Below, piece after piece: positions 1 to 64,000 of a stretch of 64,000 nt of DNA; position 1 is the stretch's first letter; each line of letters begins with the position of its first letter. Origin of the DNA: Pseudomonadota bacterium (lineage in GTDB: Bacteria > Desulfobacterota > Desulfovibrionia > Desulfovibrionales > Desulfomicrobiaceae); NCBI GenBank assembly GCA_018902545.1, contig JAHIQM010000022.1, positions 1 to 64,000 on the forward strand, in the 5' to 3' direction. The notes beneath the pieces are model-generated. The model had not been told where the DNA came from and did not search any database. It was given only the letters and a program-made list of their open reading frames with translations. The position numbers were made by a program, and so were the translations under genes.

Positions 1-1
1 C

Positions 2-247
2 GTGACCCTGCTTCTGCTCTGGGATGAGTACAAGGCGCAGCATCCTGACGGCCTGCAATACAGTTGCTTCTGCGCTCGCTATCGAGCCTTCGTGGGCAAA
101 CTCAAGCCATCCATGCGCCAGGTCCACGTGGCCGGAGAGAATGCCTTCATCGACTACGCGGGCCAGACCATCCCCATTCAAGACCCATTCAGCGGCGAGG
201 TTCGTGAGGCCCAAATTTTTGTGGCCGTGCTCGGCGCCAGCAACTGA
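2..247 (+). pseudogene. Truncated IS21-family transposase (IstA-like) fragment
   Basis: The 81-residue reading frame matches the part of IS21-type IstA transposases that leads into the DDE catalytic domain. It contains YKAQHPDGLQYS, then HVAGENAFIDYAGQT and QIFVAVLGASN. In intact IstA the chain continues after the last motif (typically YTYAEAT) for some 300 residues, but here a stop follows GASN at once. No IstB ATPase gene follows. The 5' side runs off the window, so it cannot be judged. I read this as the broken end of an insertion sequence and therefore as an accessory-region marker. Family call is from motif memory, not a search. Confidence 0.75.
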
Positions 248-460
248 CCTGCCTCGTCAAATATTGCGTATATGTTGGATGTGGCGAGTTGAGTTGATGG
301 CTCACTCTGCTCGTGCCACTCTGCCCTTTTCGTTTAGTCTCTTAGAATTAATATGTTGTGACCACAAATTTCTGCGACTTTCTTTCGGCACGGATGTTGC
401 CAAACAGCTCGGGATGCTGGGCCGTGTGCTTTTTGTCGCTCAAGTGTTCAGATTCGACAA

Positions 461-1078
461 ATGACGCAGAGTTTCAATTGCAGAGAAGAGGCAGTTATAA
501 CGAGTAGTATAAGGCATGCATTTATTGGTTGCCATGGAGAATCTTCGAACGTGGAAACTGCACGACAAATTGTACATCTGGACGCACTCACTGGCCTTCC
601 GAGCCGAGCGTCGTTTGAACAGGGATTGGCCCACGAGCTGATCCAGGCAAAACGGCACGGTAGGAGCCTCGCTGTCCTTTTTATCGATATCGACAAGTTC
701 AAGAGTATCAACGACTCTTATGGTCACGGTATGGGAGACCTGGTGTTGCTGACGGTGGCAAACCGTTTAAAGTCATTTGTGCGCGGCGGAGACATGGTCA
801 GCCGGTGGAGTGGCGACGAATTTGTGTGCGTGCTGTTAGAAGTCAAGGAAGAAGCCGACGTAGCTCGCTTTGCACATCAGTTGGTAAATCGGATTGCCGA
901 ACCTTGCGAGTTCAACGGAACTGTTATTTCCATAAGAAGCAGTGTTGGCATTGCCATGTATTCCGCACATGGAGAGGAGGCTGACATTCTTTTCAATAAT
1001 GCCGATATAGCAATGTATAAAGCCAAGGGATCAAAGAAACGAGTGGTGGTATTCCACACCGATCCAACCCCGCTGTGA
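461..1078 (+). CDS. Short GGDEF-domain protein (SGDEF variant), putative diguanylate cyclase
   Basis: The 205-residue protein is almost entirely one GGDEF domain, which would make cyclic di-GMP from two GTP in the cytoplasm. Visible marks are LDALTGLPSR near residues 40-49, FIDIDKFKSINDSYGHG near 74-90, the active-site loop as SGDEF at 117-121, and the inhibitory RxxD site (RGGD, 108-111) five residues before it. SGDEF variants are often active, but that is family knowledge. There is no sensory domain, and no Shine-Dalgarno precedes the ATG. The gene lies about 200 bases downstream of the transposase remnant. It may therefore be the 3' end of a longer sensor cut by the insertion, with the real start uncertain. 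Confidence 0.75.
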   Translation: MTQSFNCREEAVITSSIRHAFIGCHGESSNVETARQIVHLDALTGLPSRASFEQGLAHELIQAKRHGRSLAVLFIDIDKFKSINDSYGHGMGDLVLLTVANRLKSFVRGGDMVSRWSGDEFVCVLLEVKEEADVARFAHQLVNRIAEPCEFNGTVISIRSSVGIAMYSAHGEEADILFNNADIAMYKAKGSKKRVVVFHTDPTPL

Positions 1079-1265
1079 TCGACTGCTTGGGGAGTTGAAT
1101 AAAAACAATTAGATTCGCGTAATGCCTCGATCATTTAGTAAAAATGAATATATCCTTAATCCTGCACGGGATTAAAACCAACTCTGGGCGACGTTCAAGT
1201 GGACTTACAGAAAAAACCTGACCGCCTGATATGGGCCAATTTCATGGACGAAACACTAGTTCGAG

Positions 1266-2585
1266 TTAGGGTGATGTGCGACGAACTCCGAACTTTCTCA
1301 TTCGAGCACGAAGCGTGCTTGGATTGATATCGAGGATGGCTGCGGCGCCATTTGTCCCTTCAATGCGCCAATTTGTTTTCTGGAGGACTTGGATGATGTG
1401 CTCGCGCTCCAGATCCGCCAGGGACTTCAAGCCCGGGTCGGACGTCTTGCTCGCCTTGAGCGACGTATCGAATTGATCCACAATCCGCAGCGAAGTTCCC
1501 TTGCTGAGTATTACAGCCCGCTCGATCACGCTTTGTAGTTCCCGCACATTGCCGGGCCAGTCGTAGCACTCCAGCATCTGGAGTGTTTCTTTGGGAATGG
1601 TTTCTATCTTCTTGCCCGTATTCTTGTTGAACTTGGCAACAAAAAAATTGACGAGCAGGCTAATGTCACCCTTGCGCTCTCTGAGCGGCGGGATCACGAT
1701 GGGGAAGACATTGAGGCGGTAATAGAGATCCTGGCGAAAACTGCCCTTTTCGATTTCCTCTTCCAGTTTGCGGTTGCTGGCCGCGATGATCCGCACGTCA
1801 ACCTTGATGGTGCGCGGGCTTCCCAAACGCTCGAACTCGCCATCTTGTATGGCTCGCAGGAGCTTGGATTGCAGTTCAATCGGCATCTCGCCGATTTCGT
1901 CCAAAAAGATGGTGCCTCCGTCGGCGTGTTCGAAACGTCCAATCTGCTGGGCGCTGGATCCGGTGAAGGCTCCCTTTTCCCGTCCGAAGAGTTCACTTTC
2001 AATGAGGTTTGCTGGCAATGCAGTGCAATTGATGGTCACCATCGGCCGATCCTTGCGGGAACTCCGGGCATGGATGGCCCGCGCCACGATCCCCTTGCCG
2101 GTTCCTGTCTCGCCTTGGAGAAGTACGGTCGCATTCTGGGGGGCGATCTGTTCGATCTTGTCGAAGACTTGGGAGATGGCGCGACTGTGCCCGATGATCT
2201 CGCCGAAGTTGAAATTTTGGGCAACCTCATACTGAAGCAAGAGGTTCTCGGCCAGGAGGCGTTCTTGCAGCAGCTTGATTTCCTTTAACGCCATGCGCAG
2301 GGAATCTTCCGTGTCTTTGCGCATACCGATTTCCAGCGCAAGAAGCTTGTTGGCATTGCGCGATGTCTCGACCGCGTCCTGCGCCTGGTGCAGTTCTTCT
2401 GTTTGCATTCCCAGGTCGACCTGGTGAGCTTCAAGCTTTCGCACGAGCCGCTTCATTCCGGTTTCAGGCAGAAGTAGACGTGTACCTACATTCTCGACGC
2501 GCACCGGCTCATCTGGCTGAACCGCTTCAACCGCAAGTTGTGTCAGCTTTGGAGCGACTTTTCTCCGTTTTTCGCGTGTGTTCAT
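1266..2585 (-). CDS. Sigma-54-dependent transcriptional activator, Fis-type HTH, no receiver domain
   Basis: This bacterial enhancer-binding protein (439 aa) would remodel RNA polymerase-sigma54 at -24/-12 promoters. Residues 1-125 are low-complexity and coiled-coil, with no recognisable receiver, PAS or GAF domain. The AAA+ domain then runs from about 128 to 365, with Walker A GETGTGKG (158-165), the sigma54-contact loop GAFTGS (205-210) and Walker B GGTIFLDEIGE (from 223). A C-terminal Fis-like helix-turn-helix follows (NWRIEGTNGAAAIL...LRARMRKFG). The input signal is unclear: the coiled coil may bind a partner such as a histidine kinase. It is not adjacent to an obvious target operon, and I saw no -24/-12 promoter nearby. 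Confidence 0.9.
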   Translation of the reverse strand: MNTREKRRKVAPKLTQLAVEAVQPDEPVRVENVGTRLLLPETGMKRLVRKLEAHQVDLGMQTEELHQAQDAVETSRNANKLLALEIGMRKDTEDSLRMALKEIKLLQERLLAENLLLQYEVAQNFNFGEIIGHSRAISQVFDKIEQIAPQNATVLLQGETGTGKGIVARAIHARSSRKDRPMVTINCTALPANLIESELFGREKGAFTGSSAQQIGRFEHADGGTIFLDEIGEMPIELQSKLLRAIQDGEFERLGSPRTIKVDVRIIAASNRKLEEEIEKGSFRQDLYYRLNVFPIVIPPLRERKGDISLLVNFFVAKFNKNTGKKIETIPKETLQMLECYDWPGNVRELQSVIERAVILSKGTSLRIVDQFDTSLKASKTSDPGLKSLADLEREHIIQVLQKTNWRIEGTNGAAAILDINPSTLRARMRKFGVRRTSP

Positions 2586-2998
2586 GATGATCCTTCTGTG
2601 CCCGAGCCGAAACTTGAGTCATGAATGACCACTATTTAATATCACAAAAATAAACTATTTTTACAAAATAATATGCCACGTTAACGTATTAAACTGATTA
2701 TATACAGGCACAGCCAACATTACACAAATTTGGGATTAATACCAAAAAAAGCAAGGGATCGGCAAGGCTCTTTTGTATGTTTTTCTCCCACCGTACAGGA
2801 ATTTAATAGAAGGTTCGAAAATTCTGTTCCAAAAATCAAAAGTCATCACAATACCAATGTTTATCTCTAGATTATATGTAAGACCCTACGCGCAATTTCG
2901 AAGCCGAATGTCGAGATTTTGGCTCAATCATCCTACGCAAAGCCCTTTCCTTCTTTCCATTCCAGTACAGGCATGTTCCGAAATGATTTCTAATGATT
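2586..2998. other. AT-rich intergenic stretch, no convincing gene
   Basis: This stretch is clearly richer in A and T than the flanking backbone. A 92-codon open frame on the plus strand (from 2773) has no ribosome-binding site, no recognisable motif and overlaps the kinase 3' end, so I do not call it. A 10-base perfect palindrome (ACGTTAACGT, 2678-2687) lies about 90 bases upstream of the sigma-54 activator start and could be a binding site. That is speculative. Confidence 0.5.
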
Positions 2999-4165
2999 CT
3001 AGCTCAATGGAGCACACGAAGAGACTTTGCATTCTCGTGGGAAAAAAATAGAAATTTTACAACCGGAGTTTAATTGGCTTTCAACCCAAATCCGACCGCC
3101 ATGTTTTTCCATAAACTCTTTACATAAAATTAACCCAAGCCCGGACCCTTTCTCCCCTTTTGTACCGAACTGTGATGTTTTGAAATCAATAGAAAATATC
3201 TTAGATTTAGTTTTATGATCCATCCCTACGCCATCATCTTGTACAGAAATAGTAACATCGCCGCATTCCTGCGTTGCTGAAACAGTCACATTACCTCCAA
3301 AATTGCAAAACTTAAATGCATTTGAGAGTAAATTGCGTAGTACGGAATTGATCATTTGTTCATCTGCGAAAACTTTCAACCCAGGCGGCACCATATATTG
3401 CATTGATATTTTTTTTTGATCGACCAGGTTTCGTAGCAGTACCAGGGCGCGATTGATTTGGTTATCCACCTCAAGTTCGCGTGGTTTAAATATGGCCATT
3501 CCTCGCTGCATTGATGCCCATTCCAGCAAGTTCTCCAACAAGGCAAATAGTCTTTGCACCGAGCTATGTATGCTCACTAAAATTTTTTGTAATTCATCGG
3601 ATGAAAAATTATTATAATTTACAGATAGTAGATTGGTGAGGCCGAGTAATCCGGAAATGGGAGATCGTAGGTCGTGGGCAATAATGGAAAAGAATTTGTC
3701 CTTTTCAGCCAAAACTTGCTGAAGCTGATCGCTTGTTCGTTTTATCTCCATTTCTGTCGTTTTGCGTTCTGTAATGTCTGTTACAAATGCTAGAATCAAT
3801 ACTATATTTTCTTTTATATCTCTTACAACACGCGCGCTTATAGATACCCAAGTAATCGCGTCATCCTTGCGGCGAAAACTACACTCGTAATTGCTCACTG
3901 AATCATTTATTTCTAAAATTCCATGTAGTTTATTTTTATCTTCTTTGTTTATATAAAACTGTTCAGCAAATGTTGAAATTGAACTTGTCAACTCACCATT
4001 TAAATCGTATCTAAGTATTTTTATAAATTCAGAATTAACTGAAAGGATTTGACCATCTAATGTTGATGCGTAAAAACCAAATGGTGCATGTTCAATGATT
4101 TCAAAATAATCAAAAGATTGGATACGTCCGAATCGTCTCTGTTTTGATATTAGTTTTTCGGTCAT
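2999..4165 (-). CDS. PAS-domain sensor histidine kinase (orphan, AT-rich)
   Basis: This is a soluble histidine kinase of 388 aa. A PAS domain spans about 20-135 (EHAPFGFYASTLDGQILSVN, ending VTDITERK). The HisKA helix has the phospho-acceptor His near 164 (FFSIIAHDLRSPISG). A complete HATPase follows: N-box RNLLSNAFKF, G1 DDGVGM and G2 GEKGSGLGL. No transmembrane segment is visible, so it senses inside the cell. I chose the ATG at 4165 because GGAG sits six bases upstream; the ATG at 4177 has no such site. No response regulator is adjacent. The gene is much more AT-rich than neighbours downstream, suggesting recent acquisition. Confidence 0.9.
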   Translation of the reverse strand: MTEKLISKQRRFGRIQSFDYFEIIEHAPFGFYASTLDGQILSVNSEFIKILRYDLNGELTSSISTFAEQFYINKEDKNKLHGILEINDSVSNYECSFRRKDDAITWVSISARVVRDIKENIVLILAFVTDITERKTTEMEIKRTSDQLQQVLAEKDKFFSIIAHDLRSPISGLLGLTNLLSVNYNNFSSDELQKILVSIHSSVQRLFALLENLLEWASMQRGMAIFKPRELEVDNQINRALVLLRNLVDQKKISMQYMVPPGLKVFADEQMINSVLRNLLSNAFKFCNFGGNVTVSATQECGDVTISVQDDGVGMDHKTKSKIFSIDFKTSQFGTKGEKGSGLGLILCKEFMEKHGGRIWVESQLNSGCKISIFFPRECKVSSCAPLS

Positions 4166-4905
4166 TATAAACTCCATTGTCAGAGCTTAAGTCATTGTAA
4201 AAACATTTATATATATTTTTTTCTATACGCTACTCGGCGTTGTTATTCCCCCGCATTTTTCTCATCGATTTACTCAGGTTGTCGAGTAGCTTTCAATCGA
4301 CTGGACCCTCGTATTGGCGGTTCTGAATTTCATACTCTGACCACTGCTCATTCAAAAAAAATTCCTGAGGCTGTTGATTGCTCATCATATTAGGGCTGAT
4401 GGCCATTCCGAGTATTCAGCAATATCTATGTTAATATCAAGTTTTCAAATACATATGACTTGCTTGGCTTTTTTCATATCCAGTTCTATTCTCAAATAGT
4501 CCTAGACTTTGCTGCGGATATTCATATTATGCTAAAAAAATAGCAACCTTTATGCCCATTATTTCAAATTTCGGTGCGTGTTACGTTTTGAACCATCCAA
4601 CCTGAGCGATTAATGGATTATATTCTTTTGTATAACACATAAAAGGAAGGAGAACTAAATCGTGTTTTTGGTTATGTGCGCAATTTCCGTGTATCCCATC
4701 TTGTTTTTGCGCGGCAAGGTTGCGGATGTCGTCGAAGCCGTTTTGGGGGAGCGGCTGAAGCACTCACGGTTTAGGATGCGGGCGTGTTGAGGTGACGAAT
4801 ATGAACGCGGCAGTCCCGCGGAGATTCCACCTAAGAAACGGGCAAACGTGTTCAAACAAACTGAGCCACTTCTGATCCAGTGTGGATGCCAGCCTGAACG
4901 CATTG
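4166..4905. other. AT-rich gene-poor region, possible gene remnants
   Basis: About 740 bases hold no gene I can support. On the minus strand at 4293-4388 a 31-codon frame (starting MMSNQQPQEFFLN) reads like natural protein, but it has no ribosome-binding site and no recognised family. From about 4660 to 4905 the plus strand shows short protein-like stretches interrupted by stops, as expected of a decayed gene. GC content rises sharply at about 4680, marking the boundary back to backbone-like DNA. Confidence 0.4.
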
Positions 4906-6255
4906 CTACCTGAACATATACTTCAAGGCATAGCCAAATGACGGATACGCCCAGAGCATGGAGCGCAATTCGTCGACATCGACCTTGGTACGCATGGCCA
5001 GGGCAAAAAGGTTGACCGTCTCCTCCGCCCTGTCGCCCAACACATGGGCGCCGAGCAACTGACGCGAGTCTTTTTCCACCAGCAGTTTGAACCCCGCGCA
5101 TTGCTGCCCGATACGTTTGTATTCGGACCATCCGGCGGAATCCCCGTCAATGACGTCAAAGCGCAGGCCCTGCTTGCGTGCCTCTTCTTCGAGCATGCCC
5201 ACCGCGGCCAGGGGCGGATAGGTGAACAGTGCGTAAGGCGTGACGTCCATGTTGATGGCGTGCCTCGGGCCGTCCAGGATGTTTTGGACCACGATCTCGG
5301 CCTCCACGCTGGCCACGGGGGTCAGGGGCATGGACGAGGCGATGACGTCCCCGGCGGCGAACACGGAGGGGTTTGAAATGCTCTGCAGAAAAGAATTGAC
5401 CGCGACTCCGCCATGTTCCGTGCTGACGTTACCCGCAGGCAGGTCGAGATTTTCCAGGGCCGGGATGCGTCCTGCCGCATTGAAAATCGCGTCGGCTTCC
5501 ATGCTGAGACTGCCGTCCGTCCCGGCTTTGAGAACCAGCCAATCACCTTCCCGGATGACGGAGTGCGGTGGACAGTCCCGATAGAGTTTCACGCCCATTG
5601 CTTCGAGATGCCCGGCCAGTCGTTCAACCAGGTTTGCGTCGAACTTCTTGAGAAACCGCTGGCTGCGATGCACCACGGTCACTTCGGCTCCGGCCGCCGC
5701 CGCGATGTGGGCCAGTTCAAAGGAGATGAATCCGCCGCCGATGAAGACGATCCGCTCAGGCAGGGTCGGCATGGCCAGAAAATCGTTACTGGTGGACAGG
5801 TACTTACTGCCCGGTATGTTCAGCATTCTGGGTGTTGAACCCGTGGCGATGCAGATATGGGCAGCCTCAAGATGCGATTCGCCGCTGATGACCAGACTCG
5901 GTCCGGCAAAACGACCGGGCTGGGTAAAAGTGCTTATCCCCAGGTCATCGTAGTGTTTCTTGATGCGTGCGGGCAGCCCGTCGGTGAAGGTGCGCTTGAA
6001 GGCCATGAGCTCGGCCCAGTCAAGCTGTGCGACACCCGTCGGCCCCGCGCCCTGGGCATTGTTGAACCGCTCCACCGTCTCGCAGGCATCGGCCATAACT
6101 TTCTTCGGCTCACAGCCGTGCAACGGACATGTGCCCCCAAACCCATTGCTTTCCACCAGGGCGACACGCAGACCAGCCTTGCGACAACGCGAAGCGATAT
6201 GTCCTCCGGCCACTCCCGAACCGAGCACTACAACGTCGAATTTTTCCACTTTCAC
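4906..6255 (-). CDS. FAD-dependent pyridine nucleotide-disulfide oxidoreductase, class I-like
   Basis: The 449-aa protein belongs to the dihydrolipoamide dehydrogenase / glutathione reductase / mercuric reductase superfamily. It has an N-terminal FAD Rossmann motif (VVVLGSGVAGGHIA), the redox CX4C pair in GGTCPLHGCEPKK (Cys43, Cys48), an NAD(P)-binding GGGFISFELA in the middle and FAD-contact AAGDV. The C-terminal dimerisation domain should carry the His-Glu catalytic dyad (HPTxxE). Here the equivalent stretch reads WAYPSFGYALKYM, so the dyad is missing. Electron transfer to a substrate other than a small disulfide is likely, perhaps a quinone or metal. The GTG start has AAGGAG seven bases upstream. 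It stands alone, upstream of the PEP-synthase-like gene's 3' end. Confidence 0.88.
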   Translation of the reverse strand: MKVEKFDVVVLGSGVAGGHIASRCRKAGLRVALVESNGFGGTCPLHGCEPKKVMADACETVERFNNAQGAGPTGVAQLDWAELMAFKRTFTDGLPARIKKHYDDLGISTFTQPGRFAGPSLVISGESHLEAAHICIATGSTPRMLNIPGSKYLSTSNDFLAMPTLPERIVFIGGGFISFELAHIAAAAGAEVTVVHRSQRFLKKFDANLVERLAGHLEAMGVKLYRDCPPHSVIREGDWLVLKAGTDGSLSMEADAIFNAAGRIPALENLDLPAGNVSTEHGGVAVNSFLQSISNPSVFAAGDVIASSMPLTPVASVEAEIVVQNILDGPRHAINMDVTPYALFTYPPLAAVGMLEEEARKQGLRFDVIDGDSAGWSEYKRIGQQCAGFKLLVEKDSRQLLGAHVLGDRAEETVNLFALAMRTKVDVDELRSMLWAYPSFGYALKYMFR

Positions 6256-6329
6256 TATACAACTCCTTGGGTTTACGTGATCGAGTACAAGGGCGATTCT
6301 CCCGTGGACCTTTCAGAAGCACTGGACAG

Positions 6330-9300
6330 TCACTTTATCGGCCCATGCGCCTGTAAGTCCAGATCCCTGAAGCAGGCCGTTGTGTCGCCCTTGGTCCACA
6401 GGCCGACGTGACCGGAAACAGGCTGCGACGCAGTGAAATGCAGGCTCACAGCCACTGCTGACTCTGCCGTGATTTTTTCGCCAAGCACAGTCACTTCAAA
6501 AAAAACCCACTCGCCAACAGGAACCTTCAGGGCTGTTCGCTTTAAAAAGTGCCTTGTATTGTTAACAAATTGGAGCAGCTGTAACTCTTGTGCGGCTGCG
6601 TCCATCGCCAACACCAGACAATTCCCAACGTTAGTCAACCCAAAAGCCAGCCCGGCGGCCTGGTCCACGCAGCCGGCCTCGATGCGCACACTGACCCGGA
6701 TGCGTCCATCTTCGTGCCGACTGTCGCGTTTTACGGCCACAGGGTAATGATGCTGGGCGTGCCGCTTTTCCAGAAATTTCTGGTACCACCCGCCAAGCAC
6801 CGAACTCATGGCCGAATGCAGGGCGCAGGTCACGGTCTGGCCCATGTGCGACCCATCCTGCATGACAACCTCCTGCCCCTCCAGGGTTGCCAGGGACCAC
6901 TCGCCGAACGAGGCGTAGAAACCGGGCAGGCGAGCTTCCGATCGGCTCAGAAAATCGTATTCCTCGCGGAAAAACATCTCGGTCAGCGTGTCCACCTCCG
7001 CCTGGCTGGGAATGGCCAGATCAAGCAGCCTGCTGCACCCGAGCAGGCGACCTGTCTGATCCAGGACCTCCTCCATGGCCGGGCAATCCAGGCCTTTGAG
7101 GGACGCCTGCAACATGTCCCCACGGATTTCCACCGTATAGCCAAGCCGGTGCAGAATGTTTGACAGAAATTCTATGCGCAGGGCCTTGCCGGAAACGGTC
7201 CCCGCCCCGCCGGAGAACTGCAGGGCGATGGTGTTGGCATCGGCGTCGTCCGAGCACAGGGCGTCCAGATTCGAATAGTGGTATCCAAACTTAATGCTCA
7301 GGTTTAAGTATTCAGCAGAAACCAGGGCGTAGGAATCGGTCTGCGGCGGCACCCCGCCTCCGGGCCCCATGCTTCCGGACATGAGCGCCATGAAGTTGCG
7401 CGCGCTGAGGTCCACGTTCCCGGACCAGGTCACGCCGGGGTGGGCCAGACCCCGCCACAAGGCGGCCATGGGTTTCGATCGGATATGCTCCGGCAGGATT
7501 TCGTCGCAGGTCGTCAGTCCTTCGGCCAGTCCACCGCCCAGATCGATGAAGTGCATGGACAGGGGAATGTTGGCCTTCATGGTCTGGGAAACAGACGATT
7601 CCTTGCTCATGCTGGACAGGTTGAACATCTCGCCCATGGCTTTTTCGTGGGCAAAGCGGATCAGGTCGTGCAGTGTGCGGCACCCTTCCGGGGTGAACTC
7701 CTCGGAGTTCGGGTCGGTCAGGTTCAAGGGAGAAATGCGGCTGAGCAGTTCCCGCAGATGGCTGCCGATGGGCCCAATGTTTTCGCCCATGTCGCGACTC
7801 GGCAGTTTGCGGGCCAATTCGGGAACAAGCCCCGCGTACACCTTTCTTTCCTGCGCCAGCAGCGTGATCTCCCGGCCTGCGGAAATCCTGGCCGTGGCAT
7901 CGCGCGTGTCCATCAGGGCCGGGACATTGAACTCCCGAGCTACGGAAGCCAGGTGACTGGCCACACCGCCCAGATCGGTGATCAATCCGCGAACCCGGCT
8001 CATGTACGGTGCCAGGTCCGGAGCGGCCGTGCGGGCGACCAGGATGGCGCCTTCCGCCTGCTCCGGCGTCAGGGCCGCAGAAGCGAGCACGGCCGGACCC
8101 GAAACATTGCCCGGCGAAGCGGTCTGTCCGCCCGAAAGGACCAGCTCCATGCCTTCGATTCCCGCGAAAACCGCAGGCTGCCCTGTAGACTGAGCCGCCG
8201 GCAGCGCCTGTTCGACCAGCCCCAGAGGACGGGACTGCAGAAAAACAAGACGCCCGTCCTGATCCTGGGCCCACTCAATGTCCTGCGGAGCGTTGAAATG
8301 AGCTTCCAGGCGAAGCCCGAAACCAGCCAACTCAAGAACGGCGGCGTCGGGCACGGCAGGCTCCGGGTCATGCGCATTGTCGCCCTTGGGCTGGATATCG
8401 CGGTGGACAATGGCGAGCTCGCCTCGATCAACGCGGAACACGTCCGGCGAGGCGGAGCCACCGACCACCTGTTCGCCAAGGCCCAGGGCCGCGTCGATGC
8501 GGAGCTGCCCCGCCCCGGGATGCGAGGGATCCACGGTATAGAGCACGCCGCTGGCCCTGGCCTCGATCAGGTCCACGACGGCCACCGCCATGGGTGTGTC
8601 CGCGTCGCTCAGGCCGTAGCGCAGGCGGTACAGGATGGCACGCGGGGTGTATTTGCTGGCCAGGACCGTACGGTAGGCCTCAGGCAAACCATCTTCGTCC
8701 ACCGGCAGAACGCTTGTGTACTGTCCGGCAAAGGAGGCCTCGGAATCCTCGCCGACGGCGCTGCTGCGCACGGCCATCCGGGGCTTGCTACCCAGCCGTT
8801 TGGTCAGGGCGGCAAACCCTGCCCTGATGGCTTCTTCCAAAGCCGGAGGCAATGGCGCGGCCATGATCGCATCCCGTAGCGGGCGACAACAGTCATCGCT
8901 GTCCGCCCTATCGGGATCAAAATCAGCCAGCGTCTTCTCTACGATCTCAAGCAGGCCGTTTTCGCGCAAAAAGAGATCAAAGCCCGCCGTGGTGACCACA
9001 AATCCGTCGGGCGCAGCCAATCCGAGTTCGTTGCTGATCCGCGCCAGGTTGGCGGCCTTGGCTCCGGTCAGGGGCATGTCCTGCGCGCTCACGTCTGCAA
9101 AAGGCAGGGTCAGGGGGCCGCTGACGACTGGCCGGGCGGGGCTCGTCAGGCTGCCAAGTTCTTCGACCACTGTATCATAGATCGGCAGAATATCCTTATA
9201 GCGCTGGTTTGACAGCTCGTTCAGGGATTCCACCAGCCCTTTGACTTCCTGCAACAGACCCTGTGCGCGGCGCTTTATGGAAGCCAGAGTGGCCAGTCCC

Positions 9301-9452
9301 GCCCCGCGATCAAGCATCTCAAGCTCGGCGAGAATGCGCAGGGCGCGATGATTGTGGTCCAGGAATGCGTCATAGTGACGGTAACGCCGGGCGGCCGGAC
9401 CGTGCTGATCGGCCAGCACTCGGCAGGAATCCTGCTTGGAAATAAACGGCAT
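6330..9452 (-). CDS. PEP-synthase/PPDK-like protein lacking the PEP barrel, fused to a jelly-roll domain
   Basis: This 1040-aa protein begins with about 100 helical residues. A PPDK_N-type ATP-grasp domain follows (about 110-425; GAKAANLARI, AVRSSAVGEDSEASFAGQYTS, DIEWAQD...LVFLQSRPL). Next comes a PEP-utilising swivelling domain with the phospho-His in LGGVASHLASVARE (His near 499). In PEP synthase or PPDK a TIM barrel for PEP/pyruvate should come next. Instead residues ~560-850 are an unfamiliar region, and ~870-1035 look like a concanavalin/LamG-type beta-sandwich (MDAAAQELQLLQF, VGEWVFFEVTV, GHVGLWTKGD). ATP-driven His phosphorylation is plausible, but the acceptor is unknown. Start: GAGGAGA before ATG. 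The SLC13 permease gene lies 57 bases upstream on the same strand. Confidence 0.82.
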   Translation of the reverse strand: MPFISKQDSCRVLADQHGPAARRYRHYDAFLDHNHRALRILAELEMLDRGAGLATLASIKRRAQGLLQEVKGLVESLNELSNQRYKDILPIYDTVVEELGSLTSPARPVVSGPLTLPFADVSAQDMPLTGAKAANLARISNELGLAAPDGFVVTTAGFDLFLRENGLLEIVEKTLADFDPDRADSDDCCRPLRDAIMAAPLPPALEEAIRAGFAALTKRLGSKPRMAVRSSAVGEDSEASFAGQYTSVLPVDEDGLPEAYRTVLASKYTPRAILYRLRYGLSDADTPMAVAVVDLIEARASGVLYTVDPSHPGAGQLRIDAALGLGEQVVGGSASPDVFRVDRGELAIVHRDIQPKGDNAHDPEPAVPDAAVLELAGFGLRLEAHFNAPQDIEWAQDQDGRLVFLQSRPLGLVEQALPAAQSTGQPAVFAGIEGMELVLSGGQTASPGNVSGPAVLASAALTPEQAEGAILVARTAAPDLAPYMSRVRGLITDLGGVASHLASVAREFNVPALMDTRDATARISAGREITLLAQERKVYAGLVPELARKLPSRDMGENIGPIGSHLRELLSRISPLNLTDPNSEEFTPEGCRTLHDLIRFAHEKAMGEMFNLSSMSKESSVSQTMKANIPLSMHFIDLGGGLAEGLTTCDEILPEHIRSKPMAALWRGLAHPGVTWSGNVDLSARNFMALMSGSMGPGGGVPPQTDSYALVSAEYLNLSIKFGYHYSNLDALCSDDADANTIALQFSGGAGTVSGKALRIEFLSNILHRLGYTVEIRGDMLQASLKGLDCPAMEEVLDQTGRLLGCSRLLDLAIPSQAEVDTLTEMFFREEYDFLSRSEARLPGFYASFGEWSLATLEGQEVVMQDGSHMGQTVTCALHSAMSSVLGGWYQKFLEKRHAQHHYPVAVKRDSRHEDGRIRVSVRIEAGCVDQAAGLAFGLTNVGNCLVLAMDAAAQELQLLQFVNNTRHFLKRTALKVPVGEWVFFEVTVLGEKITAESAVAVSLHFTASQPVSGHVGLWTKGDTTACFRDLDLQAHGPIK

Positions 9453-9509
9453 AAATTCTCCTCGATTGAGTGCGCAGAGTTCAGAGTCCCTCTAAAATAC
9501 AGCCCCAGG

Positions 9510-11408
9510 CTAAAGCGGCCAGAACCAGACCAGCAGTGGCAGGCTCAGCAAGATGACCAGCAGGTCTGTCGGCAGGCCCATGCGCCAGTAGTCGCCGAAG
9601 CGAAAGCCTCCGGGGCCAAGGATCAAAGTGTTGTTCTGATGCCCGATGGGAGTCAGAAAGGCGCAGGAAGAACCAATGGCCACGGCCATCAGAAAAGTGT
9701 CCGGATTAACGCCAAGCTGGACCGCCGCGCCCAACCCGATGGGGGCCATGACCGCCGCCGTTGCCGCATTGTTCATGAGATCGGTCAGGATCATGGTCGT
9801 GATCATGATCACCGCCAAACCGACCAGAGCATTGCCCTGCGCCACGTTTTCAAGGAGCAGGCTGGCCATGAAATTCGCCGCGCCGGTGCTCTGCATGGCC
9901 CCGGCGACAGGCAGGAGCGCGCCCAGCAGCACGACCACCGGCCAGTCCACGGCCTCATAGACCGAGCGCAGCGGCACCGTGCGCAGCGCCATGGATGCCA
10001 GCACCCCAGCGGCGAAGGACACCGCCGCTGGCAGAAGCCCCAGGGCGGCCACGGCCACGGAGACGACCATGATGCCCGTGGCCATGAGGGCCTTGCGCTT
10101 GTCGGGAATGCGCAACTCTCTCTGTGCCAGCGGCACGCAGGCGGAGTTGCTCGCAAATTCGCTCAAGGCCTCAGAGCTGCCCTGCATGAGGAGTACGTCT
10201 CCAGCCCGGATCTTCAAGAAGCGCAGCCTGGCCATGGTGCACGTGCCCTGACGCGCCACGGCCAGCAGATTGATGCTGAACCGGGTGCGAAGCGCCAGAT
10301 CGCTGGCCGAACTTCCGACGATTCTCGACTCCGGCAACACCGCCATTTCCATCAGCGCGGCCTCTTCACGCTGCGCCGACTTGCCGGATTTTGCGGCTGG
10401 ACCATCGCTCTTCTCGGCGGGACCGGAGTCGGCCCCCACCTCTTCGCCTTTGGGGTCCAAGTCCGGGACGGCGGCATCTTCCTGAATCTGAACGTCCGCC
10501 CCGGCGGCATCCGCGCGTTTGTCCTCCTCCAGTCGCAGGTCAAGGCGTGACAGCAATTCGTTCAACGCCCCCACATCGGCCTCAAGCACCAGAATGTCCC
10601 CGACGCGCAGAATCTTGCCGGGCCTGGGCGCGCGCATGTAGATGTCGTTGCGCACGAGATCGAGCATCTGCGCATCGACATCTTCCAGAACGTCCATGAC
10701 TTCGCGCACCTGCTTTCCGGCCGTGGCGCTGCCTTCCGGCACGCGAACCTCGGTGATGTAAGCGCTGGTTTCAAAGCCGGAGGTGCCAGCCTGTTTGCGC
10801 GCCGGAACCAATCGCCAGCCTATCAGCGCGATAAAGACCACGCCGACCAGGGTCAGCGGCAGGCCGACCATGGTGAAATCGAACATGCCGAAACCGGTCA
10901 TGCCCGGCTGGTTGGCCCGGAAACCCGAGATGATCAGATTGGGCGGAGTGCCAATCAGGGTCGTGGTGCCACCAAGGATGGATCCGAAGGCCAGAGGCAT
11001 GAGAACCTGGCCGGGAGCAAGACCCAGACGCCCGGCGACCTGGATCGCCACAGGCATCAAGAGAGCCAGCGCGCCGACATTATTCATGAACCCGGAAAGC
11101 ACGGCCGCCAGGGCGGCCAGGGCGGCAATACTCAGCGTGGGGCCAGCATTGGCGGGCAGCACGGTCCTGGTGAGCACATCGACTGCCCCGGAAATCTGCA
11201 GGCCACGGCTGAGCACCAGCACGCAGGCCACGGTGACCACGGCAGGATGGCCGAACCCGGCAAAGGCATCCTGGGGAGCGACCAAGCCAAAGAAAACGCA
11301 AGCCACCAGCGCCCCGACCGCCACCATGTCGTGCCGCCACCTGCCCCACAAGAACATGCCTATGCTGGCCGCGATTATGGCCATGATTATCGTCTGGTCG
11401 TAGGACAT
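9510..11408 (-). CDS. SLC13/DASS-family permease with two RCK_C (TrkA-C) domains
   Basis: This 632-aa inner-membrane transporter belongs to the divalent anion:sodium symporter (CitT/SLC13) group. Two hydrophobic halves are visible, with the repeated signature turns GFMNNVGALALLMPVA and LTDLMNNAATAAVMAP, plus SILGGTTTLIGTPPNLI and AFLTPIGHQNN. Between them, at about 210-300 and 360-430, sit two cytoplasmic RCK_C-like domains separated by a charged Ala/Asp-rich linker. Members carry dicarboxylates, sulfate or other anions; the substrate cannot be read from sequence. Sulfate is tempting in a presumed sulfate reducer but unproven. A strong GGAGGTGA precedes the ATG. It is 57 bases upstream of, and probably cotranscribed with, the PEP-synthase-like gene. 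Confidence 0.88.
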   Translation of the reverse strand: MSYDQTIIMAIIAASIGMFLWGRWRHDMVAVGALVACVFFGLVAPQDAFAGFGHPAVVTVACVLVLSRGLQISGAVDVLTRTVLPANAGPTLSIAALAALAAVLSGFMNNVGALALLMPVAIQVAGRLGLAPGQVLMPLAFGSILGGTTTLIGTPPNLIISGFRANQPGMTGFGMFDFTMVGLPLTLVGVVFIALIGWRLVPARKQAGTSGFETSAYITEVRVPEGSATAGKQVREVMDVLEDVDAQMLDLVRNDIYMRAPRPGKILRVGDILVLEADVGALNELLSRLDLRLEEDKRADAAGADVQIQEDAAVPDLDPKGEEVGADSGPAEKSDGPAAKSGKSAQREEAALMEMAVLPESRIVGSSASDLALRTRFSINLLAVARQGTCTMARLRFLKIRAGDVLLMQGSSEALSEFASNSACVPLAQRELRIPDKRKALMATGIMVVSVAVAALGLLPAAVSFAAGVLASMALRTVPLRSVYEAVDWPVVVLLGALLPVAGAMQSTGAANFMASLLLENVAQGNALVGLAVIMITTMILTDLMNNAATAAVMAPIGLGAAVQLGVNPDTFLMAVAIGSSCAFLTPIGHQNNTLILGPGGFRFGDYWRMGLPTDLLVILLSLPLLVWFWPL

Positions 11409-11832
11409 TACTCACCTCCGCCCAGCGGGACCGTTTTTTGAATTTTTCCTGGTAAACATACCCCGTTGAACGGTTAATAGCAAACCCGCCGCCGTGCGGA
11501 TACGGCTTCGTGGTAAAACTCACGCAGAAAAAACCTTTTCAAGAAGTCACAGCAAAAAGTCGTCATTCTCTTGAAGAAGGGGATGACGACTTATTAACTA
11601 ACTGAAAAGAATGGGTTTCGCGCTATTGCGGGGCATGACCCGCCTGCCCATGCTGGGCACACGTTCGCGGGAATGACACTCAGGTTCTTTCGCAACTTTT
11701 CGCCTACTTCAAGACTCCTGGCCGGCAGCTCAAAAACGGCGCGTGGTGACATTTTGCATCATCGGCGCTACAAAGTGTTTATGAAGCCCACGTCGGCCTT
11801 TACGAATCATCATCCATACCTCATCATCCGCC
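11409..11832. other. Intergenic region, no gene seen
   Basis: This is a divergent gap of about 420 bases between the permease (leftward) and a methyltransferase (rightward). It must hold the promoters for both. I see no ORF with a ribosome-binding site, no tRNA and no strong hairpin. The only open frames are extensions of the permease or antisense shadows. Confidence 0.5.
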
Positions 11833-12420
11833 ATGCCCCAAAACATGCATGATTTTTACGAAACCAACGCCCGGGCCTACTTCGAACGCACCAACCGCAT
11901 CGATCCCGAGCCCATCCTTGCCCCCCTGCTGCCGCATCTGCGGCCGGGAAGCTCCATCCTCGACATCGGGTGCGGCTCGGGCCGGGACCTGAAGTGGCTC
12001 ACGGCCAGAGGTTTCAATCCCGCAGGCTTGGAACGCTCCCCGTCGCTTGCCGTCCTGGCCAGCGAACACTCGAACTGTCCGGTGACCATCGCCGACCTGT
12101 TCGAGTACCAGCCGCCCATCCATTTTGACTGCATCCTGCTCATCGGCACACTGGTCCACCTCAGCAAACCCGAGTTCCCGGGGGCGCTGCGCAAGGTCAT
12201 GCGCATGCTCAAATCCGGCGGGATCATGTACCTGAGCATGAAGGCTTGGGGTGGGAGCGAAAAGACCGAGGACGGACGGGTTTTCCAGCTTTGGTCGGAT
12301 TCGGAGTTGCGACGGGAATTCAGCCGCCTTGGGCTCAAAATCGTGGAACATTCGCGAAGCCGCTCGCTGCTTGGCAACAGGGATGTCTGGCTTGGCTACA
12401 TCCTGACTGGCGAAGTTTGA
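11833..12420 (+). CDS. Class I SAM-dependent methyltransferase
   Basis: The protein is 195 aa, a single Rossmann-like methyltransferase domain. Motif I is SILDIGCGSGRDLKWL (about 40-55). An acidic residue near LERSPSLAVLA probably contacts the SAM ribose. FDCILLIGTLVHL is motif IV-like and MLKSGGIMYLSMK is the post-domain strand. Together these place it with small-molecule methyltransferases of the Methyltransf_11/25 type. The substrate is unknown, and the neighbours (permease on one side, tRNA-Arg on the other) do not help. No strong ribosome-binding site precedes the ATG at 11833, so the start is uncertain; MHDFYE, four codons later, is an alternative. Confidence 0.85.
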   Translation: MPQNMHDFYETNARAYFERTNRIDPEPILAPLLPHLRPGSSILDIGCGSGRDLKWLTARGFNPAGLERSPSLAVLASEHSNCPVTIADLFEYQPPIHFDCILLIGTLVHLSKPEFPGALRKVMRMLKSGGIMYLSMKAWGGSEKTEDGRVFQLWSDSELRREFSRLGLKIVEHSRSRSLLGNRDVWLGYILTGEV

Positions 12421-12564
12421 GCGCACGTTTGCCCCATGCCGGGACGTCCGCATGACAAGGCTTTTGCCCCATGTCTTAGACGCAAAAAAACGGTAAAATG
12501 GGCCAGGAGCGAATACGCAAACAGCGCGGAAAATTTATAAGAAACATCTTCCGCAAGGAAATTG

Positions 12565-12593
12565 TTGACATTCAGACCACTTGTCCATAAACA
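12565..12593 (+). promoter_or_regulatory. Sigma-70 promoter of tRNA-Arg
   Basis: TTGACA at 12565-12570, a 17-base spacer and TAAACA at 12588-12593 give a near-consensus promoter. Predicted transcription would begin around 12600, just before the tRNA at 12607. Confidence 0.7.
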
Positions 12594-12606
12594 CCGACTT
12601 CTCGAT

Positions 12607-12683
12607 GCGCCCGTAGCTCAGTTGGATAGAGTGCCTGACTACGAATCAGTAGGTCGCATGTTCGAATCATGCCGGGCGCGCCA
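12607..12683 (+). tRNA. tRNA-Arg (anticodon ACG)
   Basis: This is a 77-base cloverleaf. The acceptor arm GCGCCCG pairs with CGGGCGC, followed by discriminator G and an encoded CCA. The D-arm region is AGCTCAGTTGGATAGAG. The anticodon stem CTGAC/ATCAG frames a loop with ACG. The T-arm contains TTCGAATC. ACG (read as ICG) decodes CGU/CGC/CGA arginine codons. Confidence 0.97.
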
Positions 12684-12693
12684 CGTCAGAAAC

Positions 12694-12723
12694 AAGGGAG
12701 CAAGCACTGTTTGCTCCCTTTTT
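12694..12723 (+). terminator. Intrinsic terminator after tRNA-Arg
   Basis: GGGAGCAA (12696-12703) pairs with TTGCTCCC (12711-12718) around a seven-base loop. The stem extends by AA/TT and is followed by a T run. Confidence 0.85.
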
Positions 12724-12880
12724 CTTATCCCTGACCTGCAACGGTACACCATAAATCTATTCAGGTTGTTGCCAATACGAAAAGCGGACCCCGGTTCGCT
12801 TTTCGTACTTCCAGTCGGCAATTGAAATAAACCGTCATCCCCAGAAGAATATCCACGATCTTTGTAACAAGGGAACAAGC

Positions 12881-13147
12881 CTACCTCAGTTCGTTGATAT
12901 CCACATGCTTGCCGCAGGACGGGCAGCGCATCGGGGAACCAAAACGCGCATTGACGCGGTAGACGTGCAGGATGCCATTCTTCGTTATCACATACGCCAC
13001 CAGAACCGGATGCCCGCATTCACAAAATCTCTGCTGCATGATGTGCCTCCCCTTGTTTACAGAATTATCCGAACGCCCCAGAACAGCGATCTGCTTCGTC
13101 GCTGCGAAAAATCCATCCCCTCGCCTGTCAAAATACGCTTCGGCCAT
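12881..13147 (-). CDS. Small zinc-ribbon protein controlled by an S24 repressor-type operator
   Basis: The frame encodes 88 aa from the ATG at 13147, which has a strong GAGGAGG seven bases upstream. A second in-frame ATG at 13039 also has an excellent site (AGGGGAGG) and would give a 52-aa protein, so two products are possible. The C-terminal 52 residues carry two paired cysteine knuckles, CEC near the start and CPSC near the end, spaced like a treble-clef or zinc ribbon. I do not recognise a named family. A perfect TTAAC-N4-GTTAA operator sits in its promoter (13214-13229), matching the one before the adjacent repressor gene, so the two are probably co-regulated. Function unknown; DNA or protein binding is possible. 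Confidence 0.65.
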   Translation of the reverse strand: MAEAYFDRRGDGFFAATKQIAVLGRSDNSVNKGRHIMQQRFCECGHPVLVAYVITKNGILHVYRVNARFGSPMRCPSCGKHVDINELR

Positions 13148-13211
13148 GGGTTTGCCCTCCTCCTCGCATCCGACCATTTGACCAGACGGGCATGTGTCAT
13201 TTTCCAATACT

Positions 13212-13240
13212 GAATTAACATATGTTAATCAGTCCGACAA
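13212..13240 (-). promoter_or_regulatory. Promoter with embedded palindromic operator of the zinc-ribbon gene
   Basis: On the minus strand TTGTCG (13235-13240) and TAATTC (13212-13217) are spaced by 17 bases. Between them, and overlapping the -10, is a perfect 16-base palindrome, ATTAACATATGTTAAT (13214-13229). Its core TTAAC-N4-GTTAA recurs in front of the repressor gene at 13890-13903. Occupation would block RNA polymerase. Confidence 0.65.
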
Positions 13241-13249
13241 AAAAATTTC

Positions 13250-13879
13250 CTACGCGTACGCCCGGCTGCTCCACAACACCCGACCAACGACCCGCAGGGT
13301 GTCAATCTCGTCGCCCTGCAGGGTGACCGGCGAATATCGCTGGTTGGTACTGAACAGCATCACCAGACCGGGCCGGACCTGAATGCGCTTGACCTGAATG
13401 TTGTCCGCCAGGCCCACCACATAGAGATTGTTGTCCACCACCCGGTTCTGACTTTGGTCGATGAGAATGTTGTCCCCCGGCTCCAGCTCCGGCGACATGC
13501 TGTCACCCACGACCTCCATGGCGACCATGCGCCCGGGGTTGCCCTTCCTGGCAAGCCAGGAGCGGTCAAAAGGCAACTCGTCGATGACCGTATCGCTCAG
13601 TTCAAAAGAGCCGCCGCCTGCGCAGGCCCTGGCGGCCACTTTGGGCACGAGCTGGGTTCCACCCTGCTCGCGCAGATACACCGGCCCCGAGCCCGTCTTC
13701 AGCCAAGCCGGATTGACCCCGAAGGCGGCAGCGATGATCAGGCTCCAGGCCTTGGGCACCCCCCTGCTCTTGGCCAGGGTGATGGCGGCAGGCTCAATAC
13801 CCAGCAGCCCGGCCAGCTCTTTCTGGGTCGAGATGCCAGTGGTCTGGACCACCCTCTGGAAAAAGTCATCGAATTTCAT
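13250..13879 (-). CDS. cI/LexA-like repressor: HTH plus S24 peptidase domain
   Basis: The protein is 209 aa. The N-terminal helix-turn-helix (about 1-65; TQKELAGLLGIEPAAITLAKSRG) is of the phage CI type. The C-terminal S24/LexA autoprotease domain has the serine in VGDSMSPELEPGD and the lysine in NLYVVGLADNIQVKRI. The linker AARACAGGGSFEL contains Ala-Cys and Ala-Gly pairs that could be the self-cleavage site, so induction by RecA* on DNA damage is likely. I chose the ATG at 13879: the longer frame overlaps the divergent phosphorylase gene and lacks a ribosome site. The -35 (TTGACA, 13909-13914) is so close that the mRNA would be nearly leaderless, as for lambda cI. No other phage genes are seen. 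Confidence 0.88.
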   Translation of the reverse strand: MKFDDFFQRVVQTTGISTQKELAGLLGIEPAAITLAKSRGVPKAWSLIIAAAFGVNPAWLKTGSGPVYLREQGGTQLVPKVAARACAGGGSFELSDTVIDELPFDRSWLARKGNPGRMVAMEVVGDSMSPELEPGDNILIDQSQNRVVDNNLYVVGLADNIQVKRIQVRPGLVMLFSTNQRYSPVTLQGDEIDTLRVVGRVLWSSRAYA

Positions 13880-13885
13880 GACCCA

Positions 13886-13914
13886 TGAATTAACAAAAGT
13901 TAACGGTTTGTCAA
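13886..13914 (-). promoter_or_regulatory. Autoregulatory promoter/operator of the S24 repressor
   Basis: TTGACA (13909-13914, minus strand) is followed after 16-17 bases by TAATTC/AATTCA. The inverted repeat TTAAC-AAAA-GTTAA (13890-13903) fills the spacer and overlaps the -10. The same half-sites and the same TAATTCA overlap occur at the zinc-ribbon promoter, which argues that this repressor binds both. Confidence 0.65.
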
Positions 13915-14051
13915 GCCCTCTTTCGCAGCGCAAGCTGGCGCGATCGTGACGGACCCTGCGCCCGTGGCCGATGTTTTCGTGCAGGCCACTGCGCGGCGGC
14001 TTGCCCGACCGGATACTGGTCAGCCAGGGTGAACTCGGATAGGTGCGGGCC

Positions 14052-15062
14052 ATGAGCCACGTACCCCTCTCCACCCCATGCACCGAGGCCGATCTACCCA
14101 TCGACGCCAGCGGGCGCATCTATCATCTTCAGATCACGCCCGAACAGCTCGCGCCCGATATTCTGCTGGTCGGCGATCCGGGCCGGGCCGAGTTCATCGC
14201 CCGGACCTTTCTGCATGACCTGGAGGTCGAGCAGGAGCACCGTGGCCTGGTCACGGCCACGGGCATATCCTGCGCTACGGGTGACCGGGCCACGATCATC
14301 TCACCCGGACGTACCACCGTGGCGACCTCGGGCATGGGTACCCCTTCCCTTGAAATCGTACTGAATGAACTGGTGGCACTCAACGAGATCGATTTTTCAA
14401 CGAGGGCGCAAAAAGCCACCTTCCCCAGGCTGCACGTCATCCGGGTCGGCACTTCCGGAGGTCTGCAGGCGTCAACACGTCTGGGCACGTCCATCATCAC
14501 CACCTACGCCGTGGGCATGGACAACACCGGCCTTTTCTACGAGACGCCCTGTCCGGACCAGACCTGCGCACGACTCGAACAGGAACTGGCAGAGATGGTC
14601 AAAAACGCGGCAAACGCATCATCCAGATTCCGGGGAAAAATCCACCCCTATGTGTCCCGCGCCGAACCGGCAGTGGTCCGGGCGCTGACGCAGGCCGCAA
14701 AGAAGCTTGGGGTTGCCGCCAGAACCGGCCTCACGGTCTCAAACAGCGGTTTTTTCGCGCCTCAGGGCCGCGACATCTCACGGCTGCGACCAAGCACACC
14801 AGATCTGGACAGGATGTTCAGCCAATTCGATCCCGGGCTCGGCGGGCAGCGGGTCGAGAACATGGAGATGGAGGCGAGCTTTCTGCTGCATTTTCTCGGT
14901 GGCCTGGGACACTGGGGCGGGGCGATCTGCCCGGTCATCGCGAACAGACGCGACAATACTTTCGATCACGAGTATCTGGCCGCCGTCGAAAGCGCGACAA
15001 AGACAGCACTGTTGGCCTTGGCCACACTCAGAAGCCTCCGGCCCGACAGCCTGCGGCCCTGA
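14052..15062 (+). CDS. Nucleoside phosphorylase (uridine phosphorylase-like, NP-I fold)
   Basis: This 336-aa protein of the phosphorylase superfamily would cleave a nucleoside with phosphate to give ribose-1-phosphate and free base in salvage. Visible marks are ILLVGDPGRAEFIA (phosphate-binding GDPxR near 45), the strand HVIRVGTSGGLQ, and the late VENMEMEASFLLHF, where Glu-Met-Glu contacts ribose as in uridine and purine phosphorylases. It is longer than E. coli Udp (about 253 aa), with extra central residues, so substrate identity is uncertain. Start: ATG at 14052 with AGGTG six bases upstream; an in-frame GTG at 14043 is possible. It is followed 45 bases later by a methyltransferase, probably in one operon. 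Confidence 0.85.
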   Translation: MSHVPLSTPCTEADLPIDASGRIYHLQITPEQLAPDILLVGDPGRAEFIARTFLHDLEVEQEHRGLVTATGISCATGDRATIISPGRTTVATSGMGTPSLEIVLNELVALNEIDFSTRAQKATFPRLHVIRVGTSGGLQASTRLGTSIITTYAVGMDNTGLFYETPCPDQTCARLEQELAEMVKNAANASSRFRGKIHPYVSRAEPAVVRALTQAAKKLGVAARTGLTVSNSGFFAPQGRDISRLRPSTPDLDRMFSQFDPGLGGQRVENMEMEASFLLHFLGGLGHWGGAICPVIANRRDNTFDHEYLAAVESATKTALLALATLRSLRPDSLRP

Positions 15063-15107
15063 CGACACACGAAGACTGCGCAACAATCACTTGAAGAGGC
15101 TAAAATA

Positions 15108-15860
15108 ATGGACGAGATGCAACTGCTGCAGGATCTTCACAGGGCGCAGGAACGCCAGGGACCCGGCTCGGAAGACGCGACCATGCGTGCCATTGAACTC
15201 GCGCTGCCGGACAAAAGAGACGGCCTCAAGATCGCCGACATTGGCTGCGGAACGGGCGCTGCCGCCGTCGTGCTTGCGCGCGAACTTGACGCACGCATCA
15301 CGGCGGTGGACTTTCTGCAGGGGTTTCTCGATATCCTGGGTGAACGCGCACAAAGGCTCGGCCTGGCGGACAGAATTTCCTGCCTGAAATCCTCCATGGA
15401 CGCGCTACCCTTTTCAGACTGCGAGTTCGACCTGATCTGGTCCGAGGGCGCCGTCTACAACATGGGATTCACGGCAGGCGTACGTGCCTGGAGAAGGTTC
15501 CTCAAATCCGGGGGCATCCTCGCCGTCTCGGAGCTCACCTGGCTCACCGCCACCCGGCCTCCCGAAATCGAGGCCCACTGGCAAGGCGAGTATCCGGAAA
15601 TCGATACCGCTTCGACCAAGATGCGTGTGCTGGAAGAATGCGGCTATGCGCCGGTGGGATATTTCGTGCTGCCTCGGGAGTGTTGGATGGAAAACTACTA
15701 CTTGCCCCTGCGCCAGAATTTTGCAGCCTTCCTTGAACGCAACCCCGGCAGCGCGGCCCGCGCAATCATGGAGGCGGAGGAAAGGGAAATTAGCCTGTAT
15801 GAGCGCTTCGGCAAATACTTCAGCTATGGATTCTACATTGCACGGAAGGAGGGGGAGTAA
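15108..15860 (+). CDS. Class I SAM-dependent methyltransferase
   Basis: The protein is 250 aa. Motif I is LKIADIGCGTGAAAVVLA (about 40-57), followed by an acidic strand (ITAVDFLQGF) and SMDALPFSDCEFDLIWSEGAVYNMGF, then FLKSGGILAVSELTW. This is the Methyltransf_11/25 pattern of UbiE-like small-molecule methyltransferases. A C-terminal extension of about 90 residues (RECWMENYYLPL...) probably shapes the substrate pocket. GAAGAGG precedes the ATG. It lies just after the nucleoside phosphorylase. Substrate unknown, and nothing nearby identifies a pathway. Confidence 0.85.
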   Translation: MDEMQLLQDLHRAQERQGPGSEDATMRAIELALPDKRDGLKIADIGCGTGAAAVVLARELDARITAVDFLQGFLDILGERAQRLGLADRISCLKSSMDALPFSDCEFDLIWSEGAVYNMGFTAGVRAWRRFLKSGGILAVSELTWLTATRPPEIEAHWQGEYPEIDTASTKMRVLEECGYAPVGYFVLPRECWMENYYLPLRQNFAAFLERNPGSAARAIMEAEEREISLYERFGKYFSYGFYIARKEGE

Positions 15861-15926
15861 GGTCTGAGCGGCGGAATCAATCGGAAACTGAGAATTGACG
15901 GCACATCCTGCAGGAAATTTTCTGGT

Positions 15927-16301
15927 TCACGTCGTGGGCAGGTATGCGCAAATGGATTTTTGTCCCGCGTTGACGCAAATTCTGAGAATCTCCTCCAGCT
16001 CAGTGTTGCCCTGCATCTGCGGCGGGAAAAGGGCCAGGATGTCCTGTTCACGGATGGATTGGACCTCCTCCACGGTTTTTTGCAGTACCTCGTCGCAATA
16101 GACCGAAGCGCAGACCAGGCCATCGCCTGGAATGTTGGTCAGAAAGCCCGTGTCGATAATCCTGCCTTCACGCACGGCCACGAAAATCTCCACGAAACGG
16201 CTGTCATCCTCCCAGCGTCCAACCTGGCATGCCCAGCCGGGCATGCCCAGGTGCGGCGGGTCGAAGGAGCGCAGTTCAATGTCCTCAGGGCTAAGGCTCA
16301 T
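15927..16301 (-). CDS. NifU/IscU-N-like orphan protein
   Basis: The protein is 124 aa. The central segment (FVAVREGRIIDTGFLTNIPGDGLVCASVYCDEVLQKTVEEVQSI, read in short pieces) resembles the IscU/NifU N-terminal pattern of a beta strand, Asp-x-x-Phe, a turn and Cys-Ala-Ser, then a helix with Thr-x-Glu-Glu. Only some scaffold cysteines are present, so classical Fe-S assembly is doubtful. The start overlaps the stop of an upstream 50-codon membrane-protein gene (ATGA at 16298-16301), implying translational coupling. No isc/suf genes are near. Treat the NifU similarity as a weak family hint. Confidence 0.6.
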   Translation of the reverse strand: MSLSPEDIELRSFDPPHLGMPGWACQVGRWEDDSRFVEIFVAVREGRIIDTGFLTNIPGDGLVCASVYCDEVLQKTVEEVQSIREQDILALFPPQMQGNTELEEILRICVNAGQKSICAYLPTT

Positions 16302-16450
16302 CGTCTTCTCTCGGAATGTTTGCGGTCACCGAAATCGAAATTATCCGGCAACGTACGTTTCGTAGTGCGTTTTTTCCGGCCAAGCATGATCAGCGACAAC
16401 ACCAGACCAATCACGCCCGCCAACAGCAACAAAAACCCTATCTCTTTCAT
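16298..16450 (-). CDS. Small single-span membrane protein (50 aa)
   Basis: The frame starts MKEIGFLLLLAGVIG and carries one hydrophobic helix (about residues 4-23). A very basic segment (GRKKRTTKR) and a polar tail ending SERRR follow. By the positive-inside rule the C-terminus faces the cytoplasm. AAGGA lies seven bases before the ATG at 16450. The stop overlaps the next gene's start codon (ATGA), so the two are probably made together. No family recognised. The pairing with a NifU-like protein suggests a membrane anchor or regulator, which is inference only. Confidence 0.6.
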   Translation of the reverse strand: MKEIGFLLLLAGVIGLVLSLIMLGRKKRTTKRTLPDNFDFGDRKHSERRR

Positions 16451-16519
16451 GTAATATCCTTTTCCAACCATAATCTTTGACGCTTCGGACGCAACCTTGT
16501 CGGATTATTCCGACACTTC

Positions 16520-17131
16520 TCACATATCGGCCAGACCGCGCTCAAGCATGTATCGGATAAGCCCGGAGGTGGTGCTGATGCCGAGTTTGCGCATGGCGCG
16601 AGTGCGGTAGGTGCTGGCGGTCTTGACGCTGACGCCCATGGCCTGGGCGATTGCGGTCATGGTCTCGCCTTTTGCGAGCCTGCGCGCCACATCGCGCTCC
16701 TGGCGGGACAGGGCGTCCATGGCCGATGCCGACCTGCGCGAATCGAGCAGCGATGGGTTGACGTAGATGCCGCCGTCCAAAATGGAGATCATGGCCTCTT
16801 CAAGCTCTTCGGGGGCCGAATTCTTGCTCAGGTAGCCGCGCGCGCCCATGCTCAGACAGCGCTCGGCATACTCGATCTCGTGGTGCATGCTGAGCACGAT
16901 GACGGGCAGGCCCGGAGAGTGTTCCTGTGCATATTCCAGAAAATCCAGACCGCTCCCGTCGGGCAGGGAAATGTCCAGGATGACCAGGTCGAACCGCGTT
17001 TCCTGCAAGACCAGTCGCGCCTCGTGCAAGGTGCCGGCTTCCGAAAATTCACACCCCGGAAACCGATCGATGATAATGTTCATGGTGCCTCGCCGCACCA
17101 CCGCGTGATCGTCCACAATCAAGAAACGCAT
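16520..17131 (-). CDS. NarL/FixJ-family response regulator
   Basis: The protein is 203 aa. A receiver domain (about 1-120) has acidic residues DD at 7-8, phospho-acceptor Asp53 in LVILDISLPDG, Ser in VIVLSM and Lys in GYLSKN. A LuxR-type helix-turn-helix follows (about 140-200; LSRQERDVARRLAKGETMTAIAQAMGVSVKTASTYR). It overlaps the partner kinase gene by 13 bases (17119-17131), so they form a two-component pair. GGGGAGA precedes the ATG. Target genes are not evident; an autoregulatory role or control of nearby rnk cannot be read from sequence. Confidence 0.93.
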   Translation of the reverse strand: MRFLIVDDHAVVRRGTMNIIIDRFPGCEFSEAGTLHEARLVLQETRFDLVILDISLPDGSGLDFLEYAQEHSPGLPVIVLSMHHEIEYAERCLSMGARGYLSKNSAPEELEEAMISILDGGIYVNPSLLDSRRSASAMDALSRQERDVARRLAKGETMTAIAQAMGVSVKTASTYRTRAMRKLGISTTSGLIRYMLERGLADM

Positions 17132-18285
17132 GAACCATTCTCCCCGGTCAGAGGCACCCTGACCGCAATTTCAGTTCCGCCTTTGGGCAGGCGGTTCACC
17201 TTGAGTTTCCCACCGGCGAGGCGCACCCGTTCGCGCATGCCCAGAAGTCCCAGCGACCCCGACGACTCGGCCTGACTCGGGGTGATGCCCCGCCCATTGT
17301 CGGCCACACGCATGACAAGCGCCCCCGCTGCGGCGTGCACGGCCACATGCAGACGGCTGCACCCGGAATGCCGCGCCGCATTGGTCAGGCATTCCTGCAG
17401 CACCCGGTACATGGATGTGGCCAGGTCAGCGGGCAGGTCGGGAATGCCCATTATCTGGTGATCCACGCGCAGTCCGGAGGCCTGCGCAAAGGTGCGGATC
17501 TGCCAGGCCACGGCTTCGACAAATCCCAGCTCGTCGAGCATGGGCGGACGCAGTTCCCGCGAGATGCGGCGTACCGTCTCCAGGGTGCCCGCCACCAGGG
17601 TGCGCAGCTCCACGACCTGCGCGAGGCGGCTGTCACCCGCTTCCTGGAAGGAGCGTTCCAGACGATGCAGCCCCATGTTCATGGCCGTCATGTCCTGCCC
17701 CAGAACGTCGTGGATCTCGCGTGAGATATGGGCCCGCTCCTTCTCGATGCGATCCTGCAGGTATCCCGACAGGGCCCGGTAGCGCTCGCGGGACAGTTCC
17801 AATTCCGCCGTGCGCTCCCGCACCCGCTCTTCGAGGTTCTGCCGGGCCTGATCCAGCCACATGCGCGTCTGCACGCGCTCCGTCACGTCTCGCAGGGACA
17901 GACGCCAGCCATGAAACCTGCCACGCGGATCGAAGACGCGGGTGGTCTCCTGGGACAGCCAAATCTGTGAACCGTCCAGATGGCGAATGCGAAAATCCAT
18001 GGCGGCGATGTCTTTCCGGTGTCCGCAGTCCATGGTCTGCTGCCACTCCGGATAATCTTCGGGCATGATGATCCGCGCAAAAAAATCCTTGTCGCGCCGC
18101 GCATCCTCTGCCGCATACCCCGTCATGCGCAGGCAGGAGGGGGAAACGTAGCGCAGCGACCCGGTGGGCTCCATCCAGATCTCCAGATCATAGGTGAAGT
18201 CGGCCACCGTGCGATACATGTGGAGCAAGGTCCGCTGACGGGAGCGCAGGCGAGGTATGGCGAAACGCGGCTTCATGGGCGTCAT
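17119..18285 (-). CDS. PAS sensor histidine kinase, HisKA_3 (NarX/DegS type)
   Basis: This soluble kinase of about 388 aa pairs with the overlapping NarL-type regulator. A PAS/PAC domain covers roughly 25-145 (YVSPSCLRMTGYAAED, LRDVTERVQ). A coiled coil (LEERVRERTAELELSRERYRAL) and the HisKA_3 dimerisation helix follow, with its His in RAHISREIHDVLGQDM. The HATPase has NAARHSGCSRL, VADNGRGI and GLLGMRERV. The open frame extends about 59 codons further upstream, but that part overlaps rnk and reads as non-protein, so I start at the ATG at 18285 (18276 also possible). Neither has a clear ribosome site. A 12-bp hairpin sits directly before the start. Confidence 0.88.
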   Translation of the reverse strand: MTPMKPRFAIPRLRSRQRTLLHMYRTVADFTYDLEIWMEPTGSLRYVSPSCLRMTGYAAEDARRDKDFFARIIMPEDYPEWQQTMDCGHRKDIAAMDFRIRHLDGSQIWLSQETTRVFDPRGRFHGWRLSLRDVTERVQTRMWLDQARQNLEERVRERTAELELSRERYRALSGYLQDRIEKERAHISREIHDVLGQDMTAMNMGLHRLERSFQEAGDSRLAQVVELRTLVAGTLETVRRISRELRPPMLDELGFVEAVAWQIRTFAQASGLRVDHQIMGIPDLPADLATSMYRVLQECLTNAARHSGCSRLHVAVHAAAGALVMRVADNGRGITPSQAESSGSLGLLGMRERVRLAGGKLKVNRLPKGGTEIAVRVPLTGENGSCVS

Positions 18286-18293
18286 ATGGAACA

Positions 18294-18324
18294 GAAGCGG
18301 CCGGGAGGCAAGCCCGGCCGCTTC
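18294..18324. terminator. Strong 12-bp hairpin between rnk and the kinase gene
   Basis: GAAGCGGCCGGG (18294-18305) pairs perfectly with CCCGGCCGCTTC (18313-18324) around a seven-base loop. On the minus strand it follows the rnk stop by about 50 bases and ends only nine bases before the kinase ATG. It has no T run. It may terminate rnk transcription weakly, or fold over the kinase ribosome-binding region. Confidence 0.55.
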
Positions 18325-18374
18325 CACCGGGTAACGGCGGCAAGAAAGTGCCTGTTTCAGGCAGGCGGCCGGTC

Positions 18375-18788
18375 TCAAACCTCGTATTCGCCCGCCCGTT
18401 CGGGCTGATAGACAATCTCTTCGATACGCACCTGCAGCATCCCGCCGCCAGGCCTGGGCCACTGGATTTCGTCACCAGCGGAAAGCCCAAGCAGTGCGCT
18501 GCCCACCGGGGCCAGGATCGAAATAGTCGAACCCTGGTCGTCAACCCTGCCCGGATAGACAAGAGTCAGACAAAAATCCTCGCCTGCGGGCATGAGCTTG
18601 AATTTTACCTTGGAATTCATGGTCACCACGGTGGACGGAACGTTCTTGGGCTCCACGATGGTGGCGCGGTCCAGTTCCTCCTCCAGATCGGCTTTGCCAG
18701 GAAAGGCCCCTTTGGGCAGGGAATCAAGAAGTATCTCAAGACGCTCGGCGTCAAGAGATGTTATGGTGATGCTTGGTTTTTTGTTCAT
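18375..18788 (-). CDS. rnk: Rnk-type GreA/GreB-family regulator of nucleoside diphosphate kinase
   Basis: The protein is 137 aa, the usual length for Rnk. A short N-terminal coiled coil (ITSLDAERLEILLDSL...LEEELDRA) is followed by the GreA/GreB C-terminal FKBP-like domain: VTMNSKVKFKL, LVYPGRVDDQGSTISILAPVGSALLGLSAGDEI (in pieces). Rnk binds RNA polymerase in the secondary channel but lacks the long Gre coiled coil. AGGAC lies a few bases before the ATG. It stands upstream of a two-component pair, separated by a hairpin. Confidence 0.88.
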   Translation of the reverse strand: MNKKPSITITSLDAERLEILLDSLPKGAFPGKADLEEELDRATIVEPKNVPSTVVTMNSKVKFKLMPAGEDFCLTLVYPGRVDDQGSTISILAPVGSALLGLSAGDEIQWPRPGGGMLQVRIEEIVYQPERAGEYEV

Positions 18789-19385
18789 GTTTGTCCTCGT
18801 ACATATTTTCTTTCGATTTTAAGCACTTCCGGCGACAATCCGCATTTCAAATGATTGAAAAGTCATGGTTTTGCTTCTTCAAGGGGATTCGACTGCGTGC
18901 AGCGACATATCTAGAAAATATTTCATGCTCATGCGGCGCGTGAAGTTCAACAATTAAATCTTACGGAAAGATAAAAATCGTCAAGCTTGCCAGAAAATTC
19001 TTACAAAACAGGCAAATTTTATTGAAAATTGACTGTATGCACAATCATACACCACATACCAAATTTTAAGAAAGAAATATTTTTTTAACGAAAAATTCAT
19101 TTTTCAATTTTTGAACTTCAGTAAAAATATGATTCTTTTTGTGAGTATCCTGCAACATAAGTTCAGATAAATAATTTTAAGAGACAAGCTTGCCAAACTT
19201 GCATGAATCAAAAAATGCGGATGCAAGTCGCCATCTTTTGAATCCGGCATTCCCAAGGGGAGGCTTCCACGCGGCGGAAGCCTCGACCCTGGACCGCTCA
19301 AGGCCCGCGCCTCGGGCGTGCTGACGCGGGCCAGGGACAGTCTATTATTACATGTTAAATATGTATAAATGCCGCTCATTTATTG
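18789..19385. other. Long AT-rich intergenic region with one GC-rich structured patch
   Basis: No gene is supported. Most of 18900-19200 is AT-rich and featureless. At 19260-19340 GC content rises abruptly and inverted repeats appear: GAGGCTTCC/GGAAGCCTC (about 19260-19283) and GGCCCGCG/CGCGGGCC (19302-19309 with 19325-19332), with CCCTGG/CCAGGG outside. This could be a small structured RNA or terminator cluster. The overlapping 91-codon frame looks like a chance ORF. Confidence 0.4.
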
Positions 19386-19443
19386 CAATGAAGAAGGGCC
19401 CTGCGACGATTCTTTCAAAGCGTCGCGGGGCCCTTCTTCATTG
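19386..19443. terminator. Very long hairpin downstream of the slipin gene
   Basis: A 23-base arm (19386-19408) pairs with 19421-19443 with a single G-U position and a 12-base loop. It lies about 50 bases beyond the slipin stop and probably terminates the nfeD-slipin operon. It lacks a clean T run. Confidence 0.7.
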
Positions 19444-19495
19444 CTCTCAACTGCAATCATGTCCCTTACTTAAACGTCTAACGCCCCGGTCCAGG

Positions 19496-20254
19496 TCAGG
19501 ACTTTCCTCCGAACAGGGATTTCAAGGTGTCGATGGGTACCGGGAAGACGATGGTCGAGTTCTTTTCGCCCGCGATTTCGCCCAGGGTCTGCAGATAGCG
19601 CAACTGAATCGCGTTGGGGCTTTCGGACAGCTTATCGGCAGCTTGCACCAGCTTGTGCGCGGCCTGTTCTTCGCCGTCAGCATGAATGACCTTGGCGCGC
19701 CGCTGCCGCTCCGCCTCCGCCTGCTTGGCGATGGCCCGGATCATGGATTCGTCGAGATCGACATGCTTGATTTCAACGTTGCTGACCTTGACCCCCCAGC
19801 CGTCGGTCTGGCGGTCGAGGATCTTCTGGATGTCTTCGTTGAGTTTGTCGCGCTCGGCCAGAATTTCGTCGAGCTCATGCTTGCCGAGCACGGAGCGCAG
19901 TGTGGTCTGGGCCAACTGGCTGGTGGCGTCCATGAAATGCTCCACGGCGATGATGGACTTTTCCGGATCGACGACCCGGTAGTAGACCACCGCGTTGACC
20001 CGCACAGAGACGTTGTCGTGGGAGATGACGTCCTGGGTGGGGACGTCCATGACCACGGTACGCAGGTCAACGCGCACCATCTGTTGGACGAAGGGGACGA
20101 GGATGATCATGCCCGGACCCTTGACCTTGTCGAATCGGCCCAGGGTGAAGACCACCCCGCGTTCGTATTCGCGCAGGATCTTGATCGTATAGTACAGCAG
20201 CACCGCCAGCAGGACGATGATGAAGGTCACGATTTGCAGGGAGTAGGGATTCAT
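19496..20254 (-). CDS. Slipin (stomatin-like SPFH/Band 7 membrane protein)
   Basis: The protein is 252 aa. An N-terminal membrane hairpin (about 7-26) is followed by [17 protein letters not shown] and [21 protein letters not shown], the hallmark of bacterial slipins. The Band 7 domain ([22 protein letters not shown]) and a coiled coil rich in Ala/Glu/Arg ([20 protein letters not shown]) follow. Slipins assemble in membrane microdomains, and the NfeD-type protease partner cleaves their C-terminal region. Here nfeD lies 12 bases upstream on the same strand, the classical pairing. AAGGAG precedes the ATG. Confidence 0.93.
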
Positions 20255-20266
20255 TCGGTTCTCCTT

Positions 20267-21712
20267 TTATTGGTTGCCGTTGCCGGATTGGGCCAAAGTG
20301 ACGGACAGGACGAGGCCTTCGTCCTCAAGGGTGATGACGCGGACCGTGTCGCCCTTGCGGACCGGGTGATCGCAGCGGGCCGCCCAATCTTCGCCCCGCA
20401 GGTGCACCCGCCCGAAGCCATCCGTGAAATCCTGGATGGCTTCGGCTTCGAGCCCGGCCATGCTCTCGCGGACGCTCTGACGCGGCCTGCGCAGGGTGCG
20501 CGCGGCCACCCAGACTATGCCGCCGAAAACCAGGGCCGAACCGGCCCCCATGCCGGCGATGACGGCCGTGTTGACACGGAATTCCGGCATGTCGCCCTCG
20601 AACAGGATGACCGACCCGGCCACCACGGCGATAATGCCGCCGATGCCAAGAATCCCGAAGGCCGGGACGAAAAGCTCCACCCCGATCAGCGCCATCCCCA
20701 GCAGAATCAGCGCCAGCCCCGCGTAGTTTACGGGCAGGATTTGGAAGGCGTACAGGGCCAGCAGCAGGCAGATGCCTCCGATGACGCCGGGCACCAGAGA
20801 GCCGGGATTGTATCCTTCGAGCATCAGGCCGTAGATGCCCACCATCAAGAGCATGTACGCCAGGGTCGGGTTGGTGATGATGGCCAGCAGCTCGGTGCGC
20901 CAGTCGGTCTCGATCTCGACGGTGGTCAGGCCGGACGTTTGCAGTGTGCGCGTGCCACTCTCCATGCGCACCTCGCGCCCGTCGATGGCTTCAAGGAGTT
21001 CGGGCAGGCTGGACACGACAACGTCGACGACCCCCTGCTCCAGCGCCTCGGAAGCCGTCAGGCTGACAGCCTCACGCACCGCGCGCTCGGCCCACTCGGC
21101 GTTGCGGCCATGGCGCTCGGCCAGGCCCTTGATGTAGGCCACGGCGTCATTGACGACCTTTCGGCCCATGGCGTCGTCGGGCAGATTCTTTGGCTCCTCT
21201 GTGGCGTTGACGCCTTCATCCCCGTCCCGACTTTTTTTCAGGGCGTCGCGGGCGCGCTCCCAGCTCGATGGCGATTTGTCGCTCTCGCCGCCCCCGATCT
21301 GCACCGGCGTGGCTGAACCGAGATTGGTGGCCGGGGACATGGCCGCGACATGGCTGGCGTAGAGGATGTACGTCCCGGCGCTGGCCGCGCGGGATCCGGC
21401 CGGGGCGACCCAGGTCACCACCGGTACCTCGGCGGCCAGGATCTTGCGGATGATGTCGCGCATGGAGGCGTCAAGGCCGCCGGGAGTGTTCAGGCGCAAC
21501 ACGACCACCTCCACGCCGTCTTTCTCGGCAAGAGTGATGTTGCGCACGATGTGGTCGCGGGTGGCCGGGCCGATGGCGTCATCGACGGTCAGGATGTAGG
21601 CCCGCCGACCCGTGTCCGCCTCCTGTGCAAAAACAAAACCAGCCAGGACCACAAGAAGGGCCGCCAGCAAGCCGACAGTGCTCAGGGAATTGGTGTTTTG
21701 GTAATTTGCCAT
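20267..21712 (-). CDS. NfeD-type membrane serine protease (ClpP class)
   Basis: The 481-aa protein has a signal peptide (cleaved about residue 30) and a ClpP-like protease domain: VVVLRLNTPGGLDASM, then PAGSRAASAGTYILYASHVAAMSP. The Ser nucleophile lies in the AASAGT turn and the Lys in NDAVAYIKGLAERHGR, as in the archaeal 1510-N protease. A cluster of four to five membrane helices (about 270-400) and a C-terminal OB-fold NfeD domain (FGRVHLRGEDWAARCD) follow. It acts with the adjacent slipin. A charged insertion (DALKKSRDGDEGVNATEE) follows the Ser strand. The ATG has no strong ribosome site. Confidence 0.92.
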   Translation of the reverse strand: MANYQNTNSLSTVGLLAALLVVLAGFVFAQEADTGRRAYILTVDDAIGPATRDHIVRNITLAEKDGVEVVVLRLNTPGGLDASMRDIIRKILAAEVPVVTWVAPAGSRAASAGTYILYASHVAAMSPATNLGSATPVQIGGGESDKSPSSWERARDALKKSRDGDEGVNATEEPKNLPDDAMGRKVVNDAVAYIKGLAERHGRNAEWAERAVREAVSLTASEALEQGVVDVVVSSLPELLEAIDGREVRMESGTRTLQTSGLTTVEIETDWRTELLAIITNPTLAYMLLMVGIYGLMLEGYNPGSLVPGVIGGICLLLALYAFQILPVNYAGLALILLGMALIGVELFVPAFGILGIGGIIAVVAGSVILFEGDMPEFRVNTAVIAGMGAGSALVFGGIVWVAARTLRRPRQSVRESMAGLEAEAIQDFTDGFGRVHLRGEDWAARCDHPVRKGDTVRVITLEDEGLVLSVTLAQSGNGNQ

Positions 21713-21843
21713 AGTTTTATCATAAGGCCATTAATCAAATGATTCAAGGCCGAGGAAGAATTTCACCCCACTCGCATCCAGGAGGACGGTATTGATCGCT
21801 TCCCGGCACAGGGCATCGACACCACCAATTTCAATACGAACGT

Positions 21844-21891
21844 GCAACGTTGTTGCTTCCCCCTTGACTCCATGCAACAGTGTTGCATAAT
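21844..21891 (+). promoter_or_regulatory. znuA promoter with two Zur-like operators
   Basis: TTGACT (21864-21869) and CATAAT (21886-21891) are 16 bases apart. The palindrome ATGCAACAGTGTTGCAT (21872-21888; 7-bp arms) fills the spacer. A second copy of the core GCAAC-N3-GTTGC sits at 21844-21856, 30 bp upstream, about three helical turns. This arrangement, in front of a zinc-binding protein gene, points to Zur repression under zinc sufficiency. The regulator's identity is inferred. Confidence 0.7.
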
Positions 21892-21918
21892 CATTGATCT
21901 CAAAACGTGGAGGAAATC

Positions 21919-22899
21919 ATGAAAAAAAGCATCGCATTCTTGACGCAGGCCCTGCTCCTGCTGGCCGTAACGGCTATTGCCGGATCGGCCTGGGCCGCGC
22001 CCTCCGCCTTTGTGACCATCACCCCTCAAAAATATTTTGTGGACAGGATCAGCGGAGGCAAAACGTCCGTTTCGGTCATGGTCGAAGCAGGAGCAAACCC
22101 TCACGCCTACGAGCCCAAACCGAGGCAGATGGCCGATCTGGGCAAAGCTTCCATCTACTTCACCATTGGCGACAGCTTCGACCAGACATGGTTGTCGCGG
22201 ATCGTCAGCGCGAACCCGGGGATAACGGTCGTACATACGGCCGAGGGCATCGAAAAAATCCCCATGATCGACGGGCATGATGACAAGGATCACAAAGGTG
22301 AAGCTCACGGTCACAAGGACGCCGGACACGGTCATGATGACGAAGCGCATGGCCACGATGACACGACTCAAAGTCACGGCAGCGATGCCCACGGCCATGA
22401 TCGCGGCACCCTTGACCCGCACATCTGGCTGGACCCGGCCCTGGTCAAGATCCAGGCCGCCCACATCCGGGACGGACTGTCCACGGTCGATCCAGATGGC
22501 GCGCAGGAATATGCGGCCAATGCCGCCGCGTTCATTCAGGAGCTCGACGAGCTGGATTCCGAACTGCGGACCATCCTCTCCGTCCTGCCCGAGGATCGCA
22601 GAACATTTCTCGTCTTCCACCCGTCCTGGGGATATTTCGCCAAGGCTTACGAACTGAAGCAGGCCTCTATCGAGATCGAAGGCAAGGAGCCCAGCCCCAG
22701 GGACATGGCCCGCATCATCGCCCTGGGCAAGGAGACCGGAGCCAAGGTCGTTTTTGTGCAACCGCAGTTTTCGGAAAAAAGCGCAAGCGTCATCGCCAAG
22801 CAAATCGGTGCCCAGGTCGTCCGGCTCGACCCCCTGGCCGCAGACTGGTCCGAAAACCTCCGCAAAGCCGCCCATGCTTTTGTCGATGCGTTGAAATAG
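21919..22899 (+). CDS. znuA: Zinc ABC transporter substrate-binding protein (ZnuA/TroA type)
   Basis: This periplasmic metal receptor of 326 aa has a signal peptide (MKKSIAFLTQ..., cleavage near AWA). The cluster A-1 fold contains metal-ligand histidines in GANPHAYEP, TLDPHIWLDP and FLVFHPSWGYF, and the late Asp in VVRLDPLAADW. Between the first two is a His/Asp-rich loop (about residues 115-170, many HGHD pairs) typical of zinc-specific members, which scavenge Zn2+. GGAGG precedes the ATG at 21919. No znuB/znuC permease or ATPase genes follow; the next feature is tRNA-Leu, so the transporter partners must lie elsewhere. Two Zur-like operators lie upstream. Confidence 0.93.
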   Translation: MKKSIAFLTQALLLLAVTAIAGSAWAAPSAFVTITPQKYFVDRISGGKTSVSVMVEAGANPHAYEPKPRQMADLGKASIYFTIGDSFDQTWLSRIVSANPGITVVHTAEGIEKIPMIDGHDDKDHKGEAHGHKDAGHGHDDEAHGHDDTTQSHGSDAHGHDRGTLDPHIWLDPALVKIQAAHIRDGLSTVDPDGAQEYAANAAAFIQELDELDSELRTILSVLPEDRRTFLVFHPSWGYFAKAYELKQASIEIEGKEPSPRDMARIIALGKETGAKVVFVQPQFSEKSASVIAKQIGAQVVRLDPLAADWSENLRKAAHAFVDALK

Positions 22900-23142
22900 G
22901 CAGTGAGGTGGAGAACAAACGACGCGAGAGACGCTGCTATCCATAGCCTGGTGGGACTAGCGCGCTGAAAGGATCACGAAGCACCTTGAGGCGATTGTGA
23001 ACAACGATCTTGAAGCGTTGTGCGAGGCGAACAGGTCGGGTTGAAACAAGGCGAATCTCGGAGCGTCATTGCGGTTCGATCCCCAGACCAGAGGAGGTAG
23101 GGCAAAATCCTTCTGCAACAGAGACTTCTCCCAAGAATCCGG

Positions 23143-23171
23143 TTGACTTTGAAATACGGCTTCACTAAGAA
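23143..23171 (+). promoter_or_regulatory. Promoter of tRNA-Leu
   Basis: TTGACT (23143-23148), 17 bases, then TAAGAA (23166-23171), placing the start about 5 bases before the tRNA. The preceding 240 bases (22900-23142) hold no gene that I can see. Confidence 0.65.
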
Positions 23172-23182
23172 CGACTCCTCAC

Positions 23183-23268
23183 GCCGGAGTGGTGGAATGG
23201 TAGACGCAGTGGACTCAAAATCCACCGGGGGCAACCCCTTGCGAGTTCGAGTCTCGCCTCCGGTACCA
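23183..23268 (+). tRNA. tRNA-Leu (anticodon CAA)
   Basis: This is an 86-base class II tRNA. Acceptor GCCGGAG pairs with CTCCGGT, then A and an encoded CCA. The anticodon stem GTGGA/TCCAC holds the loop CTCAAAA with CAA. A long variable arm (CGGGGGCAACCCCTTG) and the T loop TTCGAGT follow. It decodes UUG. Confidence 0.97.
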
Positions 23269-23276
23269 TAAAAATC

Positions 23277-23315
23277 AAAGGGTTAGCAGCTTAACAGGCC
23301 GCTAACCCTTTTTTT
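23277..23315 (+). terminator. Intrinsic terminator after tRNA-Leu
   Basis: AAAGGGTTAGC (23277-23287) pairs with GCTAACCCTTT (23301-23311), followed by further T residues. Confidence 0.9.
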
Positions 23316-23417
23316 GCGCTCAATTACCGGGTCAGCGAACGATTTGAGCCTTCCCCGTATTGGTCAGTTCACTGTGCTTGCCGTCTGGCCAGTTGATTCA
23401 AACTCGCCCATGCAAAA

Positions 23418-23735
23418 TCATACACTGTGGCCATGCTGTTTTTCTGCCGGAACCAAGGCGATGCGCATACCCATAGCCCCGGCCACGCCCATCAGCGTTT
23501 TGAGGTTTGGATTCCCTTTACTGGACAGGCTCTTGTAGAGAGTCTTTTCGTGCAGTCCGGTAGCTCTGGCCACTTCCGGCATGCCGCCAAAAGCCTTGGA
23601 AACATTGCGCAGGGCCAACAGGAATCCTTCCGTATCCCCGTCTTTCAGGCATGCATTGAGCATGTCCGCCGCCAGTGCGGGATCATCCCGATATAGCTGG
23701 ATAGCTACATCATCAAAGGGTTTTGTAACGTACAT
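23418..23735 (-). CDS. HigA-like antitoxin (addiction-module HTH protein)
   Basis: This 105-aa protein resembles the putative addiction module antidote family. An N-terminal toxin-neutralising segment (FDDVAIQLYRDDPALAADMLNACL) is followed by an HTH: GGMPEVARATGLHEKTLYKSLSSKGNPNLKTL (in pieces; about 50-82). It overlaps the toxin gene by 31 bases in toxin-first order, as in higBA. It should bind its own promoter and inhibit the toxin. Confidence 0.87.
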   Translation of the reverse strand: MYVTKPFDDVAIQLYRDDPALAADMLNACLKDGDTEGFLLALRNVSKAFGGMPEVARATGLHEKTLYKSLSSKGNPNLKTLMGVAGAMGMRIALVPAEKQHGHSV

Positions 23736-24064
23736 TTCTTCCTCCGTTCGTAGTCGGACATGTATTCCTTGGCCCGTTCAATATCCGCCGTCTGCGTCCG
23801 CTTGTCCCCGGCGCACAGCAACAGGATGATCTTGATGCCGTCCTGTGTGTAATACACGCGGTATCCAGGCCCGTGATCAATGCGCAGTTCGGCCAATCCC
23901 TCGCCGAGACCTTTGTGGTCGCCGAAATTTCCCAAAGATACTCGCTGAATGCGCCGCAAAACATGCACCTTGGCCTGCCTGTCTCTCAGCTTGACCAGCC
24001 AGCCTTCAAACGGCGCTATTCCTTCGGCGGTTTGATAGACGACTATTTCCAATAGCGTGTTCAT
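23705..24064 (-). CDS. RelE/HigB-family toxin
   Basis: The 119-aa protein is of the phage-derived Gp49-like/HigB type, a ribosome-dependent or free mRNA endonuclease. Marks are FEGWLVKLRDRQAKVHVLRRIQRV, GNFGDHKGLGEGLAELRIDHGPGYRVYY and IILLLCAGDKRTQTADIERAKEYM. The basic helix and GPGYRVYY strand are characteristic. It is upstream of and overlaps its antitoxin. ATG at 24064 chosen; a GTG two codons earlier is possible. It lies between tRNA-Leu and a repeat-bracketed cassette, an accessory location. Confidence 0.88.
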   Translation of the reverse strand: MNTLLEIVVYQTAEGIAPFEGWLVKLRDRQAKVHVLRRIQRVSLGNFGDHKGLGEGLAELRIDHGPGYRVYYTQDGIKIILLLCAGDKRTQTADIERAKEYMSDYERRKKCTLQNPLMM

Positions 24065-24310
24065 GCCCACTTAGTAGTTTTTAATCTACTCACAGTCAAC
24101 CCAGCTTGACTACGGGCGTGAGGACGCCTTTTGCTTGCGCCGGAAGCTAGCAACTGTGAAACGCGCTTGCAAAGTCCGTTACAAATTTTGCACCGAATCA
24201 ACATTATCCCGAACAATTCGGTGAGTAAGTGGTCATGTTTTTGAATAATTTCTTGTGATTCAATAAAATTGGAAATAATAGACTGAAAAATTCGTTGCGG
24301 CTCCGGTCGG

Positions 24311-24397
24311 AGGTAAGTCAACGGCAGACTTGACCCCTTTTCTTCGGCAGACTTGACCCCTTTTCTTGATGACCCCTTTTCTTGACCCCTTTTTCTA
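24311..24397. repeat. Left array of GACCCCTTTT repeats (REP-like), inverted relative to the right array
   Basis: Two identical 22-base units (GGCAGACTTGACCCCTTTTC plus TT) lie at 24323-24344 and 24346-24367. Two shorter copies of GACCCCTTTT follow at 24371 and 24384. The outermost 27 bases (24311-24337) match the reverse complement of 25354-25380 at 24 positions. With the right array they bracket a single unknown gene. The stretch from 24065 to 24310 shows no gene. Confidence 0.85.
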
Positions 24398-24417
24398 ACT
24401 ATCAATTGAAAGTACAT

Positions 24418-25227
24418 ATGATTGATCCTCAGACACACTATCCAAACAGAGATACTGAGTGGCGCCGCAGCCTTGCCGCGCTGACCGAAGCCGCTTATCC
24501 TGTCGTAGAGCATTTAAAAATGGCATGGAAGCGGGCTTTTCCTACTTTGCAGGCTATTGCTGAAGGTTTCCGAACGCTTCCAGAGAGAAGCCGCGTTGCT
24601 TTACTCCAATTGGGAACCCAAGGATGGTATCTTGACCCTAACCTACCAGCTAACGCACTCTTTGAGTTAGCAGAATCTTTTTCCGGGACATCAAAGGAAG
24701 CAGCCAATGAATTCTTATGCAAATGGATTGACAACCATTTGGATGAGACCGAAAAATTGTTAGCTGAGCGGTTTCCAAATAGGCAACACATCCTTAGGGA
24801 AGCTTTCGAAGCGCATCGCTTAAAGCTATATGCAGCGTCCACCCCCCTCTTTCTAGCTCAGGCAGACGGTATTTGCCAGCAACTACACGATATTCAACTC
24901 TTTAAAAAGACACGTTCAGGAAAGATGCAACTAAAAGTGCGAGTAGAGACATTAGAAATCGGTGAATATGAGAAGGTTCTCCTCACACCACTGTTGGAGG
25001 CGTTACCCATTACTGCAAGTGCGAAGGCGCGCTCGGAACTGAATAACCATCTCAACAGACATGCGATCCTGCATGGTGAAAATGTTAATTACGGCACGCA
25101 CGAAAATAGTTGTCGCGCAATTTCGTTAATAACCTATGTTTCTTGGGTGCTGGTCGAAATTATGCCCAACCAAACCCTCAACCACACCGATTCGTCAACG
25201 CTTCGCTCCGGCGAATCGGAGGCTTAG
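24418..25227 (+). CDS. Unknown helical protein with RX4H (HEPN-like) motif, inside a repeat-bracketed cassette
   Basis: This 269-aa protein has no named family that I recognise. It appears mostly alpha-helical. Near the C-terminus it has LNRHAILHGENVNYGTHENS (residues 212-231): Arg214-X4-His219 with a polar residue after Arg, the signature of HEPN ribonucleases, followed by a conserved-looking YGT..NS..A helix. HEPN proteins act in toxin-antitoxin, abortive-infection and RNA-defence systems, but the link here is inference from one motif. The gene is AT-rich compared with the backbone. It is bracketed by inverted repeat arrays (24311-24397, 25254-25384) and next to a HigBA-like pair. ATG at 24418; the open frame extends upstream into the repeats. 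Confidence 0.6.
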   Translation: MIDPQTHYPNRDTEWRRSLAALTEAAYPVVEHLKMAWKRAFPTLQAIAEGFRTLPERSRVALLQLGTQGWYLDPNLPANALFELAESFSGTSKEAANEFLCKWIDNHLDETEKLLAERFPNRQHILREAFEAHRLKLYAASTPLFLAQADGICQQLHDIQLFKKTRSGKMQLKVRVETLEIGEYEKVLLTPLLEALPITASAKARSELNNHLNRHAILHGENVNYGTHENSCRAISLITYVSWVLVEIMPNQTLNHTDSSTLRSGESEA

Positions 25228-25253
25228 CGTGGGCAAATGACATCTGAAAGCGG

Positions 25254-25384
25254 AAAAAGGGGTCAGGTCTGCCCTAAGCGGAAAAAGGGGTCAGGAAAAA
25301 GGGGTCAGGTCTGCCCTTGACTTATCTACTAAAAAAGGGGTCATACTAAAAAAGGGGTCAGGTCTGCCCTTGACTTATCTACTA
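25254..25384. repeat. Right array of AAAAGGGGTC repeats, inverted partner of the left array
   Basis: Five copies of the core AAAAGGGGTC occur. Two of them lie in perfect 31-base direct repeats (25301-25331 and 25354-25384) that start GGGGTCAGGTCTGCC and end TTATCTACTA. Orientation is opposite to the left array, so the cassette has imperfect 27-base inverted ends. Such arrays are known around REP-associated transposases, but no transposase is encoded here. Confidence 0.85.
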
Positions 25385-25539
25385 TCAAAGCCGCTAATTT
25401 TTGAAACAATAATTCCAATTTTTTGATCTCTCCAGTCCAGCACCAGCATTCCCGAAAAATGCCCGTGCCGGCTCTTTGACCACGCCAAGCTCTTGTGGCA
25501 GGTAAACTCGGTCGATACCGCACGTCCAAGGAAGGCCCT

Positions 25540-25749
25540 ATGCTGAGTGAAAAATTTCTGAACGAATTCGAAGAATACCTGACCTCCGGCCGACTGGAGG
25601 AAGACTATGGCTACTCTGCCGAGGACCGCAAGATCGAGATCCTTGAATATCTCGAACGCTTCATGGATCTGGCCGAAGAGGTCGACAAGGTGGCCACGCG
25701 CCTGCTCATGCCCCATCTCTCAGAAGTCATGCCCGCCAAGGATGAATAG
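25540..25749 (+). CDS. Small acidic helical protein, conserved-hypothetical type
   Basis: The protein is 69 aa, strongly acidic and predicted helical (MLSEKFLNEFEEYL, EILEYLERFMDLAEEVDKVATRLL). No cysteines, no signal and no family that I recognise. AAGGAAGG precedes the ATG. Its last 30 bases overlap the 3' end of the convergent rsmG gene. Either both are real and antisense-coupled, or this frame is slightly mis-bounded. The ribosome site and protein-like composition favour a real gene. Confidence 0.65.
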   Translation: MLSEKFLNEFEEYLTSGRLEEDYGYSAEDRKIEILEYLERFMDLAEEVDKVATRLLMPHLSEVMPAKDE

Positions 25750-26364
25750 TCGAAAATACCGTTTCTTCCCGACTACCGTGTAATCCCGAACCTGCTCCAG
25801 TGCATAGCCTTCCACGGTTTCGTCGGAAGTTTCGTTGCTCATGACCAGCACCCGCCCCTGCGGGGCGAGATATCCCCGCACTTCGGCCAGCAGCTTTTTC
25901 CAGGGCATGAAGGCCCGGCTGACGATGAGGTCCGCCTCGCGTCTGGCCGGAGGCAAAGCCTCCATGCGGGCGCAGATGACCTTGGTGCGCGGCAGCTTCA
26001 TGTGCGCCGCGGCCTGTTCCATAAAGAGGGCGCGCTTTTGCCTCGGCTCGACCAGATAGTACTCCCCCGCCTGCCAGAAAACGCGCAGCGGGATGCCCGG
26101 CAGGCCCGCGCCTGCGCCCAGATCCAGTGTCTGGCCGGGCTGGGGCTCGACGGTGTGGAGCAGGTCGGAGAGGTGCCAGGAATCCTGGATCAGAGTGTCC
26201 AGAATCTCGAGCCAGGTGGACGGCCCGACCAGGTTCATGCGGGTGTTCCACTTGACCAAAAGGCCAAGGTAAACGCTCAACAAGCGGGCCTGTTCATCGT
26301 TTAACGTGCGGCCAAGCCGTGCGGCGGCCGCCGCGACCTGTGCCGATTCGAGGGTTGAACTCAT
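25720..26364 (-). CDS. rsmG: 16S rRNA (guanine527-N7)-methyltransferase RsmG
   Basis: The protein is 214 aa, the normal length for RsmG/GidB. Motif I is TLDLGAGAGLPGIPLRVFW; the typical N-terminal helix has KWNTRMNLVG. SRAFMPWKKLLAEVRGYL and GRVLVMSNE complete the methyltransferase core. It methylates G527 of 16S rRNA with SAM. AAAGGATAG precedes the ATG. Its 3' end overlaps a small convergent gene by 30 bases. Confidence 0.95.
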   Translation of the reverse strand: MSSTLESAQVAAAAARLGRTLNDEQARLLSVYLGLLVKWNTRMNLVGPSTWLEILDTLIQDSWHLSDLLHTVEPQPGQTLDLGAGAGLPGIPLRVFWQAGEYYLVEPRQKRALFMEQAAAHMKLPRTKVICARMEALPPARREADLIVSRAFMPWKKLLAEVRGYLAPQGRVLVMSNETSDETVEGYALEQVRDYTVVGKKRYFRLFILGGHDF

Positions 26365-26480
26365 AAGCTATCCTTTCGCCGGGCCTGGTCCATCCCCGCA
26401 GAGCCCACCCCTGGGGGATTTTCCCTTTACCTGCGGGGGGGCTGCGGATACAAGCAGCTCAGTTTTTGATTGGAGGAACA

Positions 26481-27404
26481 ATGAACACACAAAGCATCGT
26501 TTTTCCCGGCCAGGGGTCACAAGAGCCGGGAATGGGCCGGGATCTGGCCGAGCACTGGTCCGAGGCCATGGACTTGTGGAAAAAAGCCGAACGCACAAGC
26601 GGCCTGCCGCTGCGTGAAATATACTGGGACGGCGACGAAACCGCCATGGCGGTGACGCGGAATCTGCAACCCGCCCTGACCGTTGTCAACATGAACCTGT
26701 GGTGCTTCCTGGCCGAAAAGCTGACCCCCGCCGCTGTGGCCGGGCACAGCCTGGGTGAATTCGCGGCCCTGTTCGCGGCCCGGGTGCTGCCCATGGACAG
26801 CGTTCTGGAGCTGGTCTGCCTGCGCGGCAGACTCATGGACGAAGCCACGAACCAGGACGGCCGCATGGCCGCCATCCTGAAGCTCGACCAGACCAGGGTC
26901 GAAGAACTGGTCGCGGCCGCAGCCAGCCTGACCGGACAGGAAATCCGCATCGCCAACTACAACACCCCGGGCCAGTTCGTGATCAGCGGACACGCCCAGG
27001 CTGTGGACCATGTCTGCGCGGGGGTCAAACCCCTGAAAGGCCGCGCCCTGGTCCTGCCGGTCAGCAACGCCTTCCATTCCCCTTACATGCGCGAAGCCGG
27101 GGACGAACTGGCCAGGCACATGGACAAGCTGGAGTGGCGCGACCCGAAGATTCCGGTCTACCTGAACGTCACGGCCAGACCGCAAGCGGATGGCCAGGCC
27201 CTGAGAGAGACCGTGAAGCAGCAGATGACCTCGTCCGTGTACTGGACCCAGACCATCGAGAACCAGTATGCCGACGGCATGCGCTCCTTCCTCGAACTGG
27301 GCCCCAAGGGCGCCCTGTCGCGCATGATCGGCCAGATTTTAAAAGACCGCGACGGGGCCCAGACCCTGTCCGTCAGCACTCTTGAACACGCTGCGAGCCT
27401 TTGA
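26481..27404 (+). CDS. fabD: Malonyl-CoA:ACP S-malonyltransferase
   Basis: The protein is 307 aa. The acyltransferase signature includes IVFPGQGSQEPGMG at the N-terminus, nucleophile Ser90 in AGHSLGEFAALFAA, Arg near 115 in CLRGRLM and catalytic His199 in NAFHSPYM. It loads malonyl groups onto acyl carrier protein for fatty acid synthesis. GGAGGAAC precedes the ATG. No other fab genes are adjacent; argS follows after 11 bases, suggesting cotranscription. Confidence 0.92.
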   Translation: MNTQSIVFPGQGSQEPGMGRDLAEHWSEAMDLWKKAERTSGLPLREIYWDGDETAMAVTRNLQPALTVVNMNLWCFLAEKLTPAAVAGHSLGEFAALFAARVLPMDSVLELVCLRGRLMDEATNQDGRMAAILKLDQTRVEELVAAAASLTGQEIRIANYNTPGQFVISGHAQAVDHVCAGVKPLKGRALVLPVSNAFHSPYMREAGDELARHMDKLEWRDPKIPVYLNVTARPQADGQALRETVKQQMTSSVYWTQTIENQYADGMRSFLELGPKGALSRMIGQILKDRDGAQTLSVSTLEHAASL

Positions 27405-27415
27405 GGAGAACCGGC

Positions 27416-29071
27416 ATGAAAGCCAAGAACTATATTTTTGAAAAATTGACCGCGCTCATGGCCGCCAAGGGCCTCGATCTCCCGGCCAAGACCACCATCG
27501 AGGCCCCCAAGAGCGAACAGCACGGCGACATGGCCACCAACATCGCCATGGTCATGCCCAAGGAAAAGGGCCAGAATCCCCGCGCCGTGGCCGAGGCTCT
27601 GAAAGCCGAACTGCTGGCCATGTGCCCCGAGATCGATAGCATCGAAATCGCCGGGCCGGGGTTCATCAATTTCACGTTCAAGCCCGTGTTCTGGCAGGAA
27701 GTGGCGCTGGCAGCCTTGGAAGGCAGCGATGACTTTGGGCGCATAAGCGTCGGCCAGGGACGAAAAGTCCAGGTCGAATACGTGTCCGCCAATCCCACCG
27801 GCCCCCTGCACATCGGCCATGGACGCGGCGCGGCCGTGGGCGACAGCCTGACCCGCATCCTGCGCTTCACCGGCCACGAGGTTGAAACGGAGTACTATCT
27901 CAATGATGCCGGACGCCAGATGCGCCTGTTGGGCCTTGCGGTGTGGGTGCGCTACCAGCAGGCCTGCGGCATGGAGATCGAATTTCCCGAGGATTGCTAC
28001 CGGGGCGACTACATAAAGGATATCTCCGCCGCCCTTTTGGCCGAAAAAGGCAAGGCGCTCTTGGATCTGCCCGAGGAGGAAGCCCTGGACCTGTGCTACG
28101 AGCGCGGCATGACGGACATCCTGAACGGCATCAAACAGGATCTCATCGATTTTCGTGTCGAGCATCAGCACTGGTTCTCGGAAAAGAGCCTGGTCGACGG
28201 CGGGCAGGTCGAGGCATCCCTGAACCGTCTTTTGGCCGAAGGCCGGGCCTATGAAAAAGACGGGGCGCTGTGGTTCAAATCCACCGACCACGGCGACGAC
28301 AAGGACCGGGTCCTGCGCAAGTCCGATGGCCTTTTGACCTATTTCGCCTCCGACATCGCCTACCATGACAACAAGATCGGCCGCGGCTTCGACATGATGG
28401 TCGACATCTGGGGCGCGGACCATCACGGCTACGTGCCGCGCATGAAGGCGGCCATCGAGGCCCTGGGCAAGGACCGCGAATCCCTGCAGGTCATCCTGGT
28501 GCAACTCGTCAGCCTGATCCAGGGCGGCGAGCAGATCGCCATGTCCACCCGCGCCGGGAAGTTCGAGACCCTGGCCGATGTCTGCGCCGAGGTGGGCGTG
28601 GACGCGGCGCGCTTCATCTTCCTCTCGCGCAAAAGCGACTCGCACCTGGATTTTGACCTCGACGTGGTCAAGCAGCAGTCCATGGACAACCCGGTCTACT
28701 ACGTGCAGTACGCCCATGCCCGCATCAGCTCGCTCATGCGCAAGGCCGAGGAACAGGGTGTGGCCCTGCCCGAACCGTCAGGCGAGCTCATGGCCCTCTT
28801 GATCACCCCAGAGGACAAGGCCCTGTTCAAGGCCCTGGACGCCTTTGAGGACATCTTGGAGCTTTCAGCGCGGACCCTCTCGCCGCACCACGTCAGCTAC
28901 TATCTGATGGAGCTTGCGGGACTGCTGCACCGTTATTATACTGTGCACCACATCCTGTCCGGAGAGGACCAGAGCCTGCTGCAGGCACGCATCCTGCTGT
29001 TCAGGGCCGTGGCCGGAGTGCTCAGGACCGGTCTTGATCTGCTCGGTGTGAGCGCACCCGAACGCATGTAG
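27416..29071 (+). CDS. argS: Arginyl-tRNA synthetase
   Basis: The class I synthetase is 551 aa. The HIGH-type signature is in SANPTGPLHIGHGRGAAVGD (HIGH near residue 130). The N-terminal Add-1 domain and C-terminal DALR anticodon-binding domain (YVQYAHARISSLMRKA; HHVSYYLMELAGLLHRYY) are both recognisable. No KMSKS is present; ArgRS commonly lacks it and has AMSTRAGKF here. GAGGAG precedes the ATG at 27416. Between fabD and a SPOR-domain gene. Confidence 0.96.
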   Translation: MKAKNYIFEKLTALMAAKGLDLPAKTTIEAPKSEQHGDMATNIAMVMPKEKGQNPRAVAEALKAELLAMCPEIDSIEIAGPGFINFTFKPVFWQEVALAALEGSDDFGRISVGQGRKVQVEYVSANPTGPLHIGHGRGAAVGDSLTRILRFTGHEVETEYYLNDAGRQMRLLGLAVWVRYQQACGMEIEFPEDCYRGDYIKDISAALLAEKGKALLDLPEEEALDLCYERGMTDILNGIKQDLIDFRVEHQHWFSEKSLVDGGQVEASLNRLLAEGRAYEKDGALWFKSTDHGDDKDRVLRKSDGLLTYFASDIAYHDNKIGRGFDMMVDIWGADHHGYVPRMKAAIEALGKDRESLQVILVQLVSLIQGGEQIAMSTRAGKFETLADVCAEVGVDAARFIFLSRKSDSHLDFDLDVVKQQSMDNPVYYVQYAHARISSLMRKAEEQGVALPEPSGELMALLITPEDKALFKALDAFEDILELSARTLSPHHVSYYLMELAGLLHRYYTVHHILSGEDQSLLQARILLFRAVAGVLRTGLDLLGVSAPERM

Positions 29072-29092
29072 AACAACCGGACTTAGCCCATA

Positions 29093-29818
29093 ATGATCAC
29101 ACGCAAATCAAGCACCACCAAAAAGAAAGACAAGGACAGGCTCAGCTTCCAGCTCGGCCTGTCCGGATTCCTGTCCCTGGCCGTGCTTGTGGTTATCGGC
29201 ATGGCCTGGTGCTTCATTCTCGGCGTCATTGTCGGGCGCGGCTACCAGCCCGAGAAAATGGCCATGGAGATGGCCCAGAAGGTCCTGCCCGAGGACTTTC
29301 CCCTGCTGACGGAGAAGAACGAGGAAGTCCTGAAGAGCGAGGAGCTGGAATTCTTCGAAAAACTCAAGCAAGGCCCCAGCTCCGTGCCCCCGGCCCCGGC
29401 CCCGCAGGCCGCTGCGGTGCCGCCACAGCCCAAGCCCCCGGTCGCCGAGGCGCCCAAGCCCGCCGACGCCCAAACGCCAAAGCCGCCGCAGTCCCCCATC
29501 GAGGCGGCCCTGCAGTCCGCGGCGGTGGCGGCCGGTCAGAGCGCTCCACCGGCAGTAAAGGATGCCAAGGACGAAGTCTTTGTCTTCAATTATCAGGTCG
29601 CGGCCCTGGCCTCCATGGAGCAGGCTCAGACCTTTCTCAAAAAACTCGATCCCGGAAAATTCAAGACCTCCGTGGTCACGGCCACTCACGAAGGCAAGAC
29701 CTGGTACCGGATCTACGTGCACCATCAGGGCTCCGTGGACTCGGCCCTGGCCTTGAAGGAGCAGCTCAACGGCAGCGGAATCAGCGGCATCCTGCTGCGC
29801 TCCCGCACCCCGCTGTAG
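29093..29818 (+). CDS. SPOR-domain inner-membrane protein
   Basis: The protein is 241 aa. A basic cytoplasmic N-terminus (KKKDKDR) is followed by one transmembrane helix (about 24-48; FLSLAVLVVIGMAWCFILGVI). A Pro/Ala-rich periplasmic linker (about 100-155) leads to a C-terminal SPOR fold (FVFNYQVAALASMEQAQTFLKKL...WYRIYVHHQGS...LNGSGISGILL). SPOR domains bind denuded peptidoglycan at the division septum, so a cell-division role like FtsN/DedD is likely. It follows argS by 21 bases. Confidence 0.88.
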   Translation: MITRKSSTTKKKDKDRLSFQLGLSGFLSLAVLVVIGMAWCFILGVIVGRGYQPEKMAMEMAQKVLPEDFPLLTEKNEEVLKSEELEFFEKLKQGPSSVPPAPAPQAAAVPPQPKPPVAEAPKPADAQTPKPPQSPIEAALQSAAVAAGQSAPPAVKDAKDEVFVFNYQVAALASMEQAQTFLKKLDPGKFKTSVVTATHEGKTWYRIYVHHQGSVDSALALKEQLNGSGISGILLRSRTPL

Positions 29819-29879
29819 ACCCTGCGGCCCCACGTTCGTGCCGGGCGCGTGCCCGCACCCATGTTTGACGGAGACATCA

Positions 29880-30755
29880 ATGCATCACGAATTCTTCGAC
29901 CTCGGCCCGCAGCAGGGCCGCAACATCTACGTGCTGCCTGTGCCTTACGAAGGCACGGTCAGCTACGGCACGGGCACGTGTCTGGGGCCCGAAGCCCTGT
30001 TTCGGGCCAGCGTGCAGATCGAATCCTACGACGCGGAACTGGATCTCGATCTGGGCGACCTGGCTCATTTCACCCCGCTGCCCGTGGTCCATGCCCCGGC
30101 CAGCAGCCCCGAGGACCTGCACCAGGCCATGCGCGAACGCCTGGCGGACCTCGATGCGTCCAGGGATTTCGTACTGACCCTGGGTGGCGAACACTCCGTG
30201 CCCCTGCCCCTTTTTGAGTTCTATCAAAAGGCCCATCCAGATCTGGTCATCCTGCACATCGACGCCCACGCCGACCTGCGCGAAAGTTACGGGGACAGCC
30301 CCTATTCCCACGCCTGCATCATGGCCCGGGCCAGGCAGATGAGCATCCCCCTGGCCCAGATCGGAATCCGCTCCCTGTGCCGGGAGCAGCGCGACTTCAT
30401 GCGCGCGCACAAGCCATCGGAACTCATGACCCTTTTCGCCTGGGACCTGCCAGCGCCGGGCGAGGCCGCCGAGCGCGTACGGGCCTTTGTGGGCGGCAGG
30501 CCCCTGTACATCACCTTCGACGTGGACGGCATGGACCCCAGCGTCATCCCCGGCACGGGCACGCCCGAACCCGGCGGCATCGCCTATGCGTGGATGACCC
30601 GCTTCTGGAAGGAACTCTGGCTCGACGGCCAGGGGCCGAAGCTGGTCGGCATGGACATGTGCGAACTCGCGCCATTAAGCGGCTCCCAGGCTTCGGAGAC
30701 GGCGGCCGTCAAGCTTATCCAGCGCATCCTGACCTCCTGGCTCGGACTGGCCTGA
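29880..30755 (+). CDS. speB: Agmatinase / ureohydrolase
   Basis: The protein is 291 aa. The binuclear manganese site of the arginase superfamily is intact: His in LGGEHSVPLPL, DxHxD in ILHIDAHADLRESY, and DxD in ITFDVDGMDPSVIPGTGTPEPGG. Agmatinase converts agmatine to putrescine and urea. The GTGTPEPGG loop fits agmatinases rather than arginases. GACGGAGA precedes the ATG at 29880. No arginine decarboxylase gene is nearby. The next gene starts two bases after the stop. Confidence 0.9.
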   Translation: MHHEFFDLGPQQGRNIYVLPVPYEGTVSYGTGTCLGPEALFRASVQIESYDAELDLDLGDLAHFTPLPVVHAPASSPEDLHQAMRERLADLDASRDFVLTLGGEHSVPLPLFEFYQKAHPDLVILHIDAHADLRESYGDSPYSHACIMARARQMSIPLAQIGIRSLCREQRDFMRAHKPSELMTLFAWDLPAPGEAAERVRAFVGGRPLYITFDVDGMDPSVIPGTGTPEPGGIAYAWMTRFWKELWLDGQGPKLVGMDMCELAPLSGSQASETAAVKLIQRILTSWLGLA

Positions 30756-30756
30756 A

Positions 30757-31926
30757 GTGAACGAAGCAAACGACATTTTGACCGTGAAGGTCGAAAAACT
30801 CCTCTGGCGCGGACGCGGCCTGGCCCGCCTGGACTCCGGACAGGTGGTCATGATCGAGCCGGGCGTGCTGCCGGGGGAACTGGCCCTTGTGCGCGTGACC
30901 AAGACGGCCCGGGATTTTCTGCAGGCCGAGGCGGTCGAAATTCTTGAATCCTCGCCCCTGCGTACGGCGCATCCCTGTCCCCACGCCGAAAGCTGCGGCG
31001 GGTCGCGCTTTGGCATGGTTTCGCCGCATGAGGGCACCCGGCTCAAGGCGGACATGCTGCGCGACGCCCTGCCCCGGGCACTGGGCCGCGATCTTGGGGT
31101 CAATATCCCGCAATTACAGATCGTATCCAGCCCCCAGGGCTGGCGCTACCGCTGGCGCGGCCAGATCCATGTGCGTGGCGGCCGTCCCCACGCCATGGCC
31201 CATGCCAGCAACGATCTTGTTCCCCTGAACGATTGCCATCTTCTGGCCACACCGCTGGCAGCGGCCATGCCCGCCCTGGCGCAGGGTCTGCCCGATGGCC
31301 GCTTCACCATTGCGGCCAGTCCGGACACAGGCCTGGCCGCCTCGGAAAACGATCGCGTGCTGCTGCCCTTCTCCTTCCCCGAGTTCGGCCTGACCCTGCA
31401 GCTCCCGCCGTCCACCTTTTTCCAGGCCAACTGGGAACTCAACCAGCACCTCGTTCGCGCCACCGTGGACGCCCTGCACGGCTTCGACCGTATCGCCGAC
31501 CTCTTCTCGGGAGCGGGGAATTTCGCCCTGCCCCTGGCCAGCCAGGGCAAAACCGTGCTGGCCGTGGAAGGCTCGGCTGCGGCCGTGGAGACCGGCATCC
31601 GCAATGCCGAACGCCTCGGGCTGAGTTCGGTCACCTTCCACGACGCCAACCTCGCCAAACCGGCGACCTGGAAACTGGTGGAAGACTTCGCGCCCCGCGC
31701 CGCCATCCTCGACCCGCCCCGCACCGGAGCCAAGGGCATCGGCCGCACCCTTTTGGCCATGCCGAGCCTCTCGCGGCTGGTCTGGGTCTCCTGCGATGCG
31801 GTCAACACGGTCCGCGACGCGAAGCCCCTGCTCGAAGCGGGCTGGACAGTCTCTTCCCTGACTCTCTTCGACATGTTCCCCGGCACCTGGCACATGGAAG
31901 TGCTCATGATCCTCGACCGTCCGTAA
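30757..31926 (+). CDS. RumA/TrmA-family RNA (uracil-C5)-methyltransferase with incomplete Fe-S site
   Basis: The protein is 389 aa, with a GTG start. An N-terminal TRAM domain (about 5-60) is followed by the SAM-binding core (IADLFSGAGNFALPLASQGKTVLAVE), ILDPPRTG, and the catalytic cysteine in LVWVSCDAVNTVRD. RumA (RlmD) carries a 4Fe-4S cluster on CX5CGGC...C. Here the first cysteines read CPHAESCGGS, so the third ligand is Ser, while a later Cys (NDCHLL) is kept. Target could be 23S U1939 or another uridine. It follows speB by one base. Confidence 0.87.
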   Translation: MNEANDILTVKVEKLLWRGRGLARLDSGQVVMIEPGVLPGELALVRVTKTARDFLQAEAVEILESSPLRTAHPCPHAESCGGSRFGMVSPHEGTRLKADMLRDALPRALGRDLGVNIPQLQIVSSPQGWRYRWRGQIHVRGGRPHAMAHASNDLVPLNDCHLLATPLAAAMPALAQGLPDGRFTIAASPDTGLAASENDRVLLPFSFPEFGLTLQLPPSTFFQANWELNQHLVRATVDALHGFDRIADLFSGAGNFALPLASQGKTVLAVEGSAAAVETGIRNAERLGLSSVTFHDANLAKPATWKLVEDFAPRAAILDPPRTGAKGIGRTLLAMPSLSRLVWVSCDAVNTVRDAKPLLEAGWTVSSLTLFDMFPGTWHMEVLMILDRP

Positions 31927-32028
31927 GAAGTGATCGGTATTCTCCAGCCCGCGCCTCCTCCGAGACTTGCGCCAAAACGCATCGAACTGTAGGACATCTC
32001 TCACACTTCTAAGCTGACGGGGGCACAC

Positions 32029-33837
32029 ATGATCGCAGAGGGCATAAGCAGAGTCTGGCTCAAGCATTACGACCAGGAAGTCAGTCCGAACCTGGACTAC
32101 GAAATCATCCCGCTTTTTGAAATTCTGGAACGCACGGCCCAGAATTATCCCGACCGCCCGGCCATCGTCTTCAACAACTGGACCGTGAGCTACAAAAAGC
32201 TCAAACGCCTCGTGGACCTGACCGCCGCCAACCTGAAAAAGAGCGGCGTCAAGCCGGGCGAGCGAGTGGCCATCATGCTGCCCAACTGTCCTCAGGCGGT
32301 CATCAGCTACTGGGCCTGCCTCAAGATCGGGGCCGTGGTGGTCATGACCAACCCCCTGTACATGGAGAAGGAGCTGGTTCACCACTTCAACGACTCCGAG
32401 GCGCGGACCCTCATCACCCTCAACCTGCTCTGGAAACGCATCAATGGCCTCAAAGACAAGCTGCACCTGAAGCGGATCTTCGTGACCTCCATCGCCGACT
32501 GCCTGCGCTTCCCCTTAAATATCCTCTACAGCATAAAGTCCAAGCGCGAATACAAGCTCGGCCCCATCCCCTACGACGGCAAGACCGTCCTGCCCTGGAA
32601 GGGCCTGTTGGCAAGGGCAAACATCGAATCCGCGCACCCCGTCGATCCCGTCAAGGACCTGGCCGCACTGCAGTACACCGGCGGGACCACGGGCGTGTCC
32701 AAGGGCGTCATGCTGACCCACGCCAACCTGGGCTATAACGCCCAGCAGGCCAAGGCCGTGCTGCACACCATCAAGGAGACGGGCGAGATCATGCTTGGCC
32801 TGCTGCCCTTTTTCCACATCTACGGGCTGACGGTGTGCGTCAATTTCGGCACCCTCATCGGCGCGACCCTGGTGCCCATGCCCAAGTTCGTGCCCCTTGA
32901 TGTGTTAAAAACCATTCACAAGAAGCGGCCCACCATCTTCCCGTGTGCGCCGTCCATCTTCATCGCCCTGCTGCAGCAGAAAAATCTGGAGAAGTACGAC
33001 CTGTCCTCGGTGCGCTACTGCGTGTCGGGCTCCGCGCCCATGCCCGTGCCGGTCATGGAGAAATTCAACAGCCTGAGCAGCGGCGCCAACATCGTGGAAG
33101 GTTTCGGACTGACCGAGGCTGCGCCCATCACGCACCTGAACCCCCTGCGCGGCAACAGCAAGAACGGCTCCATTGGCCTGCCCTTCCCGGACACGGACGC
33201 GGCCATCGTGGACATGGAGGTCGGCTCCGTGCCGCTGCCTGCGGGCAAGATCGGTGAAATGGTGGTACGTGGGCCGCAGGTCATGCAGGGCTACTGGAAC
33301 CGCCCCGACGAGACGGCCAGCGTGCTCAGAAACGGCTGGCTCTACACCGGCGACATCGCCTACATGGACGAGGAAGGCTATTTCTTCATCGTCGACCGCA
33401 AAAAGGACCTGATCATCACCGGCGGCTTCAACGTATATCCGCGCGAAATCGACGAGGTTCTGCACGAGCACCCGGCCGTCAAGGAAGCCGTCAGCGTGGG
33501 CATCACCCACCCGACCCGCGGCGAGATCATCAAAGCCTACATCGTGCTGAAAGAGGGTGAAACCCTGACCAAGACCGAGGTGATCGCGTTCTGCCGTGAA
33601 AAACTGGCCAACTACAAAGTCCCCAAGCAGGTCGAATTCCGGGACGACCTGCCCAAGAGCATCGTCGGCAAGGTGCTTAGGCGCGTCATCCGCGAGGAAG
33701 AGGACAAACGGCGCAGCGACGGTGGCGCGGATGTCGAAGACATCGAACCGAACGGTGACGTGGATGGATTGGAGCAGTCACCCAAACGCGACAAGCGTGG
33801 CCGGAAATCGAAAAACGACGGACCGGATGAATCTTGA
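32029..33837 (+). CDS. Long-chain fatty-acid-CoA ligase (FadD-like AMP-forming synthetase)
   Basis: The adenylate-forming enzyme is 602 aa. Visible are the P-loop-like YTGGTTGVSKGVMLTH, the mid motif GFGLTEAAPITHLNP, YTGDIAYMDEEGYFFIVDRKKDLIITGGFNVYPREIDEVL (in pieces) and the C-terminal lysine in LPKSIVGKVLRR. It activates fatty acids as acyl-CoA at the cytoplasmic membrane face. It is slightly longer than E. coli FadD, with a highly charged C-terminal tail rich in Asp/Lys. The stop codon overlaps the -35 box of the downstream riboswitch promoter. Confidence 0.92.
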   Translation: MIAEGISRVWLKHYDQEVSPNLDYEIIPLFEILERTAQNYPDRPAIVFNNWTVSYKKLKRLVDLTAANLKKSGVKPGERVAIMLPNCPQAVISYWACLKIGAVVVMTNPLYMEKELVHHFNDSEARTLITLNLLWKRINGLKDKLHLKRIFVTSIADCLRFPLNILYSIKSKREYKLGPIPYDGKTVLPWKGLLARANIESAHPVDPVKDLAALQYTGGTTGVSKGVMLTHANLGYNAQQAKAVLHTIKETGEIMLGLLPFFHIYGLTVCVNFGTLIGATLVPMPKFVPLDVLKTIHKKRPTIFPCAPSIFIALLQQKNLEKYDLSSVRYCVSGSAPMPVPVMEKFNSLSSGANIVEGFGLTEAAPITHLNPLRGNSKNGSIGLPFPDTDAAIVDMEVGSVPLPAGKIGEMVVRGPQVMQGYWNRPDETASVLRNGWLYTGDIAYMDEEGYFFIVDRKKDLIITGGFNVYPREIDEVLHEHPAVKEAVSVGITHPTRGEIIKAYIVLKEGETLTKTEVIAFCREKLANYKVPKQVEFRDDLPKSIVGKVLRRVIREEEDKRRSDGGADVEDIEPNGDVDGLEQSPKRDKRGRKSKNDGPDES

Positions 33838-33862
33838 CACACTCTGGGCCGGATCTTAGAAT
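33834..33862 (+). promoter_or_regulatory. Consensus sigma-70 promoter for the riboswitch-htpX transcript
   Basis: TTGACA at 33834-33839, exactly 17 bases, then TAGAAT at 33857-33862. The -35 overlaps the stop codon of the acyl-CoA ligase gene. Transcription should begin near 33869, immediately before the aptamer. Confidence 0.8.
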
Positions 33863-33870
33863 TTTCTTTT

Positions 33871-33993
33871 AAAGGGGAGTAGCTAGCGTCTGAGGTGCTT
33901 TCGCACTTCAAGACGCCCCGCGGTTCGTCAGTACGGCTTAACAGCCCGGACCCGGGAATCCGACATCTGTCGAGATAAGCCAGACCTTTATCC
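33871..33993 (+). ncRNA. yybP-ykoY-type (Mn2+) riboswitch aptamer
   Basis: The leader has the conserved 5' strand AAAGGGGAGTAGC (33871-33883) and a variable hairpin (GGTGCTTTCGCAC). A second stem has CGTCAGTACGGC and GGGAATCCGAC. The 3' strand is AGCCAGACCTTTATCC (ending 33993). This is the yybP-ykoY pattern, which senses Mn2+. It lies directly upstream of a terminator and htpX. The call comes from reading conserved strands, not from a covariance search. Confidence 0.8.
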
Positions 33994-34020
33994 ACACGAA
34001 CACGGGTAAAGGTCTTTTTC
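33982..34020 (+). terminator. Riboswitch expression platform: terminator overlapping the aptamer
   Basis: AGACCTTTATCC (33982-33993), the aptamer's own 3' strand, can instead pair with GGGTAAAGGTCT (34004-34015) and is followed by TTTTT. Ligand binding should hold the first strand in the aptamer and let transcription continue, i.e. an ON switch. Confidence 0.8.
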
Positions 34021-34052
34021 TTTACCCCCCCGACCAACTCGGAGGACAAAAA

Positions 34053-34895
34053 ATGAACATGATCAAGACCACTTTTCTCCTGACCCTGCTGACCCTCTTG
34101 CTGGTGGCCATGGGCGGCGCCATCGGGGGCCAGTCCGGCATGATCATCGCCTTTTTCATCGCTGGAGGCATGAACTTTTTCGCGTACTGGAATTCGGACA
34201 AGATCGTTCTCAAGATGTACAAAGCCCGCGAAGTGACTCGCGCCGACAGCCCGGACTTCTATGGCATCGTCGAAAACCTGGCGCGCAAGGCGAACATGCC
34301 CATGCCCAAGGTCTACGTCATCCCCTCAGACAGTCCCAACGCCTTCGCCACGGGCCGCAATCCGCAGAATGCCGCCGTGGCCGCGACCACGGGCATCATG
34401 CGCATCCTCTCCCGTGAAGAACTCGAAGGGGTCATGGCCCATGAACTGGCCCACGTCATGAACCGCGACACCCTCATCTCGACCATCGCCGCGACCTTTG
34501 CCGGGGCCATCTCCATGCTCGGCAGCATGCTGCAGTGGGCGACCATCTTCGGCATGGGACGCAGCAACGACGAGGAAGGCGGAGGCAGCATGCTCGGCGG
34601 TCTGGCCATGGCCATCATCGCGCCCATTGCGGCCATGCTCATCCAGATGGCCGTGTCGCGCTCACGCGAATTCATGGCCGACGCCGATGGAGCCAGGCTC
34701 TGCGGCAACCCCAAGGCCCTGGCCCGCGCTCTGCACAAGCTGCAGCAGTCCGCCACGGCCGCGCCCATGGAGGAGGCCACCCCGGCCACCTCACACATGT
34801 TCATCGTCAATCCGCTCACGGCGAGCAAGCTGGCCAGCCTCTTCTCGACTCACCCGGCCACCGAGGCACGCATCTCCCGGCTCATGGCCATGTGA
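34053..34895 (+). CDS. htpX: HtpX zinc metalloprotease (M48), membrane quality control
   Basis: The protein is 280 aa. Two N-terminal membrane helices (about 5-45) are followed by the zinc motif HELAH (130-134) in [18 protein letters not shown]. More hydrophobic helices (140-205) include the third ligand Glu in [15 protein letters not shown]. HtpX degrades misfolded membrane proteins together with FtsH. CGGAGGAC precedes the ATG. Its mRNA leader carries an Mn2+-type riboswitch with a terminator, an unusual controller for this protease. A bidirectional terminator follows. Confidence 0.95.
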
Positions 34896-34912
34896 GATCA
34901 GACACCAACGTC

Positions 34913-34951
34913 AAAAGAGCCCTGTCCATCATCGGTGGAGAGGGCTCTTTT
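34913..34951. terminator. Bidirectional terminator between htpX and the DUF3047 gene
   Basis: AAAAGAGCCCT (34913-34923) pairs with AGGGCTCTTTT (34941-34951), with A and T runs on the two sides, so it can serve both convergent genes. Confidence 0.88.
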
Positions 34952-34970
34952 ATTTTCGCGATCTTTACGG

Positions 34971-35657
34971 CTATTGCTCCGAAAACCAGGGCTGCCCGTA
35001 CCAGGCTCTGGCCCGCTGGCCTGAATTGTCCGTGTCGGTCATAATCGCCACGGCGTCGAGCGTCTCGATATCCTCGCCAAAAGCCCGCATCCAGTCCTCG
35101 CGCACATTGCGCTTCTCCTGGATCAGTTCGCCCAGTTTGTCCGATCCGCTGCGCACCGCGATCATGTGCGCGTTGGAGGTGAAGGCGTTGGCCCACATGC
35201 TGCCTTCGGGCTCCTGGCTGGCCCAGACATAAGACAGGGCCCTGGTTTTCCAGAAGGCCAGGCCCCCCTTGGCCACGACGTAGATTCTGGCCGCGTAATC
35301 ATCCCCCGCCTTTTCCCGTTCGTTTACACCTTCAAGCACGTTCTCCACCTTCCACGACCAGTTCAGCCACGGCGTGACCCGTAAATCCACCGCCTGCTCG
35401 AAAAAAAGGCCCGAAGCCGCGCCGTCGCTTTCGGCCAGCAACAGCTTTTCCTCCGGCAGGGGCGTGTACACGGTGCGCCCCGCGAACTCCTTTTCCTTCC
35501 AGCCGGGATGCCCGGGGGCGTACAGGGAGGGCAGTACCCCGGCGCCAACCGCGCAGGCCAGCATGGCAAAGGCCGCGGCAAGCAGCAGAAACGCCCGTGG
35601 ACCCATTCCTGCATTTTGCAGGACAGGCAGGAAAATTCTGCCGTCTCGTACACGCAT
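34971..35657 (-). CDS. Exported DUF3047-family protein
   Basis: The protein is about 228 aa from the ATG at 35657. The hydrophobic segment (AFLLLAAAFAMLACAVGAG) is an export signal, with a cysteine that might make it a lipoprotein, although the lipobox is imperfect. The mature part has VYTPLPEEKLLLAESDGAASGLFFEQAVDL, WLNWSWKVENVLEG, YAARIYVVAKGG and ALSYVWASQEPEGSMWANAFT, which I recognise as DUF3047. Function is unknown, and the fold resembles a carbohydrate-binding sandwich. Starts at 35681, 35657 and 35606 are all possible; 35681 would overlap the divergent flgE start codon, and 35606 leaves only the signal peptide. Confidence 0.82.
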   Translation of the reverse strand: MRVRDGRIFLPVLQNAGMGPRAFLLLAAAFAMLACAVGAGVLPSLYAPGHPGWKEKEFAGRTVYTPLPEEKLLLAESDGAASGLFFEQAVDLRVTPWLNWSWKVENVLEGVNEREKAGDDYAARIYVVAKGGLAFWKTRALSYVWASQEPEGSMWANAFTSNAHMIAVRSGSDKLGELIQEKRNVREDWMRAFGEDIETLDAVAIMTDTDNSGQRARAWYGQPWFSEQ

Positions 35658-35679
35658 TTTTTCAGTTCCGGAGGCTTTC

Positions 35680-37221
35680 ATGGGTATCTCCTCTTCTCTT
35701 TATATCGGCTCCACAGGGATCATCGCCCAGCAACAGAGCATGGCGGTCATCTCCGATAACATCGCCAATGTGAACACCGTTGGCTTCAAATCATCGCGCA
35801 CTCTTTTCAACACCCTGATGAGCCAGCAAATGGGGTCGGCCAGCGTCAGCAACCAGGTCGGGCAGGGCGTGGGCGTAAGCTCCATTCACTACGACATGAG
35901 CCTTGGATCCCTTGAACCAACCTACGAGGCTACCGATATCTCCATCAGCGGCAAGGGCTTCTTCGTTGTCTCGCCCAATGGAAAAAACGAGCAATTTTAC
36001 ACCAGAGCCGGAAATTTCCGCTTCGACGAGGAAGGCTATCTGCGTGACCCACAGGGCAACATCCTGCAAGGATATCGTTTGCCCGCCACATCGATCCTGG
36101 ACACGGCGCAGGTGGTCCCACCAGCTGCCGGCGCCGCAATCACCGACATCCGTCTGGACATGCAACCAGGCGGAGGCCCTGTTTCCGAACCCGAGGCGAC
36201 CACCGAAATGCGCATGATGGTCAACCTTGATTCGGCATCACAGGAACGCAGCACAAGTTTGACCACCCCCTTCACGGCCCTCTTCGACCGCTGGGACGCA
36301 ACCCAGGCCGAACCCCTTGACGCCGGAGCGTACGCCTACGAATCAGCCATGAAGATATACGACTCAGGCGGCGGTGCGCATGTGGTCAGGGCATTTTTCG
36401 ATCCTGTCACGGGCGGCGCGGACATCGGCAGCGGCGTGCGCATGTGGGAATTTCTGGTCACCGTTCCGCCCGAGGCGGACGCCTCGGGCCTGACCACCAA
36501 GAAAGGCGTGCTCATGGCCGGAACCCTGACCTTCGCTGCCTCCGGCGAACTCCTTAACATGAGCGCCTTCAAAGGGACCGGCGACGACAAGGCCAGTTGG
36601 ACCCCGGCCGGGCTCTCGGAATCCGGCTACCCCATCCTGAACGCGAACCTGACCGGAGCCGCGCCCATCTCCAGCGCCCTGGACATGGGCCTGCGCACCA
36701 CAACGGGCTGGAATCTGCCCCCCGGCGTGACCAGCATGGCCGATCTGGGAACGTCGAGGGCGGACGTTCCGTCCATGCAGAACGCGGAGACGCAGCTCTT
36801 GGCCTTCACCAACTTCAGTTCCGGATCAAGCACCCTTTACCAATCCCAGAACGGATACGAACGCGGTTTTCTGCAGTCGGTGGCCGTGAACACTGACGGG
36901 GTTCTCGTGGGTTACTTCTCCAACGGCCAGAACCAGGGGCTCTACAAGATCCCCATGGCCGATTTCATCAACCCCCAGGGACTGTTCCGCGAGGGCGGCA
37001 ACCTTTATTCCTCGACCAAGGATTCCGGACCCGTGACCCTCGGCTGGGCCGGTGAAGGAAGGTTCGGCAGCATCATCACCAGCAGCCTGGAAAATTCCAA
37101 CGTCGACCTGGCGACGGAGTTCGTGAACATGATCATCACCCAGAAAGGCTTCGAAGCCAACGGAAAGGTCATCACCACGGGCGACCAGGTTGTACAGACC
37201 GCCATCCAGATGAAGCGCTAG
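35680..37221 (+). CDS. flgE: Flagellar hook protein FlgE (orphan copy)
   Basis: The protein is 513 aa. The N-terminal rod motif SMAVISDNIANVNTVGFKSSR is followed by the conserved TDISISGKGFFVVSP and YTRAGNFRFDEEGYLRDPQGNILQGY. The C-terminus is SSLENSNVDLATEFVNMIITQKGFEANGKVITT (in pieces), as in FlgE. The middle (about 160-400) is the variable hook-surface domain. GGAGG lies six bases before the ATG. No rod, ring or hook-cap genes are near, so it may be a second hook gene or part of a dispersed flagellar regulon. A palindromic repeat begins at its stop codon. Confidence 0.92.
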   Translation: MGISSSLYIGSTGIIAQQQSMAVISDNIANVNTVGFKSSRTLFNTLMSQQMGSASVSNQVGQGVGVSSIHYDMSLGSLEPTYEATDISISGKGFFVVSPNGKNEQFYTRAGNFRFDEEGYLRDPQGNILQGYRLPATSILDTAQVVPPAAGAAITDIRLDMQPGGGPVSEPEATTEMRMMVNLDSASQERSTSLTTPFTALFDRWDATQAEPLDAGAYAYESAMKIYDSGGGAHVVRAFFDPVTGGADIGSGVRMWEFLVTVPPEADASGLTTKKGVLMAGTLTFAASGELLNMSAFKGTGDDKASWTPAGLSESGYPILNANLTGAAPISSALDMGLRTTTGWNLPPGVTSMADLGTSRADVPSMQNAETQLLAFTNFSSGSSTLYQSQNGYERGFLQSVAVNTDGVLVGYFSNGQNQGLYKIPMADFINPQGLFREGGNLYSSTKDSGPVTLGWAGEGRFGSIITSSLENSNVDLATEFVNMIITQKGFEANGKVITTGDQVVQTAIQMKR

Positions 37222-37348
37222 CAGTCCGCTCCTAAACGGCGATCTGCTGCGTCAGCGGAAAAATCCAGACCGCTTATGTATGTCCACAATACACTGCGCG
37301 TCCTGGATTTTCCCGCTTCCTTGCATCTCACCATTTTGGACGGCCTGC
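37221..37348. repeat. Large imperfect palindrome downstream of flgE (REP/MITE-like)
   Basis: The inner stem GCGGAAAAATCCAG (37255-37268) pairs with CTGGATTTTCCCGC (37303-37316) at 13 of 14 positions. The outer arms (GCAGTCCG... and ...CGGCCTGC) also match with small gaps, so nearly 130 bases can fold into one long hairpin. It has no T run and no coding content. I believe similar palindromes are dispersed in related genomes. Confidence 0.6.
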
Positions 37349-37373
37349 AAATTTCGAATTTTTCAACAATCAG

Positions 37374-38177
37374 CTAGGACTGAAGAAAGGCCTCGCCTCT
37401 GGCAATCAGGGTCACCGGGCCGAAAATCCAGGCCGGGCCGCCGGGGGTTACCCGCACTCCGATCTCGCTTCCGCTGGGCTGCAGGACCCGCAGGTCCATG
37501 GGCAAATTTTGCCCACGCCCCAGCCACAAGGCCAAGGCCAGGCTGCCGGACCCGCAGCCGGTCTCGTAATGGGTCGAGGCAGTGGAACGCACCCAGACCA
37601 CGGGCTTGATGGCGGGGCCCGGCCCGTACCAGATGCACCCTACAGCCTCGGCGTCCAGACCAAAGCGCGCGCGCAGGGCCGCAGCAGTTCCGCTAAAATC
37701 TTGCGGAAAAGGATGGAGTTTTTCATCAACGCACAGGTGCGTGATGCCCGGCAAGCGCACCAGTCCCATACCCGGCGCAAGCTCCGAAACTCCTGAAGCG
37801 CCAAGGGTTTCGGGCAAGGGCATCTCTACCCAGCATTCATTTTCCTCCGCCAAGACCCGCAGCCGCACTGGCCGCCTGACGCCCGAGACAGACAGCTCAC
37901 CGCACAGCTCCGCGCCGCTCCCGTCAAGACCCGTCCCTTCCCGGGCCATGACGGCCGCGGCGACCCGGCAGGCATTGCCGCAAAATTCCCCACCCATCAT
38001 GTCAAGCCTGACAGGAGTGGCCGCTAGGTCCAGAAACCCGACCTGTTCGGCCTGCAGATGATTGGCGTCCATGAGCAGCGCGGCAATCTCCGCCCGACGC
38101 CCCTCGGGCACGGGGTCGAGGACCAGGATGGTGGCATTGCCTCCGGGGCTTGCCTTGTAGAATCGCAGTGTACGCAC
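37374..38177 (-). CDS. DapF/CntK-like amino-acid epimerase (cofactor-independent)
   Basis: The protein is 267 aa, from a GTG with GGGGAGG five bases upstream. Two DapF-fold halves each supply a catalytic cysteine: GGEFCGNACRV and HYETGCGSGSL. True diaminopimelate epimerase usually reads CGNGxRC and CGTGA. The CGNACR / CGSGS forms are closer to the histidine racemase type (CntK) of opine metallophore synthesis. No cntL/cntM-like genes are adjacent, so the substrate is open. The upstream frame extends another 41 codons without a ribosome site. Confidence 0.8.
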   Translation of the reverse strand: MRTLRFYKASPGGNATILVLDPVPEGRRAEIAALLMDANHLQAEQVGFLDLAATPVRLDMMGGEFCGNACRVAAAVMAREGTGLDGSGAELCGELSVSGVRRPVRLRVLAEENECWVEMPLPETLGASGVSELAPGMGLVRLPGITHLCVDEKLHPFPQDFSGTAAALRARFGLDAEAVGCIWYGPGPAIKPVVWVRSTASTHYETGCGSGSLALALWLGRGQNLPMDLRVLQPSGSEIGVRVTPGGPAWIFGPVTLIARGEAFLQS

Positions 38178-38300
38178 GTTCCTCCCCTTATGGCCAAGGC
38201 TGATGATTTTAATATAAGGCCACATCGCGGGCAAGGTAGTATTGACCCCTCCCCCGGCCGTGAGTACGAGGAGCTTTTCACTTTCACCCCCCAATATCAC

Positions 38301-39101
38301 ATGACATCATACCTGAACGCCGTAATTCTGGGCATCGTCGAAGGCCTGACCGAATTTTTGCCCGTCTCTTCCACCGGCCACCTGATCATTGCGGGACACC
38401 TGCTCGATTTCACCGGCCCCAAGGCCGAGACCTTCTGCATCGTCATCCAGCTCGGGGCCATCCTTGCGGTGCTGGCCCTCTACTGGCCGACCTTCTGGGG
38501 GCTCGTGCGCCCCACCGGTCGCCCCTTCAGCGGGCTGCGCGGCCTGACCCTGCTCTTCCTGACCTGCCTGCCGGCATCGCTGCTGGGACTCTTAACCCAC
38601 TCGGCCATCAAGGAGCACCTCTTCTCCCCCGTCACCGTGGCCTTTGCCCTGGCCGTCGGGGCGGTGGCCATCCTTGTGGTGGAACAAAAGCCTGCCAGGA
38701 TAAAAACCCGCAGTCTGGACGAAATCACCCCAGCCCTGGCTCTGGGTATCGGCTGCTTTCAGTGCCTGTCCCTATGGCCCGGATTTTCGCGCTCCGCCGC
38801 GACCATCATGGGGGGGATGATCCTTGGTGCCGAGCGCCGCACGGCCGCCGAATATTCCTTTGTGGCCGCCGTGCCCATCATGTTCGCGGCCACGGGTTAC
38901 GACATGCTGAGTAACTGGCGTCTGTTCAGCCCCGACGATTTCATGGTCCTGGCCGTCGGATTCGGCGTGTCCTTCATCTCGGCCTGGGTTGCGGTCAAGG
39001 GCTTCATCGCGCTGCTCGGCCGTCTGACCCTGCGTCCCTTTGCCTGGTACCGTCTGGCTCTGGCCCCGGTTGTGCTGTGGGTCTTCTGGGGACAGGCGTG
39101 A
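38301..39101 (+). CDS. uppP: Undecaprenyl-diphosphatase UppP (BacA)
   Basis: This polytopic membrane phosphatase (266 aa) recycles the undecaprenyl carrier of cell-wall synthesis. Signature motifs are ILGIVEGLTEFLPVSSTGHLI near the N-terminus and CLSLWPGFSRSAATIMGGMILG (in pieces), both lining the active site. Eight hydrophobic segments are evident. The longer upstream frame is chance: the ATG at 38301 begins the conserved family N-terminus. The stop overlaps the next gene's GTG. Confidence 0.95.
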   Translation: MTSYLNAVILGIVEGLTEFLPVSSTGHLIIAGHLLDFTGPKAETFCIVIQLGAILAVLALYWPTFWGLVRPTGRPFSGLRGLTLLFLTCLPASLLGLLTHSAIKEHLFSPVTVAFALAVGAVAILVVEQKPARIKTRSLDEITPALALGIGCFQCLSLWPGFSRSAATIMGGMILGAERRTAAEYSFVAAVPIMFAATGYDMLSNWRLFSPDDFMVLAVGFGVSFISAWVAVKGFIALLGRLTLRPFAWYRLALAPVVLWVFWGQA

Positions 39102-39712
39102 GCATCGAACACGAGGCCAAATTCGGACTCGACGACTGCCTGGACATGGAGCAGCGCCTGCGTGGTCTGGCAAGGCTCCGCACGCCGTGGCATTTCGAAT
39201 CCAACACGGTTTACGACCGCGCCGGGGAACTGGCCGCTAGCGGACGCCTGCTGCGCCTGCGCCGCGCCCTGACCTGCACCCTGACCTTCAAGGAACCCGT
39301 TCCGGGGCCGGGGACGTTCGGAGTAAAGAGCCGCCTGGAACGCGAAACGCAGATCGAAGACCCGCAGGCCATGGACGCCATTCTGCGTGGCCTGGGCTAT
39401 ACGCCACAGCTGCGCTACGAAAAATTCCGCGCCGTGTGGGAACTGCCCCAGGGACTGATCTACCTCGACATCCTGCCCTTCGGCGATTTTCTGGAAATCG
39501 AGGCCATCCCGGAACAAATCAGCTCCATTGCGCGCCACATCGGTCTTGATCCCGGCTCCGCCATGGACAAGAGCTACCACGCCCTGCACCAGTCCTGGCG
39601 CAGGCAGAACGGACTCGACGCCTGCGAAGATTTCGTCTTCGATGAGGCCAGACACCAACGACTGACCATACTGCTGGGCTGTCAGGCCCAAGGAGAAACC
39701 AATGCTGACTGA
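39098..39712 (+). CDS. CYTH-domain protein (triphosphatase / class IV cyclase fold)
   Basis: The protein is 204 aa, with a GTG start overlapping the uppP stop (GTGA). The N-terminal ExExK signature is EHEAK, with later basic/acidic tunnel residues (LLRLRR, LTFKEPV, SRLERETQIED, FLEIEAIPEQI). CYTH enzymes hydrolyse triphosphates or, in class IV, make cAMP. Substrate not determinable. It overlaps the M29 peptidase gene by 11 bases, so uppP, this gene and the peptidase form one operon. Confidence 0.85.
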   Translation: MSIEHEAKFGLDDCLDMEQRLRGLARLRTPWHFESNTVYDRAGELAASGRLLRLRRALTCTLTFKEPVPGPGTFGVKSRLERETQIEDPQAMDAILRGLGYTPQLRYEKFRAVWELPQGLIYLDILPFGDFLEIEAIPEQISSIARHIGLDPGSAMDKSYHALHQSWRRQNGLDACEDFVFDEARHQRLTILLGCQAQGETNAD

Positions 39713-40913
39713 GTTCCAGCTCGAAAAATACGCCAAAGTTCTTTTTTGGGGCATGCAGAAAGCCCGCGTCACTCCTTTTGCGCCGGGAGATATCGTCCTT
39801 GTGCGCACCGACCTCGCGGCCCTGTCCCTGGCCGAAAAGATGCAAGCCCTGATCCTGTCGCAAGGACTCAATCCCGTGCTACGCATCAATCCGCCAAGCC
39901 CCCTGGAGAAAGGCTATTTCAGCCTCGCCGAGCAGGAGCAGCTGTCCTTTGTCGTGCCCGGAGACCGCGAACTCTACGAGCAACTGGGCGGACTGGTTTC
40001 CCTGCTGGCCCCCGATTCCATCACGCATTTGAAGGATGTTCCCCCGAACAAAATCGCCACCTTCTCCCTGGCCCGCAAATACCTGCGCGACATTCTGGAC
40101 AAGCGCGAGGCGGGCCGCAGGTTCGGCTGGACCCTGTGTCTGATGCCTACCCAGGCCCTGGCCGAAAACGCTGGGCTTTCGCCGGAAGAGTATGCGGCCC
40201 AGATCGTGCGCGCCTCCTACCTGGACGACGCCGACCCAGTGGCCACCTGGGAGGAGATTTTCCGCCAGGCCCATGGCGTCAAGGAGTGGCTCAACAGTAT
40301 GGACGTGGACCACTACCACGTGCAGTCCGCGTCCACGGACCTGAAAATTTACCCCGGCCAGTCCCGCTGCTGGATCGGCATCTCCGGGCACAATATCCCC
40401 AGCTTCGAGCTGTTCATCTCACCGGACCACCGCCTGACCGAAGGGACCTACCACGCCGACCAGCCATCCTACCGCAGCGGCAACCTGGTCAGCGGCGTGA
40501 CCCTGGAATTTTCCGAAGGACGGGCCCGGGTGCTCAAAGCCGATCAGGGCGAGGAGTTCGTGCGCTCACAACTGGACATGGACCCAGGAGCGTGCCGCCT
40601 TGGCGAATTTTCACTGACCGACAAGCGCTTCTCACCCATCAACGCCTTCATGGCGCATACCCTCTTCGACGAGAACTTCGGCGGCGAGCACGGCAACTGC
40701 CACGTGGCCGTAGGCGCATCCTATGCGGACACCTATGCCGGAGACCCTGCGGAACTGACGGATGAGCTAAAAATTGAGCTGGGCTTCAACGATTCGGCCC
40801 TGCACTGGGACCTGGTCAACACCGAACCGAAAAAAGTGACCGCTTTCCTGCGCAGCGGCACGAAAACGGTCATCTATGACGACGGCATGTTCGCCATGCC
40901 AAATCAAGCCTAG
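39702..40913 (+). CDS. Thermophilic metalloprotease family (M29) aminopeptidase
   Basis: The protein is 403 aa, the usual M29 length. Candidate metal ligands are in RLGEFSLTDKRFSP (Glu), FGGEHGNCHVAVGASY (His, then Tyr) and NDSALHWDLVNTE (His-x-Asp). The N-terminal Rossmann-like domain (EKYAKVLFWGMQ) is typical. Members are co-activated cytosolic aminopeptidases. AAGGAGAAACC precedes the ATG. It converges on the Hpt gene with a one-base gap. Confidence 0.92.
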   Translation: MLTEFQLEKYAKVLFWGMQKARVTPFAPGDIVLVRTDLAALSLAEKMQALILSQGLNPVLRINPPSPLEKGYFSLAEQEQLSFVVPGDRELYEQLGGLVSLLAPDSITHLKDVPPNKIATFSLARKYLRDILDKREAGRRFGWTLCLMPTQALAENAGLSPEEYAAQIVRASYLDDADPVATWEEIFRQAHGVKEWLNSMDVDHYHVQSASTDLKIYPGQSRCWIGISGHNIPSFELFISPDHRLTEGTYHADQPSYRSGNLVSGVTLEFSEGRARVLKADQGEEFVRSQLDMDPGACRLGEFSLTDKRFSPINAFMAHTLFDENFGGEHGNCHVAVGASYADTYAGDPAELTDELKIELGFNDSALHWDLVNTEPKKVTAFLRSGTKTVIYDDGMFAMPNQA

Positions 40914-40914
40914 G

Positions 40915-41265
40915 TCAGATCTGCTCGGAGAATTCACGCATGGCGAGGAGGGTCTGATCGCAAGTCAGGGTCACCTCGCGGTACAACAGTTCCAAGCGCT
41001 CCTGTAGTCCGGCCTTGGCGACCTGCTCCAGCTCGGCGGCAAGCCCGCAGAGACGGGTCGCCCCGACCGTGGCCGAAGCCCCTTTCAGGGAATGGGCGAT
41101 GCGTTCGACCTGATAGAAGTCGGCCTGACCAACGTGTTCATCGAGGCTGCGCAGCTTCTTGGGCGCATCGTCAATGTAGAGCTGAAAAAGACTAGCCAGC
41201 AGTTCCCGGTCCCCGGACATGCGCTCCAGCGTCTCTTCAACAGAAAGTATCGGTATATTTGACAA
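40915..41265 (-). CDS. Histidine phosphotransfer (Hpt) protein
   Basis: The protein is 116 aa, a four-helix Hpt domain. The phospho-acceptor His58 is in RIAHSLKGASATVGA, with the flanking Lys and Gly typical of Hpt modules. It would relay phosphate between hybrid kinases and response regulators. A multi-PAS hybrid kinase is encoded about 6 kb away at 47589, but a link is only a guess. Stands alone. Confidence 0.92.
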   Translation of the reverse strand: MSNIPILSVEETLERMSGDRELLASLFQLYIDDAPKKLRSLDEHVGQADFYQVERIAHSLKGASATVGATRLCGLAAELEQVAKAGLQERLELLYREVTLTCDQTLLAMREFSEQI

Positions 41266-41441
41266 ATTTATCTCCCGTAGGGTTCATGCCGTAACGATCT
41301 CCACACCTTACTTTTTTTTTTATTATCTGAAAAGGGTCTGACACGCACCGCTTTTTGCATTTCATCTTACCCTTGCCTCTTGCGCTCAAAATTCGTAGGC
41401 TTATCTAACATTTTTTTGAGCATCAGCAAAAGGACAACGCC

Positions 41442-41951
41442 ATGGACCACATGTCCTCCAATCTGGAAGACTATCTTGAAGTCATATTTTCCCTGGAGTC
41501 GGTCAATTCCGAAGCCAGGGCCAAGGACATTGCCGACGCCATGGGCGTGCAGAGGGCCTCGGTCACCAACGCCCTGCAGAAACTCTCCCAGCGAGGACTG
41601 ATCAACTACCAGCCCTACAATTCGGTCACCCTCACTCCCGAAGGATTCCGCACCGCCACGCGCATCGTGCACCGCCACAAGGTGCTCTACGACTTCCTGC
41701 ACACGTTCCTGCAAATCAGGCCGGAGGTGGCGGAAGACACCGCCTGCAAGCTCGAACACCACATCGACGACGAAAGCCTCGAAACCCTGACCAAGTTCGC
41801 CCGCTTCATCATGACCTGCCCGCGCACGGGCAAGGACTGGCTGGAGGCCTTTACCCGCTCTTGCAACGATCGCGGCACCTGCACGAACTGCCCCGAATGT
41901 ATCAAGTCCTGCCTGGAACGCCTTGACGACAAGTGCTCCGGACAGCCCTGA
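41442..41951 (+). CDS. DtxR-family metal-dependent repressor with Cys-rich tail
   Basis: The protein is 169 aa. The N-terminal winged helix (about 1-65) has LEDYLEVIFSL, ARAKDIADAMGVQRASVTNALQKLSQRGLI and YNSVTLTPEGF. The dimerisation/metal region has VHRHKVLYDFLHTFL and ACKLEHHIDDE. After this, instead of an SH3-like domain, comes a short tail with five cysteines spaced CX5CX2CX2CX3C (CNDRGTCTNCPECIKSC), which could hold zinc or an Fe-S cluster. It is encoded 200 bases upstream of feoAB, whose promoter has a TTAG-N5-CTAA site. AAGGAC precedes the ATG. Confidence 0.87.
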   Translation: MDHMSSNLEDYLEVIFSLESVNSEARAKDIADAMGVQRASVTNALQKLSQRGLINYQPYNSVTLTPEGFRTATRIVHRHKVLYDFLHTFLQIRPEVAEDTACKLEHHIDDESLETLTKFARFIMTCPRTGKDWLEAFTRSCNDRGTCTNCPECIKSCLERLDDKCSGQP

Positions 41952-42077
41952 AGCCCGGGAAAATCCCTGCCATCCTGGCCGTATCTCGTTGACCACGGCG
42001 TGGCAAAGTTTGCAGCAACCTGAACAATAACAAACCATTGCGCCCATACACGCGGCCCGCGGACCGTGCCGTAACGC

Positions 42078-42105
42078 TTGACAAATTAGACATACTAAAT
42101 ATTCT
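42078..42105 (+). promoter_or_regulatory. feo promoter with DtxR-like operator
   Basis: TTGACA (42078-42083) and TATTCT (42100-42105) are separated by 16 bases. The inverted repeat TTAG-ACATA-CTAA (42086-42098) lies in the spacer, where a DtxR-type repressor would block transcription. The candidate regulator gene is immediately upstream. Confidence 0.6.
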
Positions 42106-42151
42106 TTCTCGATCACAAGCAAAAGCCATCAGAATTCATCAAGGAGAACCT

Positions 42152-42403
42152 GTGCCCACCACTGTCAATTTGCGTCAAATGCGCGTGGATCAGCACGGCA
42201 TCATCAAGACCATCGGCGCACAGGGAGAGCTTGGCCGCCGCATCCGCGACATGGGTCTGGTGCCCGGCACGGAAGTCACCATCATTGGCCGTGCGCCCCT
42301 CAAAGATCCTGTTGCCTTGCGTCTCAAGGGCTTCACCCTGACCCTGCGCAACAGCGAAGCCGATTTCATCACCGTCGAAATTCCGGATAACAACCTTGTC
42401 TGA
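42152..42403 (+). CDS. feoA: FeoA (SH3-like ferrous iron transport accessory protein)
   Basis: The protein is 83 aa, from a GTG with AAGGAG six bases upstream. The FeoA fold is shown by GAQGELGRRIRDMGLVPGTEV and the closing DFITVEI. FeoA stimulates or scaffolds FeoB. Its stop overlaps the feoB TTG start. First gene of the overlapping feoA-feoB-feoA set. Confidence 0.93.
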   Translation: MPTTVNLRQMRVDQHGIIKTIGAQGELGRRIRDMGLVPGTEVTIIGRAPLKDPVALRLKGFTLTLRNSEADFITVEIPDNNLV

Positions 42404-44564
42404 AGCAGTCATCGCCACCATCGCCCTTGCGGGTAACCCCAATGCGGGCAAGACCACCCTTTTCAACGCGCTGACCGGCGCACGGCAGCATGTCGGCAAT
42501 TACCCCGGCATCACCGTGGAGAAAAAGGAAGGGTTCGTGGACACCCCGCACGGCCCGACCCGCGTGGTGGACCTGCCCGGCACCTACTCCCTGACCGCCT
42601 ATTCCCAGGAGGAACTGGTCGCCCGGGACTTTCTGATCCACGAGCGCCCCCAGGGCGTCATCAACGTACTCGACGCCACAAGCCTTGAGCGCAACCTGTA
42701 CCTGACGGTGCAGTTCCTGGAACTGGGCATTCCCGTGACCCTGGCCCTGAACATGGTTGACGCCCTGGAAGCCAAGGGCATGCGCATCGACTCGGACCAG
42801 CTCGGCAGCCTCATGAACGTGCCCGTGGTGCGTACCGTTGCGCGCTCGGGCCAGGGCGTGCGGGACGCGCTCGCGGCCGCCCTCGACCACCCGCAAAAAT
42901 CATGGCGGCCCCTGCACATCTCCTACGGGCCGGACCTCGACCCCGTCCTGCAGGAAATGACGGAACTCATCATCGGGCGCGGGTTTCTGACCGACACCTA
43001 CCCTCCGCGCTGGCTGGCCCTCAAATTTCTGGAAAGCGACCTGGTGGTGCGGCAGCTTTTTGAAGCCGATGCCGAACTGTCTCGCCGCATGCGCGACATG
43101 GCCGACGAAGTCGCCAGGCACTGCGAAAAGACGCTCAAGACCCAGCCCGAATTCATCGTTGCCGACTACCGCTACGGGTACATCTCCTCCATCCTGCGCC
43201 AGGGCGTGCTGACGATCATGCCCGACCTGCAGAACCGCGCCGACCTCTCGGACAAGATCGACAGCGTCCTGACCCATCAGGTGGCCGGTCCAGTCATCAT
43301 GCTCGGCATCCTTTACGGTCTCTTCAGCGTGACCTTCACCATCGGCCAGGTGCCCATGGGCTGGGTGGAATCCTTTTTCTCCTGGCTTGCCTCCGTGGCT
43401 TCGGGCCTGCCCGAGGGCCTGAGCAGATCCCTGGTCGTGGACGGCATCATCGCCGGCGTGGGCGGGGTGCTCGGTTTTGTGCCGCTCATCCTCATCATGT
43501 TCATGGGCATCACCTTTCTGGAGGATTCCGGATACATGGCGCGCATGGCCTATATGCTGGACCGGGTTTTTCGGTCCTTCGGGCTGCACGGCAGTTCGGT
43601 GGTGCCCTTCATCATCTCCGGGGGCATTCCCGGAGGCTGCGCCGTGCCCGGCGTCATGGCCGCGCGCACTCTGCGCAGCCCCAAGGAGAAGCTGGCCACC
43701 CTGCTGACCGCACCGTTCATGGTCTGCGGGGCCAAGGTGCCCGTGTTCATCCTGCTCTCCGCCGCCTTCTTCCCCGAGCATGGGGCCAGGGTCATGTTCC
43801 TCATCACCCTGGGCGGTTGGGCCGCCGCCCTGGTGGTGGCCAAGCTGCTGCGCTCTTCGGTCATCCGCGGACCGTCCACCCCCTTTGTCATGGAGCTGCC
43901 GCCCTACCGCATGCCCACGGCCATGGGCCTGGTCCTGCACACCTGGGAGCGCGGCTGGCAGTACATCAAGAAGGCCGGTACCGTGATCCTGGCCATCTCC
44001 ATCCTGGTCTGGGCCATGATGACCTTTCCGGCCCTGTCCCCGGAACTGGCCGCGCCCATAGAGTCCCAGATCGAAAGCCTGGAAACGCGACTGGCCGTGG
44101 AACCGCACGAAGAGATCCGGCTGGCGCTGGATAACGACATCGCCGAACTGAACCTGCGCCTTAAAGAGGAAACCCTGGCCAATTCCCTGGCCGGACGAAT
44201 GGGGCGCAGCATCGAGCACGTCACCTCCTGGGCCGGGTTTGACTGGCGCACCAACATCGCTCTCTTGGGCGGCATCGCGGCCAAAGAGGTCATCGTCTCC
44301 ACCCTGGCCACGGCCCATTCCCTGAGCGACGGGGAGGAACAAAACTTTTCCTCGCGCATCGCCACGGCCGCAGGCTGGAACACCAGTGTGGCGATAAGTC
44401 TCATGATCTTCGTGCTGCTTTATTCTCCCTGCTTCGTGACCGTGATCGCCATCGCCCGCGAGGCGTCATGGGCCTGGGCCGCTTTCAGCGTTGTTTTCAA
44501 CACGGGCTTCGCCTTTGCCCTGGCGGTGGCCACATACCAGCTCGGAATAAGGATGGGGTGGTGA
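42396..44564 (+). CDS. feoB: FeoB ferrous iron transporter (GTPase-coupled)
   Basis: The inner-membrane protein is 722 aa. The cytoplasmic G domain has GNPNAGKT (13-20), VEKKEGF, DLPGTYSL and NMVD. The helical GDI region follows. The membrane domain has two Gate motifs (MEDSGYMARMAYMLDRVFR and LFAL-like repeats) and the cysteine turn PGGCAVPGVMAAR. A soluble insert lies around 560-590 (IESLETRLAVEP). It imports Fe2+ under anaerobic conditions. It starts with TTG inside feoA's last codons, so it is translationally coupled. Confidence 0.95.
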   Translation: MSEAVIATIALAGNPNAGKTTLFNALTGARQHVGNYPGITVEKKEGFVDTPHGPTRVVDLPGTYSLTAYSQEELVARDFLIHERPQGVINVLDATSLERNLYLTVQFLELGIPVTLALNMVDALEAKGMRIDSDQLGSLMNVPVVRTVARSGQGVRDALAAALDHPQKSWRPLHISYGPDLDPVLQEMTELIIGRGFLTDTYPPRWLALKFLESDLVVRQLFEADAELSRRMRDMADEVARHCEKTLKTQPEFIVADYRYGYISSILRQGVLTIMPDLQNRADLSDKIDSVLTHQVAGPVIMLGILYGLFSVTFTIGQVPMGWVESFFSWLASVASGLPEGLSRSLVVDGIIAGVGGVLGFVPLILIMFMGITFLEDSGYMARMAYMLDRVFRSFGLHGSSVVPFIISGGIPGGCAVPGVMAARTLRSPKEKLATLLTAPFMVCGAKVPVFILLSAAFFPEHGARVMFLITLGGWAAALVVAKLLRSSVIRGPSTPFVMELPPYRMPTAMGLVLHTWERGWQYIKKAGTVILAISILVWAMMTFPALSPELAAPIESQIESLETRLAVEPHEEIRLALDNDIAELNLRLKEETLANSLAGRMGRSIEHVTSWAGFDWRTNIALLGGIAAKEVIVSTLATAHSLSDGEEQNFSSRIATAAGWNTSVAISLMIFVLLYSPCFVTVIAIAREASWAWAAFSVVFNTGFAFALAVATYQLGIRMGW

Positions 44565-44818
44565 TGTTTTTCTGCAAGATCAAGGAGACTCAAGATGGGG
44601 TCCGCACCCTGTGCGACCTGAAGGACGGCGAGAAGGCGATGGTCCGCTGCATCGTCAAATCCCAGGGTTGCCATCTGAGCAAGCTTGCGGCCATGGGCCT
44701 CACCCCGGGCACGGAAATCGAGATGATCTCCAACTCAAGCGGCCCCCTGATGGTCCTGGTCCGCTCCTCGCGGCTGTGCCTGTGCCGCAGTCTGGGCAAA
44801 TCCGTCGTGGTGGAATGA
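44564..44818 (+). CDS. Second FeoA protein
   Basis: The protein is 84 aa. The FeoA core is KLAAMGLTPGTEIEMISN and LVRSSRLCLCRSLG. Cysteines (FFCKI, TLCDL, VRCIV, QGCHL, CLCR) are unusually frequent for FeoA and could bind iron. It overlaps the feoB stop (TGATG), so expression is coupled. FeoA-FeoB-FeoA arrangements occur in anaerobes. The next gene starts within its stop. Confidence 0.88.
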   Translation: MFFCKIKETQDGVRTLCDLKDGEKAMVRCIVKSQGCHLSKLAAMGLTPGTEIEMISNSSGPLMVLVRSSRLCLCRSLGKSVVVE

Positions 44819-45522
44819 AGATCTCCGTGGTCATCCCGGTCTTCCGGGAGGAAGGCATCGCCGCCCTGCTGGACGACCTGCTGCGGCGCAGCGACGCCGG
44901 GGAGGCTAGTGCCACGGGTGGAGTGGAAATCATCGTCGTTGACGGCGCGCCCGAAGGCGACACCCTGCGGCGCATAAAAGAATATCCTGTCCTGGGCCTG
45001 GCTTCGCCGCCCGGCCGCGGGACGCAACAGAACACCGCAGCGGCCGCCGCCAGCGGTGACGTTCTTCTTTTCCTGCACGCCGACACGATCCTGCCCGACA
45101 CCGCCTTCACTCTCATTCGCCAGACCCTGCGCGAGAACACGCTCAGCGGCGGAGCCTTCAGCCTGAGCTACGAGCCTCGCACACCGGGATTGTCCTTTAT
45201 CGCCACGGCCGCCAACCTGCGCTCCGGGCGCACCCGCGTGCCCTACGGCGACCAGGCCATTTTCGTGCGCAAAAGCGTTTTCACGGAACTGGGCGGATTT
45301 ATGCCCGTGCCGATCATGGAAGACCTGGAGTTCATGACCCGCCTGCGCAGTCAGGGGCACAGAATCCGCATCCTGGCCATGCCCGTGCGCACCTCCGCCC
45401 GCCGCCAGCTGCGCGAAGGCCTGGTGCGCTGCACCCTGCGCAACCTCTGCCTGCGGCTGCTGCACCACCTGGGCGTCGCGCCGCAAATCCTGGCCCGCAT
45501 GTACCGCAGGCACGGGGGCTGA
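44815..45522 (+). CDS. TIGR04283-type glycosyltransferase family 2 protein
   Basis: The protein is 235 aa. The GT-A fold is shown by ISVVIPVFREE at the start, VDGAPEGDT, GRGTQQNTAAAAASGDVLLFLHADT (in pieces; DxD-like HAD) and PIMEDLEFMTRL near the end. Databases name this group arsenosugar-biosynthesis-associated, but it is widespread without arsenosugar genes. ATGA overlap with feoA2. It forms a unit with the following TIGR04282-type gene. Confidence 0.88.
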   Translation: MKISVVIPVFREEGIAALLDDLLRRSDAGEASATGGVEIIVVDGAPEGDTLRRIKEYPVLGLASPPGRGTQQNTAAAAASGDVLLFLHADTILPDTAFTLIRQTLRENTLSGGAFSLSYEPRTPGLSFIATAANLRSGRTRVPYGDQAIFVRKSVFTELGGFMPVPIMEDLEFMTRLRSQGHRIRILAMPVRTSARRQLREGLVRCTLRNLCLRLLHHLGVAPQILARMYRRHGG

Positions 45523-45525
45523 CCC

Positions 45526-46188
45526 ATGCGCGTACTGCTCTTCACCAAATTCCCGCAGCCGGGCATGGTCAAGACCCGGCTCGCCCGGACCGTGGGGGCC
45601 GAAACTGCCGCGAAACTGCAACAGGCCTTCCTCGAAGATCAGTTGCTCATGCTGACCAAAATCGGCGCGGACGTAACGCTGTGCTGCGATCCTTTTCGCC
45701 CCCTGTCCGACTATGAACGCCTGTTCCCAGGGTTCACATACCGACCGCAGCAAGGGGCGGACCTGGGCGAGCGCATGCTGCGCGCCCTGCACCGGACGCT
45801 GGAGGAAACCGGCGAGCCTGCCGTGCTCATCGGCAGTGACCTGCCCGACCTGCCGGACCGGCACGTAAGCGATGCTTTCGCGGCCCTGCGCGACGCGCAG
45901 GTCTGTCTCGGACCGGCTACCGACGGCGGTTTTTACCTTCTGGGCCTGTGCGAGCCCCTGCCGGCAGACATTTTCGACGGCGTCGTCTGGGGCGGTTCGC
46001 AGGTCCTTGAGCGCACCCTGGACAACTGCGCGTCCTGGGGTCTGCCACACCACCTGCTGCCGCCCTGGCCGGATGTGGACACCGGCGAAGACCTCGCTAC
46101 CTACGCAAAACGCAATCAGGGTCAGGAGACGCGCACCATGAATCTCATACACGCCCTCGGGCTTGAGCTGGCCACATGGAAGCCCTGA
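45526..46188 (+). CDS. TIGR04282-type (DUF2064) glycosyltransferase/nucleotidyltransferase-like protein
   Basis: The protein is 220 aa. The N-terminal LFTKFPQPGMVKTRLA resembles the nucleotide-binding loop of MobA/CofC-type GT-A proteins. VLIGSDLPDLPDRHV supplies the metal-binding DxP, and GPATDGGFYLLGL follows. Usually paired with TIGR04283 as here (three-base gap). The last four codons overlap the next gene by 13 bases. Substrate unknown. Confidence 0.88.
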   Translation: MRVLLFTKFPQPGMVKTRLARTVGAETAAKLQQAFLEDQLLMLTKIGADVTLCCDPFRPLSDYERLFPGFTYRPQQGADLGERMLRALHRTLEETGEPAVLIGSDLPDLPDRHVSDAFAALRDAQVCLGPATDGGFYLLGLCEPLPADIFDGVVWGGSQVLERTLDNCASWGLPHHLLPPWPDVDTGEDLATYAKRNQGQETRTMNLIHALGLELATWKP

Positions 46189-47132
46189 TCGCCGCCTTCC
46201 TGCTCGACCGGGGATGGGTCGAAGAATCTCCCGAAGTCGCCTTTCTGGCCGCCGGGGAGTACAACCAGAATTTTCTGGTGCGGGCCGGGGCCGACCGCCT
46301 GGTTTTTCGCATCAACCACGGCAGCCAACTCGGCCTGGACGACCAGATCGGCTACGAATTCGCGGCGCTGCGCTGCGTAGCCCCGTCCGGCGTGACCCCG
46401 CTCCCGCTACGCGTGCACCCCGATTCCGAGCCTTTCGGCGGCGGGGTTCTGCTCATGCAATACCTGCCGGGCGCGCCCCTGGTCTATGAGCGCGACTGGG
46501 AACGCGCGGCGGAGATCTTTGCCCGCATCCACGCCCTGCCCCCCTGCCCGGACCTGCTGACCCAGGAATATCCGGTGACGGCCATCGCCGCCGAGAGTCT
46601 CGCGCTGATCCGCCGCTACCCGGACCATGCCCTCACGCGGCAGCGCAGCATGCTCCTTGACTATCACGAACGCATAGTGCGCCTTGGAGAGAGGAACCGC
46701 TCACTCTTCGCGGCGGACCGCCTCTGCGTGGTCAACACGGAGGTCAACTCCGGAAACTTCCTTGTTTCAACGGCCGGGGCGTATCTGGTGGATTGGGAAA
46801 AGGCCGTGGTCTCCAGCCGCCATCAGGACCTGGGCCATTTTCTGGCCCCGACCACGACCCTGTGGAAAACCGAAACCCTCTTTTCCCTGGAACAGAAACA
46901 TAACTTTCTGAAAGCCTATCACCACCATCTGACTGACCCGCCGGCACTGGAAGAAATCATCCAGCTGTGCCGGGTCATGGAGCAGGTCATCATCCTGCGC
47001 GGCCTGTCCTGGTGCTTCATGGCCCACCACGAATACGCCAATGCGACAAAGCCCCTGACGAACGAACGCACCCGTGAAAAAATCGGACTGTACATGCGCG
47101 ACATGGACCGCCTGATCCCCACCGCCTCCTAA
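46176..47132 (+). CDS. APH-fold phosphotransferase with altered catalytic loop
   Basis: The protein is 318 aa. The aminoglycoside-phosphotransferase/choline-kinase fold is shown by the N-lobe FLVRAGADRLVFRIN, hinge LLMQYLPGAPLV, and VDWEKAVVSSRHQDLGHFL (metal-binding Asp). The catalytic loop normally reads HGDLxxxN. Here it is VVNTEVNSGNFLV, with Asn for His and Glu for the base Asp. Activity may be altered or lost. Overlaps the upstream gene, so it belongs to the same operon; a small-molecule kinase acting with the two glycosyltransferase-like proteins is plausible. Confidence 0.83.
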   Translation: MEALIAAFLLDRGWVEESPEVAFLAAGEYNQNFLVRAGADRLVFRINHGSQLGLDDQIGYEFAALRCVAPSGVTPLPLRVHPDSEPFGGGVLLMQYLPGAPLVYERDWERAAEIFARIHALPPCPDLLTQEYPVTAIAAESLALIRRYPDHALTRQRSMLLDYHERIVRLGERNRSLFAADRLCVVNTEVNSGNFLVSTAGAYLVDWEKAVVSSRHQDLGHFLAPTTTLWKTETLFSLEQKHNFLKAYHHHLTDPPALEEIIQLCRVMEQVIILRGLSWCFMAHHEYANATKPLTNERTREKIGLYMRDMDRLIPTAS

Positions 47133-47247
47133 ATTCCCGGTCCGGATTCTGTATGACAAGCGCCTTGTCATCGCCGTAACTTTGTCGCATTGTCCGACAT
47201 CGCGGCCAAAGGCGCCATGCTGTCCGGCCATGCACAAGGAAACCCGC

Positions 47248-47589
47248 TTGACCCAAAAATCCTACACCACCGTCTACTCCACTGAAAAACCCACCTGCCG
47301 CAAATGCGGCCGGGTTGACTGCGTCTGCGACCGTCCACGGCCGCAGGTCCACGGTCCTGTGCGCGTGGGTCGGGAGACCAAGGGCCGCAAGGGTGCGGGC
47401 GTCACCGTCGTGACCGGCCTTGCCATGACGGACACGGAACTCAAAAACCTGCTGGCAGAATGCAAGAAGCGCCTGGGCTGCGGTGGCACCCTGCGGGACG
47501 GCGTACTCGAATTCCAGGGCGAACACCGTGACACTCTGGTGACCTTTCTCGCCGATCGCGGCATCACCGCCAAAAAGTCGGGAAGCTGA
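47248..47589 (+). CDS. SUI1/eIF1-like (YciH-type) translation factor homologue
   Basis: The protein is 113 aa from a TTG with AAGGA seven bases upstream; an ATG at 47230 is an alternative. The N-terminal knuckle CRKCGRVDCVC probably binds zinc. The SUI1 domain follows: RKGAGVTVVTGLAMTDTELKNLLAECKKRLGCGGTLRDG (in pieces) and EFQGEHRDTLVTFLADRGI. Bacterial YciH can proofread initiation in vitro. Its stop overlaps the hybrid kinase start (TGATG). Confidence 0.9.
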   Translation: MTQKSYTTVYSTEKPTCRKCGRVDCVCDRPRPQVHGPVRVGRETKGRKGAGVTVVTGLAMTDTELKNLLAECKKRLGCGGTLRDGVLEFQGEHRDTLVTFLADRGITAKKSGS

Positions 47590-50500
47590 TGACCACGCGC
47601 ATATCCCTCAAGCGCCAACTCGACCACCTGAACCGCGCCCAGCGCCACGCCGGTATCGGTTCCTTCGAGCACGACCTGCTCACCGGCGCGACGTTCTGGT
47701 CCGACGAGCAGTACCGCCTGCTCGGATTCGCGCCCCAGCAGACAACCCCGTCCCTGGACATTTTCCTCGAACTCATGGAGTCCCGCGACCGAGCCCGATT
47801 CCTGCGCAAGGTGGGCGTCTGTTTCACCAAACGACTCGAACTGCGGGCCGAAGTGCGTTACACGCCGAGAAACGGCGAGCTTCGCACCGCCCAGATCCGC
47901 GCGGAATTCGAGTCCGACGAAAGCGGCCGAATCCGCGTCATCTCCGGCACCTTTCAGGATGTTACCGCCCGCAGAGCGGTGCAGTCCGCCCTAAGCCGAA
48001 GCGAAGCCCGCTACCGATCCGTTTTCGACAACGCCCTGGAGGGAATTTACCAGTCCACCCTCGACGGCGCATTCCTGAGCGTCAACGCCTCCATGGCCAG
48101 AATTCTGCGCTACGACAGCCCCGCCGACCTCATGGCCAGCGTCATGGACGTCGGCCGGGACCTCTACGCCGACCCCCGGGACCGGAAGCGTTACATGGAC
48201 TTGCTTGAAGAGCACGTCCAGGTCATGGGTTTTGAGACGCAGGTGCGCCGCAAGGACGGCAGCCTGATCTGGGTGACGCTCAACTCCACCCTGATCAGGG
48301 ACTCGGGCACCAAGCGGCCCTGCCTGCTCGGGACCATGGAAGACGTAAGCCTGCGCAAGCGTTTTGAGACCTCGCTCATCGAATCGGATCAGCGCCTGCG
48401 CAACCTTCTGCAGCACATAAGCTGCATCGCCGTGTCCCTGAACAGAAAAAGCCAAATCGTCTTCTCCAATCCGTTCCTGCAGGAACTGACCGGCTGGAGC
48501 GAAATGGAACTGCACGGGCAGGACTGGTTCGAGATGATGGTCCCCACCGACCAGCGCGAGGCCATGTCCATGATTCTGGACCCCGGCACGGCGGACGAGC
48601 CGGAATCCTCGGATGCGGAAATCCTGACCAGCCTCGGTGCGCGCCGCCTCATCCGCTGGAACACCGTCGCCGACATGAATGTGCAGGGCGAAATCACCGG
48701 CGTGACCTGCCTAGGCGTGGACATCACCGCCATCAGGATGGCCCGCGACACCCTCAGCAAGAGGGCGCTGCTGCACTCCATGCGCCTGCGCATCGACGAC
48801 GCGGCTCACGGCACCCCGAATTTTGCCACCCTCATGCGCGCCGTTCACAAAATCCTGTGTGAAGCCATCGACGCGAAAAACCTGATCACGGCGCTGATCA
48901 ACACGGACAAAAACTCCCTGGAATTCCCCTACTGGGTCGACGAAATGACCGATGTCGGCAAGGCGGCCCCGCACATCGTCGATGTGAGCGACCCCGAAAA
49001 CCGGCGGCTGACCCTGGAACTTTTGCGCGGCAACATTCCCAATATCATAAGCGGCGACGACATGAGCGCCTTGGCCAAGGCCGGAAAAATCCATCTCGTG
49101 GGTGTCATCCCCCACAGCTGGATGGGCGTGCCCCTGAAAGTGCGCGGCAAAGGCATCGGGGCGCTCATCGTGCAGAACTACAGAACGCCGACACAGTACA
49201 CCAGGGACGATCTGGACATCCTGCTCGATGTGTCCGAGCAGATCGCCGTGGCCATCGAGCGCCAGCGCCATGACGAGCTGTCCCAGACCGCCGAGGAAAT
49301 CTTTCAAGACATCCCTTCGGGGCTTTTCATCTACAAGTACCGCGACCCCGACCAGTTGGTCCTGGAAAACGCCAACCCGTCCGCCCTGCGCCTCATCGGG
49401 ATGCGCCTGGAGGAGGCTCGGGGCCTGCTCTTCACGGACATATGGCCGCAGGGCACCATGTTGCCCACCTACCTGCGCTGCCTGCGCACAGGAGAGCCCT
49501 TTGACAAGGACGCCCACCTCTACACGGATGAAAGCATCCGGGGCTATTTTCGCATCCATGCCTTTGCCCTGCCCGGGGAAAAGGTGGCCGTGGCCTTCGA
49601 GGATGTCACGGAGCGCCATCAGGTCCAGCAGGCCCTGATCCAGGCCAAGGAGATGGCCGAGTCGGCCAACAGGGCCAAGAGCGAGTTTCTGGCCAACATC
49701 AGCCACGAGGTGCGCACGCCGCTGAACGGAATAATGGGCATGCTGCAACTGGCCATGCAGTCCACGGTGCCGCCGGAGCTGGAGGACTACTTGCGCACGG
49801 CCCTGGAGTCGTCGCGCAACCTGTTGCGAGTGCTGAACGACGTCCTTGATTTCACCAAGGTCGACGCGGGAAAAATGGAACTTCTGGACCGGGAATTCGA
49901 TCTGGATGACCTGCTGTCCCAGGCCGTGAACTTTTTCAAGGCCCTGGCGCTGGACAAGAAAATCCGTCTCGTGCTCTCGGCGCAGCGCAATCTGGGCAGA
50001 TTTGTGGGGGACGAGGGACGGCTGCGCCAGATCCTCTTCAACCTGATGGGCAACGCCCTCAAGTTCACGGACCACGGCAGCGTGACCCTGGAAGCCTGGC
50101 CCGTGGGCGAAAAGGACGGCATAACGCGCATCCTCTTCACGGTCAGGGATGACGGAATCGGGATACCGGAAGACAAGCTGGCCTATGTGTTCGAATCATT
50201 CACGCAAGTCGACGGCACCTATTCGCGGCGCTACCAGGGCACGGGCCTTGGCCTGCCCATCGTCAGGCGTCTGGTGACGCTCATGGGCGGCAATATCTCG
50301 GTTGAAAGCATGGAGGGCGCTGGCACGACCATCTCCTTCACCCTGCCCCTGCGGGAAGCCCCGGCTCTCCTGGCATCCGCTGTGAAGCAGGCGCCACGCC
50401 TCGTGACCGATGTGCGGCCGCTGACCGTCCTCGTCGTGGAGGACGATGCGGTCAACATGACCATGGCCCGGCGCATGCTCGAAAAGATGGGACACACGGT

Positions 50501-50789
50501 CGTCTGCGCCAGCAACGGCATTGAGGCCCTGGAGTGCCTGCAGGCCCCGGGTATTGACGTGGTGCTCATGGACATCCAGATGCCGGAGATGGACGGCATC
50601 GAGGCCACGAGCCTGATCCGCAACGACCCGCGCTTCATCCCCTACGCCCAGGTGCCCATCATCGCCCTGACCGCCCACGCCATGGCCGGGGACAAGGAAA
50701 AATTCCTGTCCCGCGGCATGGACGCCTACCTCTCCAAACCCTTCGACCACACCCGTCTGCGGGAGCTGCTGCACCGGTTCTTCGGCTGA
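47589..50789 (+). CDS. Hybrid histidine kinase: multiple PAS, GAF, HisKA-HATPase, receiver
   Basis: The protein is 1066 aa with no transmembrane segment. In order: PAS (about 10-135), PAS (140-255; [25 protein letters not shown]), PAS (270-390; [22 protein letters not shown]), GAF (400-565), a PAS-like segment (575-680), then HisKA with His near 706 in [15 protein letters not shown]. HATPase has [18 protein letters not shown] and GTGLGLPIV. The receiver (about 945-1060) has the Asp in [13 protein letters not shown]. It would sense several cytosolic cues and pass phosphate on through an Hpt protein. Coupled to the SUI1-like gene by TGATG; a terminator follows. Confidence 0.93.
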
Positions 50790-50830
50790 TGTTCTCCACG
50801 GGCCGACACACAGTTCACGACGCATGGCAA

Positions 50831-50871
50831 GGACATGGATTCCCGCCTGCGCGGCAATCCATGTCCTTTTT
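50831..50871 (+). terminator. Terminator of the hybrid kinase gene
   Basis: GGACATGGATT (50831-50841) pairs with AATCCATGTCC (50856-50866) and is followed by TTTTT. Confidence 0.9.
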
Positions 50872-50887
50872 ACCAAAATCACGGCAA

Positions 50888-50920
50888 CAAAAAGCCCCCG
50901 CGAAGAAACCCCGCGGAGGC
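50888..50920 (-). terminator. Terminator of greA
   Basis: Read on the minus strand, GCCTCCGCG pairs with CGCGGGGGC with one mismatch, followed by TTTTTG. It lies just beyond the greA stop. Confidence 0.8.
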
Positions 50921-50943
50921 CGTTATTCGGAGTACGTTCGCGG

Positions 50944-51432
50944 TTATTTCAGTCCGGCCGTGCCGAGGAATTTGACGGAGAGGACCTCGTAGTCCACGCG
51001 GCCCTTGGGGACCTGCACGGAGATCTCGTCGCCTTCCTGTTTGCCGAGCAGGGCCCGGCCCACGGGGGACTCGATGGAGATGGTGCCCTTGGTGTGATCG
51101 GCCTCGTCGGCCCCGAGCAGGGTGTAGGTCTTCTGTTCCCGGGTTTCCATGTCCTCCATGGTCACCGTGGCCCCGAAAACAGCGCGGTCGCTCTGCAGCG
51201 TATCGATATCGATGACCTCGAAACGGATCATCCGCGACTCGATGAAGCTGATTCGTGCCTCAAGCATGCCCTGGCGTTCACGGGCCGCATCGTAGCCGGC
51301 GTTTTCTTTCAGATCGCCTTCCTCCCGGGCTTCTTTGATGGCCTGGATAACGGCTGGCCGTTCCTTCTTCAGGTCTTCGAGTTCCTTCTCCAAACGCTTG
51401 TAGCCTTCGACTGATACGGGAATCCTGTTCAT
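50944..51432 (-). CDS. greA: Transcription elongation factor GreA
   Basis: The protein is 162 aa. The N-terminal coiled coil (YKRLEKELEDLKKERPAVIQAIKEAREEGDLKENAGYDAARE, in pieces) carries the acidic tip residues in EGDLKENAGY. The FKBP-like C-terminal domain has ISIESPVGRALLGKQEGDEISVQVPKG. It rescues backtracked RNA polymerase by transcript cleavage. The ATG at 51432 has AAGGA five bases upstream. Confidence 0.95.
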   Translation of the reverse strand: MNRIPVSVEGYKRLEKELEDLKKERPAVIQAIKEAREEGDLKENAGYDAARERQGMLEARISFIESRMIRFEVIDIDTLQSDRAVFGATVTMEDMETREQKTYTLLGADEADHTKGTISIESPVGRALLGKQEGDEISVQVPKGRVDYEVLSVKFLGTAGLK

Positions 51433-51469
51433 CATCTTCCTTAATGTGCAAAACCGGAATTGTGCCAAT

Positions 51470-51515
51470 AAAAAAAAGATGCTTTGCCCGCCAATTGGCT
51501 TGTGGCGGGCAAAGC
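51470..51515 (-). terminator. Terminator of the ilvBN operon
   Basis: GCTTTGCCCGCC (51481-51492) and GGCGGGCAAAGC (51504-51515) form a perfect 12-bp stem. On the minus strand a T run follows (51470-51477). It lies between ilvN and greA. Confidence 0.9.
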
Positions 51516-51634
51516 TATAGCAACTTTTCAAAAGTGAACTGGATGATACCTAGTTCATCCCAGGTTGCGGGTCAAGGGGCTTAAGACAAACAACCATGGT
51601 CACGGCTCGCGAACGCGGCACAAGCGCCCATGCC

Positions 51635-51919
51635 TCACCCGCCCATGACCTGCCCCAGACTCGCAAACGTAGGCTCCGCGTCGGGCTTCATGCGCACGTC
51701 GAGTACGTCCTGCAACTTGCGCATCTGCCGGATCATCTGCTCCAGGCGCTCGTCTTCGTTGACCAGCAGCCAGATGCGGCTCTGCTCCCCGCCGCTGAGC
51801 GGCAGGCAGAGGATGGCCTCGACGTTGAAGGCGCGGCGGGAAAAAAGACCGCAGACGTGGGACATGACCCCGGGATGATTTTTGACGAGCACATCGAGAA
51901 CGGTGCGGCTGCTATTCAT
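51635..51919 (-). CDS. ilvN: Acetolactate synthase small (regulatory) subunit
   Basis: The protein is 94 aa, a single ACT domain ([30 protein letters not shown], in pieces; [29 protein letters not shown]). It resembles the short IlvN/IlvM class and mediates valine feedback. The ATG at 51919 overlaps the end of the large-subunit gene by eight bases. Confidence 0.92.
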
Positions 51920-53594
51920 GGCTCTCACCTCCAAGCATGGTTCTGTTGGCGGCCCCCGGAGGGACCATGGGCCAGACTTTCTCGTTTCGGTCCACCGGGA
52001 CATGGACCAGGGCCGGACCGCGATGACCCATGGCCTCGATCAGCACCGCGTCCGGGTCGGCGGCCCCGGCCATGTCCCAGACCTTCCAGCCGAACCCTCT
52101 GGCGATGAGTCCGAAATCGACATTCACGTCGTAGATGGACGAAAAATAATTCCCCTTGAAGAAAAGTTCCTGCTGCTGATGCACAAGGCCCAGGCAAGCG
52201 TTGTTCATGAGGATGACGGTCACGTCCACGCCCTGCTCGGCGGCCGTAGCCATCTCCTGGATGTTCATGAGCAGGCTTCCGTCGCCGCTGAAGCAGAGCA
52301 CCTTGCGATCCGGTTCCGCCAGGGCCGCACCGATGGCCGTAGGCAGGCCAAAGCCCATGGTGCCGAGGCCCCCCGAGGTCAGCCAGCCGGTTCCCGGGGT
52401 GAAGGGGTAGCTCTGGGCCGTCCACATCTGGTGCTTGCCCACGTCCGTGACCACAATGGCCCCGTCTCCGGCCAACTCGCCCACCCGGCGGATGAGTTCC
52501 AGCGGAGTAGCGTGCCCGCCCTGCTCAGGAATGCAGGACGGAAAGGCCAGCTTCAGCGCCGCGATATAGCCGAGCCACTCCTGCCGCTCGGCCTGGGCGA
52601 CACGGGGCAAAAGGGCGCGGATCACTTCGCCCACATCGCCCAGGATGGCCACGGAAGCGGAGCGCAGCTTGTCCAGTTCACTGTGGTCGATGTCGATGTG
52701 GATGACCTTGGCCTGGGGGCAGAACTCCTGGACCTTGCCCGTGGCGCGGTCGTCAAAACGCACCCCGGCGGCCAGGATCAGATCGCAGGCCTCCAGAGCC
52801 ATGTTGGTGTGGCGCTGGGCGTGCATGCCGAGCATGCCCATATTCAAAGGGTGGTCGTACGGCAGAACGGTCAGCCCCATGAGCGTCGAGGTCACGGGCA
52901 TGGATGCACGCTCGGCCAGCGCCAGCACTTCCGCTCCCGCACCGGAAGCCACCACCCCGCCGCCGACCCACAGGATGGGCCTGCGCGCGGAGGCAAGCAT
53001 TTCGAGAGCCACGCCCAGGTCGGCGTCGAAATGAACGGGAGAAGGTTCGCGCTCGCCAATCTCGGGCCAATGCTCGAAATCCACCCTCTCCAGCTGCACG
53101 TCGCGGGGGATGTCGATGAGGACCGGGCCGGGGCGTCCGCTGACGGCGATGGAAAAGGCTTCGGGGATGATGTGCAGCAGGTCGCGGGCGTGGCGCACGA
53201 GGAAGTTGTGCTTGGTGATGGGGATGCTCATGCCGTAGGTGTCCACTTCCTGAAAGGCGTCGGTGCCGATCATGGCCCGGGGCACCTGTCCGGTGATGCA
53301 GACCACGGGCACGGAATCGAGCTTGGCGTCGGCGATGGCGGTGAGGATGTTGGTTGCGCCGGGGCCGGAGGTGGCGAAGCAGACCGCGGGCCGCCCCGTA
53401 ATCCGGGCCATGCCCTGGGCCAGGAAACCCGCGCCCTGCTCATGGCGGGTCAGGACGTGACGGATGAGTGTGCTGCGGGAAAGTGCGTCGTAGAGGGGGA
53501 GGTTTGCGCCGCCGGGGATGCCCGCGATGGTGCGGACTGCCTGGCGTTCCAAGAGTCCAATGGTCAATTGCGCGCCGGTCAAGGAAAACATCAT
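51912..53594 (-). CDS. ilvB: Acetolactate synthase large subunit
   Basis: The ThDP enzyme is 560 aa. The catalytic Glu is near residue 52 in [14 protein letters not shown]. The FAD-binding/central domain follows, and the ThDP-Mg motif is in [16 protein letters not shown]...NNACLG. It condenses two pyruvates (or pyruvate and 2-oxobutyrate) in branched-chain amino acid synthesis. AGGAG precedes the double ATG. Transcription is controlled by an upstream Val-rich leader peptide and attenuator; ilvN overlaps its 3' end. Confidence 0.95.
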
Positions 53595-53644
53595 ACACTC
53601 CTTTGTCAGCTCGTCTGTAGACCGGCGGAGGGTGAGCTGAAAAA

Positions 53645-53678
53645 GAAAAACCCCCGCCGGCGCCTGCGCTGGTGGGGG
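53645..53678 (-). terminator. Attenuator terminator upstream of ilvB
   Basis: On the minus strand, CCCCCACCAGCGCAGG and GCGCCGGCGGGGG fold into a GC-rich hairpin followed by TTTTTCTTTTT. It lies between the leader peptide stop and ilvB. Confidence 0.88.
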
Positions 53679-53700
53679 TGAAAACTTCGTCCGTAACCCG

Positions 53701-53787
53701 TTACAGCGTCTGAGCGTCCATGACTACGCGTACTACTACAACGGCTACGACTAGGCTTAACGAAGCGTTGGCAGTGATGCGGTTCAT
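53701..53787 (-). CDS. ilv leader peptide (28 aa, Val-rich)
   Basis: The peptide starts MNRITANASLSL, continues VVAVVVVRVV and ends MDAQTL. Nine of 28 residues are Val, with Leu and Ile as well. GAGGAG lies just before the ATG at 53787. Ribosome stalling at the Val codons when charged tRNA-Val is scarce should favour an antiterminator and allow ilvBN expression. It resembles the E. coli ilvB leader in layout. Too short for usual ORF calling. Confidence 0.88.
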   Translation of the reverse strand: MNRITANASLSLVVAVVVVRVVMDAQTL

Positions 53788-53830
53788 GGGGCGTCTCCTC
53801 TGGGGATTCGGGTAATCGATTAGAAGATTT

Positions 53831-53859
53831 TTTTTATGCCGTTCTACAAAAACTGTCAA
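53831..53859 (-). promoter_or_regulatory. Promoter of the ilv leader-ilvBN operon
   Basis: Minus strand: TTGACA (53854-53859), 17 bases, then TAAAAA (53831-53836). Leader peptide begins about 45 bases downstream. Confidence 0.75.
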
Positions 53860-54033
53860 GCAGGCCCTTGACCAAAAGCGGTCCCGCAGGACAGAAAAGG
53901 CTCAAGCGGTTTGCACTTGTCCGCCAGATGACAAACCCTTGCCGAGCCTTGATTCAGAATCGTTTTGCGGGCATGGTGCTGTTGCGGCCGAAAGACTCAT
54001 CGTATTGAACTTCAACCACTCACAGGAGGGCTC

Positions 54034-54585
54034 ATGCCCACATCGGAATACACGCTTTTCAGCGGCGGCGCCCAGGGTACGGAAACGGAATTCGGTCGTC
54101 TGGCCGAACAGTACGGCATCCAGGAAGTGACCTACACCTTCGAAGGCCACAAGATCGAACGGACCAGGGGCCTGCGCGTGCTGACCCCCGAAGAGCTGAT
54201 GCGCAAGGATGTGAGCCTGAGCTATGTCTCCAAGCTTTTGAACCGCACCTTCACCAACGCGCCGATGATGCGCAGCATCCTGCAGACCGTCATGTACCAG
54301 ATCGAGTCCGGCTACGAGATCTTCGTCATCGGCACGATCATGGAAGACGGCACGGTCAAGGGCGGCACGGGCTGGGGCACGGAATTCGCCAAGATCTGCA
54401 ACAAGCCCCTGTACACTTTCGGCCAGGTCCGCAACTCCTGGCACAAATGGACCGGCGAAATCTGGGAACGCTGCGAAACGCCGACCATCACCAGCAAGCA
54501 TTTCTGCGGCACGGGCACCCGCTTCCTGGAAGACAACGGCCGCCAGGCCATCGCCGACCTGTTCGCCAAGTCTTTCAAAAAATAG
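54034..54585 (+). CDS. SLOG/LOG-like nucleotide-binding-fold protein, function unknown
   Basis: The protein is 183 aa. The N-terminus YTLFSGGAQGTETEFGRLAEQYGI matches the start of Rossmann-like SLOG/LOG domains, which bind nucleotides or related ligands. Later segments (YEIFVIGTIMEDGTVKGGTGWGTEFAKICNKPLYTF, in pieces) fit the glycine-rich GGTGWGTE loop and a strand leading to a tryptophan-rich surface (SWHKWTGEIWERC). Enzymatic role not known. AGGAGG precedes the ATG at 54034. Confidence 0.75.
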   Translation: MPTSEYTLFSGGAQGTETEFGRLAEQYGIQEVTYTFEGHKIERTRGLRVLTPEELMRKDVSLSYVSKLLNRTFTNAPMMRSILQTVMYQIESGYEIFVIGTIMEDGTVKGGTGWGTEFAKICNKPLYTFGQVRNSWHKWTGEIWERCETPTITSKHFCGTGTRFLEDNGRQAIADLFAKSFKK

Positions 54586-54599
54586 CCTTCTGCCTTTTT

Positions 54600-54628
54600 A
54601 TAGGTCCTATGGGTCGTATAGGACCTAT
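54600..54628. repeat. Palindromic ATAGGTCCTAT hairpin repeat
   Basis: ATAGGTCCTAT (54600-54610) pairs perfectly with ATAGGACCTAT (54618-54628), then GGGACCTATTTTA. Lying between two convergent genes, it could terminate both. The TAGGTCCTAT unit is reminiscent of dispersed repeats in deltaproteobacteria, which is from memory. Confidence 0.7.
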
Positions 54629-54633
54629 GGGAC

Positions 54634-56184
54634 CTATTTTAATTCCCTCTCCACCGCAGCAGCCACCGCCACACCGTCCATGGCTGCCGACACGATGCCT
54701 CCCGCATACCCGGCGCCCTCCCCGCACGGAAAAAGCCCCGGCACCTGCGGGTGCATGAACGTTTCGCGGTCACGCGGAATACGCACCGGCGAGCTGGTCC
54801 GTGACTCCACGGCCAGGAGCGTGGCCTCGGAGCTGTCAAAACCTTTGTGCTTTTTGCCCAGGATGGCGAGCCCCTCGCGCAGGGCCCGGGTCACGAAGCC
54901 TGGCAGCAGTTCATGCACGGGAGCGGCATAAATACCCGGAATATAGGAAGTTGCACCCAGATTCGTCGACATCCGGCCCTGCAGGAAGTCTTCAGCGCGT
55001 TGAGCCGGAGCACGCTGGGTGCGGCCGTCTCCGGCACGGAACATGGTCTGCTCGACCTCTGCCTGGAAGCGCAGGAGCGCAAGCGCATCATCCCCGGGCA
55101 CGTCGGACGGGCGGACCTCCGCCACCAGTCCGGCGTTGGCGAAGGGGGCCTTGCGGCTGGCCAGGCTCATGCCGTTCAGGACCAGCTCACCCGGAGCCGT
55201 GGAGGCCGGAACCACGAATCCGCCGGGGCACATGCAGAACGAGAACACCCCCCGCTCCGCCGTCTGGCAGGCGAGGCGGTAGCTGGCCGCGGGCAGAGCC
55301 GCGTGGCGCGGGCTGTGGTGGTAGAACATGCGGTCAACCAGATCCTGCGGGTGCTCGATGCGCACGCCCAGGGCAAAGGGCTTGGCTTCAAGCAGCACCC
55401 CGCGCCGCAGCAGCAGATCGTAGACGTCGCGGGCCGAATGTCCGGTGGCCAGGATTACGGCGTCGCCCGTAACAGTCTCTCCCCCGGCCAGACGCACGCC
55501 GCACGCCCGGCCGGAATCAAGCACCAGATCGGTGACATGCGCCTCGAAATGAATCTCCCCGCCGCTGGCGACAATGGCTTCACGCATGCCGCGCACCAGC
55601 CTGGGCAGCACGTTGGAGCCCAGGTGCGGGTGGGCATCGACGCGGATGTCCGCCGAAGCCCCGAAAGCCACGAACAGATCGAGGATGCGGTCCGTGTCGC
55701 CGCGCTTGGTGGCGCGGGTGTAGAGCTTGCCGTCGGAATAGGTGCCCGCCCCGCCCTCGCCGAAGCAGTAGTTGGAGTGCGGGTTGACCAGCCCTTCGGA
55801 GTATATCTTTTTCACGTCCTTGAGGCGGGCGCGCACGTCGCGCCCCCGCTCCAGCAGCACGGGTTTGATACCGGCCTCGAGAAGGGTCAGGGCCGCGAAA
55901 TACCCGCCTGGCCCGGCCCCGACCACAACTGCCCGCCTCTCGCCCAGGGCCTGGGGCTGAAAGACCGAGACCGGCCCGGCCTCTGCGCCGACGGCCACGC
56001 GCAGCTGAAAGCGGGGCATCTTCGCCCGGGCGTCGATGGAGCGGCGCACCACGCGCACCGCGACCAGCCCGTCGTCCTCAAGGCCGGCCTTGGCCAGGGC
56101 GGCAGCCCGGATGTGCCGTGCGTCACCTATATTGTCGGGCTCAACGAGCAGGTCGACATGGATCGTTTCATTCGGCTGCTTCAT
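54634..56184 (-). CDS. FAD-dependent dehydrogenase (COG2509-type)
   Basis: The protein is 516 aa. The N-terminal domain (about 1-75; RRSIDARAKMPRFQLRV) is typical of this group. FAD binding is seen in AVVVGAGPGGYFAALTLLEAG and the closing LFPCGEGAGYAGGIVSAAMDG. HSNYCFGEGGAGTYSDGKLYTR is a group hallmark. Reaction not established. The ATG at 56184 overlaps the HAD gene's stop, so the two are coupled. Confidence 0.88.
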   Translation of the reverse strand: MKQPNETIHVDLLVEPDNIGDARHIRAAALAKAGLEDDGLVAVRVVRRSIDARAKMPRFQLRVAVGAEAGPVSVFQPQALGERRAVVVGAGPGGYFAALTLLEAGIKPVLLERGRDVRARLKDVKKIYSEGLVNPHSNYCFGEGGAGTYSDGKLYTRATKRGDTDRILDLFVAFGASADIRVDAHPHLGSNVLPRLVRGMREAIVASGGEIHFEAHVTDLVLDSGRACGVRLAGGETVTGDAVILATGHSARDVYDLLLRRGVLLEAKPFALGVRIEHPQDLVDRMFYHHSPRHAALPAASYRLACQTAERGVFSFCMCPGGFVVPASTAPGELVLNGMSLASRKAPFANAGLVAEVRPSDVPGDDALALLRFQAEVEQTMFRAGDGRTQRAPAQRAEDFLQGRMSTNLGATSYIPGIYAAPVHELLPGFVTRALREGLAILGKKHKGFDSSEATLLAVESRTSSPVRIPRDRETFMHPQVPGLFPCGEGAGYAGGIVSAAMDGVAVAAAVERELK

Positions 56185-56858
56185 ATCGCTGCTCCGCAAA
56201 ACCATTCATCGCGGCTGTCCAGGGCGTGGACCAGGGAGGGAAAAATCCAGGCCGCGCCCGCCCGGACTTCCGGCTCCGGGGTGACCAGATCGGGAATCAT
56301 GATCGCCCGCGAACCGGAAGCGATGGCCGCGCGCATGCCGGGATTGGAGTCCTCGAAGATCACGCATGCGCCCGGACTGACCCCGAGCACGGCGCAGGTC
56401 CGCAGATAGATGTCAGGGTCCGGCTTGGGCCGCTCGACTTCTTCCACGGTCATGATGGAAGCAAACCTGAAAAGATCCGGGCAGAACGCGCGATTGCGCT
56501 CCAAGGCCTCACGTCTGGACGAAGTCGCCAGGGCCATGGGCACGCCCTGTCCCTCAATCCAGGTCACAAGCTCAAGAGCTCCGGCCTTGGGCGGGATGCC
56601 AACGGTGCGGCGCTCTTCCTCGCGTACGGCTTTCCAGTTTCTGCGGAACTCTTCCAAGGGAAATTTCTTAAACCACTGCACGAGCATTTCTTCGCACAGC
56701 ACATTGGGCACGCCCACCAGATGGGCGTAGAGATCGTCGGCAAGGTCAAACCCGAGCCGGGCCGCTTCGCGCTGCCAGATTCGTTTGAGGGTGACTTCGG
56801 TATCAAGGAGCAGTCCGTCCATATCAAAAAGTACGGCGGCGGGGCGTTTGGTATTCAT
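56181..56858 (-). CDS. HAD-superfamily phosphatase (beta-phosphoglucomutase-like)
   Basis: The protein is 225 aa. HAD motif I is AVLFDMDGLLLDTE, motif II LATSS, motif III Lys in VERPKPDPDIYL and motif IV VIFEDSNPGMRAA. A helical cap (about 20-90) places it with subfamily IA phosphatases/PGMB. Substrate unknown. The ATG at 56858 chosen because the family N-terminus starts there. Confidence 0.9.
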   Translation of the reverse strand: MNTKRPAAVLFDMDGLLLDTEVTLKRIWQREAARLGFDLADDLYAHLVGVPNVLCEEMLVQWFKKFPLEEFRRNWKAVREEERRTVGIPPKAGALELVTWIEGQGVPMALATSSRREALERNRAFCPDLFRFASIMTVEEVERPKPDPDIYLRTCAVLGVSPGACVIFEDSNPGMRAAIASGSRAIMIPDLVTPEPEVRAGAAWIFPSLVHALDSRDEWFCGAAI

Positions 56859-56998
56859 GCGGATGGAGCTAAACGTGAACGCCTCCGGAAGCAAGGGGCA
56901 AGTCGGAACAGGTCAAAATGGGGCACGTCACAAGCCTTGATCCCCCCGGACCTCATGGGGTATTGCAGGCCCCTGACACCCAAACCCGAGACACACAC

Positions 56999-58699
56999 AT
57001 GAAATTTTTGATTTCCCAAATGACGGCGCTGGTCGGCGGCGCAAAGAGAAGAAGCAACTCGCGGCTTCTGAGCCGATTTTTGTTCATCCTGGCCGCCCTG
57101 TTCGCGACCTTCACCGTCATCTTCCATTTCCTCATGGCCTACGAGGGACAGACCCATTCCTGGATCACCGGCTTCTACTGGACCCTGACGGTCATGAGCA
57201 CGCTCGGTTTCGGCGATATCACCTTCGCCTCGGACCTGGGCCGCCTTTTCTCCATGGTCGTCATGCTGAGCGGGGTCGTGCTGCTGCTCATTGTCTTTCC
57301 CTTCACCTTCATCCAGTACTTCTACGCGCCCTGGCTGGACGCGCAGAACAAGGCCAGGGCCCCGCGCTCCGTGCCGGAAGGCACCTCCGGACACGTCATC
57401 CTGACCCATTTCGACGCGGTGACCCTCAATCTGGTGGAGAAGTTCAACCAGTACGGCATCCCCAACGTCATCCTCGTCGCGGATCTGCAGCAGGCCTTAA
57501 ACCTTCACGAGATGAATCTGAATGTCGTCGTCGGCGAGGTGGACGATCCCGAGACATACAACCGCCTGCGCATCCACGATGCCGCCATGGTCGTGGTCAT
57601 GAACGACGATGTGACCAGCACCAACATCATCTTCACCATCCGCGAGGTCAACGACAAGGTCCCGGTCATCGCCAATGCCGACATGGAGGACTCCATCGAC
57701 ATCCTGAGCCTGGCCGGCAGCACGCACACCTTCCAGTTCACCAAGATGCTCGGCGATGTCCTGGCCCGGCGCGTCCTTGGCCTGAACATGAAGGCCAACG
57801 TCATCGGCAACTTCAACGCCCTGCTCATCGCCGAGGCCCCGGCCATGAACTCTCCCCTGCAGGGAAAGACTCTGGCCGAAAGCCGGTTGCGCGAACTGAC
57901 CGGGGTCAACGTTGTCGGCGTCTGGGAAAAGGGGCGTATCCAACTCCCCGGCCCGGGAACCTTCGTCGATGCGTCCACTGTCCTCGTGCTGGCCGGGTCG
58001 GAAAAGCAACTCGAAAGATACGACAGGCTCATGGGCTCGGCCGGACACATTTCCGAAAACAAGGGCCCGGTCCTGGTCCTCGGCGGCGGGCGGGTCGGCA
58101 TGTCCGTGGCCCAGACCCTGGCCCGCAGGGGCATCGACTACCGCATCGTGGAGAAAAAGGCCCCCAAGGTGCAAAGCGACGAGCGCCTGATCCTCGGCAA
58201 TGCCTCGGATCTGGACATCCTGATTCAGGCCGGGATCAACGACACCCCGTCCATCATCATCACCACCCACGACGACGATCTGAACATCTTTTTAACCATC
58301 TATTGCCGCCGCCTGCGGCCCGACGCCCAGATCATCAGCAGGGCCAGCCTGGACCGCAACGTCAACACCATGCACCGCGCCGGGGCGAATCTGGTCATGT
58401 CTTATGCGTCCCTGTGCACCATGACCATCGTCAACCTGCTCAAGCCCGAAAAACTGCTCATGATCTCCGAAGGACTGAACATATTCCGTTCCCAGCCCGC
58501 CAAGGGCATCGTCGGCAAGGCCCTGCGCGACCAGACCATCCGCGAAGACACCGGGTGCAGCGTCATCGCCATCAAGCGCGACGAGGCCATGCTCATCAAC
58601 CCCGATCCGGACACGGTGGTGGAAGAACACGACGAACTGATCCTCATCGCCACCACCGAGGCGGAGAAAAAATTCACCCACCAGTACAAGCAGCCCTGA
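56999..58699 (+). CDS. Potassium channel with two RCK (TrkA-N/C) domains
   Basis: The protein is 566 aa. Two transmembrane helices (about 25-45 and 80-105) flank the selectivity filter TVMSTLGFGDIT (TLGFGD for TVGYGD). Two RCK modules follow: TrkA-N at about 120-240 and TrkA-C 270-350, then a second TrkA-N (GPVLVLGGGRVGMSVAQTLARRGI) and TrkA-C. This is the ligand-gated K+ channel layout, gated by nucleotides or Ca2+. The conserved N-terminus supports ATG 56999. Confidence 0.9.
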   Translation: MKFLISQMTALVGGAKRRSNSRLLSRFLFILAALFATFTVIFHFLMAYEGQTHSWITGFYWTLTVMSTLGFGDITFASDLGRLFSMVVMLSGVVLLLIVFPFTFIQYFYAPWLDAQNKARAPRSVPEGTSGHVILTHFDAVTLNLVEKFNQYGIPNVILVADLQQALNLHEMNLNVVVGEVDDPETYNRLRIHDAAMVVVMNDDVTSTNIIFTIREVNDKVPVIANADMEDSIDILSLAGSTHTFQFTKMLGDVLARRVLGLNMKANVIGNFNALLIAEAPAMNSPLQGKTLAESRLRELTGVNVVGVWEKGRIQLPGPGTFVDASTVLVLAGSEKQLERYDRLMGSAGHISENKGPVLVLGGGRVGMSVAQTLARRGIDYRIVEKKAPKVQSDERLILGNASDLDILIQAGINDTPSIIITTHDDDLNIFLTIYCRRLRPDAQIISRASLDRNVNTMHRAGANLVMSYASLCTMTIVNLLKPEKLLMISEGLNIFRSQPAKGIVGKALRDQTIREDTGCSVIAIKRDEAMLINPDPDTVVEEHDELILIATTEAEKKFTHQYKQP

Positions 58700-58743
58700 C
58701 CCAGGCAGGTCCATCCCCGGGTGGTCCGTGAAGCGGGCTCCGG

Positions 58744-59901
58744 TCACCCGGCCATGGCCTGGCGCAGGATGTTCTGCAACTCGTCCTGATCAAGGGCCAC
58801 CGGGTTGCCCTTCATGCTCGAAGCCTGGGCCGCCTTTGCGGCGGCGGCGGGAATCTGCTCCGCTTTGAGGCCAAGGTCGGCCAGTCCCCGCACATCCAGG
58901 TCCGCGCACATCTCCCGCACGAAACGCACCCCGTCATCGGCCCCCGCCTCCGGCCTTCCGGTCAGCAGGCGGGCCGTATCATCGTAACGCTCCAGGGACG
59001 GATGACCGGGAGCCCTATGGCGCAGGGCCGAAATATTGGCATCCATGACGTGCGGCAGCAGGGCCGCGCAGATTTCACCGTGCGCCGCGCCAAGCATGGC
59101 CCCCAGCGGAGCGGCGAAACCGTGCACGGCTCCGAGCCGGGCGTTGGCCAGGGCCATGCCCGAAAACAGGGCGGCCAGGGCCATGTCCGAGCGCGCCCGC
59201 AGGTCCGTACCGTCGGCCACAGCCCGGCGCAGCGAGCGCGCCGCGCGGGTCATTCCGTCGCGGCAGAGAGGATCGGTCAGGGGGCTGGCCGCGTGGGACA
59301 CGAAGCACTCCAGGAGCTGAGTCAGGGCGTCCATGCCCGAGGCCGCGGTCTGCCGGGAGGGCAAGGATACCGCCAGCTCCGGGTCGACCACGGCCAGAGT
59401 GGGAATAAGTTCTGGCGAGCGCAGACTGACCTTGACCCCGTGCGCGGGCGACAGCAGCACGGCATTGGCCGTGACCTCCGCGCCGGTCCCGGCCGTGGTC
59501 GGCAGCGCGACCATGGGCAGGGGGAGGTGCCGCAGAGGCAAGCCCCGCCCAACCACCTCCAGATAATCGAACAGGTCACCCGGATTGCCCACCAACGCGG
59601 CCAGCGCCTTGCCCGCATCGATGACGCTCCCGCCGCCCACCGCCACGACCACCTCGCATCCGGCCTGGCGCGCGGCCTCAGCCTGCCCGGAAATAAAGGT
59701 GGTATCTGGCTCGCCGCAGACAGACACGCAGAACACGTCTTCCATCACGGCCCGCAGGTCTTCAAGCAGCCAGGCGCAGCGCTCGGGACGGCTTCCGGTC
59801 ACCAGCAGGCAACGTCTGCCCAGACGTGCCGCCCGGGGCGGCGCCTCGGCGCGAGCCCCGACGCCAAAAACCACCCCTGCCGTAAAAAATGAATATGTCA
59901 T
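58744..59901 (-). CDS. Iron-containing alcohol dehydrogenase (group III)
   Basis: The protein is 385 aa. The NAD-binding motif is EVVVAVGGGSVIDAGKALAAL, followed by PTTAGTGAEVT. Metal ligands are in AASGMDALTQLLECFVSHAASP (Asp, His) and ARLGAVHGFAAPLGAMLGAAHGE (two His). Oxidises or reduces an alcohol/aldehyde in the cytoplasm; sulfate reducers use such enzymes for ethanol and other alcohols. GGGAGG precedes the ATG at 59901. Confidence 0.92.
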   Translation of the reverse strand: MTYSFFTAGVVFGVGARAEAPPRAARLGRRCLLVTGSRPERCAWLLEDLRAVMEDVFCVSVCGEPDTTFISGQAEAARQAGCEVVVAVGGGSVIDAGKALAALVGNPGDLFDYLEVVGRGLPLRHLPLPMVALPTTAGTGAEVTANAVLLSPAHGVKVSLRSPELIPTLAVVDPELAVSLPSRQTAASGMDALTQLLECFVSHAASPLTDPLCRDGMTRAARSLRRAVADGTDLRARSDMALAALFSGMALANARLGAVHGFAAPLGAMLGAAHGEICAALLPHVMDANISALRHRAPGHPSLERYDDTARLLTGRPEAGADDGVRFVREMCADLDVRGLADLGLKAEQIPAAAAKAAQASSMKGNPVALDQDELQNILRQAMAG

Positions 59902-59973
59902 GTTGCCTCCCGAACTTTTTGAGCTCATGCCCGTGCGGGCTCAGCCCACAAACGCGAGCGTGCCCGCAAGAGT

Positions 59974-60008
59974 ATAAAAAAAGCCGCACTGCTGGGCAAT
60001 GCGGCTTT
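59974..60008 (-). terminator. Terminator of cysK-cysE
   Basis: AAAGCCGCA (59980-59988) pairs with TGCGGCTTT (60000-60008). On the minus strand a T run follows (down to about 59975). Sits just beyond the cysE stop. Confidence 0.88.
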
Positions 60009-60031
60009 AAAAAAACAGGTGCACGCCCGTG

Positions 60032-60925
60032 CTAGAGGTTGCGGTAGATCCTGGTTCCCGGAGCCACGTCGTCCACCACCCAGACGTTGCCGCCGATGAC
60101 CGCGCCCTCGCCGATGGTGATGCGGCCGAGGATGGTCGCGCCGGAGTAGATGGTCACGTTGTCCTCGACGATGGGGTGGCGGGCGATACCCTTGACCAGG
60201 TGGCCGTTCTCGCCCTTGGGAAAGCTCTTGGCCCCCAGGGTCACGCCCTGGTAGAGGCGCACGTTTCTGCCGATGATGCAGGTTTCACCGATGACCGTGC
60301 CGGTGCCGTGGTCGATGAAAAAGGATTCGCCGACCGTCGCGCCGGGATGGATGTCGATACCCGTGGCCGAGTGGGCCATCTCGCTGATGATGCGCGGGAT
60401 GAGCGGCACGCCGAGCTTGTGCAGTTCATGGGCGATGCGGTGATTGGTCACCGCGCGGATGGACGGGTAGCAGAAGATGGTCTCGCCGGGGTTTTTCGCT
60501 GCCGGGTCCCCGGCAAAGGCGGCCTGCACGTCCGTGGCCAGCAGGCGGCGCACTTCGGGCAAGGTCTGCAGGAACTGGTTGCAGAGGTTTTCGGCCCGCA
60601 CCGAGCAGTCGGAGGAACAGGCGTGCTCGTCCTTGTCGCAGGCGAAGCAGAAGCCCCGCTCCACCTGTACGGTCAGTTCGCGGCGGACCTTTTCGAGCTT
60701 GGAGCCGACAAAATAGGCCATGTTTTCCGGGGTGATGAAGGATTCTTTGAAGAAACCCGGAAAAATCACGGAACGCAGTCTTTCCACGATCTCGGACATA
60801 AGTTCCACCGAGGGCATGGGCGAACCGAAGGACGGCTGGTGATAGACGCCCATGTAGGATTCCGGGGCGCAGAGGCGCTCCACGACTCCGTTCAGGACGC
60901 TGTCGATTTTGAGGTATTTGGCCAT
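60032..60925 (-). CDS. cysE: Serine O-acetyltransferase (EpsC type)
   Basis: The protein is 297 aa. The left-handed beta-helix of hexapeptide repeats has ATGIDIHPGATVGESFFIDHGTGTVIGET (in pieces; catalytic His/Asp), NVRLYQGVTLGAKSF and GATILGRITIGEGAVIGGNVWV. The large helical N-terminal part carries an unusual cysteine cluster, CFACDKDEHACSSDC. It makes O-acetylserine for CysK, encoded two bases upstream. The start at 60925 follows the cysK stop directly. Confidence 0.93.
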   Translation of the reverse strand: MAKYLKIDSVLNGVVERLCAPESYMGVYHQPSFGSPMPSVELMSEIVERLRSVIFPGFFKESFITPENMAYFVGSKLEKVRRELTVQVERGFCFACDKDEHACSSDCSVRAENLCNQFLQTLPEVRRLLATDVQAAFAGDPAAKNPGETIFCYPSIRAVTNHRIAHELHKLGVPLIPRIISEMAHSATGIDIHPGATVGESFFIDHGTGTVIGETCIIGRNVRLYQGVTLGAKSFPKGENGHLVKGIARHPIVEDNVTIYSGATILGRITIGEGAVIGGNVWVVDDVAPGTRIYRNL

Positions 60926-60927
60926 GG

Positions 60928-61857
60928 TCAGCTCTTGGAGGCGAAAAGTTCGGTGGAAAGGTAACGCTCGCCCGTGTCGCAGACGATGGCGACGATGAGC
61001 TTGCCCGCCATTTCGGGCTCCCGGGCAAGCTGCAACGCGGCCCAGACATTGGCGCCCGAGGAGATGCCGCCAAGGATCCCCTCCTCGCGGGCCAGGCGGC
61101 GGGCCATTGCTATGGCGTCCTCGTTGGAGACGCCAAAGATGCGGTCCACGACCTTGCGGTCGAGCACCTCGGGAATGAAATTGGCCCCGATGCCCTGGAT
61201 CTTGTGCGGCCCGGCGACCCCGCCACTCAGAAGCGGCGAAGCGGCCGGTTCCACGGCCACGGCCAGAAAATCGTGCTTGCGGCGCTTCAAGGTGCGAGCC
61301 ACCCCGGTGATGGTCCCGCCAGTGCCCACTCCCGCCACCAGGGCGTCGATGCGCCCGTCGGTGTCGCTCCACAGCTCCTCGGCGGTGGTGCGCTCGTGCA
61401 TGGCCGGGTTGGCCGGGTTGACGAACTGCCCAGGCATGAACCCGTTTTCCAGGGATGCCAGGATCTTTTCCGCCTCGGCCACGGCCCCGGCCATGCCCGC
61501 TGCGGCCGGGGTCAACACCAGCTCCGCGCCCATGGCAGAGAGCAGCATGCGCCGCTCCAGGCTCATGGACTCGGGCATGGTCAGGATGAGATGGTAGCCG
61601 CGCACGGCGCAGACAAACGCGAGGCCCACGCCTGTGTTGCCGCTGGTGGGCTCGACCACCACGGCGCCAGGACGCAGCCTGCCGTCGCGCTCGGCCTCGT
61701 CGATCATGTTCAGGGCGATGCGGTCCTTGACCGAAGCCAGGGGATTGAAAAATTCGAGCTTGACCACCACGTCGGCCACGCACCCTTCGGTCAGGCGGTT
61801 CAGGCGGACCAGGGGCGTATTACCGACCAGGTCGGTCATGGAGTTTGCAATTTTCAT
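60928..61857 (-). CDS. cysK: Cysteine synthase (O-acetylserine sulfhydrylase)
   Basis: The PLP enzyme is 309 aa. Lys44 in [13 protein letters not shown] forms the Schiff base. The substrate loop is [13 protein letters not shown], the phosphate cup is [10 protein letters not shown], and the C-terminal ISSGAN is present. Makes cysteine from O-acetylserine and sulfide. AGG precedes the ATG. It forms the cysK-cysE operon. Confidence 0.95.
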
Positions 61858-61917
61858 AAAACCTCCGAAATGGGTCTGATGGGCGAAGATGAACCAGGAT
61901 GCTCGCTTAGTCCAGGC

Positions 61918-61942
61918 AAAAAAAATCCGGCCCGAGGCCGGA
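61918..61942 (-). terminator. Terminator of the HU gene
   Basis: TCCGGCC (61926-61932) pairs with GGCCGGA (61936-61942) around a three-base loop. On the minus strand T8 follows. Confidence 0.88.
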
Positions 61943-61965
61943 AGAAGATATCAATAAAGTATAAA

Positions 61966-62271
61966 CTATTCCAAACTCTTGGTTATAAAATCAAGAGATG
62001 TCAGGGCATCCTTGAGCCGCTTGCCGGGAGAGAACTTGATTTCTCGGCCGGGGTGCGGGTCTTCGCCCTTGCGCGGAGCGTGTTCCACCACGGCCATGGT
62101 CCCGATGCCCGGCAGGTTGATCTTGTCGCCCTTGCTCAAGGATTCGGTGATACTTTCGAGCATGGCGTCCACAACCCGGGCGGCCTCCTCTTCGGAGTAG
62201 CCCATTTCCGCCTTGAGGCGCTCGATGAGTTCGGACTTTTCCACTCGGATCTCAGCGTTGCTTGCGACCAT
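61966..62271 (-). CDS. HU/IHF-family DNA-binding protein
   Basis: The protein is 101 aa. VEKSELIERLKAEMGYSEEEAARVVDAMLESI is the helical dimer core. GDKINLPGIGTMAVVEHAPRKGEDPHPGREI is the beta-arm region that intercalates DNA, though the arm is Pro/His-altered compared with HU. FSPGKRLKDAL closes. Either HU or IHF subunit; no partner is nearby. Confidence 0.92.
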   Translation of the reverse strand: MVASNAEIRVEKSELIERLKAEMGYSEEEAARVVDAMLESITESLSKGDKINLPGIGTMAVVEHAPRKGEDPHPGREIKFSPGKRLKDALTSLDFITKSLE

Positions 62272-62342
62272 AACCTTACCTCATATGTGTATGATCCACC
62301 ATTAGACAAATCAGTGCGTCCGGTAAAGACTTTCTCAAAGCT

Positions 62343-62360
62343 TTGTGAAATATTTATTAA
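62343..62360. promoter_or_regulatory. Possible Rex-like half-site upstream of glutamate synthase
   Basis: TTGTGAAATATTTATTAA matches the Rex consensus TTGTGAA-N4-TTCACAA fully in the first half but only at four of seven positions in the second. It lies about 70 bases before the gltB-like start. Weak. Confidence 0.3.
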
Positions 62361-62428
62361 AATGGCCGGGTACGAGGCTTTATCATATGAACAGCCCTTC
62401 AAGTTTTGTCAATTACGGGAGATCCGTC

Positions 62429-64000
62429 ATGCATACGCCAAAACCACTTGTTGAAGAACGGGACGCCTGCGCCATCATCGCCTTTGTGGACAAACGCGGC
62501 CGCGCCACCCACGCCAACATCGTCAAGACCATCGATGCCCTGAAAAAAATGGCCCACCGCTCCGGCGACATCAACAACGAAGGCGACGGCTGCGGCATCC
62601 TGACCGACATCCCGCGCGCCATCTGGGGGCAGCGTCTGCAGGGCGCGGGCCTGAGCCGGCACCTGAGCGAGAGCCGGGGTTTTTTCGTGGGCCATTTTTT
62701 TCTGCCTGCCGATGACCGAACCGATGAAATAAAGGAGCGCCTGCGCGCCATCCTCACCGCCGCCGACGCGGAGACGCTTCTCGAGGTGGACGACCAGATG
62801 TACCCCGCCGAGCTTGGCCCCATGGCCCGCGTTGAAGCGCCCCTTTTTTTGCAGATTTGCGGTCTGGTCCGCGACGAGAACAGGCAAGAGGGAGCAAGAC
62901 GTCTCTTCAACATCCAGATGGAACTGGAACGCACCCTGCCTGAAGCGCACGTCTGCTCGCTTGGCCTGGACAGCGTCATCTACAAGCTGCGCGGCACCCC
63001 GGACCTCCTGATCCGGGTCTATCCGGACCTGCAGAGCCCTCTAAGCAAGTCCATCATCACCCTGGGGCACAGCCGCTACTCCACCAACACCCTGCCCACG
63101 GCCGTGCGCGCCCAGCCCTTTTCCCTGCTGGGCCACAACGGCGAGATCAACACCATCGAGAAGCTGCGCAGCTCGGCCCGGGCTCTGGGCATCTCTCCTA
63201 CGCCCGGAGGGAGCGACTCCCAGGACTTGAACCGCATCCTCGAAGGGCTCATCCACCTGCACGGATTCGAGTTCATGGAAGCCCTTGAAATGGTCTTCCC
63301 GGCCATCCACACCGAAGTGGAGAGAATGCCCGTCGAGCTTCGCCGCATGTACGGCTTCTACAGATGGTTTTTCGCCCCTTCCGCCCAGGGCCCGGCGGCC
63401 GTGGTTTCTAGGTTTGGCGACATGTGCATGGGCAGCGTCGATGCCCTGGGCCTTCGCCCGCTGTGGTTCGGAGAGAGCGACTACGACTATTTCCTGTCCT
63501 CGGAAAAAGGTGTGGTCGACCTGCAGAACACCATCCACGACCCGCGCCCCCTGGCCCCCGGCGAAAAGATCGCCATCGTCTCCGGCCCGGGCAAACGCGG
63601 CGAGGTGCTGGATTATTGCGCCGTGCAGGAGCGCCTGCTGCGCCTCTTCGAGCAGGGCCGCCTGACCCCGCTGGCAGGCAACCTCCACCGCGAGATCCCC
63701 GAGTCCATCCTGAATTGCCCGGAAGGGGCCTGCCGCGAACTGCGCCGCTTCTTCAAGGACCGGCCGGTGTTCGACGACCGGGAGTGTACGGCCACCAACG
63801 CCTTGCTGGCCGCTTTCGGCTGGCACAAGTACGATCAGGACATGCGCAAGCATGTCGCGGCCACGGGCAAGGGGCCCATCGGCTCCATGGGCCATCAGGG
63901 GCCACTGGCCTGCATAGACCCCGAGAGTATGTCCAACGTCAGCGACTATTTTAAGGAGAACGTGGCGGTAGTCACCAACCCGGCCATTGACCGCGAACGG
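62429..64000 (+). CDS. gltB: Glutamate synthase large subunit, N-terminal part (runs off window)
   Basis: The first 524 codons of a GltB-type protein, open to the window end. The amidotransferase (class II) domain has Cys14 in ERDACAIIAFVD as nucleophile, NNEGDGCGILTDIPR, and LGHSRYSTNTLPTAVRAQPFSLLGHNGEINT (in pieces). In standard GltB the Cys follows a cleaved propeptide; here 13 residues precede it, consistent with processing. The end (SMGHQGPLACIDPES, VSDYFKENVAVVTNPAIDRE) enters the central domain. It makes glutamate from glutamine and 2-oxoglutarate. GGGAG precedes the ATG. Confidence 0.93.
   Translation, partial: MHTPKPLVEERDACAIIAFVDKRGRATHANIVKTIDALKKMAHRSGDINNEGDGCGILTDIPRAIWGQRLQGAGLSRHLSESRGFFVGHFFLPADDRTDEIKERLRAILTAADAETLLEVDDQMYPAELGPMARVEAPLFLQICGLVRDENRQEGARRLFNIQMELERTLPEAHVCSLGLDSVIYKLRGTPDLLIRVYPDLQSPLSKSIITLGHSRYSTNTLPTAVRAQPFSLLGHNGEINTIEKLRSSARALGISPTPGGSDSQDLNRILEGLIHLHGFEFMEALEMVFPAIHTEVERMPVELRRMYGFYRWFFAPSAQGPAAVVSRFGDMCMGSVDALGLRPLWFGESDYDYFLSSEKGVVDLQNTIHDPRPLAPGEKIAIVSGPGKRGEVLDYCAVQERLLRLFEQGRLTPLAGNLHREIPESILNCPEGACRELRRFFKDRPVFDDRECTATNALLAAFGWHKYDQDMRKHVAATGKGPIGSMGHQGPLACIDPESMSNVSDYFKENVAVVTNPAIDRER

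Follow-up and report, generated by a model that had tools for sequence, protein, structure and literature searches.

The analysed stretch, referred to as the window, comprises 64,000 nucleotides (positions 1 to 64,000) of contig JAHIQM010000022.1 from assembly GCA_018902545.1, a bacterium placed in the Desulfomicrobiaceae. All features described here lie on the plus strand. The gene htpX (34053-34895) codes for an M48 membrane zinc protease of 280 amino acids. The translation contains the zinc motif HExxH as HELAH and was matched by Pfam PF01435 (2.2e-35) and by the NCBIfam HtpX equivalog NF002826 with 405 bits (cut-off 369), which confirms the identity given to the controlled gene in the first-pass annotation. 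A ribosome binding site GGAGG (34041-34045) was found 7 bases 5' of the ATG. The intrinsic-terminator-like hairpin 3' of htpX (34913-34951; -27.7 kcal/mol for 34908-34960, z -6.3) suggests that the htpX transcript consists of this single gene. Upstream, a sigma-70-type promoter was located at 33834-33862, with the -35 element TTGACA starting at 33834, a spacer of 17 bp and the -10 element TAGAAT ending at 33862. The promoter had been called perfect; it is present, but this wording is a slight overstatement because 11 of the 12 consensus bases match. Its -35 element overlaps the stop codon of an upstream open reading frame, acyl-CoA-ligase-like by eye, and a -35 of the TTGAC type was seen by sight at a comparable place ahead of most of 30 htpX leaders.

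Between promoter and gene lies a yybP-ykoY-type aptamer (33869-33991), supported by a covariance model and by covariation. The conserved strands claimed for it were located as AAAGGGGAGUAGC (33871-33883), CGUCAGUAC (33926-33934) and GCCAGACCUUU (33979-33989). The 5' strand of the switch helix P1.1, AAAGG (33871-33875), pairs with 33985-33989, and 98% of the cells of this helix were paired in A2, an alignment of the 10 closest leaders. P1.1 is without covariation in A2, since four of its five pairs never vary. The 5' part of loop L1, GGAGUA of GGGGAGUAGC (33876-33881), was invariant in 10/10 A2 rows. Leaders were selected by a pattern of L1 and the 3' GACCTT strand; hence the conservation of these two parts, including the invariance of L1 in A2, is in part a product of selection. 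For the P2 hairpin (33886-33916) changes on both sides were found in four of the six pairs tested in A2; Nitrospirota leaders do not have this hairpin. The P3 hairpin (33917-33956), with the internal loop L3, showed double changes in 2/6 basal and 3/4 apical pairs of A2. For P4 (33958-33976) both sides had changed in three of seven pairs in A2, with 77.9% of the cells paired, and in all seven in the larger alignment A6.

The strand CGUCAGUAC of L3 represents the putative metal site. By position mapping, A33930 would correspond to the Mn2+-contacting adenosine, A41 in the numbering of the Lactococcus lactis riboswitch and A48 in that of Xanthomonas oryzae (PMC9190785, PMC6754395; these and all further papers are cited for the passages available to us). 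An adenosine occupies this position in 10/10 rows of A2 and in 17/18 rows of A3, the exception being L053, where L3 is lost. This adenosine lies outside the selection pattern; the conserved GGGGAGUA in L1, which accompanies it, comes from rows selected on L1. Folding z-scores were -7.1 for 33868-34030 and -4.7 for 33868-33995, and in both cases 0/200 shuffles were as good.

An intrinsic terminator with a 12-bp stem, AGACCUUUAUCC / GGGUAAAGGUCU, and a 10-nt loop follows at 33982-34015 (-15.9 kcal/mol as isolated hairpin). Positions 33982-33993 are paired with 34004-34015, and the stem includes 33985-33989 of the P1.1 3' strand. Thus, the description of a 12-bp terminator made from the aptamer's own 3' strand holds, and the expression platform of the leader uses this strand. 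A T run (34015-34019), the first T of which is paired in the stem, ends 33 bases before the htpX start codon. With a stock terminator scan of the leader, limited to loops of 8, none was found; the loop here has 10. In 27 of 30 htpX leaders a terminator overlapping the aptamer was detected by script, and in L011, L013 and L048 by eye. The predicted nascent RNA without the terminator 3' strand adopts the P1.1 fold, and once this strand is included the fold with the terminator is favoured by about 11 kcal/mol, as expected of a ligand-dependent ON switch.

Covariation was evaluated with A2 and the structure-fitted A6 (33 sequences). Double changes were present in 12/31 pairs of A2 and in 24/31 pairs of A6, and in each case 0/500 shuffles scored as high. 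The covariation falls far when the pairing partners are slid. One of five covariation measures in A2, that of further pair types, was equalled by 16/500 shuffles, and the pairs of P1.1 and P1.2 show hardly any variation. In general, a fold of P1.1/P1.2 with L1, P3 with L3 and P4 is supported by covariation, with P2 as variable part. An earlier MAFFT alignment of 28 of the 30 leaders (A1, without L032 and L051) was dropped, as L3 was misaligned because of the Nitrospirota leaders without P2, and was split into A2 and A3. A model-based alignment later replaced A1 and was the basis of model R2. L016 was excluded from it because a contig end cuts this leader, L032 and L051 because their P4 carries an insertion of about 100 bases, and L050 because it is weak; the E-value limit removed the weak match L028:5031.

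For an independent assignment, the covariance model R1 was built from six Desulfuromonadales htpX leaders, with no sequence of the window's own order. R1 matched 33869-33991 of the window with 82.8 bits and an E-value of about 1.5e-23, which is rough owing to short calibration. The experimentally validated alx leader of E. coli was found with 27.6 bits. With filters off, the alx and mntP leaders ranked first in their E. coli loci, mntP with 19.2 bits at the top of its 10-kb locus (runner-up 8.1); with default filters mntP was not reported at E<=1. The search with Rfam RF00080 that had been proposed as a check gave no match at 33780-34100 at E<=10, nor at any of the four riboswitch copies of the genome. 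In E. coli the same model left the alx leader unmatched at E<=5 and scored mntP with 41.6 bits, below the cut-off of 45; hence the negative result says little. Among nine htpX-leader loci only L013 was matched by RF00080 (26.5 bits, cut-off 45), and in a positive control the model was detected in 9/14 known genomes, in 2/14 above cut-off. The current RF00080 model thus passes over alx-type members. Membership of the leader in the yybP-ykoY class, as first proposed, is carried by R1, the covariation, the recurrence before htpX and the genes behind sister leaders.

The survey of related htpX leaders suggested in the first-pass annotation revealed such a leader, by pattern, at 29 of 80 loci with htpX relatives, in Desulfomicrobium-type, Desulfuromonadales and Nitrospirota genomes, that is in three taxonomic groups. 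R1 also matched 28 of these 29 at E<=1. The pattern was absent at 51/80 loci; L016 is cut by a contig end. Three assemblies have two htpX loci each among the 80, with the leader at one of the two. In L033 the 5' part of the aptamer is gone and the terminator kept, and three Desulfomicrobium-type genomes have htpX without leader. An HtpX match was obtained in 182/198 genomes of the order; ahead of most HtpX genes found there, no model match was present. The pairing of htpX with this leader in distantly related bacteria suggests that membrane-protein quality control is raised at high manganese.

Related leaders were also examined for the genes that follow them, which could be assigned in 48/79 cases. 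They precede relatives of TerC/Alx (one TerC-like gene in a Desulfuromonadales genome), Na/Ca-type antiporters of PF01699, Tim44-like genes and a PMR1-type ATPase gene; sister copies thus adjoin genes of Mn2+ or cation transport. Hence, htpX seems to belong to a Mn2+ regulon. Within the Nitrospirota HtpX clade, reading by eye placed a beta-carbonic-anhydrase-like gene behind a sister leader in five genomes. The other three copies in the window's genome have the mntP-type L3, CAACA. In the genus of the window, htpX leaders have the alx/L. lactis type of L3, although the remaining copies of these genomes have the mntP type. The expression used for finding L3 hit part of P2 instead in L009 and its counterpart in the genus, and gave no match for one member of the genus, for L053 and for several leaders without assignment; those with a printed sequence were read by eye. 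Exact GGGGAGTAGC sites occur four times in the genome, and two of them, L003 and L005, were rejected, as neither an aptamer on reading nor an R1 match was present.

Taken together, the htpX leader is very probably a yybP-ykoY-class riboswitch acting as Mn2+-dependent transcription antiterminator, by the mechanism described for this class (PMC11087558). Transcription would start a few bases 5' of AAAGGGGAGUAGC, and the aptamer is predicted to fold into P1.1, P2, P3 and P4. Mn2+ would then bridge the loops L1 and L3 and stabilise P1.1. The stabilised helix would hold CCUUU (33985-33989), so that the terminator could not form and htpX would be transcribed. Without Mn2+, GGGUAAAGGUC is expected to invade P1.1, and the 12-bp terminator would stop transcription before the ribosome binding site. 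Sequence and comparison demonstrate the elements of the aptamer fold and of the terminator, together with their conservation. Under Mn2+ excess, more HtpX might clear mismetallated or stalled membrane proteins, within the same regulon as TerC and the cation exporters. Both the binding of Mn2+ by this leader and a role of HtpX in Mn2+ stress are inferred. The proposed coupling of Mn2+ stress to membrane-protein turnover gains plausibility from two reports on Bacillus subtilis: the TerC protein MeeF co-purifies with parts of the translocon, FtsH and HtpX (PMC10550928), and the membrane protease YqgP guards against Mn2+ excess (PMC7231995).

An aptamer of the same fold might have shifted to another divalent ion, e.g. 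Zn2+, Fe2+, Cd2+ or Co2+, to which htpX would then answer. The family name marks HtpX as a zinc enzyme, and the gene behind the Nitrospirota sister leaders resembles beta-carbonic anhydrase, usually also a zinc enzyme. Some yybP RNAs are probably altered in specificity and may sense other divalent ions (PMC7266159). But where L3 has CGUCAGUAC, that of E. coli alx has CGUCAUUAC, the A at the metal site being identical, and the TerC, PMR1-type ATPase and cation antiporter genes behind sister leaders fit Mn2+, so that we regard such a shift as unlikely. Still less probable is a sensor of alkaline pH with Mn2+ as secondary signal and htpX as alkali or envelope-stress gene. The alx leader of E. coli also answers alkaline pH; L3 of the window belongs to the same type as that of alx, and R1 scored alx higher than mntP in E. 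coli. Alkalization has been linked to the Mn2+ riboswitches of E. coli (PMC9603457). Unlike the longer alx leader, however, the platform here is an overlapping terminator, and no pH-specific class appeared among the assigned downstream genes (48/79).

The leader might also be a ligand-independent attenuator or a relic, in which the terminator would form either always or never, with htpX in effect constitutive or regulated elsewhere. In a plain fold the terminator is favoured over P1.1 by about 11 kcal/mol, which would agree with this, as would L033 with its terminator but no 5' part of the aptamer. Compensatory changes in P2, P3 and P4 and the conserved unpaired L3, however, point to selection on the aptamer and not on the hairpin alone, and we give this explanation hardly any credence.

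One close parallel is the L. lactis yoaB riboswitch (crystal structures 4Y1I, 6CB3), whose P1.1 3' strand is shared with an intrinsic terminator and which acts by Mn2+-ON antitermination (PMC11087558). By inferred mapping, its G9, U39, C40, A41 and C45 have the same letters in the window (PMC9190785). At the position of U44 the window has an A, and so does alx. The genes differ, htpX here and in L. lactis yoaB, a P-type ATPase. With the E. coli alx leader, a member of the RF00080 class, the window shares GGGGAGUA(G/A)C in L1, CGUCANUAC with the Mn-site A in L3, the CCGG closing and 3' GAGACC or CAGACC, and R1 finds both. In contrast, the alx leader is longer and shows no separate P2 hairpin on reading, whereas in the window the gene codes for a protease and the terminator overlaps P1.1. 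The mntP-type riboswitches of X. oryzae and E. coli belong to the same class and have the same invariant A, but the CAACA of their L3 differs from the alx/L. lactis type of the htpX leaders in the window's genus. B. subtilis YqgP-FtsH resembles the htpX case as a membrane protease acting against Mn2+ toxicity; there, however, Mn2+ is sensed by a domain of the protease itself without a riboswitch, and the protease family is another (PMC7231995).

The riboswitch class is known, and most targets described for it are transporters or genes of the TerC type (PMC7266159, PMC3766115). The recurring link to HtpX did not turn up in the literature searched. In the passages available, yybP-ykoY and htpX occurred together only in PMC10550928 and its preprint, there on co-purification, and PMC6337395, PMC3188799 and PMC7011215 reported no such link. 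An htpX listing is possible in the supplements of PMC3766115, a survey of RNA regulons including Desulfovibrionales.

The recurrence leads to a wider proposal, for which we see about even chances: one branch of HtpX would be dedicated to Mn2+. In two HtpX clades, spread over three taxonomic groups (Desulfomicrobium-type Desulfovibrionales, Desulfuromonadales, Nitrospirota), htpX would be placed under a Mn2+ riboswitch, and the second copy of the three assemblies would not. TerC, Tim44-like and exporter genes, joined in Nitrospirota by carbonic-anhydrase-like ones, would form with it an envelope quality-control regulon, in which Mn2+ excess, sensed by the riboswitch, is answered by membrane proteolysis, metalation of membrane proteins and export. 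A recurrent protease link, if true, would show what Mn2+ excess damages, namely membrane or exported proteins, and it fits the co-purification reported for MeeF in B. subtilis (PMC10550928). Moreover, the purpose of HtpX becomes testable by means of a defined inducer.

The gene that starts at 34053 on the forward strand was identified as htpX by profile searches with its product. The closest HtpX rows in the tree are named Desulfomicrobium, so the host looks Desulfomicrobium-like. On the same strand the gene is preceded by a promoter (TTGACA-17-TAGAAT, 33834-33862), a 123-base aptamer (33869-33991), a terminator with a 12-bp stem (33982-34015, T run to 34019) and a GGAGG starting at 34041. The promoter had been called perfect in the first-pass annotation; it is present, with 11 of 12 consensus matches. 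Its -35 element contains the stop codon of the upstream ORF, named acyl-CoA-ligase-like by eye. Due to a strong hairpin 3' of htpX, a single-gene transcript is suggested.

The RNA is a member of an already known riboswitch class. The search proposed in the first pass, with the Rfam model RF00080, gave no match in the leader region at E ≤ 10, and none in the window's genome at the htpX leader or at three other riboswitch copies. Over ten related loci, of which nine carry an htpX leader, a single match was obtained (L013, 26.5 bits, E 0.0022), below the cut-off of 45 bits. With the same Rfam 15 library the known Mn2+ riboswitches of E. coli (sites L087 5462-5558 and L088 2375-2480) gave no match above the cut-off either: the mntP leader scored 41.6 bits, less than the model's own gathering cut-off, and the alx leader was unreported at E ≤ 5. 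Thus, the negative result in the window is weakly informative, and alx-type members may be overlooked by annotation based on RF00080.

Therefore an independent covariance model, R1, was made from six Desulfuromonadales htpX leaders, with no sequence from the window's own order. It was run against 84 sources (the window, 80 htpX loci, two loci of E. coli and L004, a locus from the same genome as the window). With default filters R1 scored 82.8 bits at the window leader (E 1.5e-23) and 27.6 bits at the alx leader (E 1.2e-5), these E-values being rough because calibration was short; the assignment to the yybP-ykoY class was thereby supported. The mntP leader was not reported at E ≤ 1 under these settings. 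With filters off, alx ranked top in its locus and mntP in its 10-kb locus, the latter with 19.2 bits and a runner-up of 8.1. Hence, both Mn2+ riboswitches of E. coli take first rank with a model built from htpX leaders only. When alx is aligned to R1, its 3' end falls on a stretch nearer than the GAGACC strand.

Leaders were gathered by a pattern on a GGGGAG.AG-like L1 and the 3' GACCTT strand, so the conservation of these two elements is partly a selection artefact. Helices P2, P3 and P4 and loop L3 lie outside this pattern. In the alignment of the ten closest leaders 91.6% of cells were paired and double-sided changes were found in 12 of 31 pairs; the covariation score was reached by 0 of 500 shuffles and the count of further pair types by 16 of 500. 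A model-based alignment of 33 matches had 92.9% of cells paired, falling to ≤43.3% with partners slid, and double-sided changes in 24 of 31 pairs. Since it was fitted to the structure, the ten-leader covariation figure is cleaner. The window's L3, holding the metal site, reads CGUCAGUAC. The A at 33930 was kept in all ten rows of the first alignment and in 17 of 18 rows of a further one, the exception being L053, where the L3 motif has been lost. On our mapping this base would be A41/A48 of known structures, whose N7 contacts Mn2+ according to PMC6754395 and PMC9190785.

As described in the first pass, the terminator overlaps the aptamer's 3' strand: its stem shares CCUUU with P1.1 (33871-33875 with 33985-33989), and both helices contest these bases. 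In computed folds the nascent RNA up to 33999 includes P1.1, and addition of the downstream strand makes the terminator form the more stable one, by about 11 kcal/mol. An overlapping terminator was detected by script in 27 of 30 leaders and by eye in L011, L013 and L048, whose variants fall outside the regular expression. The L. lactis riboswitch has the same arrangement, and there Mn2+ keeps the terminator from forming by stabilising P1.1 (PMC11087558). By analogy, Mn2+ would stabilise P1.1 and block the terminator before htpX, and the sign of the switch would be ON with Mn2+.

The survey of related htpX leaders suggested in the first pass showed recurrence. The pattern was found ≤300 bases upstream of htpX in 29 of 80 loci, the best 80 of 323 relatives in named genomes: three in Desulfomicrobium/Desulfovibrionales (L008, L009, L014), six in Desulfuromonadales and 20 in a Nitrospirota HtpX clade. 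R1 detected 28 of the 29 at E ≤ 1 (L050 and L032 weakly; L051 was missed) and matched the 3' part of a leader in L016, truncated by the contig end. In the HtpX tree the leader label was placed on 31 of 81 rows, a count that includes the window and L016. It needs 9 changes, compared with 25.2 for shuffled labels, and none of 500 shuffles was that low; near-copies contribute to this result. Labels were carried by 11 rows of a 14-row clade (support 98/95), by 20 rows of a 25-row, mostly Nitrospirota clade (99/96) and by 0 of 19 rows of another Nitrospirota clade, for which support is only 87/79. Three assemblies have one row in each of the latter two clades (L051/L061, L047/L075, L032/L058, matched up through record titles), and in all three the leader is present only at the first of the pair.

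Within the window's genus, as delimited by the genome search, a close HtpX match (E<1e-140) was found in 14 of 16 genomes, 11 of these 14 with a model match directly upstream; this count overlaps with the 80 loci, some genomes apparently being the assemblies of L008, L009 and L014. In the other three of the 14, G034 (L187), G048 (L188) and G064 (L185), no aptamer was seen by eye in the DNA upstream of htpX. These Desulfomicrobium-type genomes of 2.3-2.8 Mb have a TTGACA-like sequence upstream of htpX, the riboswitch being absent between. In two Nitrospirota assemblies (L032 2743-2945, L051 2729-2939) about 100 bases are inserted within P4 of the htpX riboswitch; the ends resemble inverted repeats, and the insert is perhaps a small mobile element. 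In the htpX leader of L033 (320 bases ending before 3001), the promoter joins the P4 3' side and terminator directly, and the absence of the aptamer's 5' part is either a natural loss or an assembly fault.

A broader model, R2 (33 sequences, the window and alx among them), matched in at least 51 of 199 genomes of the order, at no fewer than 77 places. These are lower bounds, as scoring more candidates per genome added two places, one in the otherwise matchless G011. Downstream genes of the 79 places were compared by tblastn with six references over 0.9-2.5 kb. HtpX was the sole gene type at 11 places, a TerC/Alx-like protein at 10, a Tim44-like protein at 14 and an antiporter resembling that of the window's genome at 4. 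Tim44-like genes also occurred with TerC (6), HtpX (2, one also matching TerC) and the antiporter (1), and 31 places had no match. Proteins of 11 loci, mostly without reference match, were inspected; nine resembled each other, with lengths of about 400-435 aa, and among these L106, which was scanned, is a PF01699 Na/Ca exchanger. In G078 (L140) the riboswitch, a Tim44-like gene and htpX are consecutive in an apparent operon, with a second htpX elsewhere. The same order is seen in G101 (L116), where the stretch covers only the HtpX start.

The window's genome has four copies. Besides that of htpX, they precede a PF01699 antiporter, a 51-aa ORF lying in between (L090, G000:C3:127837), a Tim44-like membrane protein (L092, G000:C3:164768) and a Tim44-like gene shortened to 98 aa (L091, G000:C7:4923); R1 was weak at the last two (E 0.009 and 0.003, respectively). 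Among 24 genomes with a leader-bearing htpX, further matches were assigned by eye to a TerC-like gene in a single genome of Desulfuromonadales and to a beta-carbonic-anhydrase-like gene in five; L049 has one before a PMR1-type ATPase. The carbonic-anhydrase-like gene, an unexpected target for this class, lies some 5-7 kb away from the leader of htpX in genomes of the Nitrospirota HtpX clade (L229, L230, L215, L220, L233).

L3 was typed by regular expression, a few failures by eye. The htpX leaders of the window's genus have the C-G-N-C-A type of alx and L. lactis, whereas the TerC, antiporter and Tim44-like copies of the order mostly have CAACA, as in mntP. Because of this difference, htpX and its leader were probably inherited or acquired together, and the leader is unlikely to be a copy of a riboswitch already present in the genome.

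According to PMC7266159, ions other than Mn2+ may be sensed by some yybP RNAs; for the htpX leader, the bases at the metal site and the kinds of gene under related leaders favour Mn2+ as the putative ligand. A recurring htpX target of this class was not found in the open-access literature searched; as older gene lists may contain htpX, the link is graded as not found rather than new. In B. subtilis, HtpX is one of the proteins reported to co-purify with MeeF, a TerC protein (PMC10550928), and membrane proteolysis by YqgP/FtsH guards this organism against Mn2+ excess (PMC7231995). One candidate role of HtpX is degradation of a metal importer; the simplest reading is that HtpX would clear mismetallated or stalled membrane proteins arising from Mn2+ excess.
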